A stretch of 56,907 bases of DNA, from contig CADBYS010000017.1 of the NCBI GenBank assembly GCA_902798965.1, positions 1 to 56,907 of the forward strand. Direction: 5' to 3'. The notes beneath the pieces were generated by a model. That model was not told the origin of the DNA and did no database searches. It worked only from the letters and a program-made list of their open reading frames with translations. Every line of letters begins with the position of its first letter. Position 1 is the stretch's first letter. The DNA comes from an uncultured Bacteroidales bacterium (lineage in GTDB: Bacteria > Bacteroidota > Bacteroidia > Bacteroidales > Paludibacteraceae). Below are positions 1 through 56,907 of the stretch, one piece after another. The translations under genes and the position numbers were made by a program.

Positions 1-1
1 A

Positions 2-193
2 GCTGTTCGGTTCATAGATGAATTGCGCGTGCATCCTAAAACAGGCACAGGACATCCGGAACCATTAAAGGGTAAGCCCGAAGGACGGTGGAGTCGTGAG
101 ATTACAAAGAAACACCGTTTGGTTTACCAAATTCTTGATACACAAGTGATAGTTCTCATATTGACCGCTTATGGTCATTACGATGACAAATAG
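2..193 (+). CDS. yoeB: YoeB/Txe-family mRNA interferase toxin, 5'-truncated by the window edge
   Basis: The first 63 codons in frame 2 give the C-terminal part of a YoeB-type toxin. The visible motif KGKPEGRWSREITKKHRLVY is followed by a C-terminal GHYDD just before the TAG stop, both hallmarks of this family. YoeB cleaves mRNA at the ribosomal A site, and a YefM-type antitoxin normally lies immediately upstream, here outside the window. Known catalytic positions of the family (the Glu and Arg of the EGRWSR stretch and the terminal His/Tyr) are present, so the visible part looks intact. The gene is followed by a decayed dinD, consistent with an accessory island. The family call is secure; activity and the missing N-terminus cannot be judged. 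Confidence 0.85.
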   Translation, partial: AVRFIDELRVHPKTGTGHPEPLKGKPEGRWSREITKKHRLVYQILDTQVIVLILTAYGHYDDK

Positions 194-313
194 GAGAGCG
201 CTGAGATCGGCAGCGTAAAAAACGGTGCGTCCTTCCAAACGAATCGGAATAGTCAGGTATGAGACGATAAATAGGACAGGATTGAAGATTATAATTTTGT
301 AATATAGGATTAG

Positions 314-802
314 ATGAAGTCATCAGAGATACAAGCATTGTTTTCGCAGTTTGAGGCAGCAGCCGGCAATGTGGAAGGAATAGAGTTGGAGTGCGCGCGA
401 GTTATGTTCGTTGCTGGGTTATACTCAGTGGCGTAACTTCGTCAATGTAATTGACAAAGCTCGTGAGGCGTGCCGCAACGCGCAGCAAAAGGAGTCCGAT
501 CATTTTGCTGACGTCAGCAAAACGATACCGATGCCCAAAGGCGCTGAAAAAGAGATAGATGACATCCTGTTGACGCGCTATGCTTGTTATCTTATTGCGC
601 AAAAGTCAACATACAAACGAAAGATTTGCATGGCACTGCGCGCATTGAAGATGAACATATTGAGAATAATGCAGCGGTGCGCAGTATGCTTATTCAACGT
701 GGCATTGTACCGGAAGATCTCCCGCCTGCAGAAGATATTAAGAAAGTTGAACGTCGCCTAAAATCCGAAGAAAAGAAAGCCATTAAAGGCCAAGAGATAT
801 AA
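314..802 (+). pseudogene. dinD: Decayed DNA-damage-inducible protein D (dinD)
   Basis: Fragments in different frames align in order with the DinD family. The ATG at 314 opens MKSSEIQALFSQFEAAAGN; the frame breaks near 382 and continues as WSARELCSLLGYTQW in the next frame. The sequence then runs through DDILLTRYACYLIAQ at about 600, where intact DinD has roughly 100 further residues that are absent here. It resumes in another frame with KDLHGTARIEDEHIENNAAV and ends with LPPAEDIKKVERRLKSEEKK at 802. There are thus at least two frame changes and one large internal deletion, and no full product can be made. The order and matching ends show this was one gene and not separate small genes. Confidence 0.85.
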
Positions 803-869
803 TCCCCGCTTGCGGATAACAAGCAAGCCGTCGATCCTAACGACGTTAATATCGGGAAAGACATAACAT

Positions 870-1094
870 AAAAAGCGTCTTACGCGCTTTGTTTTGGCTG
901 ATAGAATCTCGCAAATTCAAGGTAAATCCAAAACATTGCAGCAGAGATGCTCATGAGTGTGTATCAAATGTACACGTATATTTGCGTATATGGTACGAAT
1001 GCATACGGCGTGGGCTTCAATGTTGTTTGTTCGGATTTACAGGCAATGCGAGAGCCTCTATCAGCGGAACAGCAACATTGCAGTCCCGCTTTTT
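870..1094 (+). ncRNA. Putative structured RNA element, copy A
   Basis: This 225-nt stretch can fold into a long nested structure. The ends AAAAAGCG (870) and CGCTTTTT (1087) are complementary. Inside are perfect pairings 898-906 with 1057-1065 (9 bp), 907-913 with 1047-1053 (7 bp), 922-929 with 1033-1040 (8 bp) and 932-938 with 1018-1024 (7 bp). A short hairpin (AGCG/CGCT) follows the 5' end. The core holds AGATGCTCATGAGTGT (945-960) and ACGGCGTGGG (1005-1014). A second element at 25222-25460 has the same architecture and nearly the same core, although its helices differ in sequence. The strand is assigned from the terminal T run. The RNA class is not recognised. Confidence 0.55.
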
Positions 1095-1297
1095 GTTTGT
1101 GTATGTATCCAAGATTGTCCCGAGAGTGTCCCAACATTATCCCGACTCGATTCTCTCTCGCTCTCGGTCGGCTTGTGCTCCCCGCACGCCTTCCCTGTTC
1201 AAAGACAAAAGTCAATTGTTTTTTCCATATCTCGCCAGTCTGATTTGGATAAAAAAATAAAATAGCTATAAATATTAACTAAAACACATAAACAACA
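1095..1297. other. Intergenic leader of the BspA-like gene
   Basis: The 495-base gap between dinD and the BspA-like gene holds the RNA-like element at 870-1094. In the remaining 203 bases I see no gene, no clear TTTG/TAnnTTTG promoter and no terminator. The last 40 bases before the start codon are A/T-rich, as is usual for Bacteroidota leaders without a Shine-Dalgarno site. Confidence 0.5.
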
Positions 1298-3223
1298 ATG
1301 AAAAAACTATTCACCCTTTTCCTTGTGCTTGTAGCAAGCGTAGGAACAATGTTCGCCAGTACAAGGATCGGCGACCTGTATTACAACCTTAATGCAACGG
1401 GCAAAACCGCTGAGGTGACTTCGCAAAATAGCAGTTTTCCATATTGGTCAACAACTATTACAACAGCTAATATCCCTGCGTCTGTAACGTATAGTGGCAC
1501 AACCTATAGTGTCACAAGCATTGGAAATTATGCTTTCTCTCGTTGCAGCGGTTTGACCTCTGTGACAATTCCCAATAGCGTCACAAGCATTGGAAATTAT
1601 GCTTTCCAAAATTGCAGCAGTTTGGCCTCTATTGAGATTCCCAATAGCGTCACAAGCATTGGAGAGGGTGTTTTCGCTTATTGCAGCAGTTTGACGTCTG
1701 TGACAATCGGCAATAACGTTACAAGCATTGGATATGAGGCTTTCTATTATTGCAGCAGTTTGACGTCTGTGACAATCGGCAATAGCGTCACCAGCATTGG
1801 AGAATGGGCTTTCTATGGTTGCAGCAGTTTAACCTCTATTGAGATTCCCAATAGCGTCACAAGCATTGGAAGCTATGCTTTCTATTGTTGCAGCGGTTTG
1901 ACCTCTGTGACGATTCCCAATAGTGTCACAAGCATTGGATATGGAGCTTTCCAAAATTGCAGCAGTTTGACCTCTATTGAGATTCCCAATAGTGTCACAA
2001 GCATTGGAAATTATGCTTTCGCTGCTTGTAGCAGTTTACCTGTAACAGATAATTTACGTTATGCCGATACCTATTTAGTTGAGGCTGTTGACAAGACACT
2101 TTCCTCCTATACAATAAGGAATGGAACAAGATGGATTGGATATGGTGCTTTCTCAGATTGCAGCAGTTTGACCTCTGTGACGATTCCCAATAGCGTCACA
2201 AGCATTGGAGGTGGTGCTTTCTCTGGTTGCAGCAGTTTGACTTCTGTAACGATTCCGAGTAGCGTCACAAGCATAGGAAATTCTGCTTTCTCTGTATGCA
2301 GCAGTTTGACTTCTGTGACGATTCCTAATAGCGTCACAAACATTGGAAGTTGTGCTTTCTGTGGTTGCAGCAGTTTGAACTCTATAACGATTCCCAATAG
2401 CGTCACAAGCATTGGAGAAAATACTTTTGCGTATTGCCGCAGTTTGACCTCTGTGACGATTCCCAATAGCGTCACAAGCATTGGAAATGATGCTTTCTAT
2501 GGTTGCACTGGTTTGACCTCTGTGACGATTCCCAATAGCGTCACAAGCATTGGAGATAATGCTTTCTCTGGTTGCACCAGTTTGACCTCTATTGAGATTC
2601 CCAATAGCGTCACAAGCATTGGAAATTATGCTTTCCAAAATTGCAGCAGTTTGACCTCTGTAGAGATACCCAATAGTGTCACAAGCATTGGAAATTCTGC
2701 TTTCTCTGTATGCAGCAGTTTGACCTCTGTGACGATTCCCAATAGAGTCACCAGCATTGGAGAATGGGCTTTCTATGGTTGCAGCAGTTTAACCTCTATT
2801 GAGATTCCCAATAGCGTCACAAGCATTGGACGCTATGCTTTCTATTGTTGCAGCGGTTTGACCTCTGTGACTATCTCTAATAGTGTAACAAGCATTGAAG
2901 AGCAAGCTTTCTCCGGTTGTAGCAGTTTAACCTTTATTACTTGTGAAGCGGTTAATCCTCCTGTTCTGGAAAGCGAAGTATTTTGGGACGTGGATAAGTC
3001 TATTCCTCTATATGTTCCTGCAGAAAATATTTCTGCATATCAAAGTGCAATTGGTTGGAGTGATTTTTTTAATATTCTACCTATTTATAATGGCGATGCA
3101 ACCTCTGCTCCAGCAGTAGCAGTCAATCTCGCTAATCCCAAGCAAAAACTGATTCGTGAGGGGAATGTGTATATTCTCCACGATGGCAACACCTACACTG
3201 CCACAGGAACAAAAGTGGAGTAA
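1298..3223 (+). CDS. BspA-like leucine-rich repeat secreted protein
   Basis: This 641-residue protein starts with a signal peptide ([20 protein letters not shown]). It contains about 20 copies of a 23-residue repeat of the form [19 protein letters not shown], typical of the Treponema pallidum-type (BspA) leucine-rich repeats (LRR_5). The repeats span roughly residues 65-545; one irregular copy near residue 250 carries an insertion. In the family such proteins are exported and bind host or matrix ligands; the ligand here is unknown. The last 27 residues ([19 protein letters not shown] then KVE) match the C-terminal tails of the nucleases at 4874 and 6726 and the amylase at 42219, suggesting a shared sorting or anchoring signal. 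The start is fixed by the signal peptide. Confidence 0.9.
1508..2940 (+). repeat. Tandem 69-bp repeats coding for LRR units
   Basis: The coding repeats are also conserved at the DNA level: 69-bp units built around CAATAGCGTCACAAGCATTG recur about 20 times. A two-unit block near 1785-1905 is almost identical to the block near 2745-2865, and further pairs of units share long identical stretches. This indicates recent duplication or gene conversion, so unit number may vary between strains. Confidence 0.85.
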
Positions 3224-3253
3224 GAAATGAGCAAATAGCTCAAAAAATGCACG

Positions 3254-3365
3254 GACTTCTTTCCAAATCTATCATTTTTTAGGTACATTTGGAAAGAAGT
3301 CTCGCTATTTTTGCGCCGACCGCTTTCCAAATCTATCATTTTTTAGGCACATTTGGAAAGAGGTC
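3254..3365. repeat. Duplicated palindrome downstream of the BspA-like gene
   Basis: Two inverted repeats lie in tandem. The first has a perfect 15-bp stem (GACTTCTTTCCAAAT at 3254-3268 with its complement at 3287-3301). The second has arms at 3318-3332 and 3351-3365 and pairs nearly as well. Both have an 18-nt loop that differs at one position only and contains a run of T. They could end transcription from the BspA-like gene or be copies of a small palindromic repeat. Confidence 0.7.
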
Positions 3366-3608
3366 TATCGAAAACTCCGCAAAGACCGCTGCATCCACCT
3401 TCACAACGGCACACGATATAGCCATTGCATTCGCTTAATTCGTTTAATTCGTGTAGTAATCGTTCGAGTGCAACGAGATAAGAACGGATTAGAACCCATT
3501 GCAGTTGTTGATGGTTGTTGCAGTTGTTGACCAAATATGTCCATTGCAATAATTTCGGATTCATTTTGGGCAATTTTTGACTGAAAAAGCAAAATTCTTC
3601 CCCAAAAA
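3366..3608. other. Non-coding stretch between palindromes and promoter
   Basis: No gene is recognised here. Two features stand out: short direct repeats around TTAATTCG at about 3436-3452, and on the minus strand at 3549-3583 an 11-nt-phased A-rich motif (CAAAAATTGCC and variants) that also occurs near 4640, 4813 and 9125. Confidence 0.4.
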
Positions 3609-3640
3609 TTTGCATAATTCATTTTTTTTTTGTACCTTTG
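3609..3640 (+). promoter_or_regulatory. Bacteroidota-type promoter for the GNAT gene
   Basis: TTTG (3609-3612) and TACCTTTG (3633-3640) are separated by 20 bases, the -33/-7 arrangement of the primary sigma factor in this phylum. Transcription would start near 3647, giving a leader of about 165 bases before the start codon at 3812. Confidence 0.75.
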
Positions 3641-3700
3641 TACCGTTTTTCGGACATCCACATTCACCGAAAACGCCATGGCTCGTCCTATGTAAACCAC

Positions 3701-3744
3701 AGGATAACCATAGCATACCCATAGGATACCCATAGGATAAAACA
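3701..3744 (+). repeat. Four 11-nt tandem repeats in the GNAT gene leader
   Basis: Units AGGATAACCAT, AGCATACCCAT, AGGATACCCAT and AGGATAAAACA follow each other at an exact 11-nt period, about one DNA helical turn. They lie in the transcribed leader. A similar array with a different sequence occupies the leader at 28164-28207. Confidence 0.7.
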
Positions 3745-3771
3745 GCATTTTTAGCAATTTTATACTAATAC

Positions 3772-3796
3772 TATATATATACACAGTATATATATA
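3772..3796. other. A/T hairpin just before the GNAT gene
   Basis: TATATATATA at 3772-3781 and again at 3787-3796 are self-complementary arms around a 5-nt loop, ending 15 bases before the start codon. The hairpin could mask or expose the translation start, but pure A/T stems are weak. Confidence 0.4.
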
Positions 3797-3811
3797 CAAT
3801 TCATAAAAAAT

Positions 3812-4633
3812 ATGGCAAAAGTAAAAAGCAGCAACCCCCTCGCGGAACTCGTTAGCGGAAAACAAAACAAACGCGATGACAAGGTGTATCGTGTCCGGAA
3901 CTTTAAGCAACAGAGATATGTCCCTCTGCCAAACACCGTTCCCGCTTCTAACGCACAAAAATCGCACCGCAAAGAATTCGGCAAGATCAACTCCATCGTC
4001 AATGTGCTTATAGCTAATCCCGACGAGCACAAAGCTGCCGAGCAGCGGATGAACAAACTCAACCGCAAACTCCCTGCATCCAAACGCTTCAAGACCGTTC
4101 ACCAGTTCCTCTACCATGAGGTCAAGGCGCAACTCGCTCAGCAATCAGCCGCCAAAGCACGCAAACAGGAAAAAGAAGTCCTCCTCCCCCGCGGAGTCAA
4201 ACTGCACATCAACCACTTCACCGACCTCACAGCCGCTGAGCTCTACGAGATCCTCAAAGCACGCTACGCAGTCTTCACCCTCGAGCAGCATATCATCTAC
4301 CTCGATATGGATAATATCGACTATACCGCCACGCATATCTGCCTCCGCCGCAAGGCGCAGGTCATCGCCTACGCCCGCCTCTTCCACGATGCCGGTGATC
4401 CGCCCACCACGCTACGTATCGGACGAATGCTCACCACCGATCGCGGCAAAGGTTTCGGACGCTTCCTCATGCAGCAACTCATCGCCCAAGCCCAAAGCCA
4501 AGGTGCCACCACCTTGCAACTGCACGCCCAACTCCCTGCAGTCCCCTTCTACGAGCATTTCGGCTTCCAAACTGTCGGTGAACCCTTCCTCGAAGCCGAC
4601 CTTCAACATATCCTTATGCAGCGAAACATATAA
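3812..4633 (+). CDS. ElaA-like GNAT N-acetyltransferase with an extra N-terminal domain
   Basis: This 273-residue protein has two parts. Residues from about 130 to the end match the ElaA-type GNAT fold: RYAVFTLEQ, then AYARLF, then the acetyl-CoA binding loop RGKGFGRFLM, then FYEHFGFQTVGEPFLE with HILM near the end. GNAT enzymes transfer an acetyl group from acetyl-CoA to an amine; the substrate is unknown. The first 120 residues are basic, lysine/arginine-rich and not part of ElaA. They resemble the protein at 28253 in layout (MAKV/MARV start, HRKEFGK versus NQKSWGK, then a helical R-rich stretch). The gene stands alone, with its own promoter and an 11-nt repeat array in its leader. The acetyltransferase call is firm; the N-terminal role is unknown. 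Confidence 0.8.
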   Translation: MAKVKSSNPLAELVSGKQNKRDDKVYRVRNFKQQRYVPLPNTVPASNAQKSHRKEFGKINSIVNVLIANPDEHKAAEQRMNKLNRKLPASKRFKTVHQFLYHEVKAQLAQQSAAKARKQEKEVLLPRGVKLHINHFTDLTAAELYEILKARYAVFTLEQHIIYLDMDNIDYTATHICLRRKAQVIAYARLFHDAGDPPTTLRIGRMLTTDRGKGFGRFLMQQLIAQAQSQGATTLQLHAQLPAVPFYEHFGFQTVGEPFLEADLQHILMQRNI

Positions 4634-4701
4634 CTCTGTTTGTCCAAAATTGCCCGAAATGATAAAAAAATGCAGAAAGTTGACAAAAAAGTGCGGAAAT
4701 A

Positions 4702-4733
4702 TTTGCAAATGTCAAAAATTTTTTGTAACTTTG
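4702..4733 (+). promoter_or_regulatory. Promoter for the endonuclease gene pair
   Basis: TTTG (4702-4705), 20 bases, TAACTTTG (4726-4733). The -33 element sits inside the palindrome ATTTGCAAAT followed by GTCA, a 14-nt string repeated at several promoters in this window. Confidence 0.8.
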
Positions 4734-4760
4734 TAGGCTTTTTATGAGGAGTGCCAGACA

Positions 4761-4790
4761 GTCGAAAGTCAAAAGTCGAAAGTCGAAAGC
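4761..4790. repeat. Heptad repeat (GTCGAAA type), 30 nt
   Basis: Four 7-bp units (GTCGAAA, GTCAAAA, GTCGAAA, GTCGAAA) followed by GC, in the leader between the promoter and the endonuclease start. The same 30-nt string is found exactly at 10632 and 14411 inside coding sequence. Confidence 0.85.
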
Positions 4791-4873
4791 ATTTCTATGG
4801 GTTTTTATGGGGCAAAAATTACCCAAAATTATCCAGAAATATTGCAGAAAAGACAAAAATCAAATATAATAAC

Positions 4874-6667
4874 ATGCAAAAACATATAGTAAGTTTTGTG
4901 GCGCTGGTGGTGCTGGCGCAAGGAGTGTGGGCAGCAGCGGGGAATAATCCCGTGACCCCACCGGCAAACATACCCGCCTACTGGGCTTCAGCAGACGGGA
5001 AGTCAGGAAGTGCATTGTGGTCGGCAGTCAGTGCTGCCACCAACGTGGGATTCAGTTCGATCGGCTACGGCAGTTTGTACGATGCGTACAAGAAGACCGA
5101 TGTTTATCCGGCAGACTCGGTAGGCAAAGCCGGCAAAGTGTGGGATATGTACGGTGAGTGCGTATTTTCGTTCAGCAACACCTGCGGCAACTATAGCGGT
5201 GTATGCGACTGCTACAACCGCGAGCACTCGATACCGCAGAGTTGGTGGGGAGGCGGCACAAGCGGCATTGGCAACGATATATTCCACGTGCTCCCCACCG
5301 ACGGCAAGGTGAACGGCGTACGCAGCAACTATGAGTATGGCGTAGTGAACGGCGGCACGAACTGGGTAGGCAACAAGTACGGCTCGGCAAGCAGCTGGTC
5401 AACCGACCGCAAGACGATAGCCTCGACTGCCGGCGAATCGGTGAACGGCAGCGGCAATGTGTTTGAACCAAAACCGCAATACAAAGGCGATATAGCCCGC
5501 GGATTGTTGGGAACGATAATAAAATGGCAGCAGTCGAACATCACGACAGGCAACAACTTCTTTAGCGGGAATTATACCGCTACAGGATATTTTGGTCTGA
5601 CCAAGAAAGCTGTGGTACTGCTGATGAAATGGCACCGTGAAGACCCTGTGAGCCAGAAAGAGATCGACCGCAACAACGGTATACAGATCACTCAAGGCAA
5701 CCGCAACCCGTTCATTGACTACCCATATTTAGCGGAGTACATATGGGGCGAGCACGCCGGTGAGACCGTGGATATGAGCCAGTTGATGGCTTCTTGCGAT
5801 CCGGCGTTCGTTCCCGGCGTGAGCAGCGGTTGGCGCGGCGAGACGATCAATCCGCAGCCGGGCGAGCCCGTAGTGAAATACGGCGTGAACTGGTCGGTGA
5901 ACGGCGATATAGAGCGTACGGATTCCGTGACTGAGAACGGAAAAGTCAGCGCACTGCCCGCAACGCCGGTAAGCTGCTCGAGCGAGAGTAACGTGTTTGC
6001 AGGTTGGAGCGATATGCCTATCAGCGGCACGCAAGACGAAGCACCGGAAGTGCTCTACACCAAGGTCGGCGATATACCCGCTATCACGGAGGACATAACG
6101 CTGTATGCCGTGTTTGCGAAAGAAGAGACAGACGCCAACGGCGCAACACCGGCATCGTACGTCTTCGATGCCGAGCATCAGGAAGGTTGGACGAACACTG
6201 CCAGCTTGAAAGGCTCATACTGGTTGCTGAACTCCAACGGCGAACTGATCTCGCCGGAGATCAATCTGGCAGGGCTGGAGTCCATTGCGATGACTATGCG
6301 TACGTACGGAGGCTCAAGTTTCAATACGGTGACCATCCACGCCAACAACCAACAGATAGGTTCGCTACAAGCCAAGAGCAACTCACTGGCAGAGCAGACT
6401 TGGACGAACACGCAAAGCCTCACGGGCAATGCCGCTATTCACTTCAAGGCTAACTATCAGTCGAATGGCGTAGGCTTCTCGGCTGTGACCATCAATGCCA
6501 CCGGCAGCTCAACGACCTACAGCCGCTACATAACAAGCTGTCAGGGCACAACCGAAGTGATTGCGTTGCCCGCAGAGCAGGCTGCAAGGAAGATCATGGT
6601 TGGCGGAAGAATCTACATCCTGGTTGGTGAGCAGATGTACAATATGCAGGGGGAGAGGATTCGTTAG
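4874..6667 (+). CDS. Secreted endonuclease I family nuclease (first of two paralogues)
   Basis: The start at 4874 is chosen because it opens a signal peptide (MQKHIVSFVALVVLAQGVWA); an upstream in-frame ATG at 4751 would translate the promoter-proximal repeat. Residues about 45-300 match the Endonuclease_1 family, with the active-site region CYNREHSIPQSWW and the partner segment HVLPTDGKVNGVRSNYEYG. These enzymes are non-specific extracellular DNases. Residues about 320-420 (VKYGVNWSVNG to ITLYAVFA) resemble an InlB-type Listeria-Bacteroides repeat, followed by a predicted beta-rich region. The end (ARKIMVGGRIYILVGEQMYN) is the shared tail also seen in the BspA-like protein. A likely role is nucleic-acid scavenging outside the cell. 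A paralogue follows after a heptad repeat. Confidence 0.88.
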   Translation: MQKHIVSFVALVVLAQGVWAAAGNNPVTPPANIPAYWASADGKSGSALWSAVSAATNVGFSSIGYGSLYDAYKKTDVYPADSVGKAGKVWDMYGECVFSFSNTCGNYSGVCDCYNREHSIPQSWWGGGTSGIGNDIFHVLPTDGKVNGVRSNYEYGVVNGGTNWVGNKYGSASSWSTDRKTIASTAGESVNGSGNVFEPKPQYKGDIARGLLGTIIKWQQSNITTGNNFFSGNYTATGYFGLTKKAVVLLMKWHREDPVSQKEIDRNNGIQITQGNRNPFIDYPYLAEYIWGEHAGETVDMSQLMASCDPAFVPGVSSGWRGETINPQPGEPVVKYGVNWSVNGDIERTDSVTENGKVSALPATPVSCSSESNVFAGWSDMPISGTQDEAPEVLYTKVGDIPAITEDITLYAVFAKEETDANGATPASYVFDAEHQEGWTNTASLKGSYWLLNSNGELISPEINLAGLESIAMTMRTYGGSSFNTVTIHANNQQIGSLQAKSNSLAEQTWTNTQSLTGNAAIHFKANYQSNGVGFSAVTINATGSSTTYSRYITSCQGTTEVIALPAEQAARKIMVGGRIYILVGEQMYNMQGERIR

Positions 6668-6724
6668 TCGAAAGACAAAAGACAAAAGACAAAAGACGAA
6701 AGACAAAAGACAAAAGTCGAAAGC
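6665..6724. repeat. Heptad repeat (GACAAAA/GTCGAAA type) across a stop codon
   Basis: Eight consecutive 7-bp units plus a partial unit. The first unit, TAGTCGA, contains the TAG stop of the upstream nuclease, and the array ends two bases before the ATG of the next gene. It fills the entire spacer between the two paralogues. Confidence 0.85.
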
Positions 6725-6725
6725 A

Positions 6726-8387
6726 ATGAGGAAGTATATTATAATAGGGTTGTGCGTGTTGGCGCAGATGGGTTGGGCGAACGTAGTGACCGGCGAGGCA
6801 GCTGTGCCGCAGGGATATTACAACGGCGTTGACAACAAAGGTAGCGCGGAGAGCATATTGAATGCGCTGAACTCGATCATCAATAACCACACGGTGATCT
6901 CGTACTCGGGTTTGGAGCCATACTACGAGCAGACGGATTTCTATGCCGACACGTTGTGGGACATGTACTCCACCTGCCGTTTCACGATGGCGGATGCCAA
7001 CGTACCGCAGAAAGCCGTGTGCGACGGTTGGAACAAGGAACATGTGGTTTGTCAGTCGTGGTTGGGCAGTGGTCCGATGGTTTCGGACTTATACAACGTT
7101 TATCCGACGGATGCACGCATCAACAACCTGCGTTCGAATGATCCGTACGGCGTGGTGGGTTCGTTCAGCGGCTTCAGCAAAGACCCCGATCACCACGGTT
7201 TGGGCAAGTTAGGCTCGTCAACGACTGCCAACGTAGGCACGGTATATGAGCCGGACGACCAATATAAAGGCGACTTTGCGCGTACGTTCTTTTACATGGT
7301 AGCGCGCTACCGGAGCAACACGCTGAACAGCGGTAACGGCTCGAAGATGTTCACCTCGAACCCCACGAACCTGACGAGTTACAGTCTGTCGTTCCTGCTT
7401 GAATGGCACAGGAACGACCCTGTAAGCCAGAAAGAGATAGACAGGAACCAAGCCGTATATGGCATACAGCATAACCGCAACCCGTTCATTGATTACCCCG
7501 AGCTCGTGGAGTATATTTGGGGCAACAAGGTGGGGCAGACGGTTAATATAGCCAGCATGACTCCTACCTGCGACGGCGGCGGTTACACGCCGGGTGTGAC
7601 GGTGAAGTACGGCGTTACGTGGTCGGTAAGCGGCACGTTGCTGCCTGTGGATTCGGTGATTGAGAACCGCGCAATAGCCACGATGCCCGCTACACCGCAA
7701 AGTTGCTCCACGGAGAGTGAGACGTTTATGGGCTGGACGGATGCAGCGATTGCCGGCACACAGGACGAAGCCCCCACCCCGCTCTACACGGCGTTGGCGG
7801 ACTTCCCGGTAGTAACTGGCGACGTGACCTACTACGCGGTGTTTGCCCACGGCGAGCAAGGTGCGGAGGTTACACCGGCAGTCTATACCTACGACAGCGA
7901 GCATCAAGACGGCTGGACGAACAATGCGACATATACGACCTACTGGCTGCTTGACCAAGGCAAAGCCCTTGTATCGCCGGCAGTGGATCTGGCGGGATTG
8001 TCATCGATAGAGGTGAACATGCGTACGTACGGCGGCACGCAGTACTGCAACTTGGATGTGAAGGCCGGCGAGCAGCAAGTAGCCACGATCGTAGCCACGA
8101 ACGGCAAGACGCTGAGCGACTACACGTGGACGAACAGCGCTTCGCTGAGCGGCACGTCGCCGCTGACGTTCAGTACGAACTACGGCTCCGGCAAAGGTAT
8201 AGGCATTACGTCCGTAACTATCAACGCCACAGGCGCAGGTATCTCCTATAGCCGGTACATGACAAGCTGCCAAGACGTGACAGAAATAAGCACGCTGCCC
8301 GTAGAGGCACAGCCAAGGAAGATACTGATTAACGGACAACTGTACATCCAAGTGAATGGCAGATTGTTCAACGTGTTGGGAAATTAA
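6726..8387 (+). CDS. Secreted endonuclease I family nuclease (second paralogue)
   Basis: The 553-residue product starts at 6726 with a signal peptide (MRKYIIIGLCVLAQMGWA), directly after a heptad repeat that replaces a normal spacer. The order of parts matches the upstream gene: nuclease region with CDGWNKEHVVCQSW and VYPTDARINNLRSNDPYG, then the InlB-like segment (VKYGVTWSVSG to VTYYAVFA), then a beta-rich region, then the tail PRKILINGQLYIQVNGRLFN. The two proteins have diverged strongly: NREHSIPQSWW in the first is NKEHVVCQSW here, so substrate or activity may differ. The His and the Asn/Arg of the nuclease motif are retained. The pair probably forms one transcript from the promoter at 4702. 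Confidence 0.87.
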   Translation: MRKYIIIGLCVLAQMGWANVVTGEAAVPQGYYNGVDNKGSAESILNALNSIINNHTVISYSGLEPYYEQTDFYADTLWDMYSTCRFTMADANVPQKAVCDGWNKEHVVCQSWLGSGPMVSDLYNVYPTDARINNLRSNDPYGVVGSFSGFSKDPDHHGLGKLGSSTTANVGTVYEPDDQYKGDFARTFFYMVARYRSNTLNSGNGSKMFTSNPTNLTSYSLSFLLEWHRNDPVSQKEIDRNQAVYGIQHNRNPFIDYPELVEYIWGNKVGQTVNIASMTPTCDGGGYTPGVTVKYGVTWSVSGTLLPVDSVIENRAIATMPATPQSCSTESETFMGWTDAAIAGTQDEAPTPLYTALADFPVVTGDVTYYAVFAHGEQGAEVTPAVYTYDSEHQDGWTNNATYTTYWLLDQGKALVSPAVDLAGLSSIEVNMRTYGGTQYCNLDVKAGEQQVATIVATNGKTLSDYTWTNSASLSGTSPLTFSTNYGSGKGIGITSVTINATGAGISYSRYMTSCQDVTEISTLPVEAQPRKILINGQLYIQVNGRLFNVLGN

Positions 8388-8399
8388 ACAATTAAAAAT

Positions 8400-9107
8400 A
8401 TGGATTATACAATGGAAGAGTCAACGTTTGTAGTTGACGAGAGCAGACGAGAAGTAGTAGGCGAATTGATGCGCGACGTGTATGTATGGATGGCAGGCGG
8501 CTTGGCGCTGACCGGCGTGATAGCCTGGGTGACAGCCAACAGCCCTGCATTGTTAGGTATGATTTTCGGCAACCCCGCAGCGATGTGGATACTGCTGATC
8601 GCCGAGTTGGGCTTGGTAATAGGCCTGAGTGCCGCGATTAACAAGATCAGTTTCCTGACCGCAGGAATCCTGTACACGATCTACTGCGCGCTGAACGGAT
8701 TAGTACTGAGTTCGATTTTTCTGGTATATGAACTGGGCAGCATAGCTGAGATCTTCTTTGTGACCGCCGGTTCGTTTGCCGGCTTGGCATTCGTAGGCAC
8801 AGTGACCAAGAAAGACCTGAGCAAAATGGGTACGTTCCTTATCATCGCGTTGTTCGGCTTGATCATCGCCTCGGTGGTAGGAATGATTCTGGGCAGACCG
8901 GATAGTATATGGATGTCGGTGATCGGCGTAGTGATCTTCGCGGGACTGACCGTGTATGATGCACAGAAGATCAGAATGCTTATGCTCAATCAGGAGACCG
9001 TGAACGAAGGGAACATGAAGTTGGCGCTGCTTGGCGCATTGTCGCTGTACCTGGATTTCATCAACCTGCTGCTCAGGCTGCTGAGTTTGTTCGGAAAGAA
9101 GAAATAA
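8400..9107 (+). CDS. BI-1/YccA family integral membrane protein
   Basis: This 235-residue protein has seven hydrophobic segments and the Bax inhibitor-1/YccA family layout: a short charged N-terminus (ESRREVVGELMRDVYVWMAG), a run of membrane helices, and a conserved ending with GLTVYDAQKIRML and LYLDFINLLLRLLSLFG. Members are inner-membrane proteins; some act as pH-sensitive calcium leak channels and E. coli YccA modulates FtsH, but the role here is not shown. It starts 12 bases after the second nuclease gene, so it may be cotranscribed. A start four codons downstream (MEEST) is also possible. Confidence 0.88.
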   Translation: MDYTMEESTFVVDESRREVVGELMRDVYVWMAGGLALTGVIAWVTANSPALLGMIFGNPAAMWILLIAELGLVIGLSAAINKISFLTAGILYTIYCALNGLVLSSIFLVYELGSIAEIFFVTAGSFAGLAFVGTVTKKDLSKMGTFLIIALFGLIIASVVGMILGRPDSIWMSVIGVVIFAGLTVYDAQKIRMLMLNQETVNEGNMKLALLGALSLYLDFINLLLRLLSLFGKKK

Positions 9108-9188
9108 CAATGGATTATATTGGTCAAAAATTACCCAAAATTAATCCAAAATTCAAAGAATAAATTAAAATACAAACAAAAATAAATT

Positions 9189-11159
9189 ATGGCAGAAGAA
9201 AAAATTCCCGTAAACCTGTTAGCGGATTTTCCTCCTATCTCGGCACAGACATGGAAGGACAAGATCATCGCTGACTTGAAAGGCGCCGACTTCGACAAGA
9301 AGCTCGTGTGGCGCACACCGGAAGGCTTCAATGTACAGCCTTTCTACCGTCGTGAAGACCTGAAGGGTCTGAAAACGACTAATTCTGCTCCCGGACAATT
9401 CCCGTACGTCCGCGGAACACGTACAAACAACGAGTGGGATATCCGTCAGAACATCTGCGCTTGCCAGAATGCCCGCAAGGCTAATGCCAAGGCTCTGGAA
9501 GTTCTGAACAAAGGTATCAACTCTATCGGTTTCTGCTTGAGCAAGGAGAAACTGAATTACCACTTTATCAAGGTGCTGCTGCAAGACATCCGCATCGACA
9601 TTATCCCTGTGAACTTCTCTATCTGCGCTTGCAAGGCTCCTGAGCTGGCGAACATCCTGGTTCGTTATATCGGCCGTGAGTACAAGGGCACGGACATGAA
9701 GCTGTTCCGCGGATCGATCAATGTGGATCCAATCAAGGCAATGCTGATCAAGGGCAAACCGCTGAGTCGTGAGCAAGTGAGCGAGAAGATCGCCGCCGTA
9801 GTGAAGGCCGCCAAGTCGCTGCCTAACTACCGCGTGGTGGCTGTTAACTCGGTTGTGCTGAACAACTCGGGTGCTTACGCCGCACAGGAGCTCGCTTACG
9901 CTCTGGCTTGGGGTGCTGAATACATGACGATGTTGACGGAAGCCGGTGTGCCTAACTACAAGGCTGCTAACGCCATCCGCTTCAACATGGGTATCGGCGG
10001 CAATTACTTTATGGAAATTGCCAAGTTCCGCGCAGCCCGTCTGCTGTGGGCAAAGATCGTAGAGGCATACAAAGCTCCGATCTTCACCACCGCCCTCAAG
10101 AACGCTGCGAAGATGAACGTGAGCGCCGAGACGAGCAAGTTCAACATGACCATCTTCGATGCGTATGTTAACCTGCTGCGTAGCCAGACGGAGACGATGA
10201 GTGCCGCACTGGCAGGCGTGGACGAGATTACCGTAACGCCGTTCGACGTAACTTACGAGAAGCCGACGGATTTTGCCGAGCGTATTGCCCGCAACCAGCA
10301 GTTGCTGCTCAAGGAAGAGGCTCACTTCGACAAGATCGTTGACCCCGCTGCCGGTTCGTACTACCTGGAGAACCTGACCGCATCGATCGCTGCCGAGGCT
10401 TGGAAGCAATTCTTAGGTATTCAGGAGCAAGGCGGTATGTATCAGATGGTAGCCGAAGGTAAGGTACAAGAGCATATCGCTACGAACCTGAAGGCACGTC
10501 TGGGCGACGTAGCCAAACGCAAAGAGATTCTGCTGGGCTCGAACCAGTTCCCGAACTTCACGGAGGTGGCTGCCAAGAAGATCAAGGCTAACGCCGGTGC
10601 TTGCAGCTCGATTTGTACCTGCAAAGATAAAGTCGAAAGTCAAAAGTCGAAAGTCGAAAGCCATTGCGGCTGTGACGGCAAGTGCGAGAATGCACTGCCT
10701 ACCCTGCCTGTGGCTCGTGCTGCCGAGGAGTTTGAGACTCTGCGTCTGGAGACAGAGGCAAGCAAGAAACAACCTGTGGCATTCATGCTGACTATTGGTA
10801 ACCTTGCGATGCGTATAGCACGTGCACAGTTCTCGTGCAACTTCCTTGCGTGCGCGGGATATAAGGTAATAGACAACAACGGCTTTAAGACCGTGGCTGA
10901 AGGTATCAAGGCTGCCAAGAAAGCCAAAGCCGATATCATCGTGCTCTGCTCGAGCGACGACGAGTATGCCGACTTCGCTCCGAAAGCATGGAAGATTCTG
11001 CAAAAGATGGACGAAGCAAAACGCCCGATGTTCATCGTGGCCGGTGCTCCCGCTTGCATGGAAGACTTGCAGAAGCTCGGCATAGAGAACTTCATCCATG
11101 TACGCGTCAACGTACTCGACACACTCAAAAAATTTAACGCCCAACTCCTTAAAAAGTAA
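9189..11159 (+). CDS. mutA: Methylmalonyl-CoA mutase small (beta) subunit
   Basis: The 656-residue product is the non-catalytic subunit of the B12-dependent enzyme that interconverts succinyl-CoA and (R)-methylmalonyl-CoA, a step of propionate formation in Bacteroidales. An N-terminal barrel region (residues about 50-450, ending [20 protein letters not shown] and [10 protein letters not shown]) is followed by a flavodoxin-like C-terminal domain. That domain lacks the cobalamin-binding DxHxxG motif, as expected for this subunit. Residues 482-491 ([10 protein letters not shown]) are encoded by an exact copy of the 30-nt heptad repeat and sit in the linker between the two domains, within a Cys-rich stretch (CTCKDK before, CGCDGKC after). 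mutB follows after 5 bases. Confidence 0.95.
10632..10661. repeat. Heptad repeat inserted in frame in mutA
   Basis: This is an exact copy of the 30-nt unit at 4761. It is read as [10 protein letters not shown] (residues 482-491 of MutA). Its length is a multiple of three and its frame has no stop, so the subunit remains intact. Confidence 0.9.
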
Positions 11160-11164
11160 CAGCA

Positions 11165-13306
11165 ATGAAACCGGATTTTAAGAAAATAGATATCAAACAG
11201 GTTTCAGCCTCCAAGGTGCTGGGACCGAACACAGCTGATTGGCAGACGCCGGAACTGATTGACGTTAAGCCGATCTATACCAAAGAAGATTTGCAAGGAA
11301 TGGAACACTTGGATTACGTATCAGGTATTCCTCCGTTCCTGCGTGGCCCGTACAGTGCCATGTACCCCTTGCGCCCCTGGACGATTCGTCAGTATGCAGG
11401 TTTCTCTACCGCTGCTGAGTCGAATGCTTTCTATCGTCGAAACCTGGCTTCCGGTCAGAAAGGTCTGTCGGTAGCCTTCGACCTGCCGACGCACCGCGGC
11501 TACAATGCCGACAACATGCGTGTGGTAGGTGACGTAGGTAAAGCAGGCGTAAGTATCTGCTCGCTGGAAGATATGAAGGTATTGTTCGCCGGAATCCCCT
11601 TGAACAAAATGTCTGTATCCATGACCATGAACGGCGCCGTGCTGCCTATCCTGGCGTTCTACATCAACGCAGGTTTGGAGCAGGGAGCCAAGCTCGAAGA
11701 GATGGCCGGTACGATCCAGAACGATATCTTGAAAGAGTTCATGGTACGTAACACGTACATCTACCCACCGAAATTCTCGATGAAGATCATCGCCGACATC
11801 TTCGAGTACACCAGCCAGAACATGCCGAAGTTCAACAGCATCTCTATCTCGGGTTACCACATGCAAGAGGCCGGTGCCACCGCCGATATCGAGCTGGCAT
11901 ACACCCTCGCCGACGGTATGGAATACCTGCGTGCCGGTGTGAACGCCGGTATGGATGTGGATACGTTCGCTCCGCGTCTGTCGTTCTTCTGGGCAATCGG
12001 TATGAACCACTTCATGGAGATAGCTAAGATGCGTGCCGGACGTATGCTTTGGGCAAAGATTGTGAAGAGCTTCGGCGCCAAGAACCCGAAATCGATGGCT
12101 CTGCGTACGCACTGCCAGACATCAGGTTGGTCGCTGACTGAGCAAGATCCGTTCAACAACGTAGGTCGTACCTGTATCGAGGCAATGGGTGCTGCATTAG
12201 GTCATACACAGTCGCTGCACACCAACGCCTTGGACGAGGCCATCGCTCTGCCAACGGACTTCTCGGCACGTATCGCACGTAACACGCAGATCTATATCCA
12301 AGAGGAGACGAAGGTCTGCAAGGAGATCGACCCGTGGGGCGGCTCGTACTACGTAGAGGCACTGACCAAAGAGCTGATGGACAAGGCCTGGGCACATATC
12401 CAGGAGATCGAGAAGCTCGGCGGAATGGCTGCCGCTATCGAGACCGGTATTCCTAAGATGCGTATCGAGGAAGCCGCAGCCCGTACTCAGGCACGTATCG
12501 ACTCGGGCAACCAGAAGATCATCGGCGTGAACGAGTACCGCCTTGAGCACGAAGACCCGATCGACATTCTCGAGATCGACAACACGGCCGTACGCGTAGA
12601 GCAGGTTGAGCGTCTGAAAGATCTTCGCGCTCATCGTGACGAGGCAGCCGTACAAGCCGCACTCGAAGAGATAACGAAGTCCGTACAGGCTTGGGCTGAC
12701 GGCGGCAAGGGCGAGAACCTCCTGGCACTGGCAGTAAAAGCCGCAGGCTTACGCGCATCGCTCGGCGAGATCAGCGACGCTTGCGAGAAAGTAGTAGGAC
12801 GTTATAAAGCAACCATTAGAACCATTTCAGGCGTGTACGCAGCAGGAACAAAGAACGACAGCGACTTCCAGGAAGCCAGCCGTCTGACGGCAGAGTTTGC
12901 CAAGAAAGAAGGTCGTCAACCCCGTATCATGATTGCGAAGATGGGTCAGGACGGTCATGACCGTGGAGCAAAAGTTGTAGCTACCGGTTATGCCGACTGC
13001 GGCTTTGACGTGGATATGGGTCCGTTGTTCCAAACGCCGGAAGAGGCAGCCAAGCAAGCTGTGGAGAACGACGTCCATGTACTGGGTGTCAGCTCGCTGG
13101 CAGCAGGTCACAAGACGCTGATCCCGCAGGTGATCGCCGAGCTCAAGAAGTTGGGGCGTGAGGATATACTCGTCACAGCCGGCGGTGTGATCCCCGCTCA
13201 GGACTACGACTTCCTGTACAAGGCCGGCGTAGCCGCCATCTTCGGCCCCGGAACACCGGTTGCCTACTCTGCCAAGGTGGTTATGCAACTGCTCATGCAA
13301 GAGTAA
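11165..13306 (+). CDS. mutB: Methylmalonyl-CoA mutase large (alpha) subunit
   Basis: The 713-residue product is the catalytic subunit. The N-terminal barrel contains [20 protein letters not shown] and the substrate-binding region [19 protein letters not shown]. The C-terminal cobalamin domain has the base-off B12 ligand motif DGHDRG at about residue 600, followed by [15 protein letters not shown]. Length and motifs are those of an active family member. It is coupled to mutA upstream (5-base gap) and is followed after 12 bases by dnaX, so it may be part of a long transcript. It carries no heptad repeat, unlike its partner. Methylmalonyl-CoA epimerase and decarboxylase genes are not in this window. 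Confidence 0.97.
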
Positions 13307-13318
13307 AACAATCTTTGT

Positions 13319-15067
13319 ATGGAAGATAACAGATATATCGTATCAGCGCGCAAGTACCGTCCAACCACGTTCGAAAGCGTGGTTGGACAGCGTGCGCTGA
13401 CAGAAACCCTGCGGAACTCGATCCGCCAAGGCAAGTTGGCGCATTCGTACCTGTTCTGCGGTCCGCGTGGTGTGGGTAAGACGACCTGTGCGCGCATCTT
13501 TGCCAAGACCATCAACTGCCTGAATCCCACGGGTACGCACGATGCATGCAACGCGTGTGAGTCGTGCGTGGCGTTCAACGAGCAACGTTCGTTCAACATC
13601 CACGAGCTGGATGCTGCATCGAACAACTCGGTAGATGATATCCGTAACCTGATCGACCAGGTGCGCATCCCGCCACAGATAGGCAAGTACAGCGTGTATA
13701 TCATCGATGAGGTGCACATGCTCTCTGCCGGCGCGTTCAATGCCCTGTTGAAGACCCTGGAAGAGCCCCCGTCGTACGCCGTGTTCATCCTTGCCACGAC
13801 GGAGAAGCACAAGGTGTTGCCAACCATCCTGAGTCGCTGCCAAGTATATGACTTCCAGCGTATTACGGTGGCTGATATCATCGCGCACTTGCAGTACGTA
13901 GCCAAGCAGGAAGGTATATCTGCTACCGAGGATGCGCTGAACGTCGTGGCTCAGAAAGCCGACGGCGGTATGCGCGATGCCTTGAGCATCTTCGACCAGC
14001 TCGTGGCATTCTGCGGCGATACGATCAGCTACGAGCAGGCAATAGAGGTACTGAACGTACTGGATACCGAATATTACTTCCGCCTGACGGATATGCTGCT
14101 CAAGAGCGATGTGAAAGGTGCACTACTGCTGCTCAACGATGTGCTTGCCAAAGGTTTTGATGCCGGCAACTTCATGAGCGGCTTGGCGCAACACTTGCGT
14201 GACGTGCTCGTGTCGCACGATGAGGCAACCATCCAACTTATCGAGACTTCGGATAGCATTCGTCAGCACTACAAGCAGCAAGCCGCCTACACGCCTGCCA
14301 CATGGATCTTCCGTGCGCTGGGCGTGATAGTGGATAGCGAGGCTGCTTACCGCGTATCGAAAAACAAACGTCTGACGGTAGAGCTGATGCTTATTCGTCT
14401 GGCGACAATAGTCGAAAGTCAAAAGTCGAAAGTCGAAAGCACGCAGCCCATTGCTGCCCCGCAAGCGGCAGTAAGCACCCCGCGACCGGCAGTAAGCAGT
14501 CAGCCTGTTGCTCCGAAACCCGCTCCGCAACCTGCGCCACAGCCTGCACAACAAGCTGCACCTGCCACAGGCCAACTGCCGCAAATGCCGGCTATGCCCA
14601 ATATGCCCTCTATGCCGGCTATGCCCAACTTTTCCGGCATAAGTAGCAGTCAGCCTACCGCGAGCAGCCAACAGCCCGTTGCAGTCAGCCAACAACCGCA
14701 ACGTAACAACCCTTTTACAGCTGACCAACTTAACGGCGCATGGGTTGGTCTGAAAGCTATGTTCAAACATGAACAGCGCCTGGTAGCTATGCTCGATGCA
14801 CATCGACCCGTGCTGATTGATGACCATACGGCACTCGTCACGTTTGTCAATCCTTGGCAGAAAGATGAGTTCAAGAAGTTCGGCAAACAAATAGCCGACA
14901 CTTTGCGCGACAAACTGCAGAACGACAGGTTGCAGATTCGCATTGAGATTACCGAACAAGCCGCAACACGCAAGGCATATACCGCCGAGGAGAAATACCG
15001 CGTGCTGCAAGAGCAAAACCCCTATCTCGGGGAGTTTAAGAAACGATTTGATATGTTGCTGGAATAG
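13319..15067 (+). CDS. dnaX: DNA polymerase III subunits gamma and tau
   Basis: The 582-residue clamp-loader ATPase has Walker A GPRGVGKTTCARIFAK, a zinc-binding cysteine cluster (CLNPTGTHDACNACESC), Walker B YIIDEVHML and the SRC arginine finger (LSRCQVYDF). These fall in residues 1-240, with the clamp-loader lid and collar domains to about 365. A Pro/Gln/Ala-rich linker (about 375-470, with APQPAPQPAQQAAPA and a PNMPSMPAMP run) leads to a C-terminal tau-like domain. The 30-nt heptad repeat encodes residues 365-374 ([10 protein letters not shown]), exactly at the junction of collar and linker. The TAG stop lies inside the first unit of another heptad array. No slippery-sequence frameshift signal was evident. 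Confidence 0.96.
   Translation: MEDNRYIVSARKYRPTTFESVVGQRALTETLRNSIRQGKLAHSYLFCGPRGVGKTTCARIFAKTINCLNPTGTHDACNACESCVAFNEQRSFNIHELDAASNNSVDDIRNLIDQVRIPPQIGKYSVYIIDEVHMLSAGAFNALLKTLEEPPSYAVFILATTEKHKVLPTILSRCQVYDFQRITVADIIAHLQYVAKQEGISATEDALNVVAQKADGGMRDALSIFDQLVAFCGDTISYEQAIEVLNVLDTEYYFRLTDMLLKSDVKGALLLLNDVLAKGFDAGNFMSGLAQHLRDVLVSHDEATIQLIETSDSIRQHYKQQAAYTPATWIFRALGVIVDSEAAYRVSKNKRLTVELMLIRLATIVESQKSKVESTQPIAAPQAAVSTPRPAVSSQPVAPKPAPQPAPQPAQQAAPATGQLPQMPAMPNMPSMPAMPNFSGISSSQPTASSQQPVAVSQQPQRNNPFTADQLNGAWVGLKAMFKHEQRLVAMLDAHRPVLIDDHTALVTFVNPWQKDEFKKFGKQIADTLRDKLQNDRLQIRIEITEQAATRKAYTAEEKYRVLQEQNPYLGEFKKRFDMLLE
14411..14440. repeat. Heptad repeat inserted in frame in dnaX
   Basis: This copy is identical over 30 nt to those at 4761 and 10632. 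It is translated as [10 protein letters not shown] at a domain boundary of DnaX (residues 365-374). Confidence 0.9.
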
Positions 15068-15130
15068 ACAATAGACAAAAGACAAAAGTCGAAAGTCGAA
15101 AGTCGAAAGTCGAAAGTCAAAAGCAAAAGA
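15065..15130. repeat. Heptad repeat across the dnaX stop codon
   Basis: About nine 7-bp units (TAGACAA, AAGACAA, AAGTCGA, AAGTCAA and similar). The array begins with the TAG stop codon of dnaX and ends 8 bases before the start of the next gene, filling the spacer. Confidence 0.85.
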
Positions 15131-15138
15131 ATTGTAGC

Positions 15139-17280
15139 ATGAAACATATTTACGCAATTGTAACCCTGATAGTATCGATGAGTGTATCCGCCGCGACGAC
15201 GCGTTTTGCGGTGCTGACCGATACGCATGTCAATGCTCCCGAAATTGTGATTGACACCCTGGTTGTACAAGATCCCGTGACACAGGAATACTCGTTGTCG
15301 TTTGTGGAGCGCGAAGTACCCGGAGAAGCGTTGCAGGCACTCAAACTGTGCACGGAAGATATACGTACTCAGCAGGTTGACTTCATCGTTCATACAGGCG
15401 ACATGACCGAGAACGGCGATCTGGGAGCACTGTTGGCTGTGCGCGCCTTGCTCGATTCCACACATATCCCATACTACATCACATCGGGTAATCATGAGAC
15501 GACCTGGAGCCGTTCGGCCTTGCAAGACCTGAAGACCGTATTCGACTCCGTACGCTTTGCGCAACATATCAACGGCATGCTGTTCCTGGGCATGAACAGT
15601 GGGCCGATTATGCGTATGTCGGACGGACACATCTCTCCAGCCGACACCCTGTGGGCAAGACAATGGCTGGACAGTCTGGGCAACGAGCCGACATTCGTCT
15701 TTACCCATTATCCCCTGCAAAGCGGGGATGTTGACAACTGGTACGATCTAACAGGTATCCTTCGCCAGTACAACACGCAGGTGATTATAGGCGGACATTA
15801 TCATGTCAACAAACAATTGAAGGTCGATGGGTTGGATAACGTTCTCTGCCGTTCCTCGCTGCCGGACAAACAGGGCAAGACAGGCTACACGCTGGTGGAG
15901 GTGGATGGCTCCGAGATACGATTCATGGAGCGTTCGATAGCTATCAGCAGTAGCACAACAGAGCAGGAAGGCATTATGCTCAGCCGCGGCGAAGGAACTA
16001 CGCATCCATGGTACACGCAACCTATGTCACGCCGCACGTATGCCGCTCCCGACCTTTCGCTCCTACCCTCCTACGCCGTTAACGACAACGATACGCTGTT
16101 CGTAGAGGCATGGAAAAGACAATTGCCTGTTAGTTTCTATGCATCGCCCGTGGAGATGTACGGACGTATCTATATCGGCGACGACAACGGCACGTTCTAC
16201 GCCTTCGACCTGGATAATGGACGTATCCTGTGGCGCTACAAGACGTCGGCACGCATCGTGGGAACGGCGGCAGTAAAGGATGGTCGTGTAGTATTCGGAA
16301 GCGCCAACGGCACTATATATTGCCTGTCGGTGGACAACGGCAAACCGATCTGGCGGCAGAAACTCGGCAAACCTGTCACAGGCTCAATCACTATTGACGA
16401 AGGCAACGTGTATGTAGGCAGCTCGGATAGTTGCTTCTACGCCCTCAAACTGATGTCAGGCGCTCCCGTATGGACATATCGCGGATTTGGCAACTACTGC
16501 ATAGCCAAGCCGCTCGTTTACAAGAAAAACATCTACGTCGGCGCGTGGGACAGTTACCTATACGCTCTGGACAAAAAGAACGGCAAACTGCTGTGGCGTT
16601 GGAACAACGGAAAGACAAATAGCAAGTTATCGCCTGCAGCCGTGTGGCCGTGTGCCGACGACAAACGCGTATATATCGCCGCACCCGACAGATACCTCAC
16701 AGCCTTGAACGTGGATTCGGGAACAGTAAGCCTGCGTACCAACCGCTGGAAAGTGCGGGAATCGATAGGCATAAGTGATGATATCCTCTATGCCAAAACG
16801 ATGCAGGATACGATCATCGCCATCGACCTGCGTACCGACGAACTGCTGTGGGCAACGAATTGCGGTTTCGGTTACGAGCACGCCCCCACGCAACTCATCG
16901 CCAAGGATAGTATCCTATACGTCACGACCAAGAACGGTTTGGTGATCGGTCTGGATGCCCTAACCGGCGAAATACGCTGGCGGCACAAGGTTGGCAACAG
17001 TCTACTCGGAACACCTTACCCGCTTAGCGCCGGCGAAGTGGTGGTAAGCAGCTCGGATGGCACAATAATGCTACTGAGAAAGATTGAGCCTACTCCACCG
17101 GCTGCTACGCCGCAACCCGTTGAAACCGAGGAAACCCTGGCAGCTAACGAAGTGAACGAAGAGGAACATAGCCATTTCCAGGTGATCTATGACCACGCCG
17201 GCACAGCTATCGACACCATATTCTTTCACTCGCGCGACACTCTACAAAAGTCCGTTTATCACGAAATACAACAACAATAA
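15139..17280 (+). CDS. Secreted calcineurin-like phosphoesterase fused to a PQQ-type beta-propeller
   Basis: The 713-residue protein begins with a signal peptide (MKHIYAIVTLIVSMSVSA). Residues about 22-230 carry all metallophosphoesterase motifs: DTHVN, GDMTENGD, GNHETTW, THYPLQSGD and GGHYHVN. Residues about 325-650 form seven or so BamB/PQQ-like propeller blades with repeated units such as YIGDDNGTFYAFDLDNGRIL and YVGSSDSCFYALKLMSGAPV. The C-terminal tail (residues 650-713) is acidic and proline-rich. The enzyme part should hydrolyse phosphate esters in the periplasm or at the surface; the propeller probably binds a partner or polymer. Substrate is unknown. The next gene starts 4 bases later, so the two are likely cotranscribed. 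Confidence 0.85.
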   Translation: MKHIYAIVTLIVSMSVSAATTRFAVLTDTHVNAPEIVIDTLVVQDPVTQEYSLSFVEREVPGEALQALKLCTEDIRTQQVDFIVHTGDMTENGDLGALLAVRALLDSTHIPYYITSGNHETTWSRSALQDLKTVFDSVRFAQHINGMLFLGMNSGPIMRMSDGHISPADTLWARQWLDSLGNEPTFVFTHYPLQSGDVDNWYDLTGILRQYNTQVIIGGHYHVNKQLKVDGLDNVLCRSSLPDKQGKTGYTLVEVDGSEIRFMERSIAISSSTTEQEGIMLSRGEGTTHPWYTQPMSRRTYAAPDLSLLPSYAVNDNDTLFVEAWKRQLPVSFYASPVEMYGRIYIGDDNGTFYAFDLDNGRILWRYKTSARIVGTAAVKDGRVVFGSANGTIYCLSVDNGKPIWRQKLGKPVTGSITIDEGNVYVGSSDSCFYALKLMSGAPVWTYRGFGNYCIAKPLVYKKNIYVGAWDSYLYALDKKNGKLLWRWNNGKTNSKLSPAAVWPCADDKRVYIAAPDRYLTALNVDSGTVSLRTNRWKVRESIGISDDILYAKTMQDTIIAIDLRTDELLWATNCGFGYEHAPTQLIAKDSILYVTTKNGLVIGLDALTGEIRWRHKVGNSLLGTPYPLSAGEVVVSSSDGTIMLLRKIEPTPPAATPQPVETEETLAANEVNEEEHSHFQVIYDHAGTAIDTIFFHSRDTLQKSVYHEIQQQ

Positions 17281-17283
17281 ACC

Positions 17284-18195
17284 ATGCGTATTGCTCTAAC
17301 CACCGAACTGCCCAAGGAAGGCTTGACGCGCCTGAGTGCGCACGAGTTGTATGCCCCGCTCAGCGAGGCAGATGTACTCGTCAGCACGTTCGACAAGCCC
17401 GTGACGCGCGGGATGATTGAGTCAGCCCGGGCGCTAAAGCTGATTGCCAACTTCGGCGCAGGCTACAACAACATCGATTTGGAGGCTTGCCGCGAGCGTG
17501 GCATTCGCGTTACGAACACTCCGCAACCGGTCATCGAACCGACCGCCGAGTTGGCGTTTGCGCTAATGATTGACGTGGCACGGCGTGTGTCGGAGTTCGA
17601 CCGCGCTATACGTAACGGCACAGGACAACCGATGGCTGTAATGAACAACCTCAGTCACTCGTTATATGGCAAAACATTGGGAATCATAGGCATGGGACGT
17701 ATCGGGCAAAGCCTGGCACGTCGCGCCAAAGCAAGCGGTATGCAAATCATCTACCACAACCGCCATCGCCTAAGCGAAGAGATAGAGAACCGGTACGAGG
17801 CGCGTTACGTGGATTTTCAGACTGTGCTACAAGACAGTGACTTCGTAAGTCTGAACCTGCCCTACACGCCCGAGGTGCATCACTTGATAGGTCAGCAGGA
17901 GCTGGGCATGATGCGTCGCACGGCTTACCTTATCAATACCGCGCGCGGCGCGCACGTGGACGAGCAGGCACTCGTTCATGCTCTGCAGAACGGTATCATA
18001 GCCGGCGCGGCGATGGATGTGTATGAGCATGAGCCGCAGATCGCAAGCGAACTGCTCAGTTTGCCCAATGTGGTTCTTTCGCCTCACACGGGCACAGGCA
18101 CATGGGAAGGACGAATAGCCATGTGCGAGAATGTGGCGGATAATATCCTCGCATTCATCAAACAAGAATATGACAAAATGAATATAGTACTATAA
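17284..18195 (+). CDS. D-2-hydroxyacid dehydrogenase (NAD-dependent)
   Basis: The 303-residue enzyme has the D-isomer-specific 2-hydroxyacid dehydrogenase fold. It has the nucleotide-binding motif GMGRIGQSLARRAKASG, the catalytic Arg in INTARG, the Glu of YEHEP and the His of SPHTG. The FGAGYNNIDLEA segment is typical of the glyoxylate/hydroxypyruvate reductase branch. It therefore probably reduces a 2-oxo acid such as hydroxypyruvate or glyoxylate. Serine/glycine genes (gcvT, glyA) are elsewhere in the window, which fits but does not prove this. It is packed tightly between neighbours (4-base gaps on both sides). Confidence 0.88.
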   Translation: MRIALTTELPKEGLTRLSAHELYAPLSEADVLVSTFDKPVTRGMIESARALKLIANFGAGYNNIDLEACRERGIRVTNTPQPVIEPTAELAFALMIDVARRVSEFDRAIRNGTGQPMAVMNNLSHSLYGKTLGIIGMGRIGQSLARRAKASGMQIIYHNRHRLSEEIENRYEARYVDFQTVLQDSDFVSLNLPYTPEVHHLIGQQELGMMRRTAYLINTARGAHVDEQALVHALQNGIIAGAAMDVYEHEPQIASELLSLPNVVLSPHTGTGTWEGRIAMCENVADNILAFIKQEYDKMNIVL

Positions 18196-18198
18196 ACC

Positions 18199-19428
18199 AT
18201 GAATTATATTGACAGATTTCTGAAATACGTGTCGTTCTGCACCACGAGCGACGAGAACACGAACCTCACCCCCTCTACCCCCGGGCAGATGGAGTTTGCA
18301 CGATACCTTGCCGACGAACTGCGCGAGATAGGCATGCAGGATGTACAGTTGGATAGCAACGGCTACATCATGGCAACACTGCCAGAGTCGAAAGTCGAAA
18401 GTCAAAAGTCGAAAGCCGCGCCTGTGATAGGACTCATTGCCCACATGGATACATCGCCCGACGCAAGCGGTAAGCATGTGCAGCCGAGGATAGTAAAGGA
18501 TTATGACGGCAAGGATATCCTGCTCAACGAGGCAGAACAGATCATCCTCTCGCCGGAGAAGTATCCCGAACTGCTGCATTATGTGGGGCAAGACCTGATC
18601 GTTACGAACGGCAAGACCTTGCTTGGCGCGGACGACAAGGCAGGTATATGCGAGATCGTTACTGCCTGCGAGTACCTGATTAACCACCCCGAGATTCCGC
18701 ACGGCAAGGTGCGCGTAGGTTTCACGCCCGACGAGGAGATAGGCCAAGGAGCAGATCACTTCGATGTCAAGGCGTTCGGCGCAGACTTTGCCTACACCAT
18801 GGACGGCGGGGCGATCGGCGAACTGGAGTACGAGAACTTCAACGCCGCAGCCTGCACAATCAAGGTGCACGGCGTGAACGTTCATCCGGGTAGTGCCTAC
18901 CACAAGATGCAGAACTCCATGCGTATCGCCTTCCAGATTGCCGTCATGCTGCCGCGTTGGGAGACGCCCGAGCACACACAGGGCTACGAGGGATTCTACC
19001 ACCTGATAGGTATGCAAGGCACAGTGGAAGAGACGACGCTGACGTATATCATCCGCGATCATGACCGCGCACGCTTCGAGAGCCGTAAGCGCGAGCTGGA
19101 ACACCTGGTGCGCAAGGTGAATCGCGAATACGGCGAAGGTACAGCTGAGATCAATCTTCGCGATCAGTACTACAACATGCGCGAGAAGATCGAACCGGTG
19201 ATGCATGTGGTGGAACGCGCGAAAGACGCGATGACTGCTGTAGGCGTAACGCCCATCGTCAAACCGATACGTGGCGGCACAGATGGCGCACGACTCTCGT
19301 TCGAAGGACTGCCCTGCCCGAACATCTTCGCCGGAGGCGAGAACTTCCACAGCCGATTCGAGTACCTGCCTGTACAAAGCATGCAGGCGGCTATCAACGT
19401 AATACTGGAAATACTAAAAACAAAATAA
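18199..19428 (+). CDS. pepT: Peptidase T (tripeptide aminopeptidase)
   Basis: The 409-residue M20-family metallopeptidase removes the N-terminal residue from tripeptides in the cytoplasm. Metal and catalytic motifs are in place: [34 protein letters not shown] and [14 protein letters not shown], with GGTDGARLS near the C-terminus. A heptad repeat encodes residues 63-73 ([11 protein letters not shown]), inserted between the strand YIMATLP and the metal-binding strand [11 protein letters not shown], where other PepT proteins have only a short loop. It is followed by gcvT after 3 bases. Confidence 0.95.
18387..18416. repeat. Heptad repeat inserted in frame in pepT
   Basis: 30 nt of four 7-bp units in a slightly different order (GTCGAAA, GTCGAAA, GTCAAAA, GTCGAAA, then GC). 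It is read in a different codon phase from the mutA and dnaX copies, yet again gives an open frame. Confidence 0.9.
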
Positions 19429-19431
19429 TAC

Positions 19432-20499
19432 ATGAAAACAACTCCTTATACCGACGTGCATATTGCACTCGGAGCCAAGATGGCAGAATTTGCCGGATTC
19501 TATATGCCTATCCAATACCCGACAGGCATCAATCAGGAACATATGATCGTTCGTGAAGGCGTAGGCGTGTTTGACGTGAGCCACATGGGCGAGTTTTGGG
19601 TTAAAGGCGAAAAGGCGCTGGACTTCCTGCAGTACATCACCACGAACGATGTAAGCAAACTCGAAGCCGGCAAAGCACAATACACCTGCATGCCCAACGG
19701 CCAAGGCGGCATAGTGGATGACCTGATCATCTACAAGTACTCGACGACGAAGTACCTGATGGTTGTTAATGCCGGAAATATCGATAAGGACTGGAACTGG
19801 GTGAACGAGCACAACACGTTTGGCGTGAGTCTGGAGAACGCTTCCGACAAATACGCTCAGCTTGCAGTACAAGGTCCGAAAGCCACGGAGATGCTGCAAC
19901 TGCTCACGGATGCCGACCTGAGTTCCATACCCTATTACTCGTTCCGCGAGTGGTCGTTTGCAGGCGTGCAAGGCGTGCTGCTCAGTAACACCGGCTACAC
20001 GGGCGCAGGAGGATTTGAGTTGTACTTCCCGAAGGAATATGCCATGCAGGTATGGAACGCTATCTTCGAGGTAGGCAAACCGTTCGGCGTAGCGCCTATC
20101 GGACTTGGAGCACGCGACTCGTTGCGCCTGGAGAAGTGGTATTGCTTGTACGGCCACGATATTGACGATACGACTTCGCCGCTTGAGGCAGGATTAGGCT
20201 GGATCACCAAGCTCGATGCCAAGGACTTCATCGACAAAGAATTCCTACAGAAGCAGAAAGCCGAAGGCGTAAAGCGCAAACTGGTGCACTTCGAGTGCGT
20301 AGACCGTGCTATACCGCGCAACGGCTACGACATCTGCAACGCCGAGGGCATAAAGATCGGTCACGTAACATCAGGCATCATGCTGCCTAACCGCAAGGTG
20401 GGTATAGGTATGGGTTATGTTATCGCACCCGAGGCAGTCAAGGGCAACACCATATACATCAAGATTCGCGAAAAATTGCAACCGGCGATGATTGTATAG
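19432..20499 (+). CDS. gcvT: Aminomethyltransferase, glycine cleavage system T protein
   Basis: The 355-residue tetrahydrofolate-dependent T protein takes the aminomethyl group from the H protein and releases ammonia and methylene-THF. Family signatures seen are [35 protein letters not shown], the folate region [13 protein letters not shown] and [11 protein letters not shown]. Length is normal. Other glycine cleavage genes (gcvH, gcvP) are not nearby, but glyA at 49038 acts in the same one-carbon cycle. It is the last gene of the run starting at 8400; a promoter for the next gene lies at 20571. Confidence 0.95.
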
Positions 20500-20570
20500 G
20501 CCAAAAACGGGCTTGTAAGTGGCAGAAAATGCAACTACGCTATACGATTGTAAAAAAAATCGGCAAAATA

Positions 20571-20602
20571 TTTGCAAATGTCAAAAATTTTTTGTAACTT
20601 TG
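20571..20602 (+). promoter_or_regulatory. Promoter for the PpiD-like foldase gene
   Basis: TTTG (20571-20574), 20 bases, TAACTTTG (20595-20602). A stretch of about 32 bases around it is nearly identical to the promoter at 4702, including ATTTGCAAATGTCA. Confidence 0.8.
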
Positions 20603-20679
20603 CAGCCGTTTTTCGCGTTCGGCTACACAGTCGCACGGATTGCGTTGTGCGCAATAAAAGCGACGTGTGCCTTCGCTCT

Positions 20680-20710
20680 CCCCAAAACCTATCTGCGATA
20701 GTTTTCGGGG
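20680..20710 (+). promoter_or_regulatory. Leader hairpin before the PpiD-like gene
   Basis: CCCCAAAACCTATC and GATAGTTTTCGGGG pair around a 3-nt loop with two single-base bulges. It lies in the leader, about 40 bases upstream of the start codon and without a following T run, so it is more likely an RNA stability or regulatory structure than a terminator. Confidence 0.5.
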
Positions 20711-20750
20711 ACCCCATACAAAACGAAAAAATATAAACTAAATTAACAAT

Positions 20751-22766
20751 ATGGCAACATTACAACGTATTCGCAACCATGGCGTATTCCTGCTGGTGAT
20801 AGTAGGTTTGGCTATGCTTGCATTTATTCTTGGAGACGTCCTTAACTCCAGTAGCTCGTATTTCAACAAGAGTCGCGAGTATATTGGAGAGATTGAAGGA
20901 CAGAAGATTCATTACACCGAGTACGAAAGTGCAGTAGAACAACTGACGGAAGTGTATAAGATTGAGTCGGGGCGCTCTGACTTCGATGAGGATATGCACG
21001 CACAGATCCGCAACCAGGTGTGGCAGATGTTGGTGGCTAAGTACACCCTGCAGGCACAAGGCAAGCTGATCGGTATGGATATCACATCTGACGAGTTATA
21101 TGAACTCTGCGCAGGCGCTCATCCGCACCAGCTCATCACTTCGCGCCGTATGTTCGCTGACCAGAACGGACAATTCAACCGCTCATACCTGCTTAACTTC
21201 CTCCAGTCTGTAGAGATGGAGACCGAGAACCCCGAGCAGGCAGCTAACATCAAGCAGGCCAAGAACTATTGGCTGTACTGGGAGAACGCTGTTCGCCTGA
21301 CGGCTATGCAAGAGAAGTATGTAGGTCTGATTCAGCATCTTGTAACCGCTAACAATCTTGACGCCAAGTATGCCGCTCAGGCTAAGCAGGCCAAGGTTAG
21401 CGTAGATTATGCTATGAAGCCCTACTACACCGTGGCTGACTCGCTGGTTAAGGTTAGCACGAACGATATCCGCAAGATCTACGACGAGCGCAAGCCTATG
21501 TACAAGCAGACTCCTAACCGCGACATCGCTTATGTAGCATTCCCCATCGTACCCAGCGAGGCTGACTACGAACTGGCTGAGAAAGCTATGCAGGCTATCG
21601 AGGAAGAGTTCCGCACCACCGAGGAGGTAGCAGTAGTTGTTAACAGCAACAGCGACGTTATGTACGACGGCCGCAACTATTCCGAGGCTACTATCCCCGC
21701 TGCTTACAAGGACTTTGCTTTCGCCAAGGGCGCAAAGAAAGGCGATTTCCTGCCGCTGAGCTACGATGCAGAGAGCCGCACGTTCCGCATGGCTCGCCTG
21801 ATGGATTGCGGTTACAGCACGCCCGACTCCGTACAACTCAAGGGTATCGCTACCCAAGAGGGCGAGGAGGATCAGGACTATGGCTGGCTGACCGAGAACG
21901 ATCTGCCGAAGAACATCGCCGAGCCGGCTTTCGCAGGTAAGAAAGGCACACGCTTCACCGTGAACCTGGGCATGGAAGACCGCACGTTCGAGATTACCGA
22001 CCTTACCAAGGCTACGCCGAAGGTAAAAGTGGCTATCATGGAGCGCGAGGTTACTCCTTCCAGCAAGACCTACGCCGCTATCTACAACCAGGCTAACCAG
22101 TTCGTGGTTAACAACCCGAACGAGGAAGCTTTCCGCGCTGCTGCCGAGGAGGCTAAGATGGAGGTAGAGACCGCCAACAACCTGCAAAAGATGGGCAACA
22201 AGGTGGCTGACCTCAAGTCGAGCCGCGGCATCGTTCGCTGGGCATTCAACGCCAAGGAAGGTCAGGTTAGTGACGTATTTGAGTGTGGCGACAAGTACAT
22301 CGTAGCCGTGCTGACAGCTTGCCACGACGGCGAGTACCGCGACTTCGAGGAGGTACAGGCTACCCTGCGTTACGAAGCTGTAAACCGCAAGAAAGCTGAG
22401 TATATCATCAAGGAGCTGGGTAAGGTTACTACGCTGCAAGAGGCTGCCGACAAGATGGGCACCGAGGTACGTCATATCGACGAACTGAAGGAGGACGCTT
22501 ATCGCTTTGGTACAGAAGGCATGGAGCCCGCTGTTATAGGTACGGCTTTTGCTGCCGCTGCCGGCGAGGTATCGAAACCTGTCAAGGGCAACCAAGGCGT
22601 GTACGTACTCGTTCCGGGTACAGTAGATCGTCCGACTGCCGAGATCGATTACAAGGCTGAGATCGCCAACCTGAACGCACGCACAAGCTACTCGCTCCCC
22701 TACCAGCTAATCAACAGCCTGGAGGAGAACGCCGAGATCGTGGATAACCGCGCTACGTTCCAGTAA
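20751..22766 (+). CDS. ppiD: PpiD/SurA-type peptidyl-prolyl isomerase, membrane-anchored
   Basis: The 671-residue protein has one N-terminal membrane segment (GVFLLVIVGLAMLAFILGDV, about residues 11-30) followed by a large periplasmic part. The SurA-N-like chaperone region includes YTEYESAVEQL and VWQMLVAKYTLQAQGKLIGM; parvulin-type isomerase segments follow, with GIVRWAFNAKEGQVSDVFE at about residue 500. The family assists folding of envelope and outer-membrane proteins in the periplasm. Length is close to Bacteroidales relatives. It has its own promoter and a strong terminator after it. Note the run of GCT/AAG codons, unlike the neighbours, consistent with high expression. Confidence 0.88.
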   Translation: MATLQRIRNHGVFLLVIVGLAMLAFILGDVLNSSSSYFNKSREYIGEIEGQKIHYTEYESAVEQLTEVYKIESGRSDFDEDMHAQIRNQVWQMLVAKYTLQAQGKLIGMDITSDELYELCAGAHPHQLITSRRMFADQNGQFNRSYLLNFLQSVEMETENPEQAANIKQAKNYWLYWENAVRLTAMQEKYVGLIQHLVTANNLDAKYAAQAKQAKVSVDYAMKPYYTVADSLVKVSTNDIRKIYDERKPMYKQTPNRDIAYVAFPIVPSEADYELAEKAMQAIEEEFRTTEEVAVVVNSNSDVMYDGRNYSEATIPAAYKDFAFAKGAKKGDFLPLSYDAESRTFRMARLMDCGYSTPDSVQLKGIATQEGEEDQDYGWLTENDLPKNIAEPAFAGKKGTRFTVNLGMEDRTFEITDLTKATPKVKVAIMEREVTPSSKTYAAIYNQANQFVVNNPNEEAFRAAAEEAKMEVETANNLQKMGNKVADLKSSRGIVRWAFNAKEGQVSDVFECGDKYIVAVLTACHDGEYRDFEEVQATLRYEAVNRKKAEYIIKELGKVTTLQEAADKMGTEVRHIDELKEDAYRFGTEGMEPAVIGTAFAAAAGEVSKPVKGNQGVYVLVPGTVDRPTAEIDYKAEIANLNARTSYSLPYQLINSLEENAEIVDNRATFQ

Positions 22767-22775
22767 TCAACACCC

Positions 22776-22829
22776 TATCAGCCAAGATTGGCTGATACAT
22801 GATAAGAGGTCGCCATTTGGCGGCCTCTT
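22776..22829. terminator. Bidirectional terminator between convergent genes
   Basis: Two hairpins follow the ppiD stop: TATCAGCCA/TGGCTGATA (22776-22797), then AAGAGGTCGCC/GGCGGCCTCTT (22804-22829) with one mismatch and a 4-nt loop. It lies between convergent ppiD and the methyltransferase gene. The first hairpin is almost the same as one at 28796-28815. Confidence 0.75.
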
Positions 22830-22856
22830 ATTGTATAAGCTAATCGATGCAGTTTA

Positions 22857-24107
22857 TCATATCCGTTGGCAATGGAGCAATAGCGGTTTGTCGGCGATGC
22901 GGCAACCGATGATATAGTCGTCGCCGCCATCCTTTAGCCGCAGCTGTTTGCGTAGTGCATCAGCAGCCAGCACATAGTTGCGCGTCAGCACGTTCGTACG
23001 CGTACATACGCGTTGTACATCTTTTACGCGCGTATATACACCTACAATCTGCCACCAACGCCCGGGAAGATTCTGCTTTTGACTTTCGACTTTCTGCTTT
23101 TGACTTTCGACTTTCGACTTTCGACTATTTAAATATAAATGCGTATTTCTATCTGCTTTCAGCAAGCCGTAACGTGCACTCAACAGGCGGAAACACCCGG
23201 CTTTTAATAGCGCTGCGTCAGGTTCATAAACATATAACCCGTTGAGTGCGGATTCCACGGAACTGTCGGAAACAAAAGAGATATATTGCACCTCTGCCCC
23301 ACTTTCCTCGTCCTGCGTGAACGAGAACACCTGCTCTCCCTCATCCGCTAACATAACGGCATAAACCTTTCCTGTTCCTTCCGACAATAGCAAAAGCTCT
23401 TTTACCTCGTTGTTCACGCTTACTACATAAATATCCCAACTGCCGCCAAGTTGTGCGACTGCCTGATGAAAATCAAGCATCGGCGACAACTTGAGCAGTA
23501 CACGGATTGATTGTTCTGTACGGATCTCACGGATTATGTCGATTACATTCGGCGTGCAGTCTTCCAACAGGAAAACTTTGCCGCCATGATTGTCGCGGCG
23601 TGCCGGATCCATATATAGAACCATTGGCCTTTGGCTGTTAGCCATTAGCTGACTAAGTTGCGTGACATCGAACGGCTCTGCGTGGCAATGTATCTCCTTT
23701 CCTGCCAAGCGGAAATTTTGCTCAGCAATAACTGCAAGCTCGCTGTTTTGCTCGAAGTAATGCGTCTCTTGCGCCTGTTCGCTCATAAAGAACGTATCAA
23801 CGCCATAGCCGCCTGTCCCATCGATCAATAGGATTTCTGACTGCTGTTTTCTGATATCTCCCAACACTTGCGCCTTGAATCGGGCTGTTCGTTCGCTGCT
23901 GCATTGCTCCAGATTCAGTCGCGGCGGATACTGCCAGCCTTCCATCTGCGCAAAGCTCGGCAGTTTGTCTTTCGTTCGTTGCCTGCCGTCAATCTGTTGC
24001 AAACAAAAACGGAAATCGCTATCCGAGAGCATCGGATAGCGTTTCCGTTGCAACGCCAACTGCGTTACATCCGCCTGCTGATTGTCAACTATAAACTGCC
24101 TCAGCAT
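22857..24107 (-). CDS. Class I SAM-dependent methyltransferase with THUMP-like domain
   Basis: The 416-residue protein has a methyltransferase domain with the SAM motif LLIDGTGGYGVDTFFMS (about residues 95-110) and the catalytic-type motif LYMDPARRD (about 165). A C-terminal THUMP-like region follows. The family is annotated as RNA (guanine-N2)-type methyltransferase-like; substrate is unproven. A heptad repeat encodes residues about 328-346 ([19 protein letters not shown]), just before the C-terminal domain (GRWWQIVGVYTRVKDVQRVC). A second, different 7-bp-periodic stretch lies at 23624-23651. Start at 24107 fits the family; a 30-nt heptad repeat lies just upstream of it. Confidence 0.85.
   Translation of the reverse strand: MLRQFIVDNQQADVTQLALQRKRYPMLSDSDFRFCLQQIDGRQRTKDKLPSFAQMEGWQYPPRLNLEQCSSERTARFKAQVLGDIRKQQSEILLIDGTGGYGVDTFFMSEQAQETHYFEQNSELAVIAEQNFRLAGKEIHCHAEPFDVTQLSQLMANSQRPMVLYMDPARRDNHGGKVFLLEDCTPNVIDIIREIRTEQSIRVLLKLSPMLDFHQAVAQLGGSWDIYVVSVNNEVKELLLLSEGTGKVYAVMLADEGEQVFSFTQDEESGAEVQYISFVSDSSVESALNGLYVYEPDAALLKAGCFRLLSARYGLLKADRNTHLYLNSRKSKVESQKQKVESQKQNLPGRWWQIVGVYTRVKDVQRVCTRTNVLTRNYVLAADALRKQLRLKDGGDDYIIGCRIADKPLLLHCQRI
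23071..23126. repeat. Heptad repeat inserted in frame in the methyltransferase gene
   Basis: Eight 7-bp units (TTTTGAC, TTTCGAC, TTTCTGC types on the plus strand). On the coding strand they read KSKVESQKQKVESQKQ. This is the longest coding copy in the window. Confidence 0.88.
23624..23651. repeat. Possible second-type heptad repeat (TTGGCTG/TTAGCCA) within the methyltransferase gene
   Basis: TTGGCCT, TTGGCTG, TTAGCCA and TTAGCTG follow each other with a 7-bp period and encode part of LMANSQRPM. A similar TTGGCAT/TTAGCCG/TTGGCTA set occurs at 56405. It is short, so chance remains possible. Confidence 0.45.
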
Positions 24108-24115
24108 GGCTTCTT

Positions 24116-24145
24116 GCTTTCGACTTTTGACTTTCGACTTTCGAC
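24116..24145. repeat. Heptad repeat between two minus-strand genes
   Basis: A 30-nt copy on the minus strand (same unit order as the pepT copy) fills most of the 41-base gap between the lipoprotein stop codon and the methyltransferase start. Confidence 0.88.
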
Positions 24146-24148
24146 TAA

Positions 24149-24613
24149 TCAGTACGTCATGACAATACGGAAATCCATCTTGTCAGGAGCAAGGCTCGTA
24201 TTCACCTCGTACTCGAAATCGGAGTCACGCACCTCAATCTGTACCCATCCTACGCCGTACACAAAGTCCACCGTGCGGGTGTAGAAATACGCTTGACCTT
24301 GGTTGTCAACCTCCTCAATATGAATCACATAAGGCAGCGAGTGTTGAATCAGCTCGTTGTTCTCCTTCATGAAGATGTAACCGTTCACATTGCCGTCGGT
24401 AAATACGTAACTCGTCAAAGCAGGCACGTCGAACTTGGCATAGAAATAGTTGTTGTCTGCAAAGTTCGAGTAGTCCCATTGCGTCACGCTCAGGTCAGCA
24501 ATCTTCCAGTTCATGCCCTCACCTTGAGGACCTTGAGGGCCTTGCGGACCTTGAGGACCGCGACACGCACTCAGCATTATCACGCCGAGCATCAATATTA
24601 GAATCTTTTTCAT
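24149..24613 (-). CDS. Small lipoprotein with a collagen-like GPQ stretch
   Basis: The start at 24613 gives a lipoprotein signal (MKKILILMLGVIMLSAC) with lipobox Cys at residue 17. Immediately after it come four GPQ triplets (GPQGPQGPQGPQG), a collagen-like linker often seen at this position in Bacteroidota lipoproteins. The remaining 120 residues are predicted beta-rich, with repeated aromatic residues and no motif I can assign. The protein should sit in the outer membrane or face the periplasm. An in-frame start 21 bases upstream would put residues before the signal and is less likely. It has its own promoter at 24642 and probably drives the methyltransferase gene as well. Confidence 0.75.
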   Translation of the reverse strand: MKKILILMLGVIMLSACRGPQGPQGPQGPQGEGMNWKIADLSVTQWDYSNFADNNYFYAKFDVPALTSYVFTDGNVNGYIFMKENNELIQHSLPYVIHIEEVDNQGQAYFYTRTVDFVYGVGWVQIEVRDSDFEYEVNTSLAPDKMDFRIVMTY

Positions 24614-24641
24614 AATTCTTGCCATTTTTCGCAATTTGGCG

Positions 24642-24673
24642 CAAAGTTACAAAAAAAAATCCATATTTGCAAA
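24642..24673 (-). promoter_or_regulatory. Promoter for the lipoprotein gene
   Basis: On the minus strand TTTG (24673-24670), 20 bases, TAACTTTG (24649-24642). The -33 element lies in the palindrome ATTTGCAAAT (24665-24674). Confidence 0.78.
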
Positions 24674-24751
24674 TATTTGCAACAGTTTTGTCTATTTTTT
24701 GCATAATATTGCACTTTTTGCCCGCTACATGCATCTTTTTTTACCAAAATA

Positions 24752-24783
24752 TTTGCAAATGTCATTTTTTTTTCGTACCTTTG
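24752..24783 (+). promoter_or_regulatory. Promoter for the antitoxin-like/zeta toxin remnant
   Basis: TTTG (24752-24755), 20 bases, TACCTTTG (24776-24783), again with ATTTGCAAATGTCA. It is divergent from the lipoprotein promoter, with about 80 bases between the two -33 elements. Confidence 0.78.
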
Positions 24784-24837
24784 CATCCGCAAAGGTTAAA
24801 AGACAAATGTAAGAAAACATACTAAGTATAAATTTGT

Positions 24838-24993
24838 ATGGACGACTATCGTTTTATAGATATTGACCACGAGCCGACTGATGAACAGTTGGCACAACTC
24901 ATGCATGAGGTTGCTGTGGAAGCCAAAGAACGGCACGATAAGGCACATGCTGCCTATTTTGCGCATATAAGACAAATGGCACACGCTATATGA
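24838..24993 (+). CDS. Small acidic protein upstream of a zeta-toxin remnant, putative antitoxin
   Basis: This 51-residue ORF (MDDYRFIDIDHEPTDEQLAQ onward) is helical and charged, with His/Glu-rich spacing. It overlaps the next frame by the ATGA arrangement at 24990, typical of translational coupling in toxin-antitoxin pairs. Its place directly before a zeta-toxin-like P-loop ORF suggests an antitoxin or accessory role; no named family can be assigned from sequence alone. It has a clear promoter at 24752 and looks intact, while its partner is broken. Confidence 0.6.
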   Translation: MDDYRFIDIDHEPTDEQLAQLMHEVAVEAKERHDKAHAAYFAHIRQMAHAI

Positions 24994-25153
24994 GAAAACC
25001 TGTTCTGATAGTAATCTGCGGCCCGAATGGTTCAGGCAAGACTTCGACTACTCGTTTGGTTATCAAGCATGCCTGGGCGGAACAATGTTTGCCAAGAAAT
25101 ATGTCGAATCATTCCCACAATGGACTGAAACGATACTAGAAGCAGTTCAATAA
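24990..25153 (+). pseudogene. Truncated zeta-toxin family P-loop kinase
   Basis: The frame from 24990 gives MRKPVLIVICGPNGSGKTST, a Walker A motif in the context of zeta-toxin-like kinases, then RLVIKHAWAE. Here intact members have a long central region that is missing. The frame shifts and a different frame gives KKYVESFPQWTETILEAVQ with a stop at 25153, resembling a C-terminus of this kind of protein. I read this as an internally deleted gene of which about 50 residues remain. Zeta toxins phosphorylate UDP-GlcNAc in known cases. The remnant cannot be active. Confidence 0.6.
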
Positions 25154-25221
25154 TTCGTCGCTTGCCGACGCTAACAGCAATATAGCTGACCTCAGCAGCA
25201 TAAAAAAGTGAGGACATAATG

Positions 25222-25460
25222 AAAAAGCGTTTACACGCTTGTAATCTGATTTCTCGAAATGTAGGAAGTTGAGAGATTAGTTATTCAGAAAGCAAGTTAG
25301 TAGATGCTCACGAGTGTACAACTCGCCCACACTAATGGATTGCCATATCCTTTAGTGTGTTGGCGGATATATACACGGCGCGAGTAACTATTGTTTCTGA
25401 TAACTAAGGCATTTCCTACAGCCTCGAGAAACGGATAACAATCAGTTATTCGCGTTTTTT
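25222..25460 (+). ncRNA. Putative structured RNA element, copy B
   Basis: This 239-nt stretch has the same plan as copy A at 870: A-rich start AAAAAGCG with a hairpin GCGTTTACACGC, and complementary end CGCGTTTTTT (25451-25460). Nested perfect helices are 25250-25257 with 25424-25431 (8 bp), 25260-25267 with 25413-25420 (8 bp), 25277-25283 with 25401-25407 (7 bp) and 25285-25291 with 25394-25400 (7 bp). The core has AGATGCTCACGAGTGT (25302-25317), 15 of 16 bases identical to copy A, and ACGGCGCGAG (25375-25384). An internal hairpin CACACTAA/TTAGTGTG is specific to this copy. The flank GACATAAT is also shared. RNA class not recognised. Confidence 0.58.
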
Positions 25461-25468
25461 GTATTTAC

Positions 25469-26197
25469 ATGTTTATGAAAAACAAAGTTATTTTTTTGTT
25501 AGTTATTTTAAATGTGCTGTTATTTGCTACAGTAACATATTTGGCAATTCACACTGGGTACATTAAAAGGAATTTTATTCGATTAGGAATAATATCGCCG
25601 CCACAAGATAGTGTACTTCCTATGGATTATTGGTGTATTCAAGGCTGGACAAATACTTTAGAGAAACTCAATATACAAGCTGATATTGTGTTCTTCGGCA
25701 ATTCCATAACATGTGGTAGTTCCTTCCATGATTATTTTCCAGACAAGAAAATAATCAATTTAGGGTACCCTGGCGACAATATCAAAGGAATGCTATATAG
25801 AATAGACATGCTTAAAGCTGTAAAGCCACATAAATGTTTTATTATGGCAGGTATTAATGATTCATGGCGACCAAAAGAAGAGATTATAACACAATATAGG
25901 GATCTAATAATCCAATTAAAATATGAAATGCCAAAAGTTCAATTTTACATTGAAAGTATTCTCCCTGTTAATAGTTGTCGTTTCGAAAATTATTGCAATA
26001 ACACAAAAATAGCAGAAATAAATATAGAGTTAGCAAGAATAGCCACAGAATTTGATTGTCCTTACATTGATTTATATACTTTATACATAGACGAGTTTAG
26101 TGAGCTTCCCATGTCGCTTTCTCCAGACGGGGTCCACTTGTTCCATGATAGTTATGATAGATGGGCGGATATTATCCGACCATATATTTATCAATAA
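25469..26197 (+). CDS. SGNH/GDSL-family hydrolase with N-terminal membrane anchor
   Basis: The 242-residue protein starts with a hydrophobic segment (VIFLLVILNVLLFATVTYLA) that acts as anchor or uncleaved signal. The SGNH blocks are visible: block I FFGNSITCG (the GDS Ser), block II LGYPGDN (Gly), block III AGINDSW (Asn) and block V SPDGVHLF (Asp and His). The family hydrolyses ester bonds, often acetyl groups on sugars or lipids; the substrate is not evident. The codon use is A/T-rich (many AAA, TTA, ATA codons), in clear contrast with the surrounding genes, which suggests recent transfer. It follows the structured element directly by 8 bases and is closed by a strong terminator. Confidence 0.85.
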   Translation: MFMKNKVIFLLVILNVLLFATVTYLAIHTGYIKRNFIRLGIISPPQDSVLPMDYWCIQGWTNTLEKLNIQADIVFFGNSITCGSSFHDYFPDKKIINLGYPGDNIKGMLYRIDMLKAVKPHKCFIMAGINDSWRPKEEIITQYRDLIIQLKYEMPKVQFYIESILPVNSCRFENYCNNTKIAEINIELARIATEFDCPYIDLYTLYIDEFSELPMSLSPDGVHLFHDSYDRWADIIRPYIYQ

Positions 26198-26302
26198 TCC
26201 AACTAATTGATATCATAGTACCCCTGTACGATTAGTCGTCAGCAGGAAGATTTACATGTTTTTATTGTGATAGCGACAATTGACAATCCATCAAAACGAA
26301 TC

Positions 26303-26338
26303 AAGAAGTATCAGCGGCAATGACCGCTGATACTTCTT
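26303..26338 (+). terminator. Rho-independent terminator after the SGNH hydrolase
   Basis: Perfect 15-bp stem AAGAAGTATCAGCGG (26303-26317) and its complement (26324-26338) with a 6-nt loop and a short T run. Confidence 0.85.
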
Positions 26339-26391
26339 TTGCAATCTTTCTGAAAATAAATGGATTATAAGATTTTATTAGTTAAACTCCT

Positions 26392-26408
26392 AAATCCCCC
26401 GCGATTTT
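26392..26408. repeat. AAATCCCCCGCGATTTT repeat, single copy downstream of the ATPase gene
   Basis: One 17-nt copy of the core of the 33-bp array at 27830-27945. It lies 14 bases beyond the stop-codon end of the ATPase gene, so the gene is bracketed by the same repeat in the same orientation. The core contains the palindrome AAATC, six bases, GATTT. Confidence 0.8.
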
Positions 26409-26421
26409 GATGCTACATTCA

Positions 26422-27753
26422 CTATATGAACATCGCCATCAATACAGGCAAAAGGCGGGTCTGCTCGTCATGAGATAGGTCTTTCGTGTACAATAGAATG
26501 CGATCGCCTATTCGCGATGAATACTTCTCACAGAAGGCATCCAATGAAGCATGAGACTTGTGAGAAGACGACTTCACTTCAATCGGAACAATTTTGTTTC
26601 CTCGTGAAAGAAGGAAATCTATTTCGTAATTATGCTTCTCATCTTTCGGGAATGTATAATAGAATAACTTGTTTCCGCCTGCTGCCAACATTTGCGCGAC
26701 AACATTTTCGTACAAGTATCCCAAATTGATATCCAATTTGTCGCTCAGCAACTTATTGTACAAGACATTCTCTGTATAATCCTTATCCCAGAAAGCAAGC
26801 GTTATGAACAATCCCGTATCGGCAGTAAATATCTTATATCGGCTATCGTCTCGTGATAGCGACAAACCCACATTCGGATCATTCGAGTGATACACCACGT
26901 TCACGGTTTTGCTATCCTCAAGCGCTTTGATCAGTTCGATAAGTTTGTCTTCTTCTACTGACCCGATAGCGTTATACGGCACAAAACGAGTGCTTGTGCG
27001 AGCCAGTTGTCCGGGAATAGACATAAACAGTTTGCTGATGCGCCCGGTGGGATCGATCTTCAGAAAATCATCTTCATACAATTTAAGAATTCTACGTTTT
27101 TCATCATCGACTTTCTGTAGATTGTTTGTATCCAAATAGGCATTCACGGCTTGCGGCATGCCGCCTACCAGCATATACAAACGGAACTCACGCATCTTTG
27201 TACGAAACGCAGCGCCCAAAGGCAAACGTTTCTCATAGAATGTGCGCAAAAGAGGAATAGTAGCCGTGTCGCCCAACGCCCAACGGAACTCCTCATAATC
27301 CATCGGATACATCGTAACCCTATCCTCCTCGCTCGGGATTGTTATGTCCTTTGTGTTTTGTTTGATGCTGATTAGCGAACCCGTTTCTATATAATCAAAC
27401 CGACCGTCTTTCACCAAATACTTTATGGCTTGTCGCGCCAGCGGACACTTCTGTACCTCATCAAAAATAATAACTGACTTGCGCGGAACAAGGGTGACAT
27501 GATACGTAGCTTGCAGCGCAAGAAAGATGTAATCCAAGTCAACCAGGCTCTCAAAAAGTGCCTTCGTCTCTTTGGATGCCTCGTTAAAGTCTATCAACAG
27601 ATACGACTCGTATTCGCGTTTTGCAAACTCCTCAACTATGGTGGATTTACCAACACGACGTGCCCCCTCAACCAACATGGCTGTTTTGCCGTTACTCTCT
27701 TGCTTCCAGGCAAGCAGTTTGTCATACAATTTGCGCTTGAATATTCGCTCCAT
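26422..27753 (-). CDS. ATPase with AAA_14 and DUF4143 domains
   Basis: The 443-residue protein is of the widespread prokaryotic AAA_14/DUF4143 family. The Walker A motif is GARRVGKSTIVEEFAK near residue 30 and Walker B is VIIFDEVQKCPLARQAI near 100. A DUF4143 nuclease-like C-terminal region follows, with EIDFLLSRGNKIVPIEVKSS near residue 390 (the D, E and K of a PD-(D/E)xK-like core). Function of the family is not established. I start it at MERIFKRKLYDKL (27753), where the promoter at 27780 fits. The longer frame to 27921 translates the 33-bp repeat array and is spurious. The repeat brackets the gene on both sides, and the locus looks like an acquired cassette. Confidence 0.85.
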   Translation of the reverse strand: MERIFKRKLYDKLLAWKQESNGKTAMLVEGARRVGKSTIVEEFAKREYESYLLIDFNEASKETKALFESLVDLDYIFLALQATYHVTLVPRKSVIIFDEVQKCPLARQAIKYLVKDGRFDYIETGSLISIKQNTKDITIPSEEDRVTMYPMDYEEFRWALGDTATIPLLRTFYEKRLPLGAAFRTKMREFRLYMLVGGMPQAVNAYLDTNNLQKVDDEKRRILKLYEDDFLKIDPTGRISKLFMSIPGQLARTSTRFVPYNAIGSVEEDKLIELIKALEDSKTVNVVYHSNDPNVGLSLSRDDSRYKIFTADTGLFITLAFWDKDYTENVLYNKLLSDKLDINLGYLYENVVAQMLAAGGNKLFYYTFPKDEKHNYEIDFLLSRGNKIVPIEVKSSSHKSHASLDAFCEKYSSRIGDRILLYTKDLSHDEQTRLLPVLMAMFI

Positions 27754-27779
27754 AATTTCCACATTTATGAAAAACGCTG

Positions 27780-27811
27780 CAAAGTTACAAAAAATAAATG
27801 AATTATGCAAA
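27780..27811 (-). promoter_or_regulatory. Promoter for the DUF4143 ATPase gene
   Basis: Minus strand TTTG (27811-27808), 20 bases, TAACTTTG (27787-27780). This leaves a leader of about 20 bases before the ATG at 27753 and supports that start over the longer frame. Confidence 0.75.
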
Positions 27812-27829
27812 TTTTTTTGCAAAAAAATT

Positions 27830-27945
27830 AAATCCCCCGCGATTTTTTTTGCCATTTTGCCGAAATCCCCCGCGATTTTTTTTGCCATTTTACCGAAATC
27901 CCCCGCGATTTTTTTTGCCATTTTACCGAAATCCCCCGCGATTTT
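27830..27945. repeat. 33-bp tandem repeat with AAATCCCCCGCGATTTT core
   Basis: Four copies start at 27830, 27863, 27896 and 27929, the last partial. Each has AAATCCCCCGCGATTTT followed by TTTTGCCATTTTACCG or a close variant. The array lies immediately upstream of the ATPase promoter. There are no unique spacers, so it is not a CRISPR array. Confidence 0.9.
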
Positions 27946-28053
27946 TGCAGTTCAAGTGTCTTCATTTCTGTACTAATAGCACGCCAATGCATGTAGGTTT
28001 ATCTTGGTTTTTGTTTTATTCAGTTAACACAATTGAACAAAAAGCAAAAAGTA

Positions 28054-28085
28054 TTTGCAAATATCAAATATTTTTTGTATCTTTG
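28054..28085 (+). promoter_or_regulatory. Promoter for the gene at 28253
   Basis: TTTG (28054-28057), 20 bases, TATCTTTG (28078-28085), within ATTTGCAAAT. Transcription would start near 28092, leaving a leader of about 160 bases, the same length as at 3812. Confidence 0.78.
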
Positions 28086-28163
28086 CACTCGCAAACGGTT
28101 TCCGCAACTCAACCAGCCGCAATCCCTTTAAAATAACGGCTTGCAAGCTGGTTTTATTAGGCT

Positions 28164-28207
28164 ATTAACACGCGATTAACATGTGATTAACACGTGATTC
28201 AATTCAC
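28164..28207 (+). repeat. 11-nt tandem repeats in the leader of the gene at 28253
   Basis: Units ATTAACACGCG, ATTAACATGTG and ATTAACACGTG, plus a degenerate fourth, at an exact 11-nt period. Each unit contains a partial palindrome (CACGTG-like). An AACCAGC/GCTGGTT stem (28111-28117 with 28147-28153) lies just upstream. Confidence 0.7.
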
Positions 28208-28252
28208 AACGCAACAACCAACTTTACATAATCAACTCAAAATCATAACAAT

Positions 28253-28717
28253 ATGGCAAGAGTCACATATAACAAACTCGTCGAAGAAGTTCACGGAGCA
28301 ACTGCTCCCGGAGAGATTCATCGCCAAAAACGCTTTCGCGATGCACGCGGCAAAATTATCGGTTACGCAAAAGCAGAAAAATTCGACGTTAAACATCCCC
28401 GCAATTGGAAGAGAACTCCGGCAAGAAAAGACGAGCTCGTCAACCAGAAGTCATGGGGCAAATCGTGCTTTTTTACAGAAGCGCTCCTCAAGACCGATGC
28501 CGGCTGCGACTACCTCCAACAGCGTTTCACAGCCCAGCTTCCCTCTACGCGCGGCTCACACCCCGATCCCCTTGCCTCAATCGATTCCCACACCAAATCC
28601 GCCAAGCGTTACATCCGCTTCGACGCCTATTGCCGTGCCATTATCCGTAATCTCCTCAAGCTTACCGATTGCCTCACTCCCGGCCAAGCCCTCCAAGCAC
28701 TCCAACAACACGAATAA
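28253..28717 (+). CDS. Conserved-looking hypothetical protein
   Basis: The 154-residue product is basic in its first 70 residues (RQKRFRDARGKIIGYAKAEK) and helical afterwards, with KSWGKSCFFTEALLKTDAGC and RYIRFDAYCRAIIRNLL. I do not recognise a family with certainty. The layout matches the N-terminal 120 residues of the GNAT protein at 3812: MAKV/MARV start, Lys/Arg-rich first part, HRKEFGK versus NQKSWGK, then helices rich in Leu and Arg. Both genes have a 160-165-base leader with 11-nt repeats. No membrane segment or signal peptide. It is a single-gene unit closed by a terminator, and the codon use favours C-ending codons, unlike the AT-rich hydrolase upstream. Confidence 0.7.
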   Translation: MARVTYNKLVEEVHGATAPGEIHRQKRFRDARGKIIGYAKAEKFDVKHPRNWKRTPARKDELVNQKSWGKSCFFTEALLKTDAGCDYLQQRFTAQLPSTRGSHPDPLASIDSHTKSAKRYIRFDAYCRAIIRNLLKLTDCLTPGQALQALQQHE

Positions 28718-28760
28718 ATAGCATTCTTATTCCCCCGTATGTCTATCTATACCACAAAAA

Positions 28761-28815
28761 AACAGCGCACCTCATTTGAGATGCGCTGTTTCTGTATCAG
28801 CCAAGTTTGGCTGAT
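28761..28815. terminator. Terminator between convergent genes
   Basis: AACAGCGCACCTC and GAGATGCGCTGTT (28761-28790, one mismatch, 4-nt ATTT loop) followed by a second hairpin ATCAGCCAA/TTGGCTGAT (28796-28815). It serves the plus-strand gene at 28253 and the end of ppdK on the minus strand. Confidence 0.75.
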
Positions 28816-28833
28816 CGCTCCACGAGGGATAGA

Positions 28834-31563
28834 TTACTTCTCGTCCTCAACTGCTGCTTGAGCGGCGGCGAGGCGAGCGATAGGTACGCGGAACGGCGAG
28901 CAAGAAGCGTAGTTCATGCCTACGCGTGCGCAGAACTTAACAGATGAAGGTTCACCACCGTGCTCGCCGCAGATACCTGTACGGAGTGCGGGACGAACGG
29001 CACGCCCCTTCTCTACTGCCATCTTGATGAGCTGGCCTACACCATGCTGGTCAAGAACCTGGAACGGGTCAACCTTCAAGATCTTCTTCTCAAGATATGC
29101 CGGCAAGAACGAAGCGATATCGTCACGGCTGTAACCGAAGGTCATCTGGGTGAGGTCGTTGGTACCGAATGAGAAGTATTGAGCCTCGGTAGCGATACGG
29201 TCAGCGGTCAGGGCTGCACGCGGGATCTCGATCATCGTACCGATCTCGAACTCTACCTCGATGCCATACTCAGCAAATACTTCCTTGGCAACCTTTTGGA
29301 TGATCTCTTTCTGCTGCTTGAACTCGTACAAGATACCAATCAGCGGAACCATGATCTCAGGCATAGGATCGTGGCCTTCCTTCTTCAGCTCGCAAGCAGC
29401 CGACAAGATAGCGCGGGTCTGCATAGCGGTAATCTCAGGGAAGGTGATACCCAGACGGCAACCACGGTGACCGAGCATCGGGTTGTTCTCGGCAAGCGAC
29501 TCAACACGGCGTTGGATCTCCTCAACGCTGACGCCCATCTCTTGAGCCATCACCTTCTGACCAGCGAGATCATGGGGTACGAACTCATGCAACGGCGGGT
29601 CGAGCAGACGGATATTTACAGGCAGTCCGTCCATTGCCAACAGGATACCCTTGAAGTCAGCTTTCTGGTACGGCAGCAGTTTAGCCAATGCTTTCTCGCG
29701 ACCTTCGCTGTCCTTGGCAAGAATCATCTCACGCATAGCTATGATCTTCTTGTCGTCAAAGAACATGTGCTCGGTACGGGTCAGACCGATACCCTTGGCA
29801 CCAAAGGCGCGAGCAACCTCGGCATCGTGCGGGGTGTCGGCGTTGGTACGAACCTGCAGGTGCGTATATTTGTCGCACAGATCCATCAGAGCCTTGAAGT
29901 CGCCGCTAAGTTCGGCAGCCTTGGTAGGAATCTCGCCGGCATAAACTTGACCTGTCGAACCGTTGAGAGAGATGTAGTCACCCTCCTTATAGGTAACGCC
30001 CTCGATAGTAACGGTCTTAGCTTTGTAGTCCACGATGATAGCGCCGGCGCCTGATACGCAGCACTTACCCATACCGCGTGCTACCACGGCAGCGTGCGAG
30101 GTCATACCGCCACGAGCGGTAAGGATACCCTCGGCAGCCGACATACCTGCGAGGTCCTCAGGAGAGGTCTCGATACGAACCATGATCACCTTGTGACCGT
30201 CCTTGTGCCACTCCTGAGCGTCGTCTGCGTGGAAGACGATCTGACCACAGGCTGCACCCGGAGAAGCGGGCAGACCTTGGGTGATAACTTTGGCTTTCTT
30301 CAGTGCATCCTTGTCAAATACAGGGTGCAGCAGCTCGTCGAGCTTCTGCGGCTCGCAGCGCATGATAGCCTCTTTCTCGCTAATCACACCTTCGCGAACA
30401 AGATCCATAGCGATCTTTACCATAGCCGTACCCGTACGTTTGCCGTTACGGGTCTGCAGGAACCAGAGCTTGCCCTCTTGTACGGTGAACTCCATATCCT
30501 GCATATCGCGGTAGTGATCCTCCAGTTTCTGCTGAATAGTGTTCAGTTCTGCGTAGAGCTCCGGCATAGCCTCTTCCATCGAAGGATACTTGCTTGCACG
30601 CTCCTCCTCGCTGATGCCCTGGAGTTTCGCCCAACGGCGGCTGCCCTCGAGGGTGATCTGCTGCGGAGTACGGATACCTGCTACAACGTCCTCGCCCTGT
30701 GCGTTAACCAGGTACTCACCGTTGAACAGGTTCTCACCGGTAGCTGCGTCACGGCTGAAGCAAACGCCCGTAGCCGAGGTCTCGCCCATGTTACCGAATA
30801 CCATCGCCATAACCGAAACGGCTGTACCCCACTCGTCAGGAATTCCTTCCATCTTACGGTAGAGGATAGCACGCTCGTTCATCCAGCTGCGGAATACAGC
30901 GCAGATAGCGCCCCAGAGTTGCTCGATAGGATCGGTCGGGAAGTCCTTGCCGGTCTGCTCTTTGATAGCGGTCTTGAAGCGGGCTACAAGGAGCTTGAGC
31001 TCATCAACGTTGAGGTCTTTGTCCAACTTGATATGACGGATCTCTTTTACCTCGTCGATGATCTTCTCGAACGGATCGATGTCGGTTTTGTTAACGGGCT
31101 TCATGCCAAGCACTACGTCGCCGTACATCTGTACGAAACGACGATACGAGTCATAAACGAAGTGCGGGTTCTGAGTTTTCTCGCACATACCCTCAGCTAC
31201 GGTATCGTTCAAACCAAGGTTGAGGATGGTATCCATCATACCCGGCATAGAGGCGCGTGCGCCCGAACGAACAGAAACCAACAGAGGATTCTTCGGATCT
31301 CCGAACTTGCAGTTCATGAGGTTCTCGATGTGCTTAACGGCTGCAAGTACGTCGTCGTTCAGAAGCTCCATAATCTTCTCCTGACCTACTTCGTAGTACT
31401 CGTTGCAGACATCGGTAGTGATGGTGAATCCCGGGGGAACAGGTACTCCCACAAGGTTCATCTCAGCGCAGTTGGCGCCTTTACCACCCAGTTGCTCACG
31501 CATTTGGGCATTACCTTCGGCCTTACCGTTACCAAAGGTGTAAACACGTTTTTTGTTGTCCAT
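28834..31563 (-). CDS. ppdK: Pyruvate, phosphate dikinase
   Basis: The 909-residue enzyme interconverts pyruvate, ATP and phosphate with phosphoenolpyruvate, AMP and pyrophosphate. Domains in order: ATP-grasp (from VYTFGNGKAEGNAQMREQLG, with VSVRSGARASMPGMMDTILN), the phosphohistidine domain with catalytic His in TARGGMTSHAAVVARGMG (about residue 450), and the C-terminal TIM barrel with the catalytic Cys in GICGEHGGEP. The start MDNKKRVYTFG at 31563 is chosen because the upstream extension is low-complexity and lies across the promoter. Full length for the family. It allows pyrophosphate-linked glycolysis, common in anaerobes. Confidence 0.97.
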   Translation of the reverse strand: MDNKKRVYTFGNGKAEGNAQMREQLGGKGANCAEMNLVGVPVPPGFTITTDVCNEYYEVGQEKIMELLNDDVLAAVKHIENLMNCKFGDPKNPLLVSVRSGARASMPGMMDTILNLGLNDTVAEGMCEKTQNPHFVYDSYRRFVQMYGDVVLGMKPVNKTDIDPFEKIIDEVKEIRHIKLDKDLNVDELKLLVARFKTAIKEQTGKDFPTDPIEQLWGAICAVFRSWMNERAILYRKMEGIPDEWGTAVSVMAMVFGNMGETSATGVCFSRDAATGENLFNGEYLVNAQGEDVVAGIRTPQQITLEGSRRWAKLQGISEEERASKYPSMEEAMPELYAELNTIQQKLEDHYRDMQDMEFTVQEGKLWFLQTRNGKRTGTAMVKIAMDLVREGVISEKEAIMRCEPQKLDELLHPVFDKDALKKAKVITQGLPASPGAACGQIVFHADDAQEWHKDGHKVIMVRIETSPEDLAGMSAAEGILTARGGMTSHAAVVARGMGKCCVSGAGAIIVDYKAKTVTIEGVTYKEGDYISLNGSTGQVYAGEIPTKAAELSGDFKALMDLCDKYTHLQVRTNADTPHDAEVARAFGAKGIGLTRTEHMFFDDKKIIAMREMILAKDSEGREKALAKLLPYQKADFKGILLAMDGLPVNIRLLDPPLHEFVPHDLAGQKVMAQEMGVSVEEIQRRVESLAENNPMLGHRGCRLGITFPEITAMQTRAILSAACELKKEGHDPMPEIMVPLIGILYEFKQQKEIIQKVAKEVFAEYGIEVEFEIGTMIEIPRAALTADRIATEAQYFSFGTNDLTQMTFGYSRDDIASFLPAYLEKKILKVDPFQVLDQHGVGQLIKMAVEKGRAVRPALRTGICGEHGGEPSSVKFCARVGMNYASCSPFRVPIARLAAAQAAVEDEK

Positions 31564-31656
31564 GAGATTTTCTTTTATTTTGATTTTTGTTATTAATTTT
31601 ACGTTTTTCCGGCATAGACACACGACGAAAAAATGCATGCCCATGCAATTCGGCTA

Positions 31657-31688
31657 CAAAGTTACAAAAAATATTTCAAATTTCCAAA
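31657..31688 (-). promoter_or_regulatory. Promoter for ppdK
   Basis: Minus strand TTTG (31688-31685), 20 bases, TAACTTTG (31664-31657). The leader would be about 90 bases. Confidence 0.75.
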
Positions 31689-31765
31689 TATTTTGCAAAG
31701 AAAAAATGCAGTTTGCCCACAAAAGTGAAAAATTTTACAGAAATAGCAAAAAAAACGTCAAATGA

Positions 31766-31797
31766 TTTGCAAAAATGAAAAATTTTTCGTACCTTTG
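31766..31797 (+). promoter_or_regulatory. Promoter for the S1/P1 nuclease gene set
   Basis: TTTG (31766-31769), 20 bases, TACCTTTG (31790-31797). Divergent from the ppdK promoter. Confidence 0.76.
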
Positions 31798-31854
31798 TAG
31801 GCTAAAAGTGAACGAACGCATTTTTTTCTTTACGAAATTAACGGATATTACGAT

Positions 31855-32643
31855 ATGAAACGACAATTGTTTGCAATCATCTGCGGTACAATGTTGCTTA
31901 TGCCGGCTCAGTTGCTGGCATGGGGGCAGAAGGGTCATCGAATTATTGCCGAGGTAGCTTATCATTATTTAAGCGCAGGTACGCGCACAAAGGTAGATAA
32001 GGTATTGGGGCAGAAACATGGCATGGTGTATGTGGCAAACTGGGCAGATGAGATTAAGAGCGATACGATCTATCCCGAGTCGATAGCCGACGGTTGGCAT
32101 TTCCAGGACTTAGGCGCAGGCTTGACGGATGAGCAGGTGATAGCCATGATGACGGATTACCCGAAGGAAGGCGGCAATCTGTATCGCGCCACGGACAGTA
32201 TTCGTGCTCTACTAAAGAAAGACCCGAATAACCGTCTCGCGCTTACGTTCATTGTGCACCTGGAGGGCGACAGGTACTGCCCCATGCACTTCGGACATTT
32301 GGAGGATTATGGCGGCAACAAGATCAAGATGAAATGGTTCGGCAGCAATACCAACCTGCACAGCGTGTGGGACGGCAAGTTGATCGACTCACAGGGATAC
32401 AGTTATACGGAATACGCTGCTTTCCTGATAGATGCGTACGACAGCAAGCGCAAAGAGCTGCTCAAGCGCTCCGAAGAGGATCTGATGGTTGAGACGTACC
32501 ACCTGACCTCGGACATCTACAACTATCAGGATACGTTCAACGGCAACACATACCACTATATCTACCATTTCCATCAAGCGATGGAGTGGCAGCTGTACAA
32601 AGCCGGCGTACGGTTGGCTATGTTGCTCGAGGATATTTTTTGA
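31855..32643 (+). CDS. Secreted S1/P1-family nuclease
   Basis: The 262-residue enzyme belongs to the zinc-dependent S1/P1 nucleases. After the signal peptide (MKRQLFAIICGTMLLMPAQ, LLA) the mature protein starts with Trp in WGQKGHR, whose amino group ligates zinc in this family. Zinc ligands are seen in WADEI (Asp), GWHFQD (His), HLEGDRYCPMHFG (His, Asp, His) and NLHSVWD (His, Asp). These enzymes degrade single-stranded DNA and RNA and can act as 3'-nucleotidases. Together with the two endonuclease I proteins it suggests extracellular nucleic-acid use, although this one lacks the shared C-terminal tail. The next gene follows after 27 bases. Confidence 0.9.
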   Translation: MKRQLFAIICGTMLLMPAQLLAWGQKGHRIIAEVAYHYLSAGTRTKVDKVLGQKHGMVYVANWADEIKSDTIYPESIADGWHFQDLGAGLTDEQVIAMMTDYPKEGGNLYRATDSIRALLKKDPNNRLALTFIVHLEGDRYCPMHFGHLEDYGGNKIKMKWFGSNTNLHSVWDGKLIDSQGYSYTEYAAFLIDAYDSKRKELLKRSEEDLMVETYHLTSDIYNYQDTFNGNTYHYIYHFHQAMEWQLYKAGVRLAMLLEDIF

Positions 32644-32670
32644 TTTGCACGACTTATTGCAAACACTACC

Positions 32671-33453
32671 ATGCGGGATTTTACGCTACAAAGATACGAA
32701 CGACTGTTGCGGGCATTGGAAGAGGCAGAGTACACCTTTCTGCCGTTTGGCGAGTATTGTGTGCTCAAGCAGAGCGGCAAGTTGCCAGAGAAATACGTGA
32801 TGATGCGTCACGATGTGGATAAACGTCCGTGGTTCTCGGTCAAGATGGCTGAGTTGGAAGCCTTGCACGGGGTGAAAACCTCGTATTACTTCCGCATCGG
32901 CAAAGAGAGCAACCAGCCCGAGTGCATCAAGCGCATAGCGCAGTTGGGGCACGAGATAGGATACCACTACGAGGACATGTCGCTATGCAAGGGCGACCAC
33001 GAAAAGGCGTACGAGCATTTCAAGAACGCGCTGGAGTACTTCCGCCAGTTCTATCCGGTACGCACCTGTTGCATGCACGGCGCTCCGATGTCGAAATACG
33101 ACAGTCGCGCATTGTGGGAGAAATACAACTACCGCGACCTGCAACTGATCGGCGAACCGTACTACGATGTGGATTTTGACCACGTATTCTACCTCACGGA
33201 CACCGGCAGGTGCTGGGACGGTTTTCAGTTCAGCCTGCGCGACAAAGTGCCGCAACAGGAAGAGTGGAACAAGAAAGGTTGGCATTATCATTATACCAAG
33301 GAGGTGATCTGGGCAATCGAAGATATGCGGCTGCCCAAAGCCGTGATGATTACCACCCACCCCCAACGCTGGACGGATAGCAAGTTTGCGTGGTGGAAAG
33401 AGCTGATCATGCAGAACATCAAGAACATGGTTAAATCGGTATGGAGGAGGTAA
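32671..33453 (+). CDS. Polysaccharide deacetylase-like protein
   Basis: The 260-residue protein has the NodB-like signature in reduced form: RHDVDKRPWF near residue 50 (the catalytic Asp pair context) and LGHEIGYHYED near 95. The CMHGAPMSKYD and TTHPQRW segments complete the pattern seen in such deacetylase-like proteins of surface polysaccharide clusters. It has no signal peptide. Its last 13 bases overlap the sugar transferase gene, so the two are translationally coupled and probably act on the same glycan or its lipid-linked precursor. Activity is not certain because the canonical HxxxH metal motif is not obvious. Confidence 0.7.
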   Translation: MRDFTLQRYERLLRALEEAEYTFLPFGEYCVLKQSGKLPEKYVMMRHDVDKRPWFSVKMAELEALHGVKTSYYFRIGKESNQPECIKRIAQLGHEIGYHYEDMSLCKGDHEKAYEHFKNALEYFRQFYPVRTCCMHGAPMSKYDSRALWEKYNYRDLQLIGEPYYDVDFDHVFYLTDTGRCWDGFQFSLRDKVPQQEEWNKKGWHYHYTKEVIWAIEDMRLPKAVMITTHPQRWTDSKFAWWKELIMQNIKNMVKSVWRR

Positions 33454-34967
33454 AATCGATACTGTCGCGTATATGGACGGATATAAACATTTGGTTGATA
33501 TCCGGCGTGCTATGTATCTTGTGGCGTGTGGCGGCTGACAAGAGTTCAATCCTTGTGTACGTCTGGCTGTTCGTGGCGATGATGGTGGTGTGGCTGCTGC
33601 TCGGTCTGTTTACCGGCAGGTATCATCGCTCCTACAAGACGATGGATCTGTGGCAAGAGATCGTTTGGATGCTCCTTACTGCTGCGGTAGAGTTTGTGCT
33701 GGTTTTCTGGACTGAGCGCGATACGCTGGCATTATTTAACCTGTCGGCTGTAGTGGCCGGCTGGATGGTGGGCATCGTGGCAGTAATGAGTTTCATCTGC
33801 ATCCTGGCCAAGCACTACTGGAAATACGCGCAGAACATGGATGTGCCGGCCATGGAGATTGAGAAACGCAGCAAGGCAGAAGTAACGCGCAAGGACGAGC
33901 CCCGTAGCGAACAATCCATCGAAGCCATCCATCAATCCGTACTGTCCATCACTACCGAGGAAGATTACAGGATGTTGTATGAGAAAGCACACCTCAACTC
34001 CCGCCAGACGAAGATCGTGGCTAACCGTGACCGATTCAGTTTCTTGCAGATTCCCGATTACCAGTATCTGACCCTGGTGGACTTGACGCTGCTCAACGAC
34101 GCCAAAGGCATCAACCGGCGCTTCTGCATCGTGAATCAGAAACTGCCCGACAACGGACGATACGTCTGCTGCTATCGCCCGCAGGAATATATGAAGCAGA
34201 AGATCCTCAAAAAATACTTCTTCCCCCTGAACTGGGTAGTTTATTTCTTCTACTTCTGGCACAAACGCGTCGTGCCGCGGCTCTCGCTCTCCTCACGATT
34301 GTACTACGACATCACGAAAGGCAAGAAACGAATGCTCTCAAAAACCGAGGTGTTCGGACGCTTGTACTACTGCGGCTTTGAGGTGGATGAGGTTGTGCCG
34401 ATGGGACATATCGAGTACGTGTTTGCCCACCGCAAGATGCAACCCTACCCGCAGCAGCAGCTCAAGCTCTATGGCCCGCTTATCAAGTTGCCGCGCATAT
34501 GCAAGGACGGAGAGATACGTTTCTTTTACAAGTTCCGCACCATGCATCCCTATGCCGAGTATATTCAGGATGTGGTATTCGACGAGCAAGGTGGCATGAA
34601 CATAGCCGATAAGGCGGATGGCGATTGGCGCATATCCTCCTGGGGACGTATCATGCGCAAGTATTGGCTCGACGAGCTGCCTATGCTCTTCAACTGGCTG
34701 AAAGGCGATGTGAAGCTGGTGGGCGTTCGTCCGCTCTCGCAAAGCATGTTCAACAAGTACCCCAAAGCCCTGCAAGAGAAACGTATCCTTGCCAAGCCCG
34801 GATTGATTCCGCCGTTCTATATCGACCACCCGAAAACCTTCGAGGAACTTTTTGCCAGCGAGGACAAGTATCTGGATGAGTACCTCGCCCACCCCATACG
34901 CACGGATTTTAAATACTTCTTCCTGACGATACACTCCATATTGTTCAAGCGGATGCATAGCGCGTAG
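33441..34967 (+). CDS. Membrane-bound sugar-phosphate transferase (bacterial sugar transferase family)
   Basis: The 508-residue protein has N-terminal membrane helices (four between residues 10 and 130) and a long central cytosolic part. The C-terminal bacterial sugar transferase domain carries FYKFRTMHPYAEYIQ, KYWLDELPMLFNWLKGD and KLVGVRPLS. Such enzymes move a sugar-1-phosphate from a nucleotide sugar to undecaprenyl phosphate, starting a glycan chain; the sugar is unknown. It overlaps the deacetylase-like gene by 13 bases. Only four genes are in this set (nuclease, deacetylase-like, transferase, SDR), so it is not a full capsule locus. The central part differs from WcaJ-type enzymes. Confidence 0.85.
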   Translation: MEEVKSILSRIWTDINIWLISGVLCILWRVAADKSSILVYVWLFVAMMVVWLLLGLFTGRYHRSYKTMDLWQEIVWMLLTAAVEFVLVFWTERDTLALFNLSAVVAGWMVGIVAVMSFICILAKHYWKYAQNMDVPAMEIEKRSKAEVTRKDEPRSEQSIEAIHQSVLSITTEEDYRMLYEKAHLNSRQTKIVANRDRFSFLQIPDYQYLTLVDLTLLNDAKGINRRFCIVNQKLPDNGRYVCCYRPQEYMKQKILKKYFFPLNWVVYFFYFWHKRVVPRLSLSSRLYYDITKGKKRMLSKTEVFGRLYYCGFEVDEVVPMGHIEYVFAHRKMQPYPQQQLKLYGPLIKLPRICKDGEIRFFYKFRTMHPYAEYIQDVVFDEQGGMNIADKADGDWRISSWGRIMRKYWLDELPMLFNWLKGDVKLVGVRPLSQSMFNKYPKALQEKRILAKPGLIPPFYIDHPKTFEELFASEDKYLDEYLAHPIRTDFKYFFLTIHSILFKRMHSA

Positions 34968-34973
34968 GAGGAA

Positions 34974-35015
34974 GGTGAAAGGTGAAAAGTGAAAGGTGAA
35001 AAGTGAAAAATGAAA
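34974..35015. repeat. Heptad repeat (GTGAAAR type) containing a start codon
   Basis: Six 7-bp units: GGTGAAA, GGTGAAA, AGTGAAA, GGTGAAA, AGTGAAA, AATGAAA. The last unit contains the ATG start (35010) of the SDR gene. Period and placement match the GTCGAAA-type arrays though the sequence differs. Confidence 0.85.
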
Positions 35016-35786
35016 GATAGATTTGCATTAGTTACAGGCTCCAGTAGCGGTATAGGCTACGAATATGCACGGCAATTGGCGGGTAAAGGCTACCCGCTGA
35101 TTATGGTTAGTAATGAAGAGAAGATTACCGATTGCGCCAAACAACTGAGCGAGACCTATGGCATCACGGCTCACGGCTTGGTCAGGAACCTCGGCACAGC
35201 CGATGCGGCACGCGAGTTGTACGATTACTGCCATGCGCAAGGTTGGGAGGTGGAAGTATTGGTGAACAATGCCGGCGTGTATCACGACAAGGATATACTG
35301 GACGATAGCGAGGCCTTCACGCAACTCATCATCCAACTGCATATGACCACTCCCGCTATGCTGTGTTACCTCTTCGGGCAAGATATGGTAGCAAGAGGCG
35401 AAGGATATATGCTGAACATGTGTTCGATTACCGCCAACATCGCCGGACAACGCCTGGGCACCTATGGTAGCACCAAAGCCTTCCTGGCAAGTTTCACCCG
35501 CGCGCTACATATAGAGTTGAAACAGAAAGGCGTACGCGTCACAGCCGTTCATCCTGGCGCTGTGGATACAGGCTTGTACAGCATCCCCGCTTGGGTGATG
35601 AAAGGCGGCAGAGCATTAGGTATAGTCGTCTCGCCCCAATACCTCGCCAAACGCGGATTACGCGCCATGTTCCACGGCAGGTCAAAGATCACAGTCCCCT
35701 TCGTTTACAGTAAGATTCTGCTCTTACTCATCGCCTTGGCACCTACCTGTCTGCTGCGCCTCATCCGTCGCCTCGGCTGGTTCTAA
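35010..35786 (+). CDS. Short-chain dehydrogenase/reductase
   Basis: The 258-residue enzyme is a classical SDR: GSSSGIGYEYARQLA for NAD(P) binding, VNNAGVYHD, the catalytic Ser region LNMCSITAN and catalytic YGSTKAF (Tyr and Lys). The C-terminus is hydrophobic (ILLLLIALAPTCLLRLIRRL), so it may associate with membranes, as do some hydroxysteroid and ketoacyl reductases of this type. Substrate is unknown. Its start codon lies inside a 7-bp repeat array that fills the gap after the sugar transferase gene. A convergent SGNH hydrolase gene begins 12 bases downstream. Confidence 0.88.
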   Translation: MKDRFALVTGSSSGIGYEYARQLAGKGYPLIMVSNEEKITDCAKQLSETYGITAHGLVRNLGTADAARELYDYCHAQGWEVEVLVNNAGVYHDKDILDDSEAFTQLIIQLHMTTPAMLCYLFGQDMVARGEGYMLNMCSITANIAGQRLGTYGSTKAFLASFTRALHIELKQKGVRVTAVHPGAVDTGLYSIPAWVMKGGRALGIVVSPQYLAKRGLRAMFHGRSKITVPFVYSKILLLLIALAPTCLLRLIRRLGWF

Positions 35787-35798
35787 GCCGACACAGGC

Positions 35799-36509
35799 TT
35801 ACGCATTCAGTTGTGGGATAATACGCCTGAGCTGCGTTTCGACAGTAGCAGCTATGAGGTTGTGTCCTTGCTCGGACGGATGTATGCCATCCACGCACAG
35901 GAAAGGCAAATAATCACGGTTGTGAAGGAACGGAGTGGTAATATCCAGCACAGGTACTCGCTCCTGATAGCCGATCTGATATACAGCCAGACTGTACATA
36001 TCGTGGTAGTTGCGGATGCGTTCCTCTTGTCCGCCAAGCCACGAAAGGACATTTCCGCGATCGTGCTCGCCCATGTTACGCGTTACAAAGTCATAGAACC
36101 GATGGTAATCGATTAGCGGCAAGGTCATGAGGATAGGTTGGCTGCCCAGTTGGCGGATACGCGCGATAAGATCGCGGTACATCTGGCGGAAGGTGGGCAA
36201 CTCGGTCATGGGATAATGGCTCTCGAGCGGATCGGAAGCTATATCCGTCCAGCAGAAATCGGAGTCGTTGCCGCCAAACTCCACAAGCGTTATATCGCTT
36301 TGAGCAATCTGATCGGCGTGTTGCTCGGCAATCTGAGCACCACGCGAGATAGTACAACCCATACGACCGTAATTATCTATATCCACATTCAGGTTCTCTG
36401 CACATTGGTTGACGAAGCAATCCGGCAGAATCGAGTAACGTTCACCGTCAAAGATTACACCTTTGGTAATCGAATCGCCCAGAGCGACAAGTTTCTTAAT
36501 AGTATTCAT
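35799..36509 (-). CDS. Cytosolic SGNH/GDSL-family hydrolase
   Basis: The 236-residue protein has all SGNH blocks: LVALGDSITKGV (Ser), YGRMGCTIS (Gly), EFGGNDSDF (Asn) and VDGIHPSEQG (Asp and His). Length and order fit a single-domain esterase without a signal peptide. It is unrelated in codon use to the SGNH gene at 25469 and looks native. Its promoter lies at 36613 and the region upstream is shared with the divergent LytTR gene. Substrate is unknown; likely an acyl or acetyl ester. Confidence 0.87.
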   Translation of the reverse strand: MNTIKKLVALGDSITKGVIFDGERYSILPDCFVNQCAENLNVDIDNYGRMGCTISRGAQIAEQHADQIAQSDITLVEFGGNDSDFCWTDIASDPLESHYPMTELPTFRQMYRDLIARIRQLGSQPILMTLPLIDYHRFYDFVTRNMGEHDRGNVLSWLGGQEERIRNYHDMYSLAVYQIGYQERVPVLDITTPFLHNRDYLPFLCVDGIHPSEQGHNLIAATVETQLRRIIPQLNA

Positions 36510-36612
36510 AATTGTTGTTTTAGATTTTGTTCAACATAAAGTATTCCATTTTCCGGCTTTCGGCATCGCCATCTTTCGATATTTACGCTTGCCTTTACTC
36601 CGAAAAACGATG

Positions 36613-36644
36613 CAAAATTACTACATTTTTTTGACATATGCAAG
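36613..36644 (-). promoter_or_regulatory. Promoter for the SGNH hydrolase gene
   Basis: Minus strand CTTG (36644-36641, one mismatch to TTTG), 20 bases, TAATTTTG (36620-36613). A leader of about 95 bases follows. Confidence 0.6.
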
Positions 36645-36786
36645 TAAGTGGGATATATTGGCATGATTTTTGATGAAATTAGGGTGTTTGTACACTAAAT
36701 CGGAAATATAGGGACGAAAAAGGGGATTTCCGGATTTCGTCACATCGCAAAAACGGTAAAAAAACAGGCAGAAATTGCAAGAATAG

Positions 36787-37602
36787 ATGACAAATATCCC
36801 TAAGAAGATACTAAGTATTCCGTCGCTATTGTCGCACGTGTTGGCAATACCGGCGTTTTTGTTATTTTTTGTATTGATCTATAGTCCGGGTTGGATAGTT
36901 GAGATGCTGGATATGAATGCGGGGCGACATACATTCAACCTGCTGATGGTAATGTGTATCGTGTTGGGCGTGCTGTGCGCGTCGCGCATACCCGTCACGA
37001 GCGTGCGCAGGTATTTAAAGAATTTTACGTGGCTCAGATATATCCTGTGGTGTCTGGCTGAGATAGGTGCCATGGCGGCATTTGTAGCATTGTATCTGAC
37101 ACTAAGCGGCAAGCAATGGAATCCTGAAGGCGGTTGGTCGTACTTCGCCACATGGGGGTGGTCGGCTGCCTTGGTGGGCAGTATAGTGATCTACCCCTAC
37201 CTGCTGCTCAACTTCCTGTTCACGGTGCTGGAGAAACCCGAAGAGCAACTGTCGGAAGAGGAGTTGGTACGGTTCACCGACAACTTGCAGCAACTGAAAC
37301 TGGTAGTTACCGCATCGGCAATCGTTTATATTGAGGCGGCAACGAACTACGTAATTATCAAGTATATGGAAGGCCATCGCGTGAAGGATTACCAGTTACG
37401 CAACACGATGAAGACCCTGGAGCCGCTGCTGCAGAAACATGGTATCATCCGCTGCCAACGTTCGTTCTTTATCAACCCGCGTCATGTGACCGCACTGCGC
37501 AAGGATAAGGAGGGATTGATACTTGCCGAACTGGATGTTCCGGATGTAAAGAACATACCTGTGTCACCTAATTACTACGACAATCTGAGCAAGATGCTAT
37601 GA
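36787..37602 (+). CDS. Membrane-bound LytTR-family DNA-binding regulator
   Basis: The 271-residue protein has four predicted membrane helices in residues 10-150, then a LytTR domain (about 170-271) with the typical segments IVYIEAATNYVIIKYMEGH, LRNTMKTLEPLL and FFINPRHVTALRKDKEG. LytTR domains bind direct repeats near promoters. There is no response-regulator receiver domain and no sensor kinase next to it, so it is a one-component membrane regulator whose signal is probably sensed by the membrane part. It overlaps the RNase HI gene by 4 bases (ATGA), which ties the two together. Confidence 0.87.
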   Translation: MTNIPKKILSIPSLLSHVLAIPAFLLFFVLIYSPGWIVEMLDMNAGRHTFNLLMVMCIVLGVLCASRIPVTSVRRYLKNFTWLRYILWCLAEIGAMAAFVALYLTLSGKQWNPEGGWSYFATWGWSAALVGSIVIYPYLLLNFLFTVLEKPEEQLSEEELVRFTDNLQQLKLVVTASAIVYIEAATNYVIIKYMEGHRVKDYQLRNTMKTLEPLLQKHGIIRCQRSFFINPRHVTALRKDKEGLILAELDVPDVKNIPVSPNYYDNLSKML

Positions 37603-38033
37603 GTGAGATTAATACATCGGCATATCCGTTGCTGCCGGCTTTGGCAGTCGACGCTGCGTGTTCCGGTAATCCCGGAGTGATGGAGTTCCGCGGGGTGATA
37701 GCCGACACCGGCACCGAGGTGTTCCATCGCGGACCGTTTCCGCAGGGGACGAACAACATCGGCGAGTTCCTTGCATTGGTGCTCGGCTTGGCGTATCTGA
37801 AAACACACAACCTGCCGTGGAACCTCTATACCGACTCCGTTACGGCACTCGCCTGGCTGCGTCAGCGCAAGTGTAAGACCAAACTGCCACGTACGCCGCA
37901 GAACGAACCGCTGTTCCAGATGGTAGCCAAAGCCGAAGCTTGGCTACGCGCCAACACCTACACAACACGCATATACAAGTGGGATACAGAGCGTTGGGGC
38001 GAGATACCCGCAGATTTTGGGCGAAAAGGTTAA
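37599..38033 (+). CDS. Ribonuclease HI family protein
   Basis: The 144-residue protein has the RNase H fold with the four acidic positions: Asp in LAVDAACSGNPG, Glu in NNIGEFLALVLGL, Asp in LYTDSVTA and Asp in KWDTERWGEIPADFG. It cleaves RNA in RNA-DNA hybrids. It lacks an N-terminal hybrid-binding domain and the sequence is closest to the short Bacteroidota type. Its ATG overlaps the stop of the LytTR gene; hemW follows 23 bases later. Confidence 0.88.
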   Translation: MSEINTSAYPLLPALAVDAACSGNPGVMEFRGVIADTGTEVFHRGPFPQGTNNIGEFLALVLGLAYLKTHNLPWNLYTDSVTALAWLRQRKCKTKLPRTPQNEPLFQMVAKAEAWLRANTYTTRIYKWDTERWGEIPADFGRKG

Positions 38034-38056
38034 CACACGACTAATCCACAAAAGCC

Positions 38057-39136
38057 ATGATATACATACATATTCCGTTTTGCTACTCGAGGTGTTCGTA
38101 TTGCGCGTTCTTCTCCACAACGATGTTGGAGATGAGGAGCCTGTATGTGGATGCCCTGCTGAAAGAATATGCCATGCGGCAGGATTATTTGCCTAAAGGC
38201 AAAAAGATTCGTACTATCTATCTGGGAGGCGGTACGCCATCGCAACTGAGCAACAAAGATTTGGCACGATTATTGCACGTATTGCCCGTAGATGAAGCGG
38301 AAGAAGTAACCATCGAAGCCAACCCTTCGGATATGACCGAAGCCAAACTCAAAGCATGGCGGGAGATGGGCATCAACCGGCTGAGCATCGGCATTCAATC
38401 GTTCGACGAAGGGATGTTGGCTTGGCTCAACCGTCGTCACGGCAGCAAGCAGGCTCTGAAGGTGGTAAAATTGGCGCAAGACTTGGGATACGATAACATA
38501 AGCATCGACCTGATGTATGCCCTGCCCTACCAGACCATGGACAAGTGGAAGGCGGATATCGAAACGGCCATCGGACTCGGCGTGCAGCATATATCCACCT
38601 ATTGTCTGAGTTATGAGCCGGGTACGCCCCTATACAACTTGAGAGAGAAAGGTCTCGCTCGCGAGACGGACGAAGAGTTGGCAAATGAGATGTATGCCTA
38701 CCTCTGCGAGCGGCTCAAGCAGGCAGGCTACGTACACTACGAAGTAAGTAACTTCGCATTGCCGGGTTTCGAGAGCAAGCATAACAGCCGCTATTGGGAC
38801 GGAACACCGTACTTGGGCTTGGGCGCGGGCGCTCACTCCTACGATGGTACGTCGCGGCAATGGAACATCGACAACCTCAAAAAGTATCTTCGCGATATCA
38901 TGAACGGCAAGGTGCCCTTCAAGCGCGAGAAACTGACTGCCACGCAGCAATACAACGAACAAGTGATGCTCGGGCTACGCACATCCCGAGGCATCGAGGC
39001 TACCGACGAACTGCTGCAGAAAGCGCAACCCTACCTCGCCACAGGCAAGTTGCGCGTGGAGGACGGAAAGATTATTGCCACCTTGGATGGCATCAATATA
39101 CTGAATACGATAATAACCGATTTGATGCGGGAATAA
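38057..39136 (+). CDS. hemW: Radical SAM heme chaperone HemW (formerly oxygen-independent coproporphyrinogen III oxidase-like)
   Basis: The 359-residue radical SAM protein has the 4Fe-4S motif CYSRCSYC at residues 9-16, GGGTPS for SAM binding, EANPSDMTEAKL and GINRLSIGIQSFDE. The C-terminal HemW domain includes GLGAGAHSYDG and VMLGLRTSRGIE. HemW binds heme and delivers it to cytochromes. True HemN has a longer N-terminus and an extra cysteine, which are absent here. Start at 38057 leaves the CxxxCxxC at the usual distance. Confidence 0.92.
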   Translation: MIYIHIPFCYSRCSYCAFFSTTMLEMRSLYVDALLKEYAMRQDYLPKGKKIRTIYLGGGTPSQLSNKDLARLLHVLPVDEAEEVTIEANPSDMTEAKLKAWREMGINRLSIGIQSFDEGMLAWLNRRHGSKQALKVVKLAQDLGYDNISIDLMYALPYQTMDKWKADIETAIGLGVQHISTYCLSYEPGTPLYNLREKGLARETDEELANEMYAYLCERLKQAGYVHYEVSNFALPGFESKHNSRYWDGTPYLGLGAGAHSYDGTSRQWNIDNLKKYLRDIMNGKVPFKREKLTATQQYNEQVMLGLRTSRGIEATDELLQKAQPYLATGKLRVEDGKIIATLDGINILNTIITDLMRE

Positions 39137-39140
39137 GATA

Positions 39141-39223
39141 GACTGCTACGCTGAAAGAAAAAAGACCGCTTCGCTAAAAGAAAAAAGCCTATAATGTAAT
39201 AGCGTTGCAAGGTAAATAGGCTT
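39141..39223. repeat. 23-bp direct repeat followed by a hairpin
   Basis: GACTGCTACGCTGAAAGAAA and GACCGCTTCGCTAAAAGAAA begin two adjacent 23-bp units (39141-39163, 39164-39186). They lead into an AAGCCTAT/ATAGGCTT stem (39185-39192 with 39216-39223) with a T run after it. The hairpin could end the hemW transcript. Confidence 0.5.
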
Positions 39224-39283
39224 TTATCTTTTCTCTTTGAGTGAGTGAAACGAACGGTCTTTCGACTTAAAAATAATACAACA

Positions 39284-41542
39284 ATGAATAGGAAAGTAAA
39301 GTTTCTGTTATGGTTCTGGGGCTTGTTTGCAGCAGGCATACTGGCCTTGTACCTGATATTTGTAGGTATCGTCCACGGATGGGTGGGATATCTGCCTCCG
39401 CTGGATGAGTTGCAAAACCCGAAGAACACCTATGCTTCTGAGATCTTCACGGAGGATATGGTGAGCATGGGGCGCTACTATATCAAGGAGAACCGCGTAG
39501 GCGTAAAATACACCGACCTTAGTCCGTACGTGATTGATGCGCTCATTGCTACCGAGGATGCCCGCTTCTACGAGCATACGGGTGTGGATTTCAAGGCCTT
39601 GTTCCGTGCCGTACTCAAGCTCGGCAAGGCAGGCGGCGGCTCTACGCTTACCCAGCAGCTGGCCAAGCAGATATGGTCGCCGCGGGCGAACAACTTCTTT
39701 GAGCGCGCCTTGCAGAAACCCATCGAGTGGGTCATCGCCACAGAGTTGGAACGCTTGTACTCCAAGGACGAGATTCTGCTCATGTACCTCAATCAGTTCG
39801 ACTTTCTGTACAACGCCGTGGGCATACAGTCGGCTTCGTACGTGTATTTCTACACCACTCCGTCGGACTTGAAGCTGGAGCAGGCAGCCATGCTCGTAGG
39901 TATGCTCAAGAATCCCTCGCTATACAATCCTATTCGTCACCCGCAGCGTGCGCTCAACCGCCGCAACACCGTGCTGTCGCAGATGGTAAAGTACGAGAAA
40001 ATTACTGAACAGGAATACGACTCGCTGTCTGTTCTACCGCTGGAAGTGAAGTACCACTCCGTGGATCACAAGCAGGGCTTGGCACCTTACTTCCGCGAGT
40101 ACCTGCGCCTCATGCTGACCGCCAAAGAGCCGAAGGAAAGCAACTACTCCGAGTGGAACCACCTGCAATATGAGATTGATCATAAGGAGTGGGAAACGAA
40201 CCCGTTGTACGGTTTCTGCCAAAAGAACACCAAACCCGACGGTAGCCATTACGACCTGTATCAGGATGGCTTGCGCATCTACACTACGCTCGACTCGCGC
40301 ATGCAGCAATATGCCGAAGAGGCGGTAAGCGAGCACATGCAGGATCTGCAGCAACGTTTCTTTAAGGAGAAGAAAGGCAAGTCGTATGCGCCATTCTCCA
40401 AAGACCTGAGCAAGGAGGAGATCGACGGCATCATGACGCGCTCGATGAAGCAGACCGACCGCTACCGTGCACTCAAGCGCCAAGGCAAGTCGGAAGCAGA
40501 GATTCAGGAGATCTTCAACACACCTGTGCCCATACAGATCTTCTCCTACGACGGCATGATTGACACCACTCTTTCGCCTTTGGATTCCGTACGTTGGAAC
40601 AAGTATTTCCTGCGTTGCGGATTTATGTCGATGGACCCTCACTCGGGTCACGTCAAGGCATACGTAGGCGGACCTAATTTCCGCCAGTTCCAGTACGATA
40701 TGGTTACCTTAGGTCGCCGCCAGGTAGGTTCCACCGTCAAGCCTTACCTCTACACGCTGGCTATGGACGAAGGCATGTGGCCATGTGATAAGACGATCAA
40801 TGACTCCGTAACGCTTGTTGACGGCAATGGCGTAAGCTGGACTCCGCGCGACGAGCATACCAAGAACCAGGGCGATACCGTAACGCTGAACTGGGGACTG
40901 CAGCAGTCGTCGAACTGGATATCTGCCTACCTCATGTCGCTCTATACACCCAACCAGCTCGTGCGTCTGATGCGTTCGTTCGGCATCCAAGGGCAACTCG
41001 ACCCTGTCGTATCCATCTGTCTCGGACCGTGCGAGGTGAGCGTAAAAGAGATGGTGGACGCTTATACCACCTATCCCAACCACGGCATACGTATCGATCC
41101 GCTCTATGTCACCCGCATCGAGGACAAGCAGGGCAATATCATCGCCTCGTTCCAGCCGCGCCAACGCGAGATTATCTCCGAGCTGACCTCGTACAAGATG
41201 ATCTACATGCTGCGCAACGTGCTCGATCACGGCACAGGCGTGCGCGCGCGTTTCAAATATGGATTGAAGATGCCTGCCGGCGGCAAGACCGGAACCACGC
41301 AGAACAACTCCGACGGTTGGTTCGTGGGCTTCACGCCCTCGCTGGTTAGCGGCTGCTGGGTTGGTGGCGAAGACCGCGCCATCCACTTCGACCGCATGTC
41401 CGACGGCCAGGGTGCATCCATGGCGCTGCCTATCTGGGCACTGTACATGAAAAAGGTTCTCGCGGACGAGAACCTCCCATATGACGAAACCGAAGATTTC
41501 GATGTTCCGGCTACCTTCGATCCGGAAGCCGGATGCAGGTAA
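39284..41542 (+). CDS. Class A penicillin-binding protein (bifunctional transglycosylase/transpeptidase)
   Basis: The start at 39284 (MNRKVKFLLWFWGLFAAGIL) gives one N-terminal membrane anchor; an in-frame ATG at 39245 reads through the leader. The 752-residue protein has a GT51 transglycosylase domain (about 60-240) with catalytic Glu in TEDARFYEHTGVD and GGSTLTQQLAKQ. A penicillin-binding transpeptidase domain (about 380-700) carries SxxK in GSTVKPYLYTLAMD, SxN in QSSNW and KTG in GGKTGTTQNNSDGW. It polymerises and cross-links peptidoglycan in the periplasm. It resembles PBP1a of Bacteroidales in length. The kinase gene follows after 34 bases. Confidence 0.94.
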   Translation: MNRKVKFLLWFWGLFAAGILALYLIFVGIVHGWVGYLPPLDELQNPKNTYASEIFTEDMVSMGRYYIKENRVGVKYTDLSPYVIDALIATEDARFYEHTGVDFKALFRAVLKLGKAGGGSTLTQQLAKQIWSPRANNFFERALQKPIEWVIATELERLYSKDEILLMYLNQFDFLYNAVGIQSASYVYFYTTPSDLKLEQAAMLVGMLKNPSLYNPIRHPQRALNRRNTVLSQMVKYEKITEQEYDSLSVLPLEVKYHSVDHKQGLAPYFREYLRLMLTAKEPKESNYSEWNHLQYEIDHKEWETNPLYGFCQKNTKPDGSHYDLYQDGLRIYTTLDSRMQQYAEEAVSEHMQDLQQRFFKEKKGKSYAPFSKDLSKEEIDGIMTRSMKQTDRYRALKRQGKSEAEIQEIFNTPVPIQIFSYDGMIDTTLSPLDSVRWNKYFLRCGFMSMDPHSGHVKAYVGGPNFRQFQYDMVTLGRRQVGSTVKPYLYTLAMDEGMWPCDKTINDSVTLVDGNGVSWTPRDEHTKNQGDTVTLNWGLQQSSNWISAYLMSLYTPNQLVRLMRSFGIQGQLDPVVSICLGPCEVSVKEMVDAYTTYPNHGIRIDPLYVTRIEDKQGNIIASFQPRQREIISELTSYKMIYMLRNVLDHGTGVRARFKYGLKMPAGGKTGTTQNNSDGWFVGFTPSLVSGCWVGGEDRAIHFDRMSDGQGASMALPIWALYMKKVLADENLPYDETEDFDVPATFDPEAGCR

Positions 41543-41576
41543 GTATTCTGTTCAATATCTCAATTATAACAGGTGT

Positions 41577-42146
41577 ATGGAAGAACGATTTATTGTAACT
41601 ATCGGACGTGAGTTTGGTACCGGAGGACGACAGATTGCCAGCGAGTTGGCAGAACTATTAGGCGTCAAACTGTACGATCGTCAGATCTTGGATACACTCA
41701 AAGACCACTACCTGATGAGCCAAGAGCAGATTGATTACGTCAAATCCATTAAACCCCGCTGGTGGTACGAGCCGGTATCGGCTGACATGTACCGCGACGA
41801 GGAGTTTATTGTTCGTTCACTGGCTCATAAGGAATCGTGCGTGCTGCTCGGTCGTACAGGATTTCACATCTTCCGGGATGATCCGCGTGCATTCAAGGTG
41901 TTTCTGATGGCTGATCGTGCGTTCCGCCTCGACAAAGTGGCTCGCAGACTCAGTATCAGCGAAGAAGAAGCAGATGTTCTAATCAACAAAGTGGATAAAG
42001 CACGAGAGAACTTCACCAAAACATTCAGCGGCAATACCCGTTACGATGCACATAACTATGACCTTGTGCTGAATGTCACGGGTTTGGAGCCGACTGCCAT
42101 AGCACAGTTCATCGCACAATGCGTACGACAAAAGTTAGGATTATAA
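41577..42146 (+). CDS. Cytidylate kinase-like family protein
   Basis: The start at 41577 (MEERFIVTIGREFGTGGRQI) places the P-loop-like GREFGTGG at the N-terminus, as in the cytidylate kinase-2 family; an upstream frame from 41481 overlaps the PBP gene and is less likely. The 189-residue protein has a typical small nucleoside kinase layout, with GRTGFHIFRD and ARRLSISEEEADVLINKVDK (lid region). The family probably phosphorylates CMP or a related nucleotide, but biochemical proof is limited, so the substrate is inferred. Confidence 0.82.
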   Translation: MEERFIVTIGREFGTGGRQIASELAELLGVKLYDRQILDTLKDHYLMSQEQIDYVKSIKPRWWYEPVSADMYRDEEFIVRSLAHKESCVLLGRTGFHIFRDDPRAFKVFLMADRAFRLDKVARRLSISEEEADVLINKVDKARENFTKTFSGNTRYDAHNYDLVLNVTGLEPTAIAQFIAQCVRQKLGL

Positions 42147-42218
42147 AACCTCTTTTCACCTACACAGAGTTGAACTGAACAATCAATGGTCTATGATAGA
42201 CAAAATGGTCTTCATAGC

Positions 42219-43955
42219 TTATTCCGCCTTGCGGCCATCAATGGTGTAACGTGTTCCGTCCTTCAAGATATACATCGTCCCGTTGTCGATAACCTTTGTC
42301 GCAGCGGGACGAAGTGTTACTTGCTCCACAGGCGTTCCTTCGGATACATAGATGTCGAAGTTGTCACCTTGGAGAACAAGGTTAAAGCCTTCCGGAGCCT
42401 CGTACTCGCTACGACTCGAACCCATGCGCAGAAATACTTTGCCGCGATGGCCTATGATGGTAGCTTTGTACTTGTTGCTCAAGCCTGTTTCGTCCTCCAC
42501 TTTCGACTCGGAGTGTATACCTGCCTGCTTGCGGATGGCGATGAGCTGCTTGATCTCGTTGGGGTACGTGTACCAATGCGGCCAGAACACACAAGGCACA
42601 CCGGGCATCATCAGCAGATAGGCGTTCGCCTCAACAATCTGACGTTTCTTTTGGCTGATGTTCGTGTTGTCACCCAGGAACTCCTGTCCGTTCGAACGGC
42701 GGAACGTATCGTGGTTGTCGATGAACGTCACTTGGTATTTCGACAAGCCTTTGTTACGCAGACTCGGGTTTTTCAGATTGCTGTACGATGAACCGCCGTT
42801 CCACGAGTTGAACTTGTACTTGAGCGGGAAGTCGAACGCCAGGGTATTGTAGTTCGTGGCTTTCAGGTGGTTGGTAATTGTGCTCAAGTCCGACCAGCAC
42901 TCCGATACCGAGAAGAACGGCTGCGAGGCCAGGTTGTACTTCGACAGATACTGACCGGCATAACCCAAGGTCATGTCGTAGCGGAAACCGTCGAAGCCGA
43001 TGGTATTGATCAGCCATTGCGTATAGGCCTTGCACATGTCCTGAACATAGGTGTTGCTGTGGTCAAGGTCGCGGCAACCGGCATCGTTCGTACCTGTATC
43101 CGCACCGCCCTTCTCCAGGTTACGACTGTCCGAACTGCTGTCGGTAAAGCACTCGTCACCCGAGCAGATATACTTAGATGATATCTGGTAAGTACCGTAC
43201 GAGCCGAAGTTATTCGAGTAGAAGTTCTTTGCCCAACCGTTGCTGCTGTCAAAGTGGTTGATCACCACGTCGGCAAGCACCTTGCAGCCGTAGCTGTGCA
43301 GTTTGCCGAGCAGCTCGAGCAGTTTTTCTTTTGTTCCCCAATCCGAGTCAAGGTTCGAGTACTGCTTGGTGTAGTATCCTACTCCACCGCCCTTACCCGA
43401 GGGTGGCATCCATACCACGTCGAAGGTCTTACCTATCTCCTCGGCCATAGGGAGCAGGTCAATGTATTTCGTGCGCGAGAAGGTAGTTTTTTGTTGCGAT
43501 TCCCAGTAGAACGCTTGCAGCATCACGCCTTCGTATTCAGCCGGCACGCCTACTGCTCCCACCTCACTCGGGTCGGGTTCTTCCTCACCTATCGAGCCTT
43601 CCACACAGATCTTCGAGCCATCATAAGTGATGGTGATGTCCTGTGCCTCGCTCAGCTGAAACACGATATTATCCGGTGTGCTGCAGGTGATGTTCGAGCA
43701 CGATTGCGAGAACTTGCTGGCAGCCAGCCACTGCGAGCCGGTGGTTACCTTAAACTGGTAACTGCCTACAGGCACATTCTCGAAGGTCTTGGAATACACA
43801 CCATTGCCTTGTGCTTCCATCGGGCTGCCGTTCACTACCCACGACTTACCGTCACACCAGGGGTTACCGGCGGTGCCATTACCTGCTACATAGTACGCTG
43901 CCGTCATCTGCATCGAAAGCAGCACACCGAACAAAAAGATAAAAAACTTACGCAT
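42219..43955 (-). CDS. Secreted GH13 alpha-amylase
   Basis: The 578-residue protein begins with a signal peptide (MRKFFIFLFGVLLSMQMTA). Residues about 20-125 form a starch-binding-like domain (GVYSKTFENVPVGSYQFKVT). The GH13 catalytic barrel follows (about 140-500) with ADVVINH, GFRYDMTLGYA (catalytic Asp), FSVSECWSD (catalytic Glu) and FIDNHDTFRR (transition-state Asp). A C-terminal beta domain ends in the tail VIDNGTMYILKDGTRYTIDG, the same type as in the BspA-like protein and nucleases. It should cleave alpha-1,4 links of starch or glycogen outside the cell. No Sus-type genes are nearby. It has its own promoter. Confidence 0.92.
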   Translation of the reverse strand: MRKFFIFLFGVLLSMQMTAAYYVAGNGTAGNPWCDGKSWVVNGSPMEAQGNGVYSKTFENVPVGSYQFKVTTGSQWLAASKFSQSCSNITCSTPDNIVFQLSEAQDITITYDGSKICVEGSIGEEEPDPSEVGAVGVPAEYEGVMLQAFYWESQQKTTFSRTKYIDLLPMAEEIGKTFDVVWMPPSGKGGGVGYYTKQYSNLDSDWGTKEKLLELLGKLHSYGCKVLADVVINHFDSSNGWAKNFYSNNFGSYGTYQISSKYICSGDECFTDSSSDSRNLEKGGADTGTNDAGCRDLDHSNTYVQDMCKAYTQWLINTIGFDGFRYDMTLGYAGQYLSKYNLASQPFFSVSECWSDLSTITNHLKATNYNTLAFDFPLKYKFNSWNGGSSYSNLKNPSLRNKGLSKYQVTFIDNHDTFRRSNGQEFLGDNTNISQKKRQIVEANAYLLMMPGVPCVFWPHWYTYPNEIKQLIAIRKQAGIHSESKVEDETGLSNKYKATIIGHRGKVFLRMGSSRSEYEAPEGFNLVLQGDNFDIYVSEGTPVEQVTLRPAATKVIDNGTMYILKDGTRYTIDGRKAE

Positions 43956-44023
43956 AATATATTGTATTTACTATTTTACTATTGGGTTTACTATTTAGGA
44001 ATCGAACAAAGCCTATTTGGGTA

Positions 44024-44055
44024 CAAAGGTAATAAAAAATATTGACATTTGCAAA
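44024..44055 (-). promoter_or_regulatory. Promoter for the alpha-amylase gene
   Basis: Minus strand TTTG (44055-44052), 20 bases, TACCTTTG with the sequence reversed at 44031-44024. The palindrome ATTTGCAAAT (44047-44056) and GTCA are present. Confidence 0.76.
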
Positions 44056-44122
44056 TCTTAAAGGATTTTTTTTTGCAAAATGCCAATATTTTTGCAATAT
44101 TTATGCAAAACGCGCTAAATAT

Positions 44123-45382
44123 TCACACGTGAAGGGTCATTATTTCTCGAAAGTTCGTGGTGTATTCGGGGCTTTTCTGTCCTACCTCATACAATTTTTG
44201 CTTTCCCTGCATGAATACAGCTTGCCGCACGGTGTTCTTCCCGAAATGGGCATTGACCTTATCAATAGCTTGCTGCAGACGATTGTCGCGTTCGCGATTG
44301 CGCTCGTCGAAGAGTTGCAGCTGCGTGTTGGCTGCCGGCTCTATACCCATCAGTATCACTCCGGCACGTTTGTAGGGCACATTATCCTGCCATCCGCTGC
44401 GTACGACCTGCAGCAGCCGTTCGAGCATCTCGCCCGTATTAGCAACAGGCTGCACGAATGTGACGGTTTGGCTTATTGCCGGCAGATCCTCATTGTTAAA
44501 GCGCGACGCGTGGGCGAACACGACCATCTGTCTGCATACCGAGTGCTGCTTGCGCAACTTCAGCGCTGCATTAGCGCAGAACTCCGACATAGCCTGCTCC
44601 AGCAATGCCCGTTCCGTCACCGGGTGCGCAAATGTGCGGCTGTACGTGATGGTCTGTTTCATCGGCTGCTCACGCGTCTCCACACACGCATCTCCGTTCA
44701 GCTCGCGCCAAACCTCCCAGCCCGCCTTGTGCAACAGGTTGCGCGCAAACAGTTCGCTGTGTTCGGCAAAGTCCAAAGCTGTCTTTATGCCGGCCTGGTG
44801 CAACTTGGCAGCCGACTGACGCCCTATGCCCCACACCTCCTCTATCGGATACAACGCCAAGGCTTTGCGGCGTTTCTCCTCGCTGTCGATGATGCATACG
44901 CCATAGTATTTTTCGTAATGCTTGGCAAAGTCTGCTGCCACCTTGCACAGCGTTTTGGTAGGAGCTATGCCAAGCGACAACGGCACACCTATGCCCCTCA
45001 GCACCTCCTCGCGGATAGCACGGCACGTACGGATCAACTCCTCGCTGCTTGTCAGATGCGACATATCCAGGAATGCCTCATCAATCGAATATTGCATCAG
45101 ATCATCCGTATAGCGGCTCAGGATGCGCATGATACGCGAACTCAGATCGCCGTACAAGGCAAAGTTCGAGGAGAAATGTACGATACCGTATTTCCGTACC
45201 TCGTTCTGAATCTGATAGAACGGCACACCCATCTTTATGCCCAGGCGCTTCACCTCATTGCTGCGTGCAACAACACACCCGTCATTGCCCGACAGGACAA
45301 CAACGGGTTTGTCGCGTAAGTCAGGGCGGAACACACGTTCGCAACTGACAAAGAAGTTATTGCAGTCGGCTAAAGCGAACAT
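44123..45382 (-). CDS. umuC: Y-family DNA polymerase, UmuC-like
   Basis: The 419-residue translesion polymerase has MFALADCNNFFVSCERVF (first catalytic Asp), the SIDEAFLDM motif (catalytic Asp-Glu), IGVPLSLGIAPTKTLCKVAA and the helix-hairpin-helix WGIGRQSAAKLHQAGI. It copies damaged DNA with low fidelity. No umuD-type gene or LexA-like box was found beside it. It is the last gene of a minus-strand set and starts 3 bases after the DUF486 gene. Length is full. Confidence 0.92.
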   Translation of the reverse strand: MFALADCNNFFVSCERVFRPDLRDKPVVVLSGNDGCVVARSNEVKRLGIKMGVPFYQIQNEVRKYGIVHFSSNFALYGDLSSRIMRILSRYTDDLMQYSIDEAFLDMSHLTSSEELIRTCRAIREEVLRGIGVPLSLGIAPTKTLCKVAADFAKHYEKYYGVCIIDSEEKRRKALALYPIEEVWGIGRQSAAKLHQAGIKTALDFAEHSELFARNLLHKAGWEVWRELNGDACVETREQPMKQTITYSRTFAHPVTERALLEQAMSEFCANAALKLRKQHSVCRQMVVFAHASRFNNEDLPAISQTVTFVQPVANTGEMLERLLQVVRSGWQDNVPYKRAGVILMGIEPAANTQLQLFDERNRERDNRLQQAIDKVNAHFGKNTVRQAVFMQGKQKLYEVGQKSPEYTTNFREIMTLHV

Positions 45383-45385
45383 ACC

Positions 45386-45751
45386 TCAGCCGCGGAATAC
45401 GAAGTACACTGCCAGAATCATAAAGAAAGCCGCCGCCACATGATTCCACTTCACTTGCATGTGGAAGGCAAGCACCGAGAATACGATGAACACCGAGAGG
45501 GTGATCACCTCCTGAATAATCTTTAGTTGCATCAGGTTGAACGGTCCGCCGTTGCCCATGAATCCCAGGCGGTTGGCGGGCACCTGCAGGCAGTACTCGA
45601 AGAACGCTATGCCCCAACTGATCAGGATGACGCCAATCAGCGGCAGGTGCTGAAACCATTTCATCTCAGCCATCTTCAAGTGGCCGTACCAAGCCAGCGT
45701 CATGAATACGTTGGAGCAGATAAGCAGCAAGATTGTATATACGCTTTTCAT
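45386..45751 (-). CDS. DUF486 / DMT-type small membrane protein
   Basis: The 121-residue protein has four predicted membrane helices (TILLLICSNVFMTLAWYGHL, HLPLIGVILISWGIAFFEYC, ITLSVFIVFSVLAF, AAAFFMILAVYFVF) and the DUF486 signature FFEYCLQVPANRLG and FNLMQLKIIQEVITL. The family is distantly related to small multidrug resistance proteins; function is not known. It overlaps the oxidoreductase gene by 4 bases, so it is translationally coupled to it. Confidence 0.85.
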   Translation of the reverse strand: MKSVYTILLLICSNVFMTLAWYGHLKMAEMKWFQHLPLIGVILISWGIAFFEYCLQVPANRLGFMGNGGPFNLMQLKIIQEVITLSVFIVFSVLAFHMQVKWNHVAAAFFMILAVYFVFRG

Positions 45752-47049
45752 AATTTACTCTTTTTCTGCTGCTCAATGCTCTTGTGAGCCTTCTGCTCCA
45801 GGCGGGCAATCTCGCGTTGGATATTGGCAGGGATCTTCTCGCCATCGCGCAGCACACACTCGTGGCACTTCATCTCCTTCGAGTACATTCGTCCTACGCA
45901 GTAGTTCGAGCGGTTGCAGCCGGCGTGGTAATGCGGGTCGGCCTTCACATGATTAGCGAAATCCGGATCCTTGATCAGCACGTGAGCAATCTGGAACAGT
46001 TCGAAACCTTCGTCCATGATCTGCTGACAGTTATCACCACTCTGCACGCCGCCGACGTATATCAATGTAGGCTGTTCGCCATTCTCATTGCTCAGCGCCT
46101 CCTGGAAGCGCTTGGCTTGCGGCATAAAGTACAGTTCCTTGAAGGGAACGGTAGGCGTCATGATATCGCCTACGAACGGTATATGCAGCGCGGCCTTGAG
46201 CCACCACAGATCTTTCATCGACATGTAGTGCGCCAGCGTCTTGATAGGCATAGCGCCGCCCAGGATGGTCATCGGCGAACGGCTGACCGTACCGCCCGAC
46301 AGCACGATGCCATGCACCTTGTGCTTGGCTATCTCCTTGGCTACGCGGATGCCTTCCTCAATGTCTGAGCCGTGCCAGCAGTCGTCCCACATGTTCGTCT
46401 TCACAATCACCGCCATATCGTCCTTGGCGTGCAGCATAACCTCGTCGAGCACCTCGTTCATGAAGCGTACGCGGTTCTCAAAGCTGCCGCCGTACTCGTC
46501 GTGGCGGTGGTTGGTACGCGGACTGATGAACTGCGAGATCAGATATGCATGTCCCGCATGGATCTCCACGCAATCGAAGCCTGCCTCACGGCAGAAATCC
46601 ACTGCCTCGCCGAACTTCTTTACCAGCGCCTTGATCTCGCTCACCTTTAGGCGGCGATGGATAGTGGGGCTGTACAGGTTGAAGCCGGTGTCGGCACTCA
46701 CGGGTATGCAATGGCACGTGCTGTAGTGCGTCATGTTACCGCAGTGACCAAGTTGTATACTCGCCTTGGCACCCTCGGCATGCACGGCATCCGTCAGTTT
46801 CTTTAGTCCCGGCAAAGCCTCCGGACGGACATACAACTGCCCGTCGAAACTCACGCCGCTCAGATCCACGGCACAGTAAGCTACCGTAGTCATACCTACG
46901 CCGCCGTGAGCCACGCTCACATGGTAGTCATGCAACATCTGCGAGGGCACATTGCCCGTACACATATTCTCAAAGGCTGCGGAACGAATGATTCTGTTCC
47001 GCAGCGTTATTGGGCCTAATTTATATGGCGTAAAAAGTTTATTTTCCAT
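45748..47049 (-). CDS. Old Yellow Enzyme-family NADH:flavin oxidoreductase
   Basis: The 433-residue protein has an FMN-binding barrel with KLGPITLRNRIIRSAAFEN, IHAGHAYLISQFISPRTNHR and DEYGGSFENRVRF, typical of the OYE family (2,4-dienoyl-CoA reductase branch). It reduces activated C=C bonds of enones using NAD(P)H. There is no second flavin domain as in BaiCD or FadH. The C-terminus carries four Cys (about 378, 384, 395, 398: CNRSNYC and KCHEC) that might bind a metal or iron-sulphur cluster in a changed spacing. It directly abuts the steroid 5-alpha-reductase homologue, so both may act on the same unsaturated ring. Gut Bacteroidales are known to have paired 5-alpha and 5-beta reductases for bile acids; this link is inference. 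Confidence 0.85.
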   Translation of the reverse strand: MENKLFTPYKLGPITLRNRIIRSAAFENMCTGNVPSQMLHDYHVSVAHGGVGMTTVAYCAVDLSGVSFDGQLYVRPEALPGLKKLTDAVHAEGAKASIQLGHCGNMTHYSTCHCIPVSADTGFNLYSPTIHRRLKVSEIKALVKKFGEAVDFCREAGFDCVEIHAGHAYLISQFISPRTNHRHDEYGGSFENRVRFMNEVLDEVMLHAKDDMAVIVKTNMWDDCWHGSDIEEGIRVAKEIAKHKVHGIVLSGGTVSRSPMTILGGAMPIKTLAHYMSMKDLWWLKAALHIPFVGDIMTPTVPFKELYFMPQAKRFQEALSNENGEQPTLIYVGGVQSGDNCQQIMDEGFELFQIAHVLIKDPDFANHVKADPHYHAGCNRSNYCVGRMYSKEMKCHECVLRDGEKIPANIQREIARLEQKAHKSIEQQKKSKL

Positions 47050-47832
47050 TTAATAAATGAAAGGAATTATTCGTTTAAGTTTCTTGCGGTCGAACTCGTC
47101 GGGGAACTCCTTCTCGTAGCGCAAGTAGATGGAGTTGGCACGCGGCACGAGGTTGCAGCAGCTGAACCAGAAGAACAACGCTCCTGCCCACGACCACGTC
47201 AGAATAGCAAAGCCCAGCCACTCGGTTATCTCGCCGAAGTAATTGGCAGAGGTAACGAAGCGGTACATACCTTTCTTGGGCAGATAATGGTTGGTGTCAC
47301 CCGGCTGGCGCAAGTGGCGGATCACATAATCGGAGTGCAGGTTGATGATGAATCCCAAGATGAAGATCACCGTACCGATGATGAACCGCGGATCGGATAC
47401 CCAGCTGGCATGATACGGACTATATACCGGCGCAATATGGAACAGCCAATAGCCCTGCACGTATCCGTTAATCAGGTTCCAGGCAACAGACAATCCCATG
47501 ATTACGATAGGCATCTTACTCTGCCCGCGCATCAGCATCGGGAAGATGAACGAGCGCTGGAAATAGTGCATCTCGAACAATAGGAAGAACAGCAGGTACG
47601 GGATCTGCCCGCGAACAGGCGATATACCCCACAGGTAAATCATTGCAATGAATACCGGCACTTCCATCAGGAACCAACCTACCTTGTTGTTGATAGCGGG
47701 TCCCCACTTCTCGGTACGCATCTTGCCGTAACCGGCATCTACGAAATATAACGACACAAACACCACGAAGCCTACCAGCCCCATGACGAACAGGAAGTTA
47801 TAAAAGAATTCTACTGAGTTCAGATGTTCCAT
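47050..47832 (-). CDS. Steroid 5-alpha-reductase family membrane protein
   Basis: The 260-residue protein has about six or seven membrane helices and the C-terminal 3-oxo-5-alpha-steroid 4-dehydrogenase domain. The signatures are VTSANYFGEITEWLGFAILT (the YFGE motif), NLVPRANSIYLRYEKEFPDE and the RRIIPFIY-like end (KRIIPFIY). Eukaryotic and bacterial members reduce a Delta-4 double bond of 3-oxo-steroids using NADPH. The OYE gene begins at the very next base, so both form an operon with DUF486 and umuC. The promoter is at 47921 and a heptad repeat lies in the leader. Substrate may be a bile acid, a steroid or a lipid; not shown by sequence. Confidence 0.85.
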   Translation of the reverse strand: MEHLNSVEFFYNFLFVMGLVGFVVFVSLYFVDAGYGKMRTEKWGPAINNKVGWFLMEVPVFIAMIYLWGISPVRGQIPYLLFFLLFEMHYFQRSFIFPMLMRGQSKMPIVIMGLSVAWNLINGYVQGYWLFHIAPVYSPYHASWVSDPRFIIGTVIFILGFIINLHSDYVIRHLRQPGDTNHYLPKKGMYRFVTSANYFGEITEWLGFAILTWSWAGALFFWFSCCNLVPRANSIYLRYEKEFPDEFDRKKLKRIIPFIY

Positions 47833-47841
47833 ATCTTTTGA

Positions 47842-47897
47842 GCTTTCAGTTTTCAGCTGTCTGCAATCAGTTATCAGCGATCAGCAATCAGCTGTCG
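47842..47897. repeat. Heptad repeat (GCNATCA type) in the leader of the 5-alpha-reductase gene
   Basis: Eight 7-bp units on the plus strand: GCTTTCA, GTTTTCA, GCTGTCT, GCAATCA, GTTATCA, GCGATCA, GCAATCA, GCTGTCG. The consensus differs from the GTCGAAA arrays but the period and position are the same. Confidence 0.8.
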
Positions 47898-47920
47898 GCA
47901 TATATGCCGAAAAAAGCATA

Positions 47921-47952
47921 CAAAGTTACAACAATTTTTTCGTATTTGCAAG
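47921..47952 (-). promoter_or_regulatory. Promoter for the 5-alpha-reductase operon
   Basis: Minus strand CTTG (47952-47949), 20 bases, TAACTTTG (47928-47921). It overlaps nothing but lies directly beside the stop of the upstream EamA gene (47955). Confidence 0.65.
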
Positions 47953-47954
47953 CC

Positions 47955-48920
47955 TTAGGCTTGTAAATTGTCATCAAAGGGGAGATTTTCTTGTTTTTGA
48001 CAAACAAACAAGCCAACCACGATAAGTGCAATACCCAGCCACTTGCCTAAAGGCAACTCCTCGCCGAAGAACGCGAGCATGATCAGGGCGGTAAATACCG
48101 GTCGCACATTATTGAACGCATTCGCCTCGGTCACGCCGATCTGACGCACCGTGTAGCAGAACAAGATAAATGCAATCACCGACGAGCATATGCCCAGATA
48201 CCCTATGGCTGCCAGCGCTTCCTCGGGGTTAGATGCCAACAGGAATCCTTGCGTAAAGCAAGCTTTCCCCTCCACGATTGCCCACAGGGGATAGAAGAAC
48301 AACAGCGATATCAGTTGGTCGTAGAAGACGATCGACAGCGGCGAGTAATGCTCGGGAATCTTCCTGAGCACTATCGTATAGAACACCGCCGAACAAACCG
48401 CCAGGAACGCCAACGGAATACCTATCGGGTTGCCAAGTTCGAAACTATCCGAACCGATCAGCACCAGCAACAGCATTCCCACCGTAGATACCACAATACC
48501 AATTATATGGTACTTCGTCACCCGCTCGCGCAAGATCAGCAAAGCCAGCCACGGGGCAATGACCGGTGCGGTGGACAGCAGCGCCTCGGCAATCGTCGGC
48601 GACGAGAGCGAACGGTAGCAGAACGTCTCGAAAATAAAATACAGAACAGGCTGCATCGTACCCGCCAACAGGAAGATAGGTATATCCTTCTTACGAATCA
48701 GCTGCAAAGCCAGCAGCGAACCGCCCTCACGCGGGTATCGACGCTCATGACTGCGAACCAGCAGACCCACGCTCAGCATAACCAGGATGGCTATCGTGAA
48801 GCGGATGATCATTAGCGTGAACGGACGGACATACAGCAACGACTGCTGAACGGCTATGCCCGAGCCCGCCCAAATCAACATCGCCAAAATAACGGCTATA
48901 TACGGTACAATTCTGCGCAT
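47955..48920 (-). CDS. EamA/DMT-family transporter
   Basis: The protein of about 321 residues has ten hydrophobic segments in two EamA repeats: MLIWAGSGIAVQQSLLYVRP and PFTLMIIRFTIAILVMLSVG in the first, GICSSVIAFILFCYTVRQIG and FTALIMLAFFGEELPLGKWL in the second. Members export amino acids, nucleotides or other metabolites; the substrate here is unknown. The ATG at 48920 (MRRIVPYIAVILAMLI) is preferred over a TTG start two codons upstream. Its promoter at 48938 leaves only about 10 bases of leader. The promoter overlaps that of glyA on the other strand. Confidence 0.86.
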   Translation of the reverse strand: MRRIVPYIAVILAMLIWAGSGIAVQQSLLYVRPFTLMIIRFTIAILVMLSVGLLVRSHERRYPREGGSLLALQLIRKKDIPIFLLAGTMQPVLYFIFETFCYRSLSSPTIAEALLSTAPVIAPWLALLILRERVTKYHIIGIVVSTVGMLLLVLIGSDSFELGNPIGIPLAFLAVCSAVFYTIVLRKIPEHYSPLSIVFYDQLISLLFFYPLWAIVEGKACFTQGFLLASNPEEALAAIGYLGICSSVIAFILFCYTVRQIGVTEANAFNNVRPVFTALIMLAFFGEELPLGKWLGIALIVVGLFVCQKQENLPFDDNLQA

Positions 48921-48937
48921 ATTCAAAAAAAATCACA

Positions 48938-48969
48938 CAAAGTTACGGAAATATTTGCAAATTTGCAAA
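48938..48969 (-). promoter_or_regulatory. Promoter for the EamA transporter gene
   Basis: Minus strand TTTG (48969-48966), 20 bases, TAACTTTG (48945-48938). It interlocks with the glyA promoter on the plus strand: each -33 element lies in the spacer of the other. Confidence 0.78.
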
Positions 48970-48985
48970 ATTTTTTGTATCTTTG
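48954..48985 (+). promoter_or_regulatory. Promoter for glyA
   Basis: TTTG (48954-48957), 20 bases, TATCTTTG (48978-48985), within ATTTGCAAAT (48953-48962). Confidence 0.8.
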
Positions 48986-49037
48986 TAGCGTTTTTTGAAA
49001 AATTCGTCATTTTTGAAATTTCAAATCTTCAAATCAT

Positions 49038-50315
49038 ATGAAAGACACCGAACTTTTTGACCTCATCCGCCGCGAGCGTGAGCGTCAGACCAAAGGTATC
49101 GAACTCATCGCGAGTGAGAACTACGTTTCCGACCAGGTATTAGCCGCCATGGGCAGCGTGTTGACCAACAAATACGCCGAGGGCTATCCGGCACACCGCT
49201 ACTACGGTGGTTGCGAGGTAGTGGACGAAGTGGAGGAGCTGGCACGCATACGCCTCAAGAAACTATATGATGCCGCGTACGTCAACGTGCAGCCGCACTC
49301 GGGGGCACAGGCGAACATGGCAGTATTCATGGCTTGCCTCAAGCCCGGCGACACCTTCATGGGGCTTAACCTCAGTCATGGCGGGCATCTCAGCCACGGC
49401 TCGGCGGTTAACTTCTCGGGCTTGGTTTTCAATGCCATAGGCTACGACCTGAACGAAGCTACAGGTATGGTCGATTACGATGACCTGGAGCGCAAGGCAC
49501 GCGAGCACAAACCCAAACTCATCATCGCCGGAGCCAGCGCCTACAGCCGCGAGTGGGATTACGAGCGCATCCGCAAGGTGGCTGACGAGATAGGCGCCAT
49601 CTTCATGGTCGATATGGCTCACCCTGCCGGACTGATCGCCGCAGGTCTGCTCAAGAACCCGCTCCGCTACGCACATATCGTAACCAGCACCACGCACAAG
49701 ACGCTGCGCGGACCGCGCGGAGGAATCATACTGCTTGGCGAAGATTTCCCCAACCCCTGGGGCAAGACCACTCCGAAAGGCGAGATAAAGATGATGTCCG
49801 CCCTACTCGACTCTGCCGTGTTCCCGGGCACGCAAGGCGGACCGCTCGAGCACGTGATTGCCGCCAAAGCCGTAGCATTCGGCGAGGCGCTGCAACCCGA
49901 GTTCAAGACCTACCAGCAACAGGTCAAGACCAACGCGGCAGTGATGGCTCAAGCGTTTGTACAGAAAGGATATAAGGTGATCAGCGGCGGTACCGACAAC
50001 CACTCCATGCTTATCGACCTGCGCACCAAGTATCCCGACCTCACCGGCAAGAAAGCCGAGCAGGCACTCGTAGCAGCCGACCTGACCACCAACAAGAACA
50101 TGGTGCCCTTCGACAGCCGCAGCGCCTTCCAGACATCCGGTCTTCGATTCGGCACGCCCGCCATCACCACGCGCGGACTGAAAGAGGACAAGATGCCGTG
50201 GATCGTGGAGCTGATCGACCGCGTACTCTCTGCTCCTGACGACGAGCAGGTCATCGCTGCCGTACGCCGCGAGGTGAATGCCGAGATGATTAACTATCCG
50301 CTATTTGCCTGGTAA
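49038..50315 (+). CDS. glyA: Serine hydroxymethyltransferase
   Basis: The 425-residue PLP enzyme interconverts serine and glycine with transfer of a C1 unit to tetrahydrofolate. Signatures: [53 protein letters not shown] and the PLP-lysine motif [14 protein letters not shown] near residue 220. Full length. It has its own promoter and is followed after 2 bases by a small secreted-protein gene. With gcvT (19432) it forms part of the one-carbon pathway. Confidence 0.97.
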
Positions 50316-50317
50316 GA

Positions 50318-50692
50318 ATGAAAGCGTTGAAACGATCGCAACTGTGTTGCTTGCTCTTGCTGCTCAGCAACCTCTTGTACGCTCAATCGGATTCATACCG
50401 CTATCTACCGTTTCAATCCACCTCCACCATGCGAGGCACCGGGTCTCATTGGGCTTCGATTGTTACCAAACAAACAATCGAGCCCGATGAATCAACGCCC
50501 GGCGAACCGATGCGAATCATAGGACTCCGCAGAAACAGCCCGTTCGACGGAGCGGGGACGATCACAGACTTCGACAATCCTTTACAACCCGGAACATCGG
50601 TTCCGGTGGGAGACAGTGCGCCGGCAATGACCTTGCTGGCGCTTGTCTTTATCGTGATCAAGCGTCTCAAATCTCTCCGGACGGACAAATGA
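50318..50692 (+). CDS. Small secreted protein with C-terminal hydrophobic/basic tail
   Basis: The 124-residue product has an N-terminal signal peptide (MKALKRSQLCCLLLLLSNLL, YAQ). Its middle part is short and Ser/Thr/Pro-rich. At the C-terminus PVGDSAPAMTLLALVFIVIK is followed by RLKSLRTDK: a Pro/Gly/Asp motif, a single hydrophobic segment and basic residues. This layout resembles sorting tails of exosortase- or sortase-like systems, but no such enzyme gene is in the window. The start is 2 bases after the glyA stop, so it is probably cotranscribed. I do not recognise a family, and similar short proteins of this form in Bacteroidales are of unknown function. Confidence 0.65.
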   Translation: MKALKRSQLCCLLLLLSNLLYAQSDSYRYLPFQSTSTMRGTGSHWASIVTKQTIEPDESTPGEPMRIIGLRRNSPFDGAGTITDFDNPLQPGTSVPVGDSAPAMTLLALVFIVIKRLKSLRTDK

Positions 50693-50705
50693 TATTGTAT
50701 TGGTT

Positions 50706-53700
50706 TTAGAAGGGATATCCGATGCCGAAGTTCAGGCGTAAGCCATCGAGCACGGAAGGTATATTGTAATAGGTAGTGATAGGTTTCTCATAGTCGGGAT
50801 TACCCTTCTTGTCGTAGCGGTAGGTCTGATACGGAGCGTGGATGCCTACGCCCAGGTCAAGGCGAACCACCAGCCCGTCGATATCCAAACGCAAACCCGC
50901 ACCGGTGCCAAGCGCAATCTGGTTGGCAAAATCGGGATTGTTGATGATGCCGTCGTACAGATCAGTCTTGAGATCCAATCGCTCCTTATAATCGTCTATC
51001 CCCGCACCCCTGAATATTTCATCGCTCGAGTACCAGTTCCATACATTGCCGGCATCCACGAAGGCTGCGCCGAACAGCTTCCACACGATCGGGAAACGCA
51101 GTTCGAAGTTCGCCTCGAGCTTCACGTCACCGGCGTGGAAGAAGTTCTGGTTGTACTTGGGGGAATAGAAGTTTCCCGGTCCGTATGCGTACGGTGCCGA
51201 ACCCCTCAGGCTGTTCGGACCACCGGCATAGAACGCTTCGGACAGCGGCGAGAACAGGGAGTTGCCTACAGGGATATTCGAGCCGGCATACAGGCGCGTG
51301 GCTACACACACCTTGTCGGTGAAGTTGAACTTGTTACGCAGCTCGGCGGTGAGCTTCACGAATTGGTTGAACGATTTGTTACCTATCGGCTTATCTGTGT
51401 CGTCCCACTTGTAGCGCGTGCCGTCGCTCTTCTTGCCGAACACGCAATACAGGGCATTGATCAGGTTGCCCGACTCCTTAACGCCCAGGTTGAGGAAGGT
51501 ATTCACAGCCCGCTTGGCGCGGTAGTCGTCGTATATGAAGTTGTAGCTGACTGCAGGGATAAACTCATCGCTGGCAAGCACCTTGATCAGTTGGGGGTAC
51601 TTATCCGTCTTGTCCAACAGGTCATCCGCTTCGGCTTTAATCCGCACCAGCGACAGCGAGAGCGGTGTGAAGGCATGCGTCACGTACTGCGACGAGCGGA
51701 TGAAATAGGTCAGCGAGCCGGAGAGCTTGTGTACGCCGTAGCCGCCGGCAATATTCTCATATTGGTAGCCGAGCATATAGCGCGTGTCGCCTTCGGGATT
51801 GTCATCACCTGCCCAGTGCAGATACGGGAAGATAAGCGAAGCGTTCAGTCCTAATTTATACGTATCCGTCTTTTTCGGATCACCCGGATGGCGGTTACGC
51901 AGTGCCCAGTAATATGCGCCGTTACCTTTCAGCGTGAATGTCTCACCTTTGCCCATCAGGTTCCTGATCGACGACTTGAGTGTCAAGTCCGGACCTATAC
52001 TGTTGTTCGAGCGGTAGGCTACGCCCGCATCAGCGGTCAGGCCGTACGTGCGCATGATGCTGTCCGTCTTGTACTGTTGCTTCTTGCGCCATTCTTTGGC
52101 TGCATGCACTCCCAGCCCGGACTTATGCAGCTCGCCCTCAAGCACGTTGTTGTAGTCGCGTTGCGAGTACAGGCGCAGCGATACATCGCCATCCTTGGTC
52201 AGCTTCCAATCGGCGCTGAAACTGTTCAGTAAGCCGCTCGTACTATTGATCTCGGGGTTGTCCGTCAGCGTGGAGCCTATGGTCAGGCGCAGCCTGTCCT
52301 TAAAGAACGCCTTGCTGATGGATATATTCATGTCGTTGGTCTTGCCGCCGGCATGCTCGGTCTGCGCGCTACTCAGGTCAATATCCACGAACTTACCCAT
52401 CTTCGAGTTAGCCATCGCGGCATTGATTCGGCTGTTGATGATCGACGACAAGGCGTAACCTTCGCGCTGCACGGCGGCGTTGCTCTCGCCTACGTACATT
52501 CCCGTAGCCAGCAGCGTGGCTGCCAAGCCCTCACGCGTCTCCTCGTCCAATGTGGATAGTTCGCGGGTGATAACCTCATCGTTCGGTGCTTCCAGGAAGA
52601 ATCCGAGACTCTGCATACCCAGCGAATCCAGCTCGCCTTTCACGCGCACACCTGTGGTGAAGTCCACACGGCGCGTCTCTTCGCCTTCCGACTCCACATC
52701 GGCTTTCACTTGCTGCGAGGCAGATACATTCAGGCGCGTCTTGCCTATCGGACCATGGAAAGCGACGTTACTGCCCGAATCCACATGGAACGGCATTATC
52801 GGGTACGCCTTGGGCGAGTAGCGCACAAAGCCGTCGTCCACATTGATCTGCCCGCCGAGCTTAAGGTCGCTGCCTGCTGTGTTGTAGCGCACATTCACCG
52901 TGCCGTGGGGTTTGATTTGTGCCAGGTTCTTTTTGTCGATGGGGTATGTGATGTCCGTGGTAGGCAGCAGCGTCAGATCCACGTCGGCCACTATGCTGTC
53001 CAGCTTGCCGCGTACCTTGCCGCGGATGTCGGTGGCCAGTTCGCCATATACAGGCAACTTCCCGCCCTTCACCAGCTTCGCCGGCGCAAAACTGTCGGCT
53101 GCCAGCGTCACATCCACCAGCATGCTGTCCAGATCCAGACCGCCGGTCAGCGCGATGAACGTACTGTCCGCACCATACACCGGCAGACCGTTCAGATCCA
53201 CATGGTTATGGCTCATCACGATCGGCGTCTCGCCCAGACCTATCACTATATCGTAGGGCTCATACACGGCATTCACGCCCAGCGGCTGCACCTCGGCGGA
53301 TATATCCCGCTTGGCAGGTAAGCCATCCACCGATGCCGAGGCACGTACGGCTCCGTGCAGATCTATATCCTTGAGCGTTACGAAGCTCTCCACCAGTTCG
53401 AGCGGTATATCGTCCAACTGCACGTTGGCGCGCAAGGCGTGCTCGTACGCCTGCGATGGCGACAACTGCAAATCTATCGCGTGATTGCCCAGATCGGCGT
53501 TGTTGTAGATGATACTGTCGAGCTTGAGCCGTCCGTTGCCGTGCAGCTCCTGTTCCGTACGCTGCAGATCCATCCTGAGCGCCGCTTTCGTGCTCAGTTT
53601 ATGGAAGCTCATCGCGCCATCGGTCAGCTGCGTATTGGCAGTGAGGCTGGCATCCGCCAGGCGATCGACCATCCCCACCGTCAGCAGGGCATCGGTAGCC

Positions 53701-55523
53701 GGCAATCGAATGGCTGTACTGTCCTCCGGATGATTGATCTCGGGGATAGAGGCATTCATCAGTATATCCGTGCGCCGCGCATCGGAGGCGAGGTGGAGCT
53801 TGATGCGGTCGATATCCAAACCCTTGCGCTCGATGATATGTTGCACGGGGCTGCCGTGCGTGAGTTCGACATCCGCCTTGAAATCCGGAATCAGCCGGCG
53901 GAGCGTATCGAGCATGCTCAGGTCGGTGAGCGTGGTCAGCGGTCGGATGATGGTCGAGTCCTTGACGGCACTGAGCAGAGGCTTAATCGCATCCGGCAGC
54001 GCCATCACGTGCATCGGGCTGCGTGCGCTCAGGTTCAGTCCTTCCGTTTCCAGATCCAGGGCGGTAGTGCTGTCCGTGGTAAAATCCAGCTGCAACTGAT
54101 CGACAGCAAAATCCTCACCCGCCACATGCGTACGCACCTTGCGTGCCTTGGCGTGGTAATCCACTGCCATCTGCTTGGGCTCCATGAACCGCGCTACGCG
54201 GAACCGGTGCTCGGTCTGTGCGCGAACGGACAGCGAACTGTCCTTCATGCTCACCGGCAGGTGCAACGTGCCTGCCACGGTCTGGTTCATTAGCTCGGCA
54301 TCGAGCTGCATACCCGATATATCGATGTTCTCATACACCGCATCGCTCAGTTGCATATGCAGCGAGCTGCGCATAGCCTTGGATTTGGGGTTTATGCCCT
54401 TACCCTTGGCATCGATCGCGCCCGCCAGGATCACGCGCGGGTTATCTTTCATGAACGCACTGAGGTTCACGCGCTCCACATCCACATGCATGTCGTACGC
54501 CTCGTCGTTGATGTCGTAGTAGCCGCGCAGTCGTGCTTTGCTGCCCTGGTAGGCTGCATCGCCGGTCACATCCACGCGCATCGTCGCTAAGTTCATCTCC
54601 GTGGCATACAGGTCGGCTTGGGCGCCCAACTCATCCGAGCGCACATGCAGGCCGCTGCTCGTTATATGACTGCTCTTCAGCTCCACGCGCGCATTGCCGT
54701 ATATCGTATCGGCGGGGATACGCAACTTGCCCAGGCTGAACACAAATCCGCCCACATTCAGCTGCCTTGCGTCGTACAGGTTAGCGCCTACATCCGCCAG
54801 CACGTTCGTTGCCAACTGATCAACGTTTATATCCATGCCGAGAGGCGTGAGCCGGAAGTGCACGTTGCGCATCACCGCATCAGGCGCCTCAAAGGCCATC
54901 AGCGTCGGCTTCTTGTCCTTGGCGGTCGTATCCGGCTTGCTGCGCAGGTCGATGGCTACATAGGCATCATCCAGACGCAGCCCGTGCAGCGGGAACTTAC
55001 CTTCGGCGAGCACTAAATCAGGGCTCTCCACCTCCAGATGCCTTACGATGGCATCTACGCCCACGGCAGCTATCAGGCTGTCGGAGTGGAACGTCGCATC
55101 ATCCAGTTGCAAACGCTCCACCACGATCGGTAGCGAAGGGATATGACTCAGCGGTGACTCCTGACCGGCAGTCAGCAGTTTGGCGCCGAGCCGCAACGTA
55201 CGCGCGTATAGTAAGGTATCCACGCCGCGATGCCCGACGAACACACTGTCAATAGCTATCTCCAGCGGCAGATCATCGGTGCCCTTCCAGGCGCGGTAGA
55301 ACACCAAGGGTGAGTGATGGAAGGGCGAGAGGTATATCCCGCCCAGGTCGATGTCGTAGTCCGTCCGGGCATTGGCCTCCGTCACGGCTCGCTCCAGCAC
55401 AGCCTGACGCACGGAGGATATATACACTCCGCACGCCACTGCCACTACCAGCAGCACCGCCAATCCCGTTGTTGCACCAACAACGCCAGCCGGAATCTTC
55501 CATATCAGACTACGCTTACTCAT
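50706..55523 (-). CDS. TamB-like translocation and assembly protein fused to an Omp85-type barrel
   Basis: One 1605-residue frame. Residues 9-36 (VVGATTGLAVLLVVAVACGV) are a membrane anchor or signal anchor, as in TamB. Residues about 45-990 are a long run of beta-rich AsmA/TamB repeats. Residues about 905-1130 match the TamB C-terminal domain (DUF490), with LLATGMYVGESNAAVQREGY and SSIINSRINAAMANSKMGKF. From about 1140 to the end is an outer-membrane barrel: AFYAGGPNSLRGSAPYAYGP (the L6 RGS motif) near 1435, LEANFELRFPIVWKLFGAAF and a C-terminal GYPF. In proteobacteria TamA (Omp85) and TamB are separate, and in Bacteroides a TamL gene lies beside tamB. No POTRA domain is seen. The length supports a real fusion. 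Confidence 0.88.
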   Translation of the reverse strand: MSKRSLIWKIPAGVVGATTGLAVLLVVAVACGVYISSVRQAVLERAVTEANARTDYDIDLGGIYLSPFHHSPLVFYRAWKGTDDLPLEIAIDSVFVGHRGVDTLLYARTLRLGAKLLTAGQESPLSHIPSLPIVVERLQLDDATFHSDSLIAAVGVDAIVRHLEVESPDLVLAEGKFPLHGLRLDDAYVAIDLRSKPDTTAKDKKPTLMAFEAPDAVMRNVHFRLTPLGMDINVDQLATNVLADVGANLYDARQLNVGGFVFSLGKLRIPADTIYGNARVELKSSHITSSGLHVRSDELGAQADLYATEMNLATMRVDVTGDAAYQGSKARLRGYYDINDEAYDMHVDVERVNLSAFMKDNPRVILAGAIDAKGKGINPKSKAMRSSLHMQLSDAVYENIDISGMQLDAELMNQTVAGTLHLPVSMKDSSLSVRAQTEHRFRVARFMEPKQMAVDYHAKARKVRTHVAGEDFAVDQLQLDFTTDSTTALDLETEGLNLSARSPMHVMALPDAIKPLLSAVKDSTIIRPLTTLTDLSMLDTLRRLIPDFKADVELTHGSPVQHIIERKGLDIDRIKLHLASDARRTDILMNASIPEINHPEDSTAIRLPATDALLTVGMVDRLADASLTANTQLTDGAMSFHKLSTKAALRMDLQRTEQELHGNGRLKLDSIIYNNADLGNHAIDLQLSPSQAYEHALRANVQLDDIPLELVESFVTLKDIDLHGAVRASASVDGLPAKRDISAEVQPLGVNAVYEPYDIVIGLGETPIVMSHNHVDLNGLPVYGADSTFIALTGGLDLDSMLVDVTLAADSFAPAKLVKGGKLPVYGELATDIRGKVRGKLDSIVADVDLTLLPTTDITYPIDKKNLAQIKPHGTVNVRYNTAGSDLKLGGQINVDDGFVRYSPKAYPIMPFHVDSGSNVAFHGPIGKTRLNVSASQQVKADVESEGEETRRVDFTTGVRVKGELDSLGMQSLGFFLEAPNDEVITRELSTLDEETREGLAATLLATGMYVGESNAAVQREGYALSSIINSRINAAMANSKMGKFVDIDLSSAQTEHAGGKTNDMNISISKAFFKDRLRLTIGSTLTDNPEINSTSGLLNSFSADWKLTKDGDVSLRLYSQRDYNNVLEGELHKSGLGVHAAKEWRKKQQYKTDSIMRTYGLTADAGVAYRSNNSIGPDLTLKSSIRNLMGKGETFTLKGNGAYYWALRNRHPGDPKKTDTYKLGLNASLIFPYLHWAGDDNPEGDTRYMLGYQYENIAGGYGVHKLSGSLTYFIRSSQYVTHAFTPLSLSLVRIKAEADDLLDKTDKYPQLIKVLASDEFIPAVSYNFIYDDYRAKRAVNTFLNLGVKESGNLINALYCVFGKKSDGTRYKWDDTDKPIGNKSFNQFVKLTAELRNKFNFTDKVCVATRLYAGSNIPVGNSLFSPLSEAFYAGGPNSLRGSAPYAYGPGNFYSPKYNQNFFHAGDVKLEANFELRFPIVWKLFGAAFVDAGNVWNWYSSDEIFRGAGIDDYKERLDLKTDLYDGIINNPDFANQIALGTGAGLRLDIDGLVVRLDLGVGIHAPYQTYRYDKKGNPDYEKPITTYYNIPSVLDGLRLNFGIGYPF

Positions 55524-55531
55524 TGATTCTT

Positions 55532-55557
55532 GGAATAAGGAACTTACTCCTTATTCC
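55532..55557 (-). terminator. Terminator-like hairpin after the barrel-protein gene
   Basis: GGAATAAGGA (55532-55541) and its complement TCCTTATTCC (55548-55557), 10-bp perfect stem with 6-nt loop, in the 45-base gap before the TamB-fusion gene. It has little T run, so it may be a weak or processing site. Confidence 0.5.
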
Positions 55558-55568
55558 ATATTGTCCTA

Positions 55569-56384
55569 TCAGAAGCTCTTCTGCACACCGAACTTCAATC
55601 CGTACAAGCCCGGCGTGAACTGGTTAGCCAGCAGGTTCGTCAGCCTGCCCGAGAAGACGATGATATCGTTCGTGTACTCGTTCGGCTGATTCGTATAGAA
55701 CCGTGTTGTTCCGCTGTAGCCGAAGCTGATGATCGAGAAGAACAGTTGCAGTGTGCTCTTCGGATTGAACTGATAGGTGATTACAGGCGACACCTGCGCA
55801 CCGTACGTCAGGTTGTATTTCAGCCCTTCGTATTCCGTACCTTTCGCTATTCCGGCTTTCACTTCCGGGAACTCCATACCTGTGTACAGGTGTGCTTCCA
55901 GCCATATACCCACCTTGTCGTTGAACAGGGTTTTCAGCCTATAGCGCACGTACGGAGTAGCCTCCCACGAACCGCGTATAACGCGCATGTTCTCCTCGTA
56001 CTTCGAGCCGTCAACAGGATTGAGGTAATTATACGTGGTGTACGTATCAGCGTACGAACCGCCCAGACGCATACCTATATATACGCGCTCCTTGAGTTTC
56101 CAGCCTATCTCCGGCGTAACGGATATCGACCAGCCGTTTTCCATCTTCGCATCCTTCGAGTCATGATGGTAGTAGATGTCGAAGTTGTAGCCGTAGTACA
56201 GTTTCTGTTTCCACAGGGGTCTTTCGGGAACAACATCCGGAACGCTGTCCTCTACAGACTTTGTCTCGCCCGCAATGCGGGCTACATCAGCCAAACCTGC
56301 ACCGATGTGACTTTCCTGTGCCATTGCAGCGGCACACATCACCACTGCAGCCAATAAAGTAAATATTCTATTCATAATTTTCAT
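55569..56384 (-). CDS. Outer-membrane beta-barrel protein
   Basis: I take the ATG at 56384 (MKIMNRIFTLLAAVVMCAAA, MAQ) as start, since it opens a signal peptide; a more upstream ATG at 56411 lies inside a 7-bp repeat-like stretch. The 271-residue product is dominated by alternating aromatic/polar strands (YGYNFDIYYHHDSK, YIGMRLGGSYADTYTTYNYL, YNLTYGAQVSPVITYQFNP) and ends with Phe, as outer-membrane barrels do. It has no match I can name; it may be an 8-12-stranded porin or assembly partner. It lies upstream of the TamB-Omp85 fusion on the same strand (45-base gap). Confidence 0.75.
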   Translation of the reverse strand: MKIMNRIFTLLAAVVMCAAAMAQESHIGAGLADVARIAGETKSVEDSVPDVVPERPLWKQKLYYGYNFDIYYHHDSKDAKMENGWSISVTPEIGWKLKERVYIGMRLGGSYADTYTTYNYLNPVDGSKYEENMRVIRGSWEATPYVRYRLKTLFNDKVGIWLEAHLYTGMEFPEVKAGIAKGTEYEGLKYNLTYGAQVSPVITYQFNPKSTLQLFFSIISFGYSGTTRFYTNQPNEYTNDIIVFSGRLTNLLANQFTPGLYGLKFGVQKSF

Positions 56385-56404
56385 TGTTTTTTTCCTTGTC
56401 ATTT

Positions 56405-56432
56405 TTGGCATTTAGCCGTTGGCTATTTGCCT
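56405..56432. repeat. Short heptad-like repeat (TTGGCAT/TTAGCCG/TTGGCTA/TTTGCCT)
   Basis: Four 7-bp units upstream of the barrel-protein gene. Same period and close to the TTGGCTG/TTAGCCA set at 23624. Confidence 0.45.
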
Positions 56433-56451
56433 TTCACACATTACGAGCCTG

Positions 56452-56483
56452 CAAATTTACGAAAAAAAAATGACATTTGCAAA
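56452..56483 (-). promoter_or_regulatory. Promoter for the barrel-protein gene
   Basis: Minus strand TTTG (56483-56480), 20 bases, TAAATTTG (56459-56452), with ATTTGCAAAT (56475-56484) and GTCA. Confidence 0.75.
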
Positions 56484-56493
56484 TTTTTTCACA

Positions 56494-56519
56494 AAAAAAG
56501 CCGCAAGCGCGGCTCTTTT
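56494..56519 (-). terminator. Terminator after the small lipoprotein gene
   Basis: AGCCGC (56499-56504) and GCGGCT (56509-56514) with a 4-nt loop, flanked by A and T runs on both sides. On the minus strand it ends with TTTTTTT, directly after the stop at 56533. Confidence 0.85.
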
Positions 56520-56532
56520 TGTTCATTTTGCA

Positions 56533-56715
56533 CTACAAACGTTTGCTTGCATCGTAAGATTCGATGGTCTTACTCTGTATCACTACCGTCGTGTCCCCGC
56601 GCTGGACATACTGGCTTGAGGTTGTCACCGTTCGTGTCACGTTGCACGAGCTTATCAATGCACCACATGCAGCAACGAATAACACCCCTGCAAAAATCAT
56701 AAATAATCGCTTCAT
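56533..56715 (-). CDS. Small lipoprotein
   Basis: A 60-residue protein with a hydrophobic N-terminus (MKRLFMIFAGVLFVAACGAL) and lipobox ISSC at residues 21-24, so the mature part is only about 37 residues (CNVTRTVTTSSQYVQRGDTT and VVIQSKTIESYDASKRL). Similar tiny lipoproteins with a TRTVT-like segment are common in Bacteroidales; function unknown. It has its own clear terminator. No good promoter was seen upstream. Confidence 0.75.
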   Translation of the reverse strand: MKRLFMIFAGVLFVAACGALISSCNVTRTVTTSSQYVQRGDTTVVIQSKTIESYDASKRL

Positions 56716-56779
56716 AGAATTTCATTTTTTTAGTCAACTATTAAAAACTATTTAAAACAATTTCAAAGATTTAGTTAGA

Positions 56780-56820
56780 AAATAAACCTAATCCAACGGA
56801 TTTGGTCGTCGGGTTTATTT
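56780..56820. other. Palindrome near the right window edge
   Basis: AAATAAACC (56780-56788) and GGTTTATTT (56812-56820) pair around a 23-nt loop. On the minus strand it lies just after a TAA stop, so it may be the terminator of the partial frame at the window end. Confidence 0.45.
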
Positions 56821-56823
56821 AGG

Positions 56824-56907
56824 TTAATTGCTGCTTGTGGGTTTGCGCCTCGCAGAGGTGAGGATTAGATTGATAAGGTAGCCATCAAGCTGGCTTGAAT
56901 GGATGCC
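56824..56907 (-). CDS. C-terminal end of an unidentified gene, truncated by the window edge
   Basis: On the minus strand an open frame enters from the right edge and ends with TAA at 56826-56824, giving 27 residues (GIHSSQLDGYLINLILTSAR, RKPTSSN). A hairpin follows at 56780-56820. This is too short to assign; the basic Ser/Thr-rich end is seen in many proteins, including transposases. It could also be a chance frame. Confidence 0.3.
   Translation of the reverse strand, partial: GIHSSQLDGYLINLILTSARRKPTSSN

Follow-up and report, generated by a model that had tools for sequence, protein, structure and literature searches.

Transcription-terminating riboswitches, such as preQ1-I and SAM-I, are 5' leaders that combine a pseudoknot near the expression platform with mutually exclusive pairings and a U-run ahead of the gene. 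The eps-associated RNA (EAR), which works with LoaP, and the capsule leaders controlled by UpxY also act on termination, in these cases within polysaccharide operons. The omega RNAs of the HEARO or IscB type fall into a size class comparable to that of the RNA described here, and contain pseudoknots as well. Our RNA is found in the Bacteroidales, which figure prominently among the gut bacteria of humans and ruminants. Among the structured RNAs of Bacteroidetes, a published survey names Bacteroidales-1, Bacteroides-1, Bacteroid-trp, and 6S-flavo, and its table gives no Rfam number for Bacteroides-2, which hence lay outside our comparison with Rfam (PMC2864571).

The analyzed window, which is the whole DNA stretch of 56,907 nucleotides, contains two copies of one structured RNA on the forward strand, and their boundaries had been placed correctly in an earlier note. 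Both copies fold more stably than their dinucleotide shuffles (z-scores in Table 1), none of 200 shuffles being equal to either copy. The core AGATGCTCAYGAGTGT matches the window twice at no more than two mismatches; two matches were seen in one of 100 shuffled sequences. The shared end signals AAAAAGCG...CGC(G)TTTTT, to which the note had drawn attention, are present as well, though they do not chiefly make up one closing helix but rather a 5' hairpin and a 3' strand with the U-run. A long end-to-end closing helix was rejected as the main feature at z-scores of only -1.9 (91 copies) and -3.9 (17 copies from the order search). In our assessment, the element is almost certainly a functional RNA and, with high probability, a cis-acting leader, while from its sequence we lean somewhat towards transcription attenuation by exclusive helices in the manner of a riboswitch.

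The zeta-toxin-like gene remnant upstream of copy 2 was assigned by a weak Pfam match (E 0.0019, below the cut-off) that stands beside matches to other P-loop families. Elsewhere in the window, positions 4751-6667 encode a 638-aa protein with an Endonuclease I domain (PF04231). In many copies (e.g. loci L073, L009, and L020), the stretch from the end of the preceding gene to the RNA contains, as judged by eye, one or two possible H-type pseudoknots whose loops are A-rich and whose stem letters change from copy to copy; two are seen before copy 2 (Table 1), and the same reading applies just 5' of copy 1 (828-857). Between the RNA and the start codon, a short leader GGAGTAAGCCGAAAATCCGATGAAGAGTAGGC and its variants recur in loci L018, L007, L077, L078, and others, where it may form an H-type pseudoknot or a hairpin and may represent a second small leader element.

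The earlier note had proposed a covariance-model search of related Bacteroidales genomes, and such a search revealed many copies of the RNA. A genus-sample screen with a pattern of the core plus ACGGCG matched 15 of 151 genomes, the window's own counted. The covariance model R1, built from 20 aligned copies, matched 205 of 300 genomes and 23 of 33 genera in the sample of the host's family, as well as 60 of 295 genomes and 41 of 183 genera in the order sample, where 56 of the 60 genomes belong to non-host families. The phylum sample served as a specificity control (the genomes listed are of the same class and another order; 176 are unlisted), and there R1 matched one of 197 genomes apart from that of the window. 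This single match (L196) comes from outside the order but from the same class, has the core motifs, and is a possible case of transfer. The named records with the RNA are mostly rumen Bacteroidales or Paludibacteraceae assemblies (53 stretches); two are labeled Prevotella, and one of the 53 is labeled Lachnospiraceae, perhaps by mis-binning.

Copy numbers from the family and order samples, in which up to seven candidates per genome were scored, are lower bounds. Fuller scoring of the window's genome gave 13 sense R1 matches at E <1e-4 and a truncated copy (E 0.0165) that was accepted by eye, with two antisense echoes and one row at E 0.148 excluded. In ten other genomes, we found 2 to 16 matches each, or 2 to 15 once antisense echoes of copies already counted are discounted (three in G091 and one in G114), so that the eleven genomes counted have 2 to 15 sense copies per genome. 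The main domain occurs in a long form of about 210-300 nt and a short form of about 155-180 nt that lacks the apical domain; the prevalence of the latter is a lower bound, as it has no calibrated covariance model of its own. One locus (L079:1-3123) carries two copies at a distance of about 1.1 kb, one of them truncated and the other of the short form; YoeB-like and DUF3990-like genes surround them, and the next gene after the two copies resembles an LRR protein.

The comparison with Rfam release 15 (4227 families) gave no match above the gathering cut-off in the window and 20 relatives, while permissive searches with the element and six relatives returned only chance-level rows on the RNA. A sub-threshold match to the TPP riboswitch (36.9 bits against a cut-off of 54.3) was recorded at L189:1924-2018, a locus in which a copy of the RNA is also present. 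Within the scope of Rfam 15, the suggestion of another unlisted class is supported. No description of this RNA was found in the literature, including the available text of PMC2864571, PMC7366714, and PMC8040213, although it may correspond to an unnamed published candidate.

From 5' to 3', the main domain consists of the P1 hairpin; the 5' strands of P1b, P2, P3, and P4; the 3' strand of P1b; C5; the apical hairpin; C3; M; the 3' strand of P4; the GGY/RCC hairpin; the 3' strand of P2; T; T'; and the U-run (Table 1). P1b and M.T are pseudoknots, since both cross P2-P4. The 5' strand of P3 sits in the loop of a possible small hairpin, and P3 seems to join two hairpin loops.

Table 1. Coordinates of the two RNA copies, of the structural parts of copy 2, and of the neighboring features in the window.
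Feature	Positions	Strand	Basis
RNA copy 1, main domain, 225 nt	870..1094	+	CM score 141.2 bits; fold z -6.54 (870-1097)
Copy 1 C3	1007..1022	+	
Copy 1 T'	1076..1089	+	U-run 1090-1094 directly after
BRO-N domain ORF, 5' of copy 1, possibly a remnant	411..761	+	PF02498, E 1.8e-6
Gene of a BspA-type leucine-rich-repeat (LRR) protein, 203 nt 3' of copy 1	1298..3223	+	PF13306, E 2.3e-173
Motif TTTG-N-TAnnTTTG, which we take to be a Bacteroidetes-type promoter, 5' of the genes running into copy 2	24752..24783	+	Pattern match
Small ORF and zeta-toxin-like gene remnant, between the promoter motif and copy 2	24838..25150	+	Reading frame broken
Upstream H-type pseudoknot 1 of copy 2 (CGTCG..CGACG, loop TTGC with GCAA)	25156..25180	+	By eye
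Upstream H-type pseudoknot 2 of copy 2 (GCTG..CAGC, loop CCTCA with TGAGG)	25185..25213	+	By eye
RNA copy 2, main domain, 239 nt	25222..25460	+	Fold z -8.53; CM score 252.9 bits
P1, 5' hairpin	25224..25241	+	20-sequence alignment
P1b 5' strand, partner 25285-25296, crosses P2-P4	25238..25249	+	Own-partner z -8.3, -9.9
P2 5' strand, partner 25424-25431	25250..25257	+	Covarying pairs
P3 5' strand, partner TTCCTAC inside hairpin 25408-25423	25260..25267	+	z -14.9
P4 5' strand, partner 25400-25407	25277..25284	+	z -22.2, -18.1
C5, conserved core 5' strand	25295..25312	+	C5 region x C3 region, z -9.9
Variable apical hairpin	25324..25365	+	Covarying pairs
C3, conserved core 3' strand, partner C5 or T'	25377..25390	+	Swap and duplex-energy tests
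M, partner T (pseudoknot)	25388..25399	+	z -9.9
GGY/RCC hairpin, candidate 3-pair stem, loop contains the P3 3' strand	25408..25423	+	Seen in listed sequences; P3 swap test
T, partner M or T'	25432..25441	+	At least 3 shared bases in 53/57 copies
T', partner T (local hairpin) or C3	25444..25454	+	Duplex-energy tests
U-run, intrinsic-terminator-like 3' end	25455..25460	+	Terminator-like site 25432-25452 plus U-run
GDSL lipase/acylhydrolase gene, 8 nt 3' of the copy 2 U-run	25469..26197	+	

The covarying long-range helices of the earlier note are real: among 74 non-redundant relatives (13 near-duplicates of 87 were dropped), the six P2 pairs are preserved in every sequence (100%) that has letters at both positions, and each pair shows three to four pair types. 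MAFFT and RNAalifold alone missed P1b, P4, M.T, and C3.T' because of crossing helices or misalignment. Misaligned helices were tested by duplex energy, in which the duplexes of a copy's own segments were set against those formed with segments swapped in from other copies. In the 74 copies, the own-versus-swapped z-scores were -14.9 for P3, -22.2 for P4, -8.3 for P1b, -8.1 for M.T, and -9.6 for T.T'. Eight of nine pairings that are not part of the model ranged between -2.7 and +3.2, and the ninth, the 5' strand of P1b with T, reached -5.6 (and again -4.6 in 57 copies), so that kinship alone can give such values and the swap test is inflated.

The test was repeated with separate segments in a set of 57 copies. 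The order search contributed 17 of them, including L178 and L180, which belong to other genera of the host's family. The z-scores were -6.7 for the C3 region with T' (-10.5 own versus -8.9 swapped kcal/mol), -9.9 for C5 with the C3 region, -9.9 for the M region with T, -9.5 for T with T', and -18.1 for P4, while ten control pairings ranged from -1.3 to +2.4. In a diverse subset of 24 copies, the respective values were -4.1, -8.0, -6.8, -5.9, and -11.0. The C3.T' pairing had first surfaced from an intended control (the region before P3' against T2, in overlapping windows, z -9.8), and the separate segments are its retest. Taken together, the R1 searches and the covariation tests bear out the claim of a functional RNA, about 230 nt long, whose stems covary and which has many more copies.

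The mismatches reveal which nucleic acid and which strand are folded. Over 33 pairs of four helices in 57 sequences, we counted 126 G.U and 16 A.C appositions, as well as 78 other mismatches; by helix, the G.U and A.C numbers were 41 and 1 in P1, 26 and 1 in P2, 1 and 0 in P3, and 58 and 14 in the apical hairpin. The element thus acts as an RNA of this strand, as the bias would be unexpected for the other strand or for DNA. It also speaks against a recombination site or cassette boundary at the DNA level, similar to an integron attC site, that marks the insertion of cargo, a reading that we consider very improbable. Such a site would account for the copies located between mobile-element genes (Mob_Pre in four of six candidates and terminase in one of one) or KilA-N, BRO, and toxin-type genes and cargo, and for the same RNA having differing neighbors among the matches listed. 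Yet it does not call for crossing helices or a promoter motif of its own, and some copies stand behind genes that by eye look like housekeeping ones (L180, L181, and L204).

The position of the RNA relative to genes was analyzed in three sets of loci: a family-level set of 89 loci, 84 of them with a called ORF; an order-level set of 36 loci from the order search, including L178 and L180 and with L190 dropped as a repeat of L189; and seven plasmid or phage loci. The RNA and the first ORF downstream of it share their strand in 78 of 84, 35 of 36, and 7 of 7 loci, respectively (120 of 127 in total), which places the RNA, like a riboswitch, as the structured leader of a same-strand gene. The lone order-level exception varies with the ORF caller (L194 or L199). 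The same orientation was found in all 11 viral-collection contigs, several of which are redundant. The distance from the RNA end to the start codon is at most 30 nt in 28 of 78, 3 of 35, and 2 of 7 same-strand loci, leaving no space there for a promoter outside the RNA. The -7 motif TAnnTTTG is present 25-130 nt upstream of 43 of 89 family-level, 27 of 36 order-level, and 7 of 7 plasmid or phage copies, compared to 37 of 384 control windows.

A stand-alone small RNA, transcribed from its own promoter to its own terminator and merely located near genes, would fit the many copies that have both the promoter motif and a U-run end, as well as the terminator-like site at copy 2. We find it improbable in view of the same-strand bias in all three sets and of the start codons that directly follow some U-runs. 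The leader reading has exceptions of its own, which run counter to the attenuator as well: 6 of the 84 family-level copies have their first ORF on the opposite strand, 46 of 89 lack a near promoter motif, and in one locus (L080) a promoter-like motif lies between the RNA and the gene.

The functions of adjacent genes were assigned for 69 downstream proteins of the family-level set, leaving out 15 of 84 (six on the opposite strand and nine near-repeats or very short). Among the 25 most frequent of 65 Pfam-type families are Glycos_transf_2 (8), LRR_5 of the BspA type (6), Glycos_transf_1 (4), GtrA (3), Caps_synth (3), sulfatase (2), and MBOAT (2). The theme of the downstream genes is cell surface and export, and it spreads beyond one metabolic pathway. 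By a crude N-terminal test, 20 of 35 downstream proteins versus 2 of 45 upstream ORFs are of the exported type at the order level, and 24 of 78 versus 20 of 181 in the host's family. Upstream, 48 of 88 ORFs were scanned, and the 25 most frequent of 58 families include Bro-N (4), KilA-N (3), DUF1016 (3), RhuM (3), DUF2442 (3), Fic (2), YoeB (1), and AbiEii (1), the rest including metabolic or repair genes. Among the matches listed, homology blocks often begin about 95 nt upstream of the RNA and break off at its end, and in some pairs of loci the downstream gene is shared as well.

The many glycosyltransferase and capsule-type genes downstream, along with a conserved core that carries a variable apical hairpin, would also suit a leader that, like EAR with LoaP or the UpxY-controlled capsule leaders, is bound by a protein or acts in processive antitermination, where a recruited factor carries the polymerase past terminators and no small-molecule ligand is involved. 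We regard this as unlikely, since many targets encode exported and LRR proteins, and the conserved exclusive pairings at the 3' end would be needless for a recruiter.

Relatives of the RNA also occur on mobile DNA. Relatives of the short form were identified in seven records, namely plasmids of Parabacteroides distasonis (two), Phocaeicola massiliensis (two), Bacteroides finegoldii, and B. uniformis (pBUN1), as well as a Prevotella sp. oral taxon 299 record of 1.77 Mb. Further relatives are in one phage record and in 11 viral-collection contigs, in nine of which the RNA starts about 85-130 nt past the preceding gene. Among seven preceding genes tested, four encode Mob_Pre relaxases (L220, L211, L227, and L235) and one a phage terminase large subunit (L229); the assignment of those of L217 and L228 as relaxases was rejected, as neither matches any entry of Pfam, PHROGs, or NCBIfam. 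The copy on pBUN1 is flanked by mobV and a class A beta-lactamase gene. The link of the RNA to mobile DNA is that of a leader to its cargo genes, seen on some plasmids, mobilizable elements, and prophage-like contigs. Six loci (L205, L211, L212, L213, L217, and L218) have near-alike short-form RNAs in genomes of different families and on plasmids, and this similarity suggests horizontal transfer.

Multiple structured copies, some on mobile elements, are also what one would see for a guide RNA of the IscB/HEARO type, which the earlier note had considered, or for an RNA associated with a reverse transcriptase (retron, group II, or DGR). This origin appears extremely improbable. Neither the window nor the 20 relatives have a match at gathering score in Rfam, to HEARO or any other family, and no IscB-type nuclease is among the neighboring families shown (the 25 most frequent of 65 downstream and of 58 upstream). 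The constant partner is instead the same-strand downstream gene. RVT_1 was detected in none of 12 RNA-rich genomes, against 3 of 14 with the positive control, while the search for RRXRR (IscB) was negative in the same number of RNA-rich genomes with its control likewise silent.

The attenuator reading rests on the 3' part of the RNA, where the same letters have alternative partners. T can pair either with M (mean -13.1 kcal/mol) or locally with T' (mean -7.7), and the two pairings share at least three T bases in 53 of 57 copies, a set with only three short forms. T' in turn can pair with the C3-M window at a mean of -17.3 kcal/mol, against -9.6 with the letters of T' shuffled; the pairing has at least eight pairs in 56 of 57 copies, stops no more than 1 nt from the U-run in as many, and shares at least four bases with the C5-side pairing of the C3-M window in all 57. 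The length and the position hold jointly in 55 of 57 copies but also in 45% of shuffled T', because the windows are short and wobbles are counted; the helix counts are thus uninformative, and the claim is based on the energies and swap tests. These potential pairings and their covariation include the expression platform, as in a riboswitch, and they indicate that T' imitates C5, which is the predicted anatomy of a strand-exchange attenuator.

A terminator scan found a site at the end of copy 2 (Table 1) and none at the RNA end of copy 1, where the local hairpin has mismatches and T' can form 14 pairs with C3. A U-run of at least four is present in 87 of 89 family-level and 32 of 36 order-level copies, but in only 2 of 7 plasmid or phage copies. 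In loci L210, L212, L215, L217, L223, and L235, the 3' end CCACGCTTCGTG(G) or a similar one replaces the U-run, and such ends can form a small hairpin unlike that of T'.

We propose that the RNA forms the cis-acting 5' untranslated region of genes that often encode surface or exported proteins, and that its transcription starts at a promoter of its own about 60 nt upstream or at that of the preceding gene. The transcript adopts a compact fold with the nested helices P2-P4, the core P5 (C5.C3), the pseudoknots P1b and M.T, and the loop-loop helix P3. As long as C5.C3 and M.T were kept, T' would be free and the polymerase would continue into the gene. If T' displaced C5 and paired with C3, or T paired with T', or both, a stable helix would arise beside the U-run and transcription would stop ahead of the start codon. 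A putative effector, either a small molecule or a protein, would tip the balance between these pairings. The analysis demonstrates the family, its structure and strand, its position in cis, and the conservation of the exclusive pairings, and we infer termination at the 3' end in cells, the direction of the switch, and the existence of the effector. With a mean of -34.6 kcal/mol for the whole arm, C5.C3 may be too stable for displacement by T'.

More tentatively, the family might constitute a new class of RNA switches, absent from Rfam and present across the Bacteroidales, that gates envelope genes, many of them horizontally acquired, and so places acquired surface functions under one signal. 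One conserved pseudoknotted sensor would then stand, in a share of the cases, between the backbone or stability genes of mobile elements and their surface or exported cargo. Our understanding of how Bacteroidales regulate their surface polysaccharides, surface proteins, and mobile cargo is incomplete. A shared leader whose switch anatomy can be tested would suggest that many surface genes respond to a single common signal. Such a leader would also add a large RNA class to the few regulatory RNAs known from the phylum. The leader also precedes cargo on plasmids and prophage-like contigs, some from human gut species and one with a beta-lactamase gene.

Compared to the known systems, the RNA matched none of Bacteroidales-1, Bacteroides-1, Bacteroid-trp, and 6S-flavo, either at gathering score or in permissive searches. 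It resembles the HEARO/IscB omega RNAs in size class, in pseudoknots, and in the presence of some copies on mobile DNA; unlike them, it has no Rfam match and no nuclease partner was seen, and it is the leader of a gene. As with EAR/LoaP and the UpxY-controlled leaders, it precedes polysaccharide genes and may affect termination, whereas many of its targets are non-polysaccharide genes. The preQ1-I and SAM-I riboswitches have no Rfam relationship with this RNA but share with it the 5' leader position, a pseudoknot near the 3' platform, exclusive pairings, and a U-run before the gene. In contrast to both, the RNA is larger, has more crossing helices, and is found in many copies per genome before unrelated genes.
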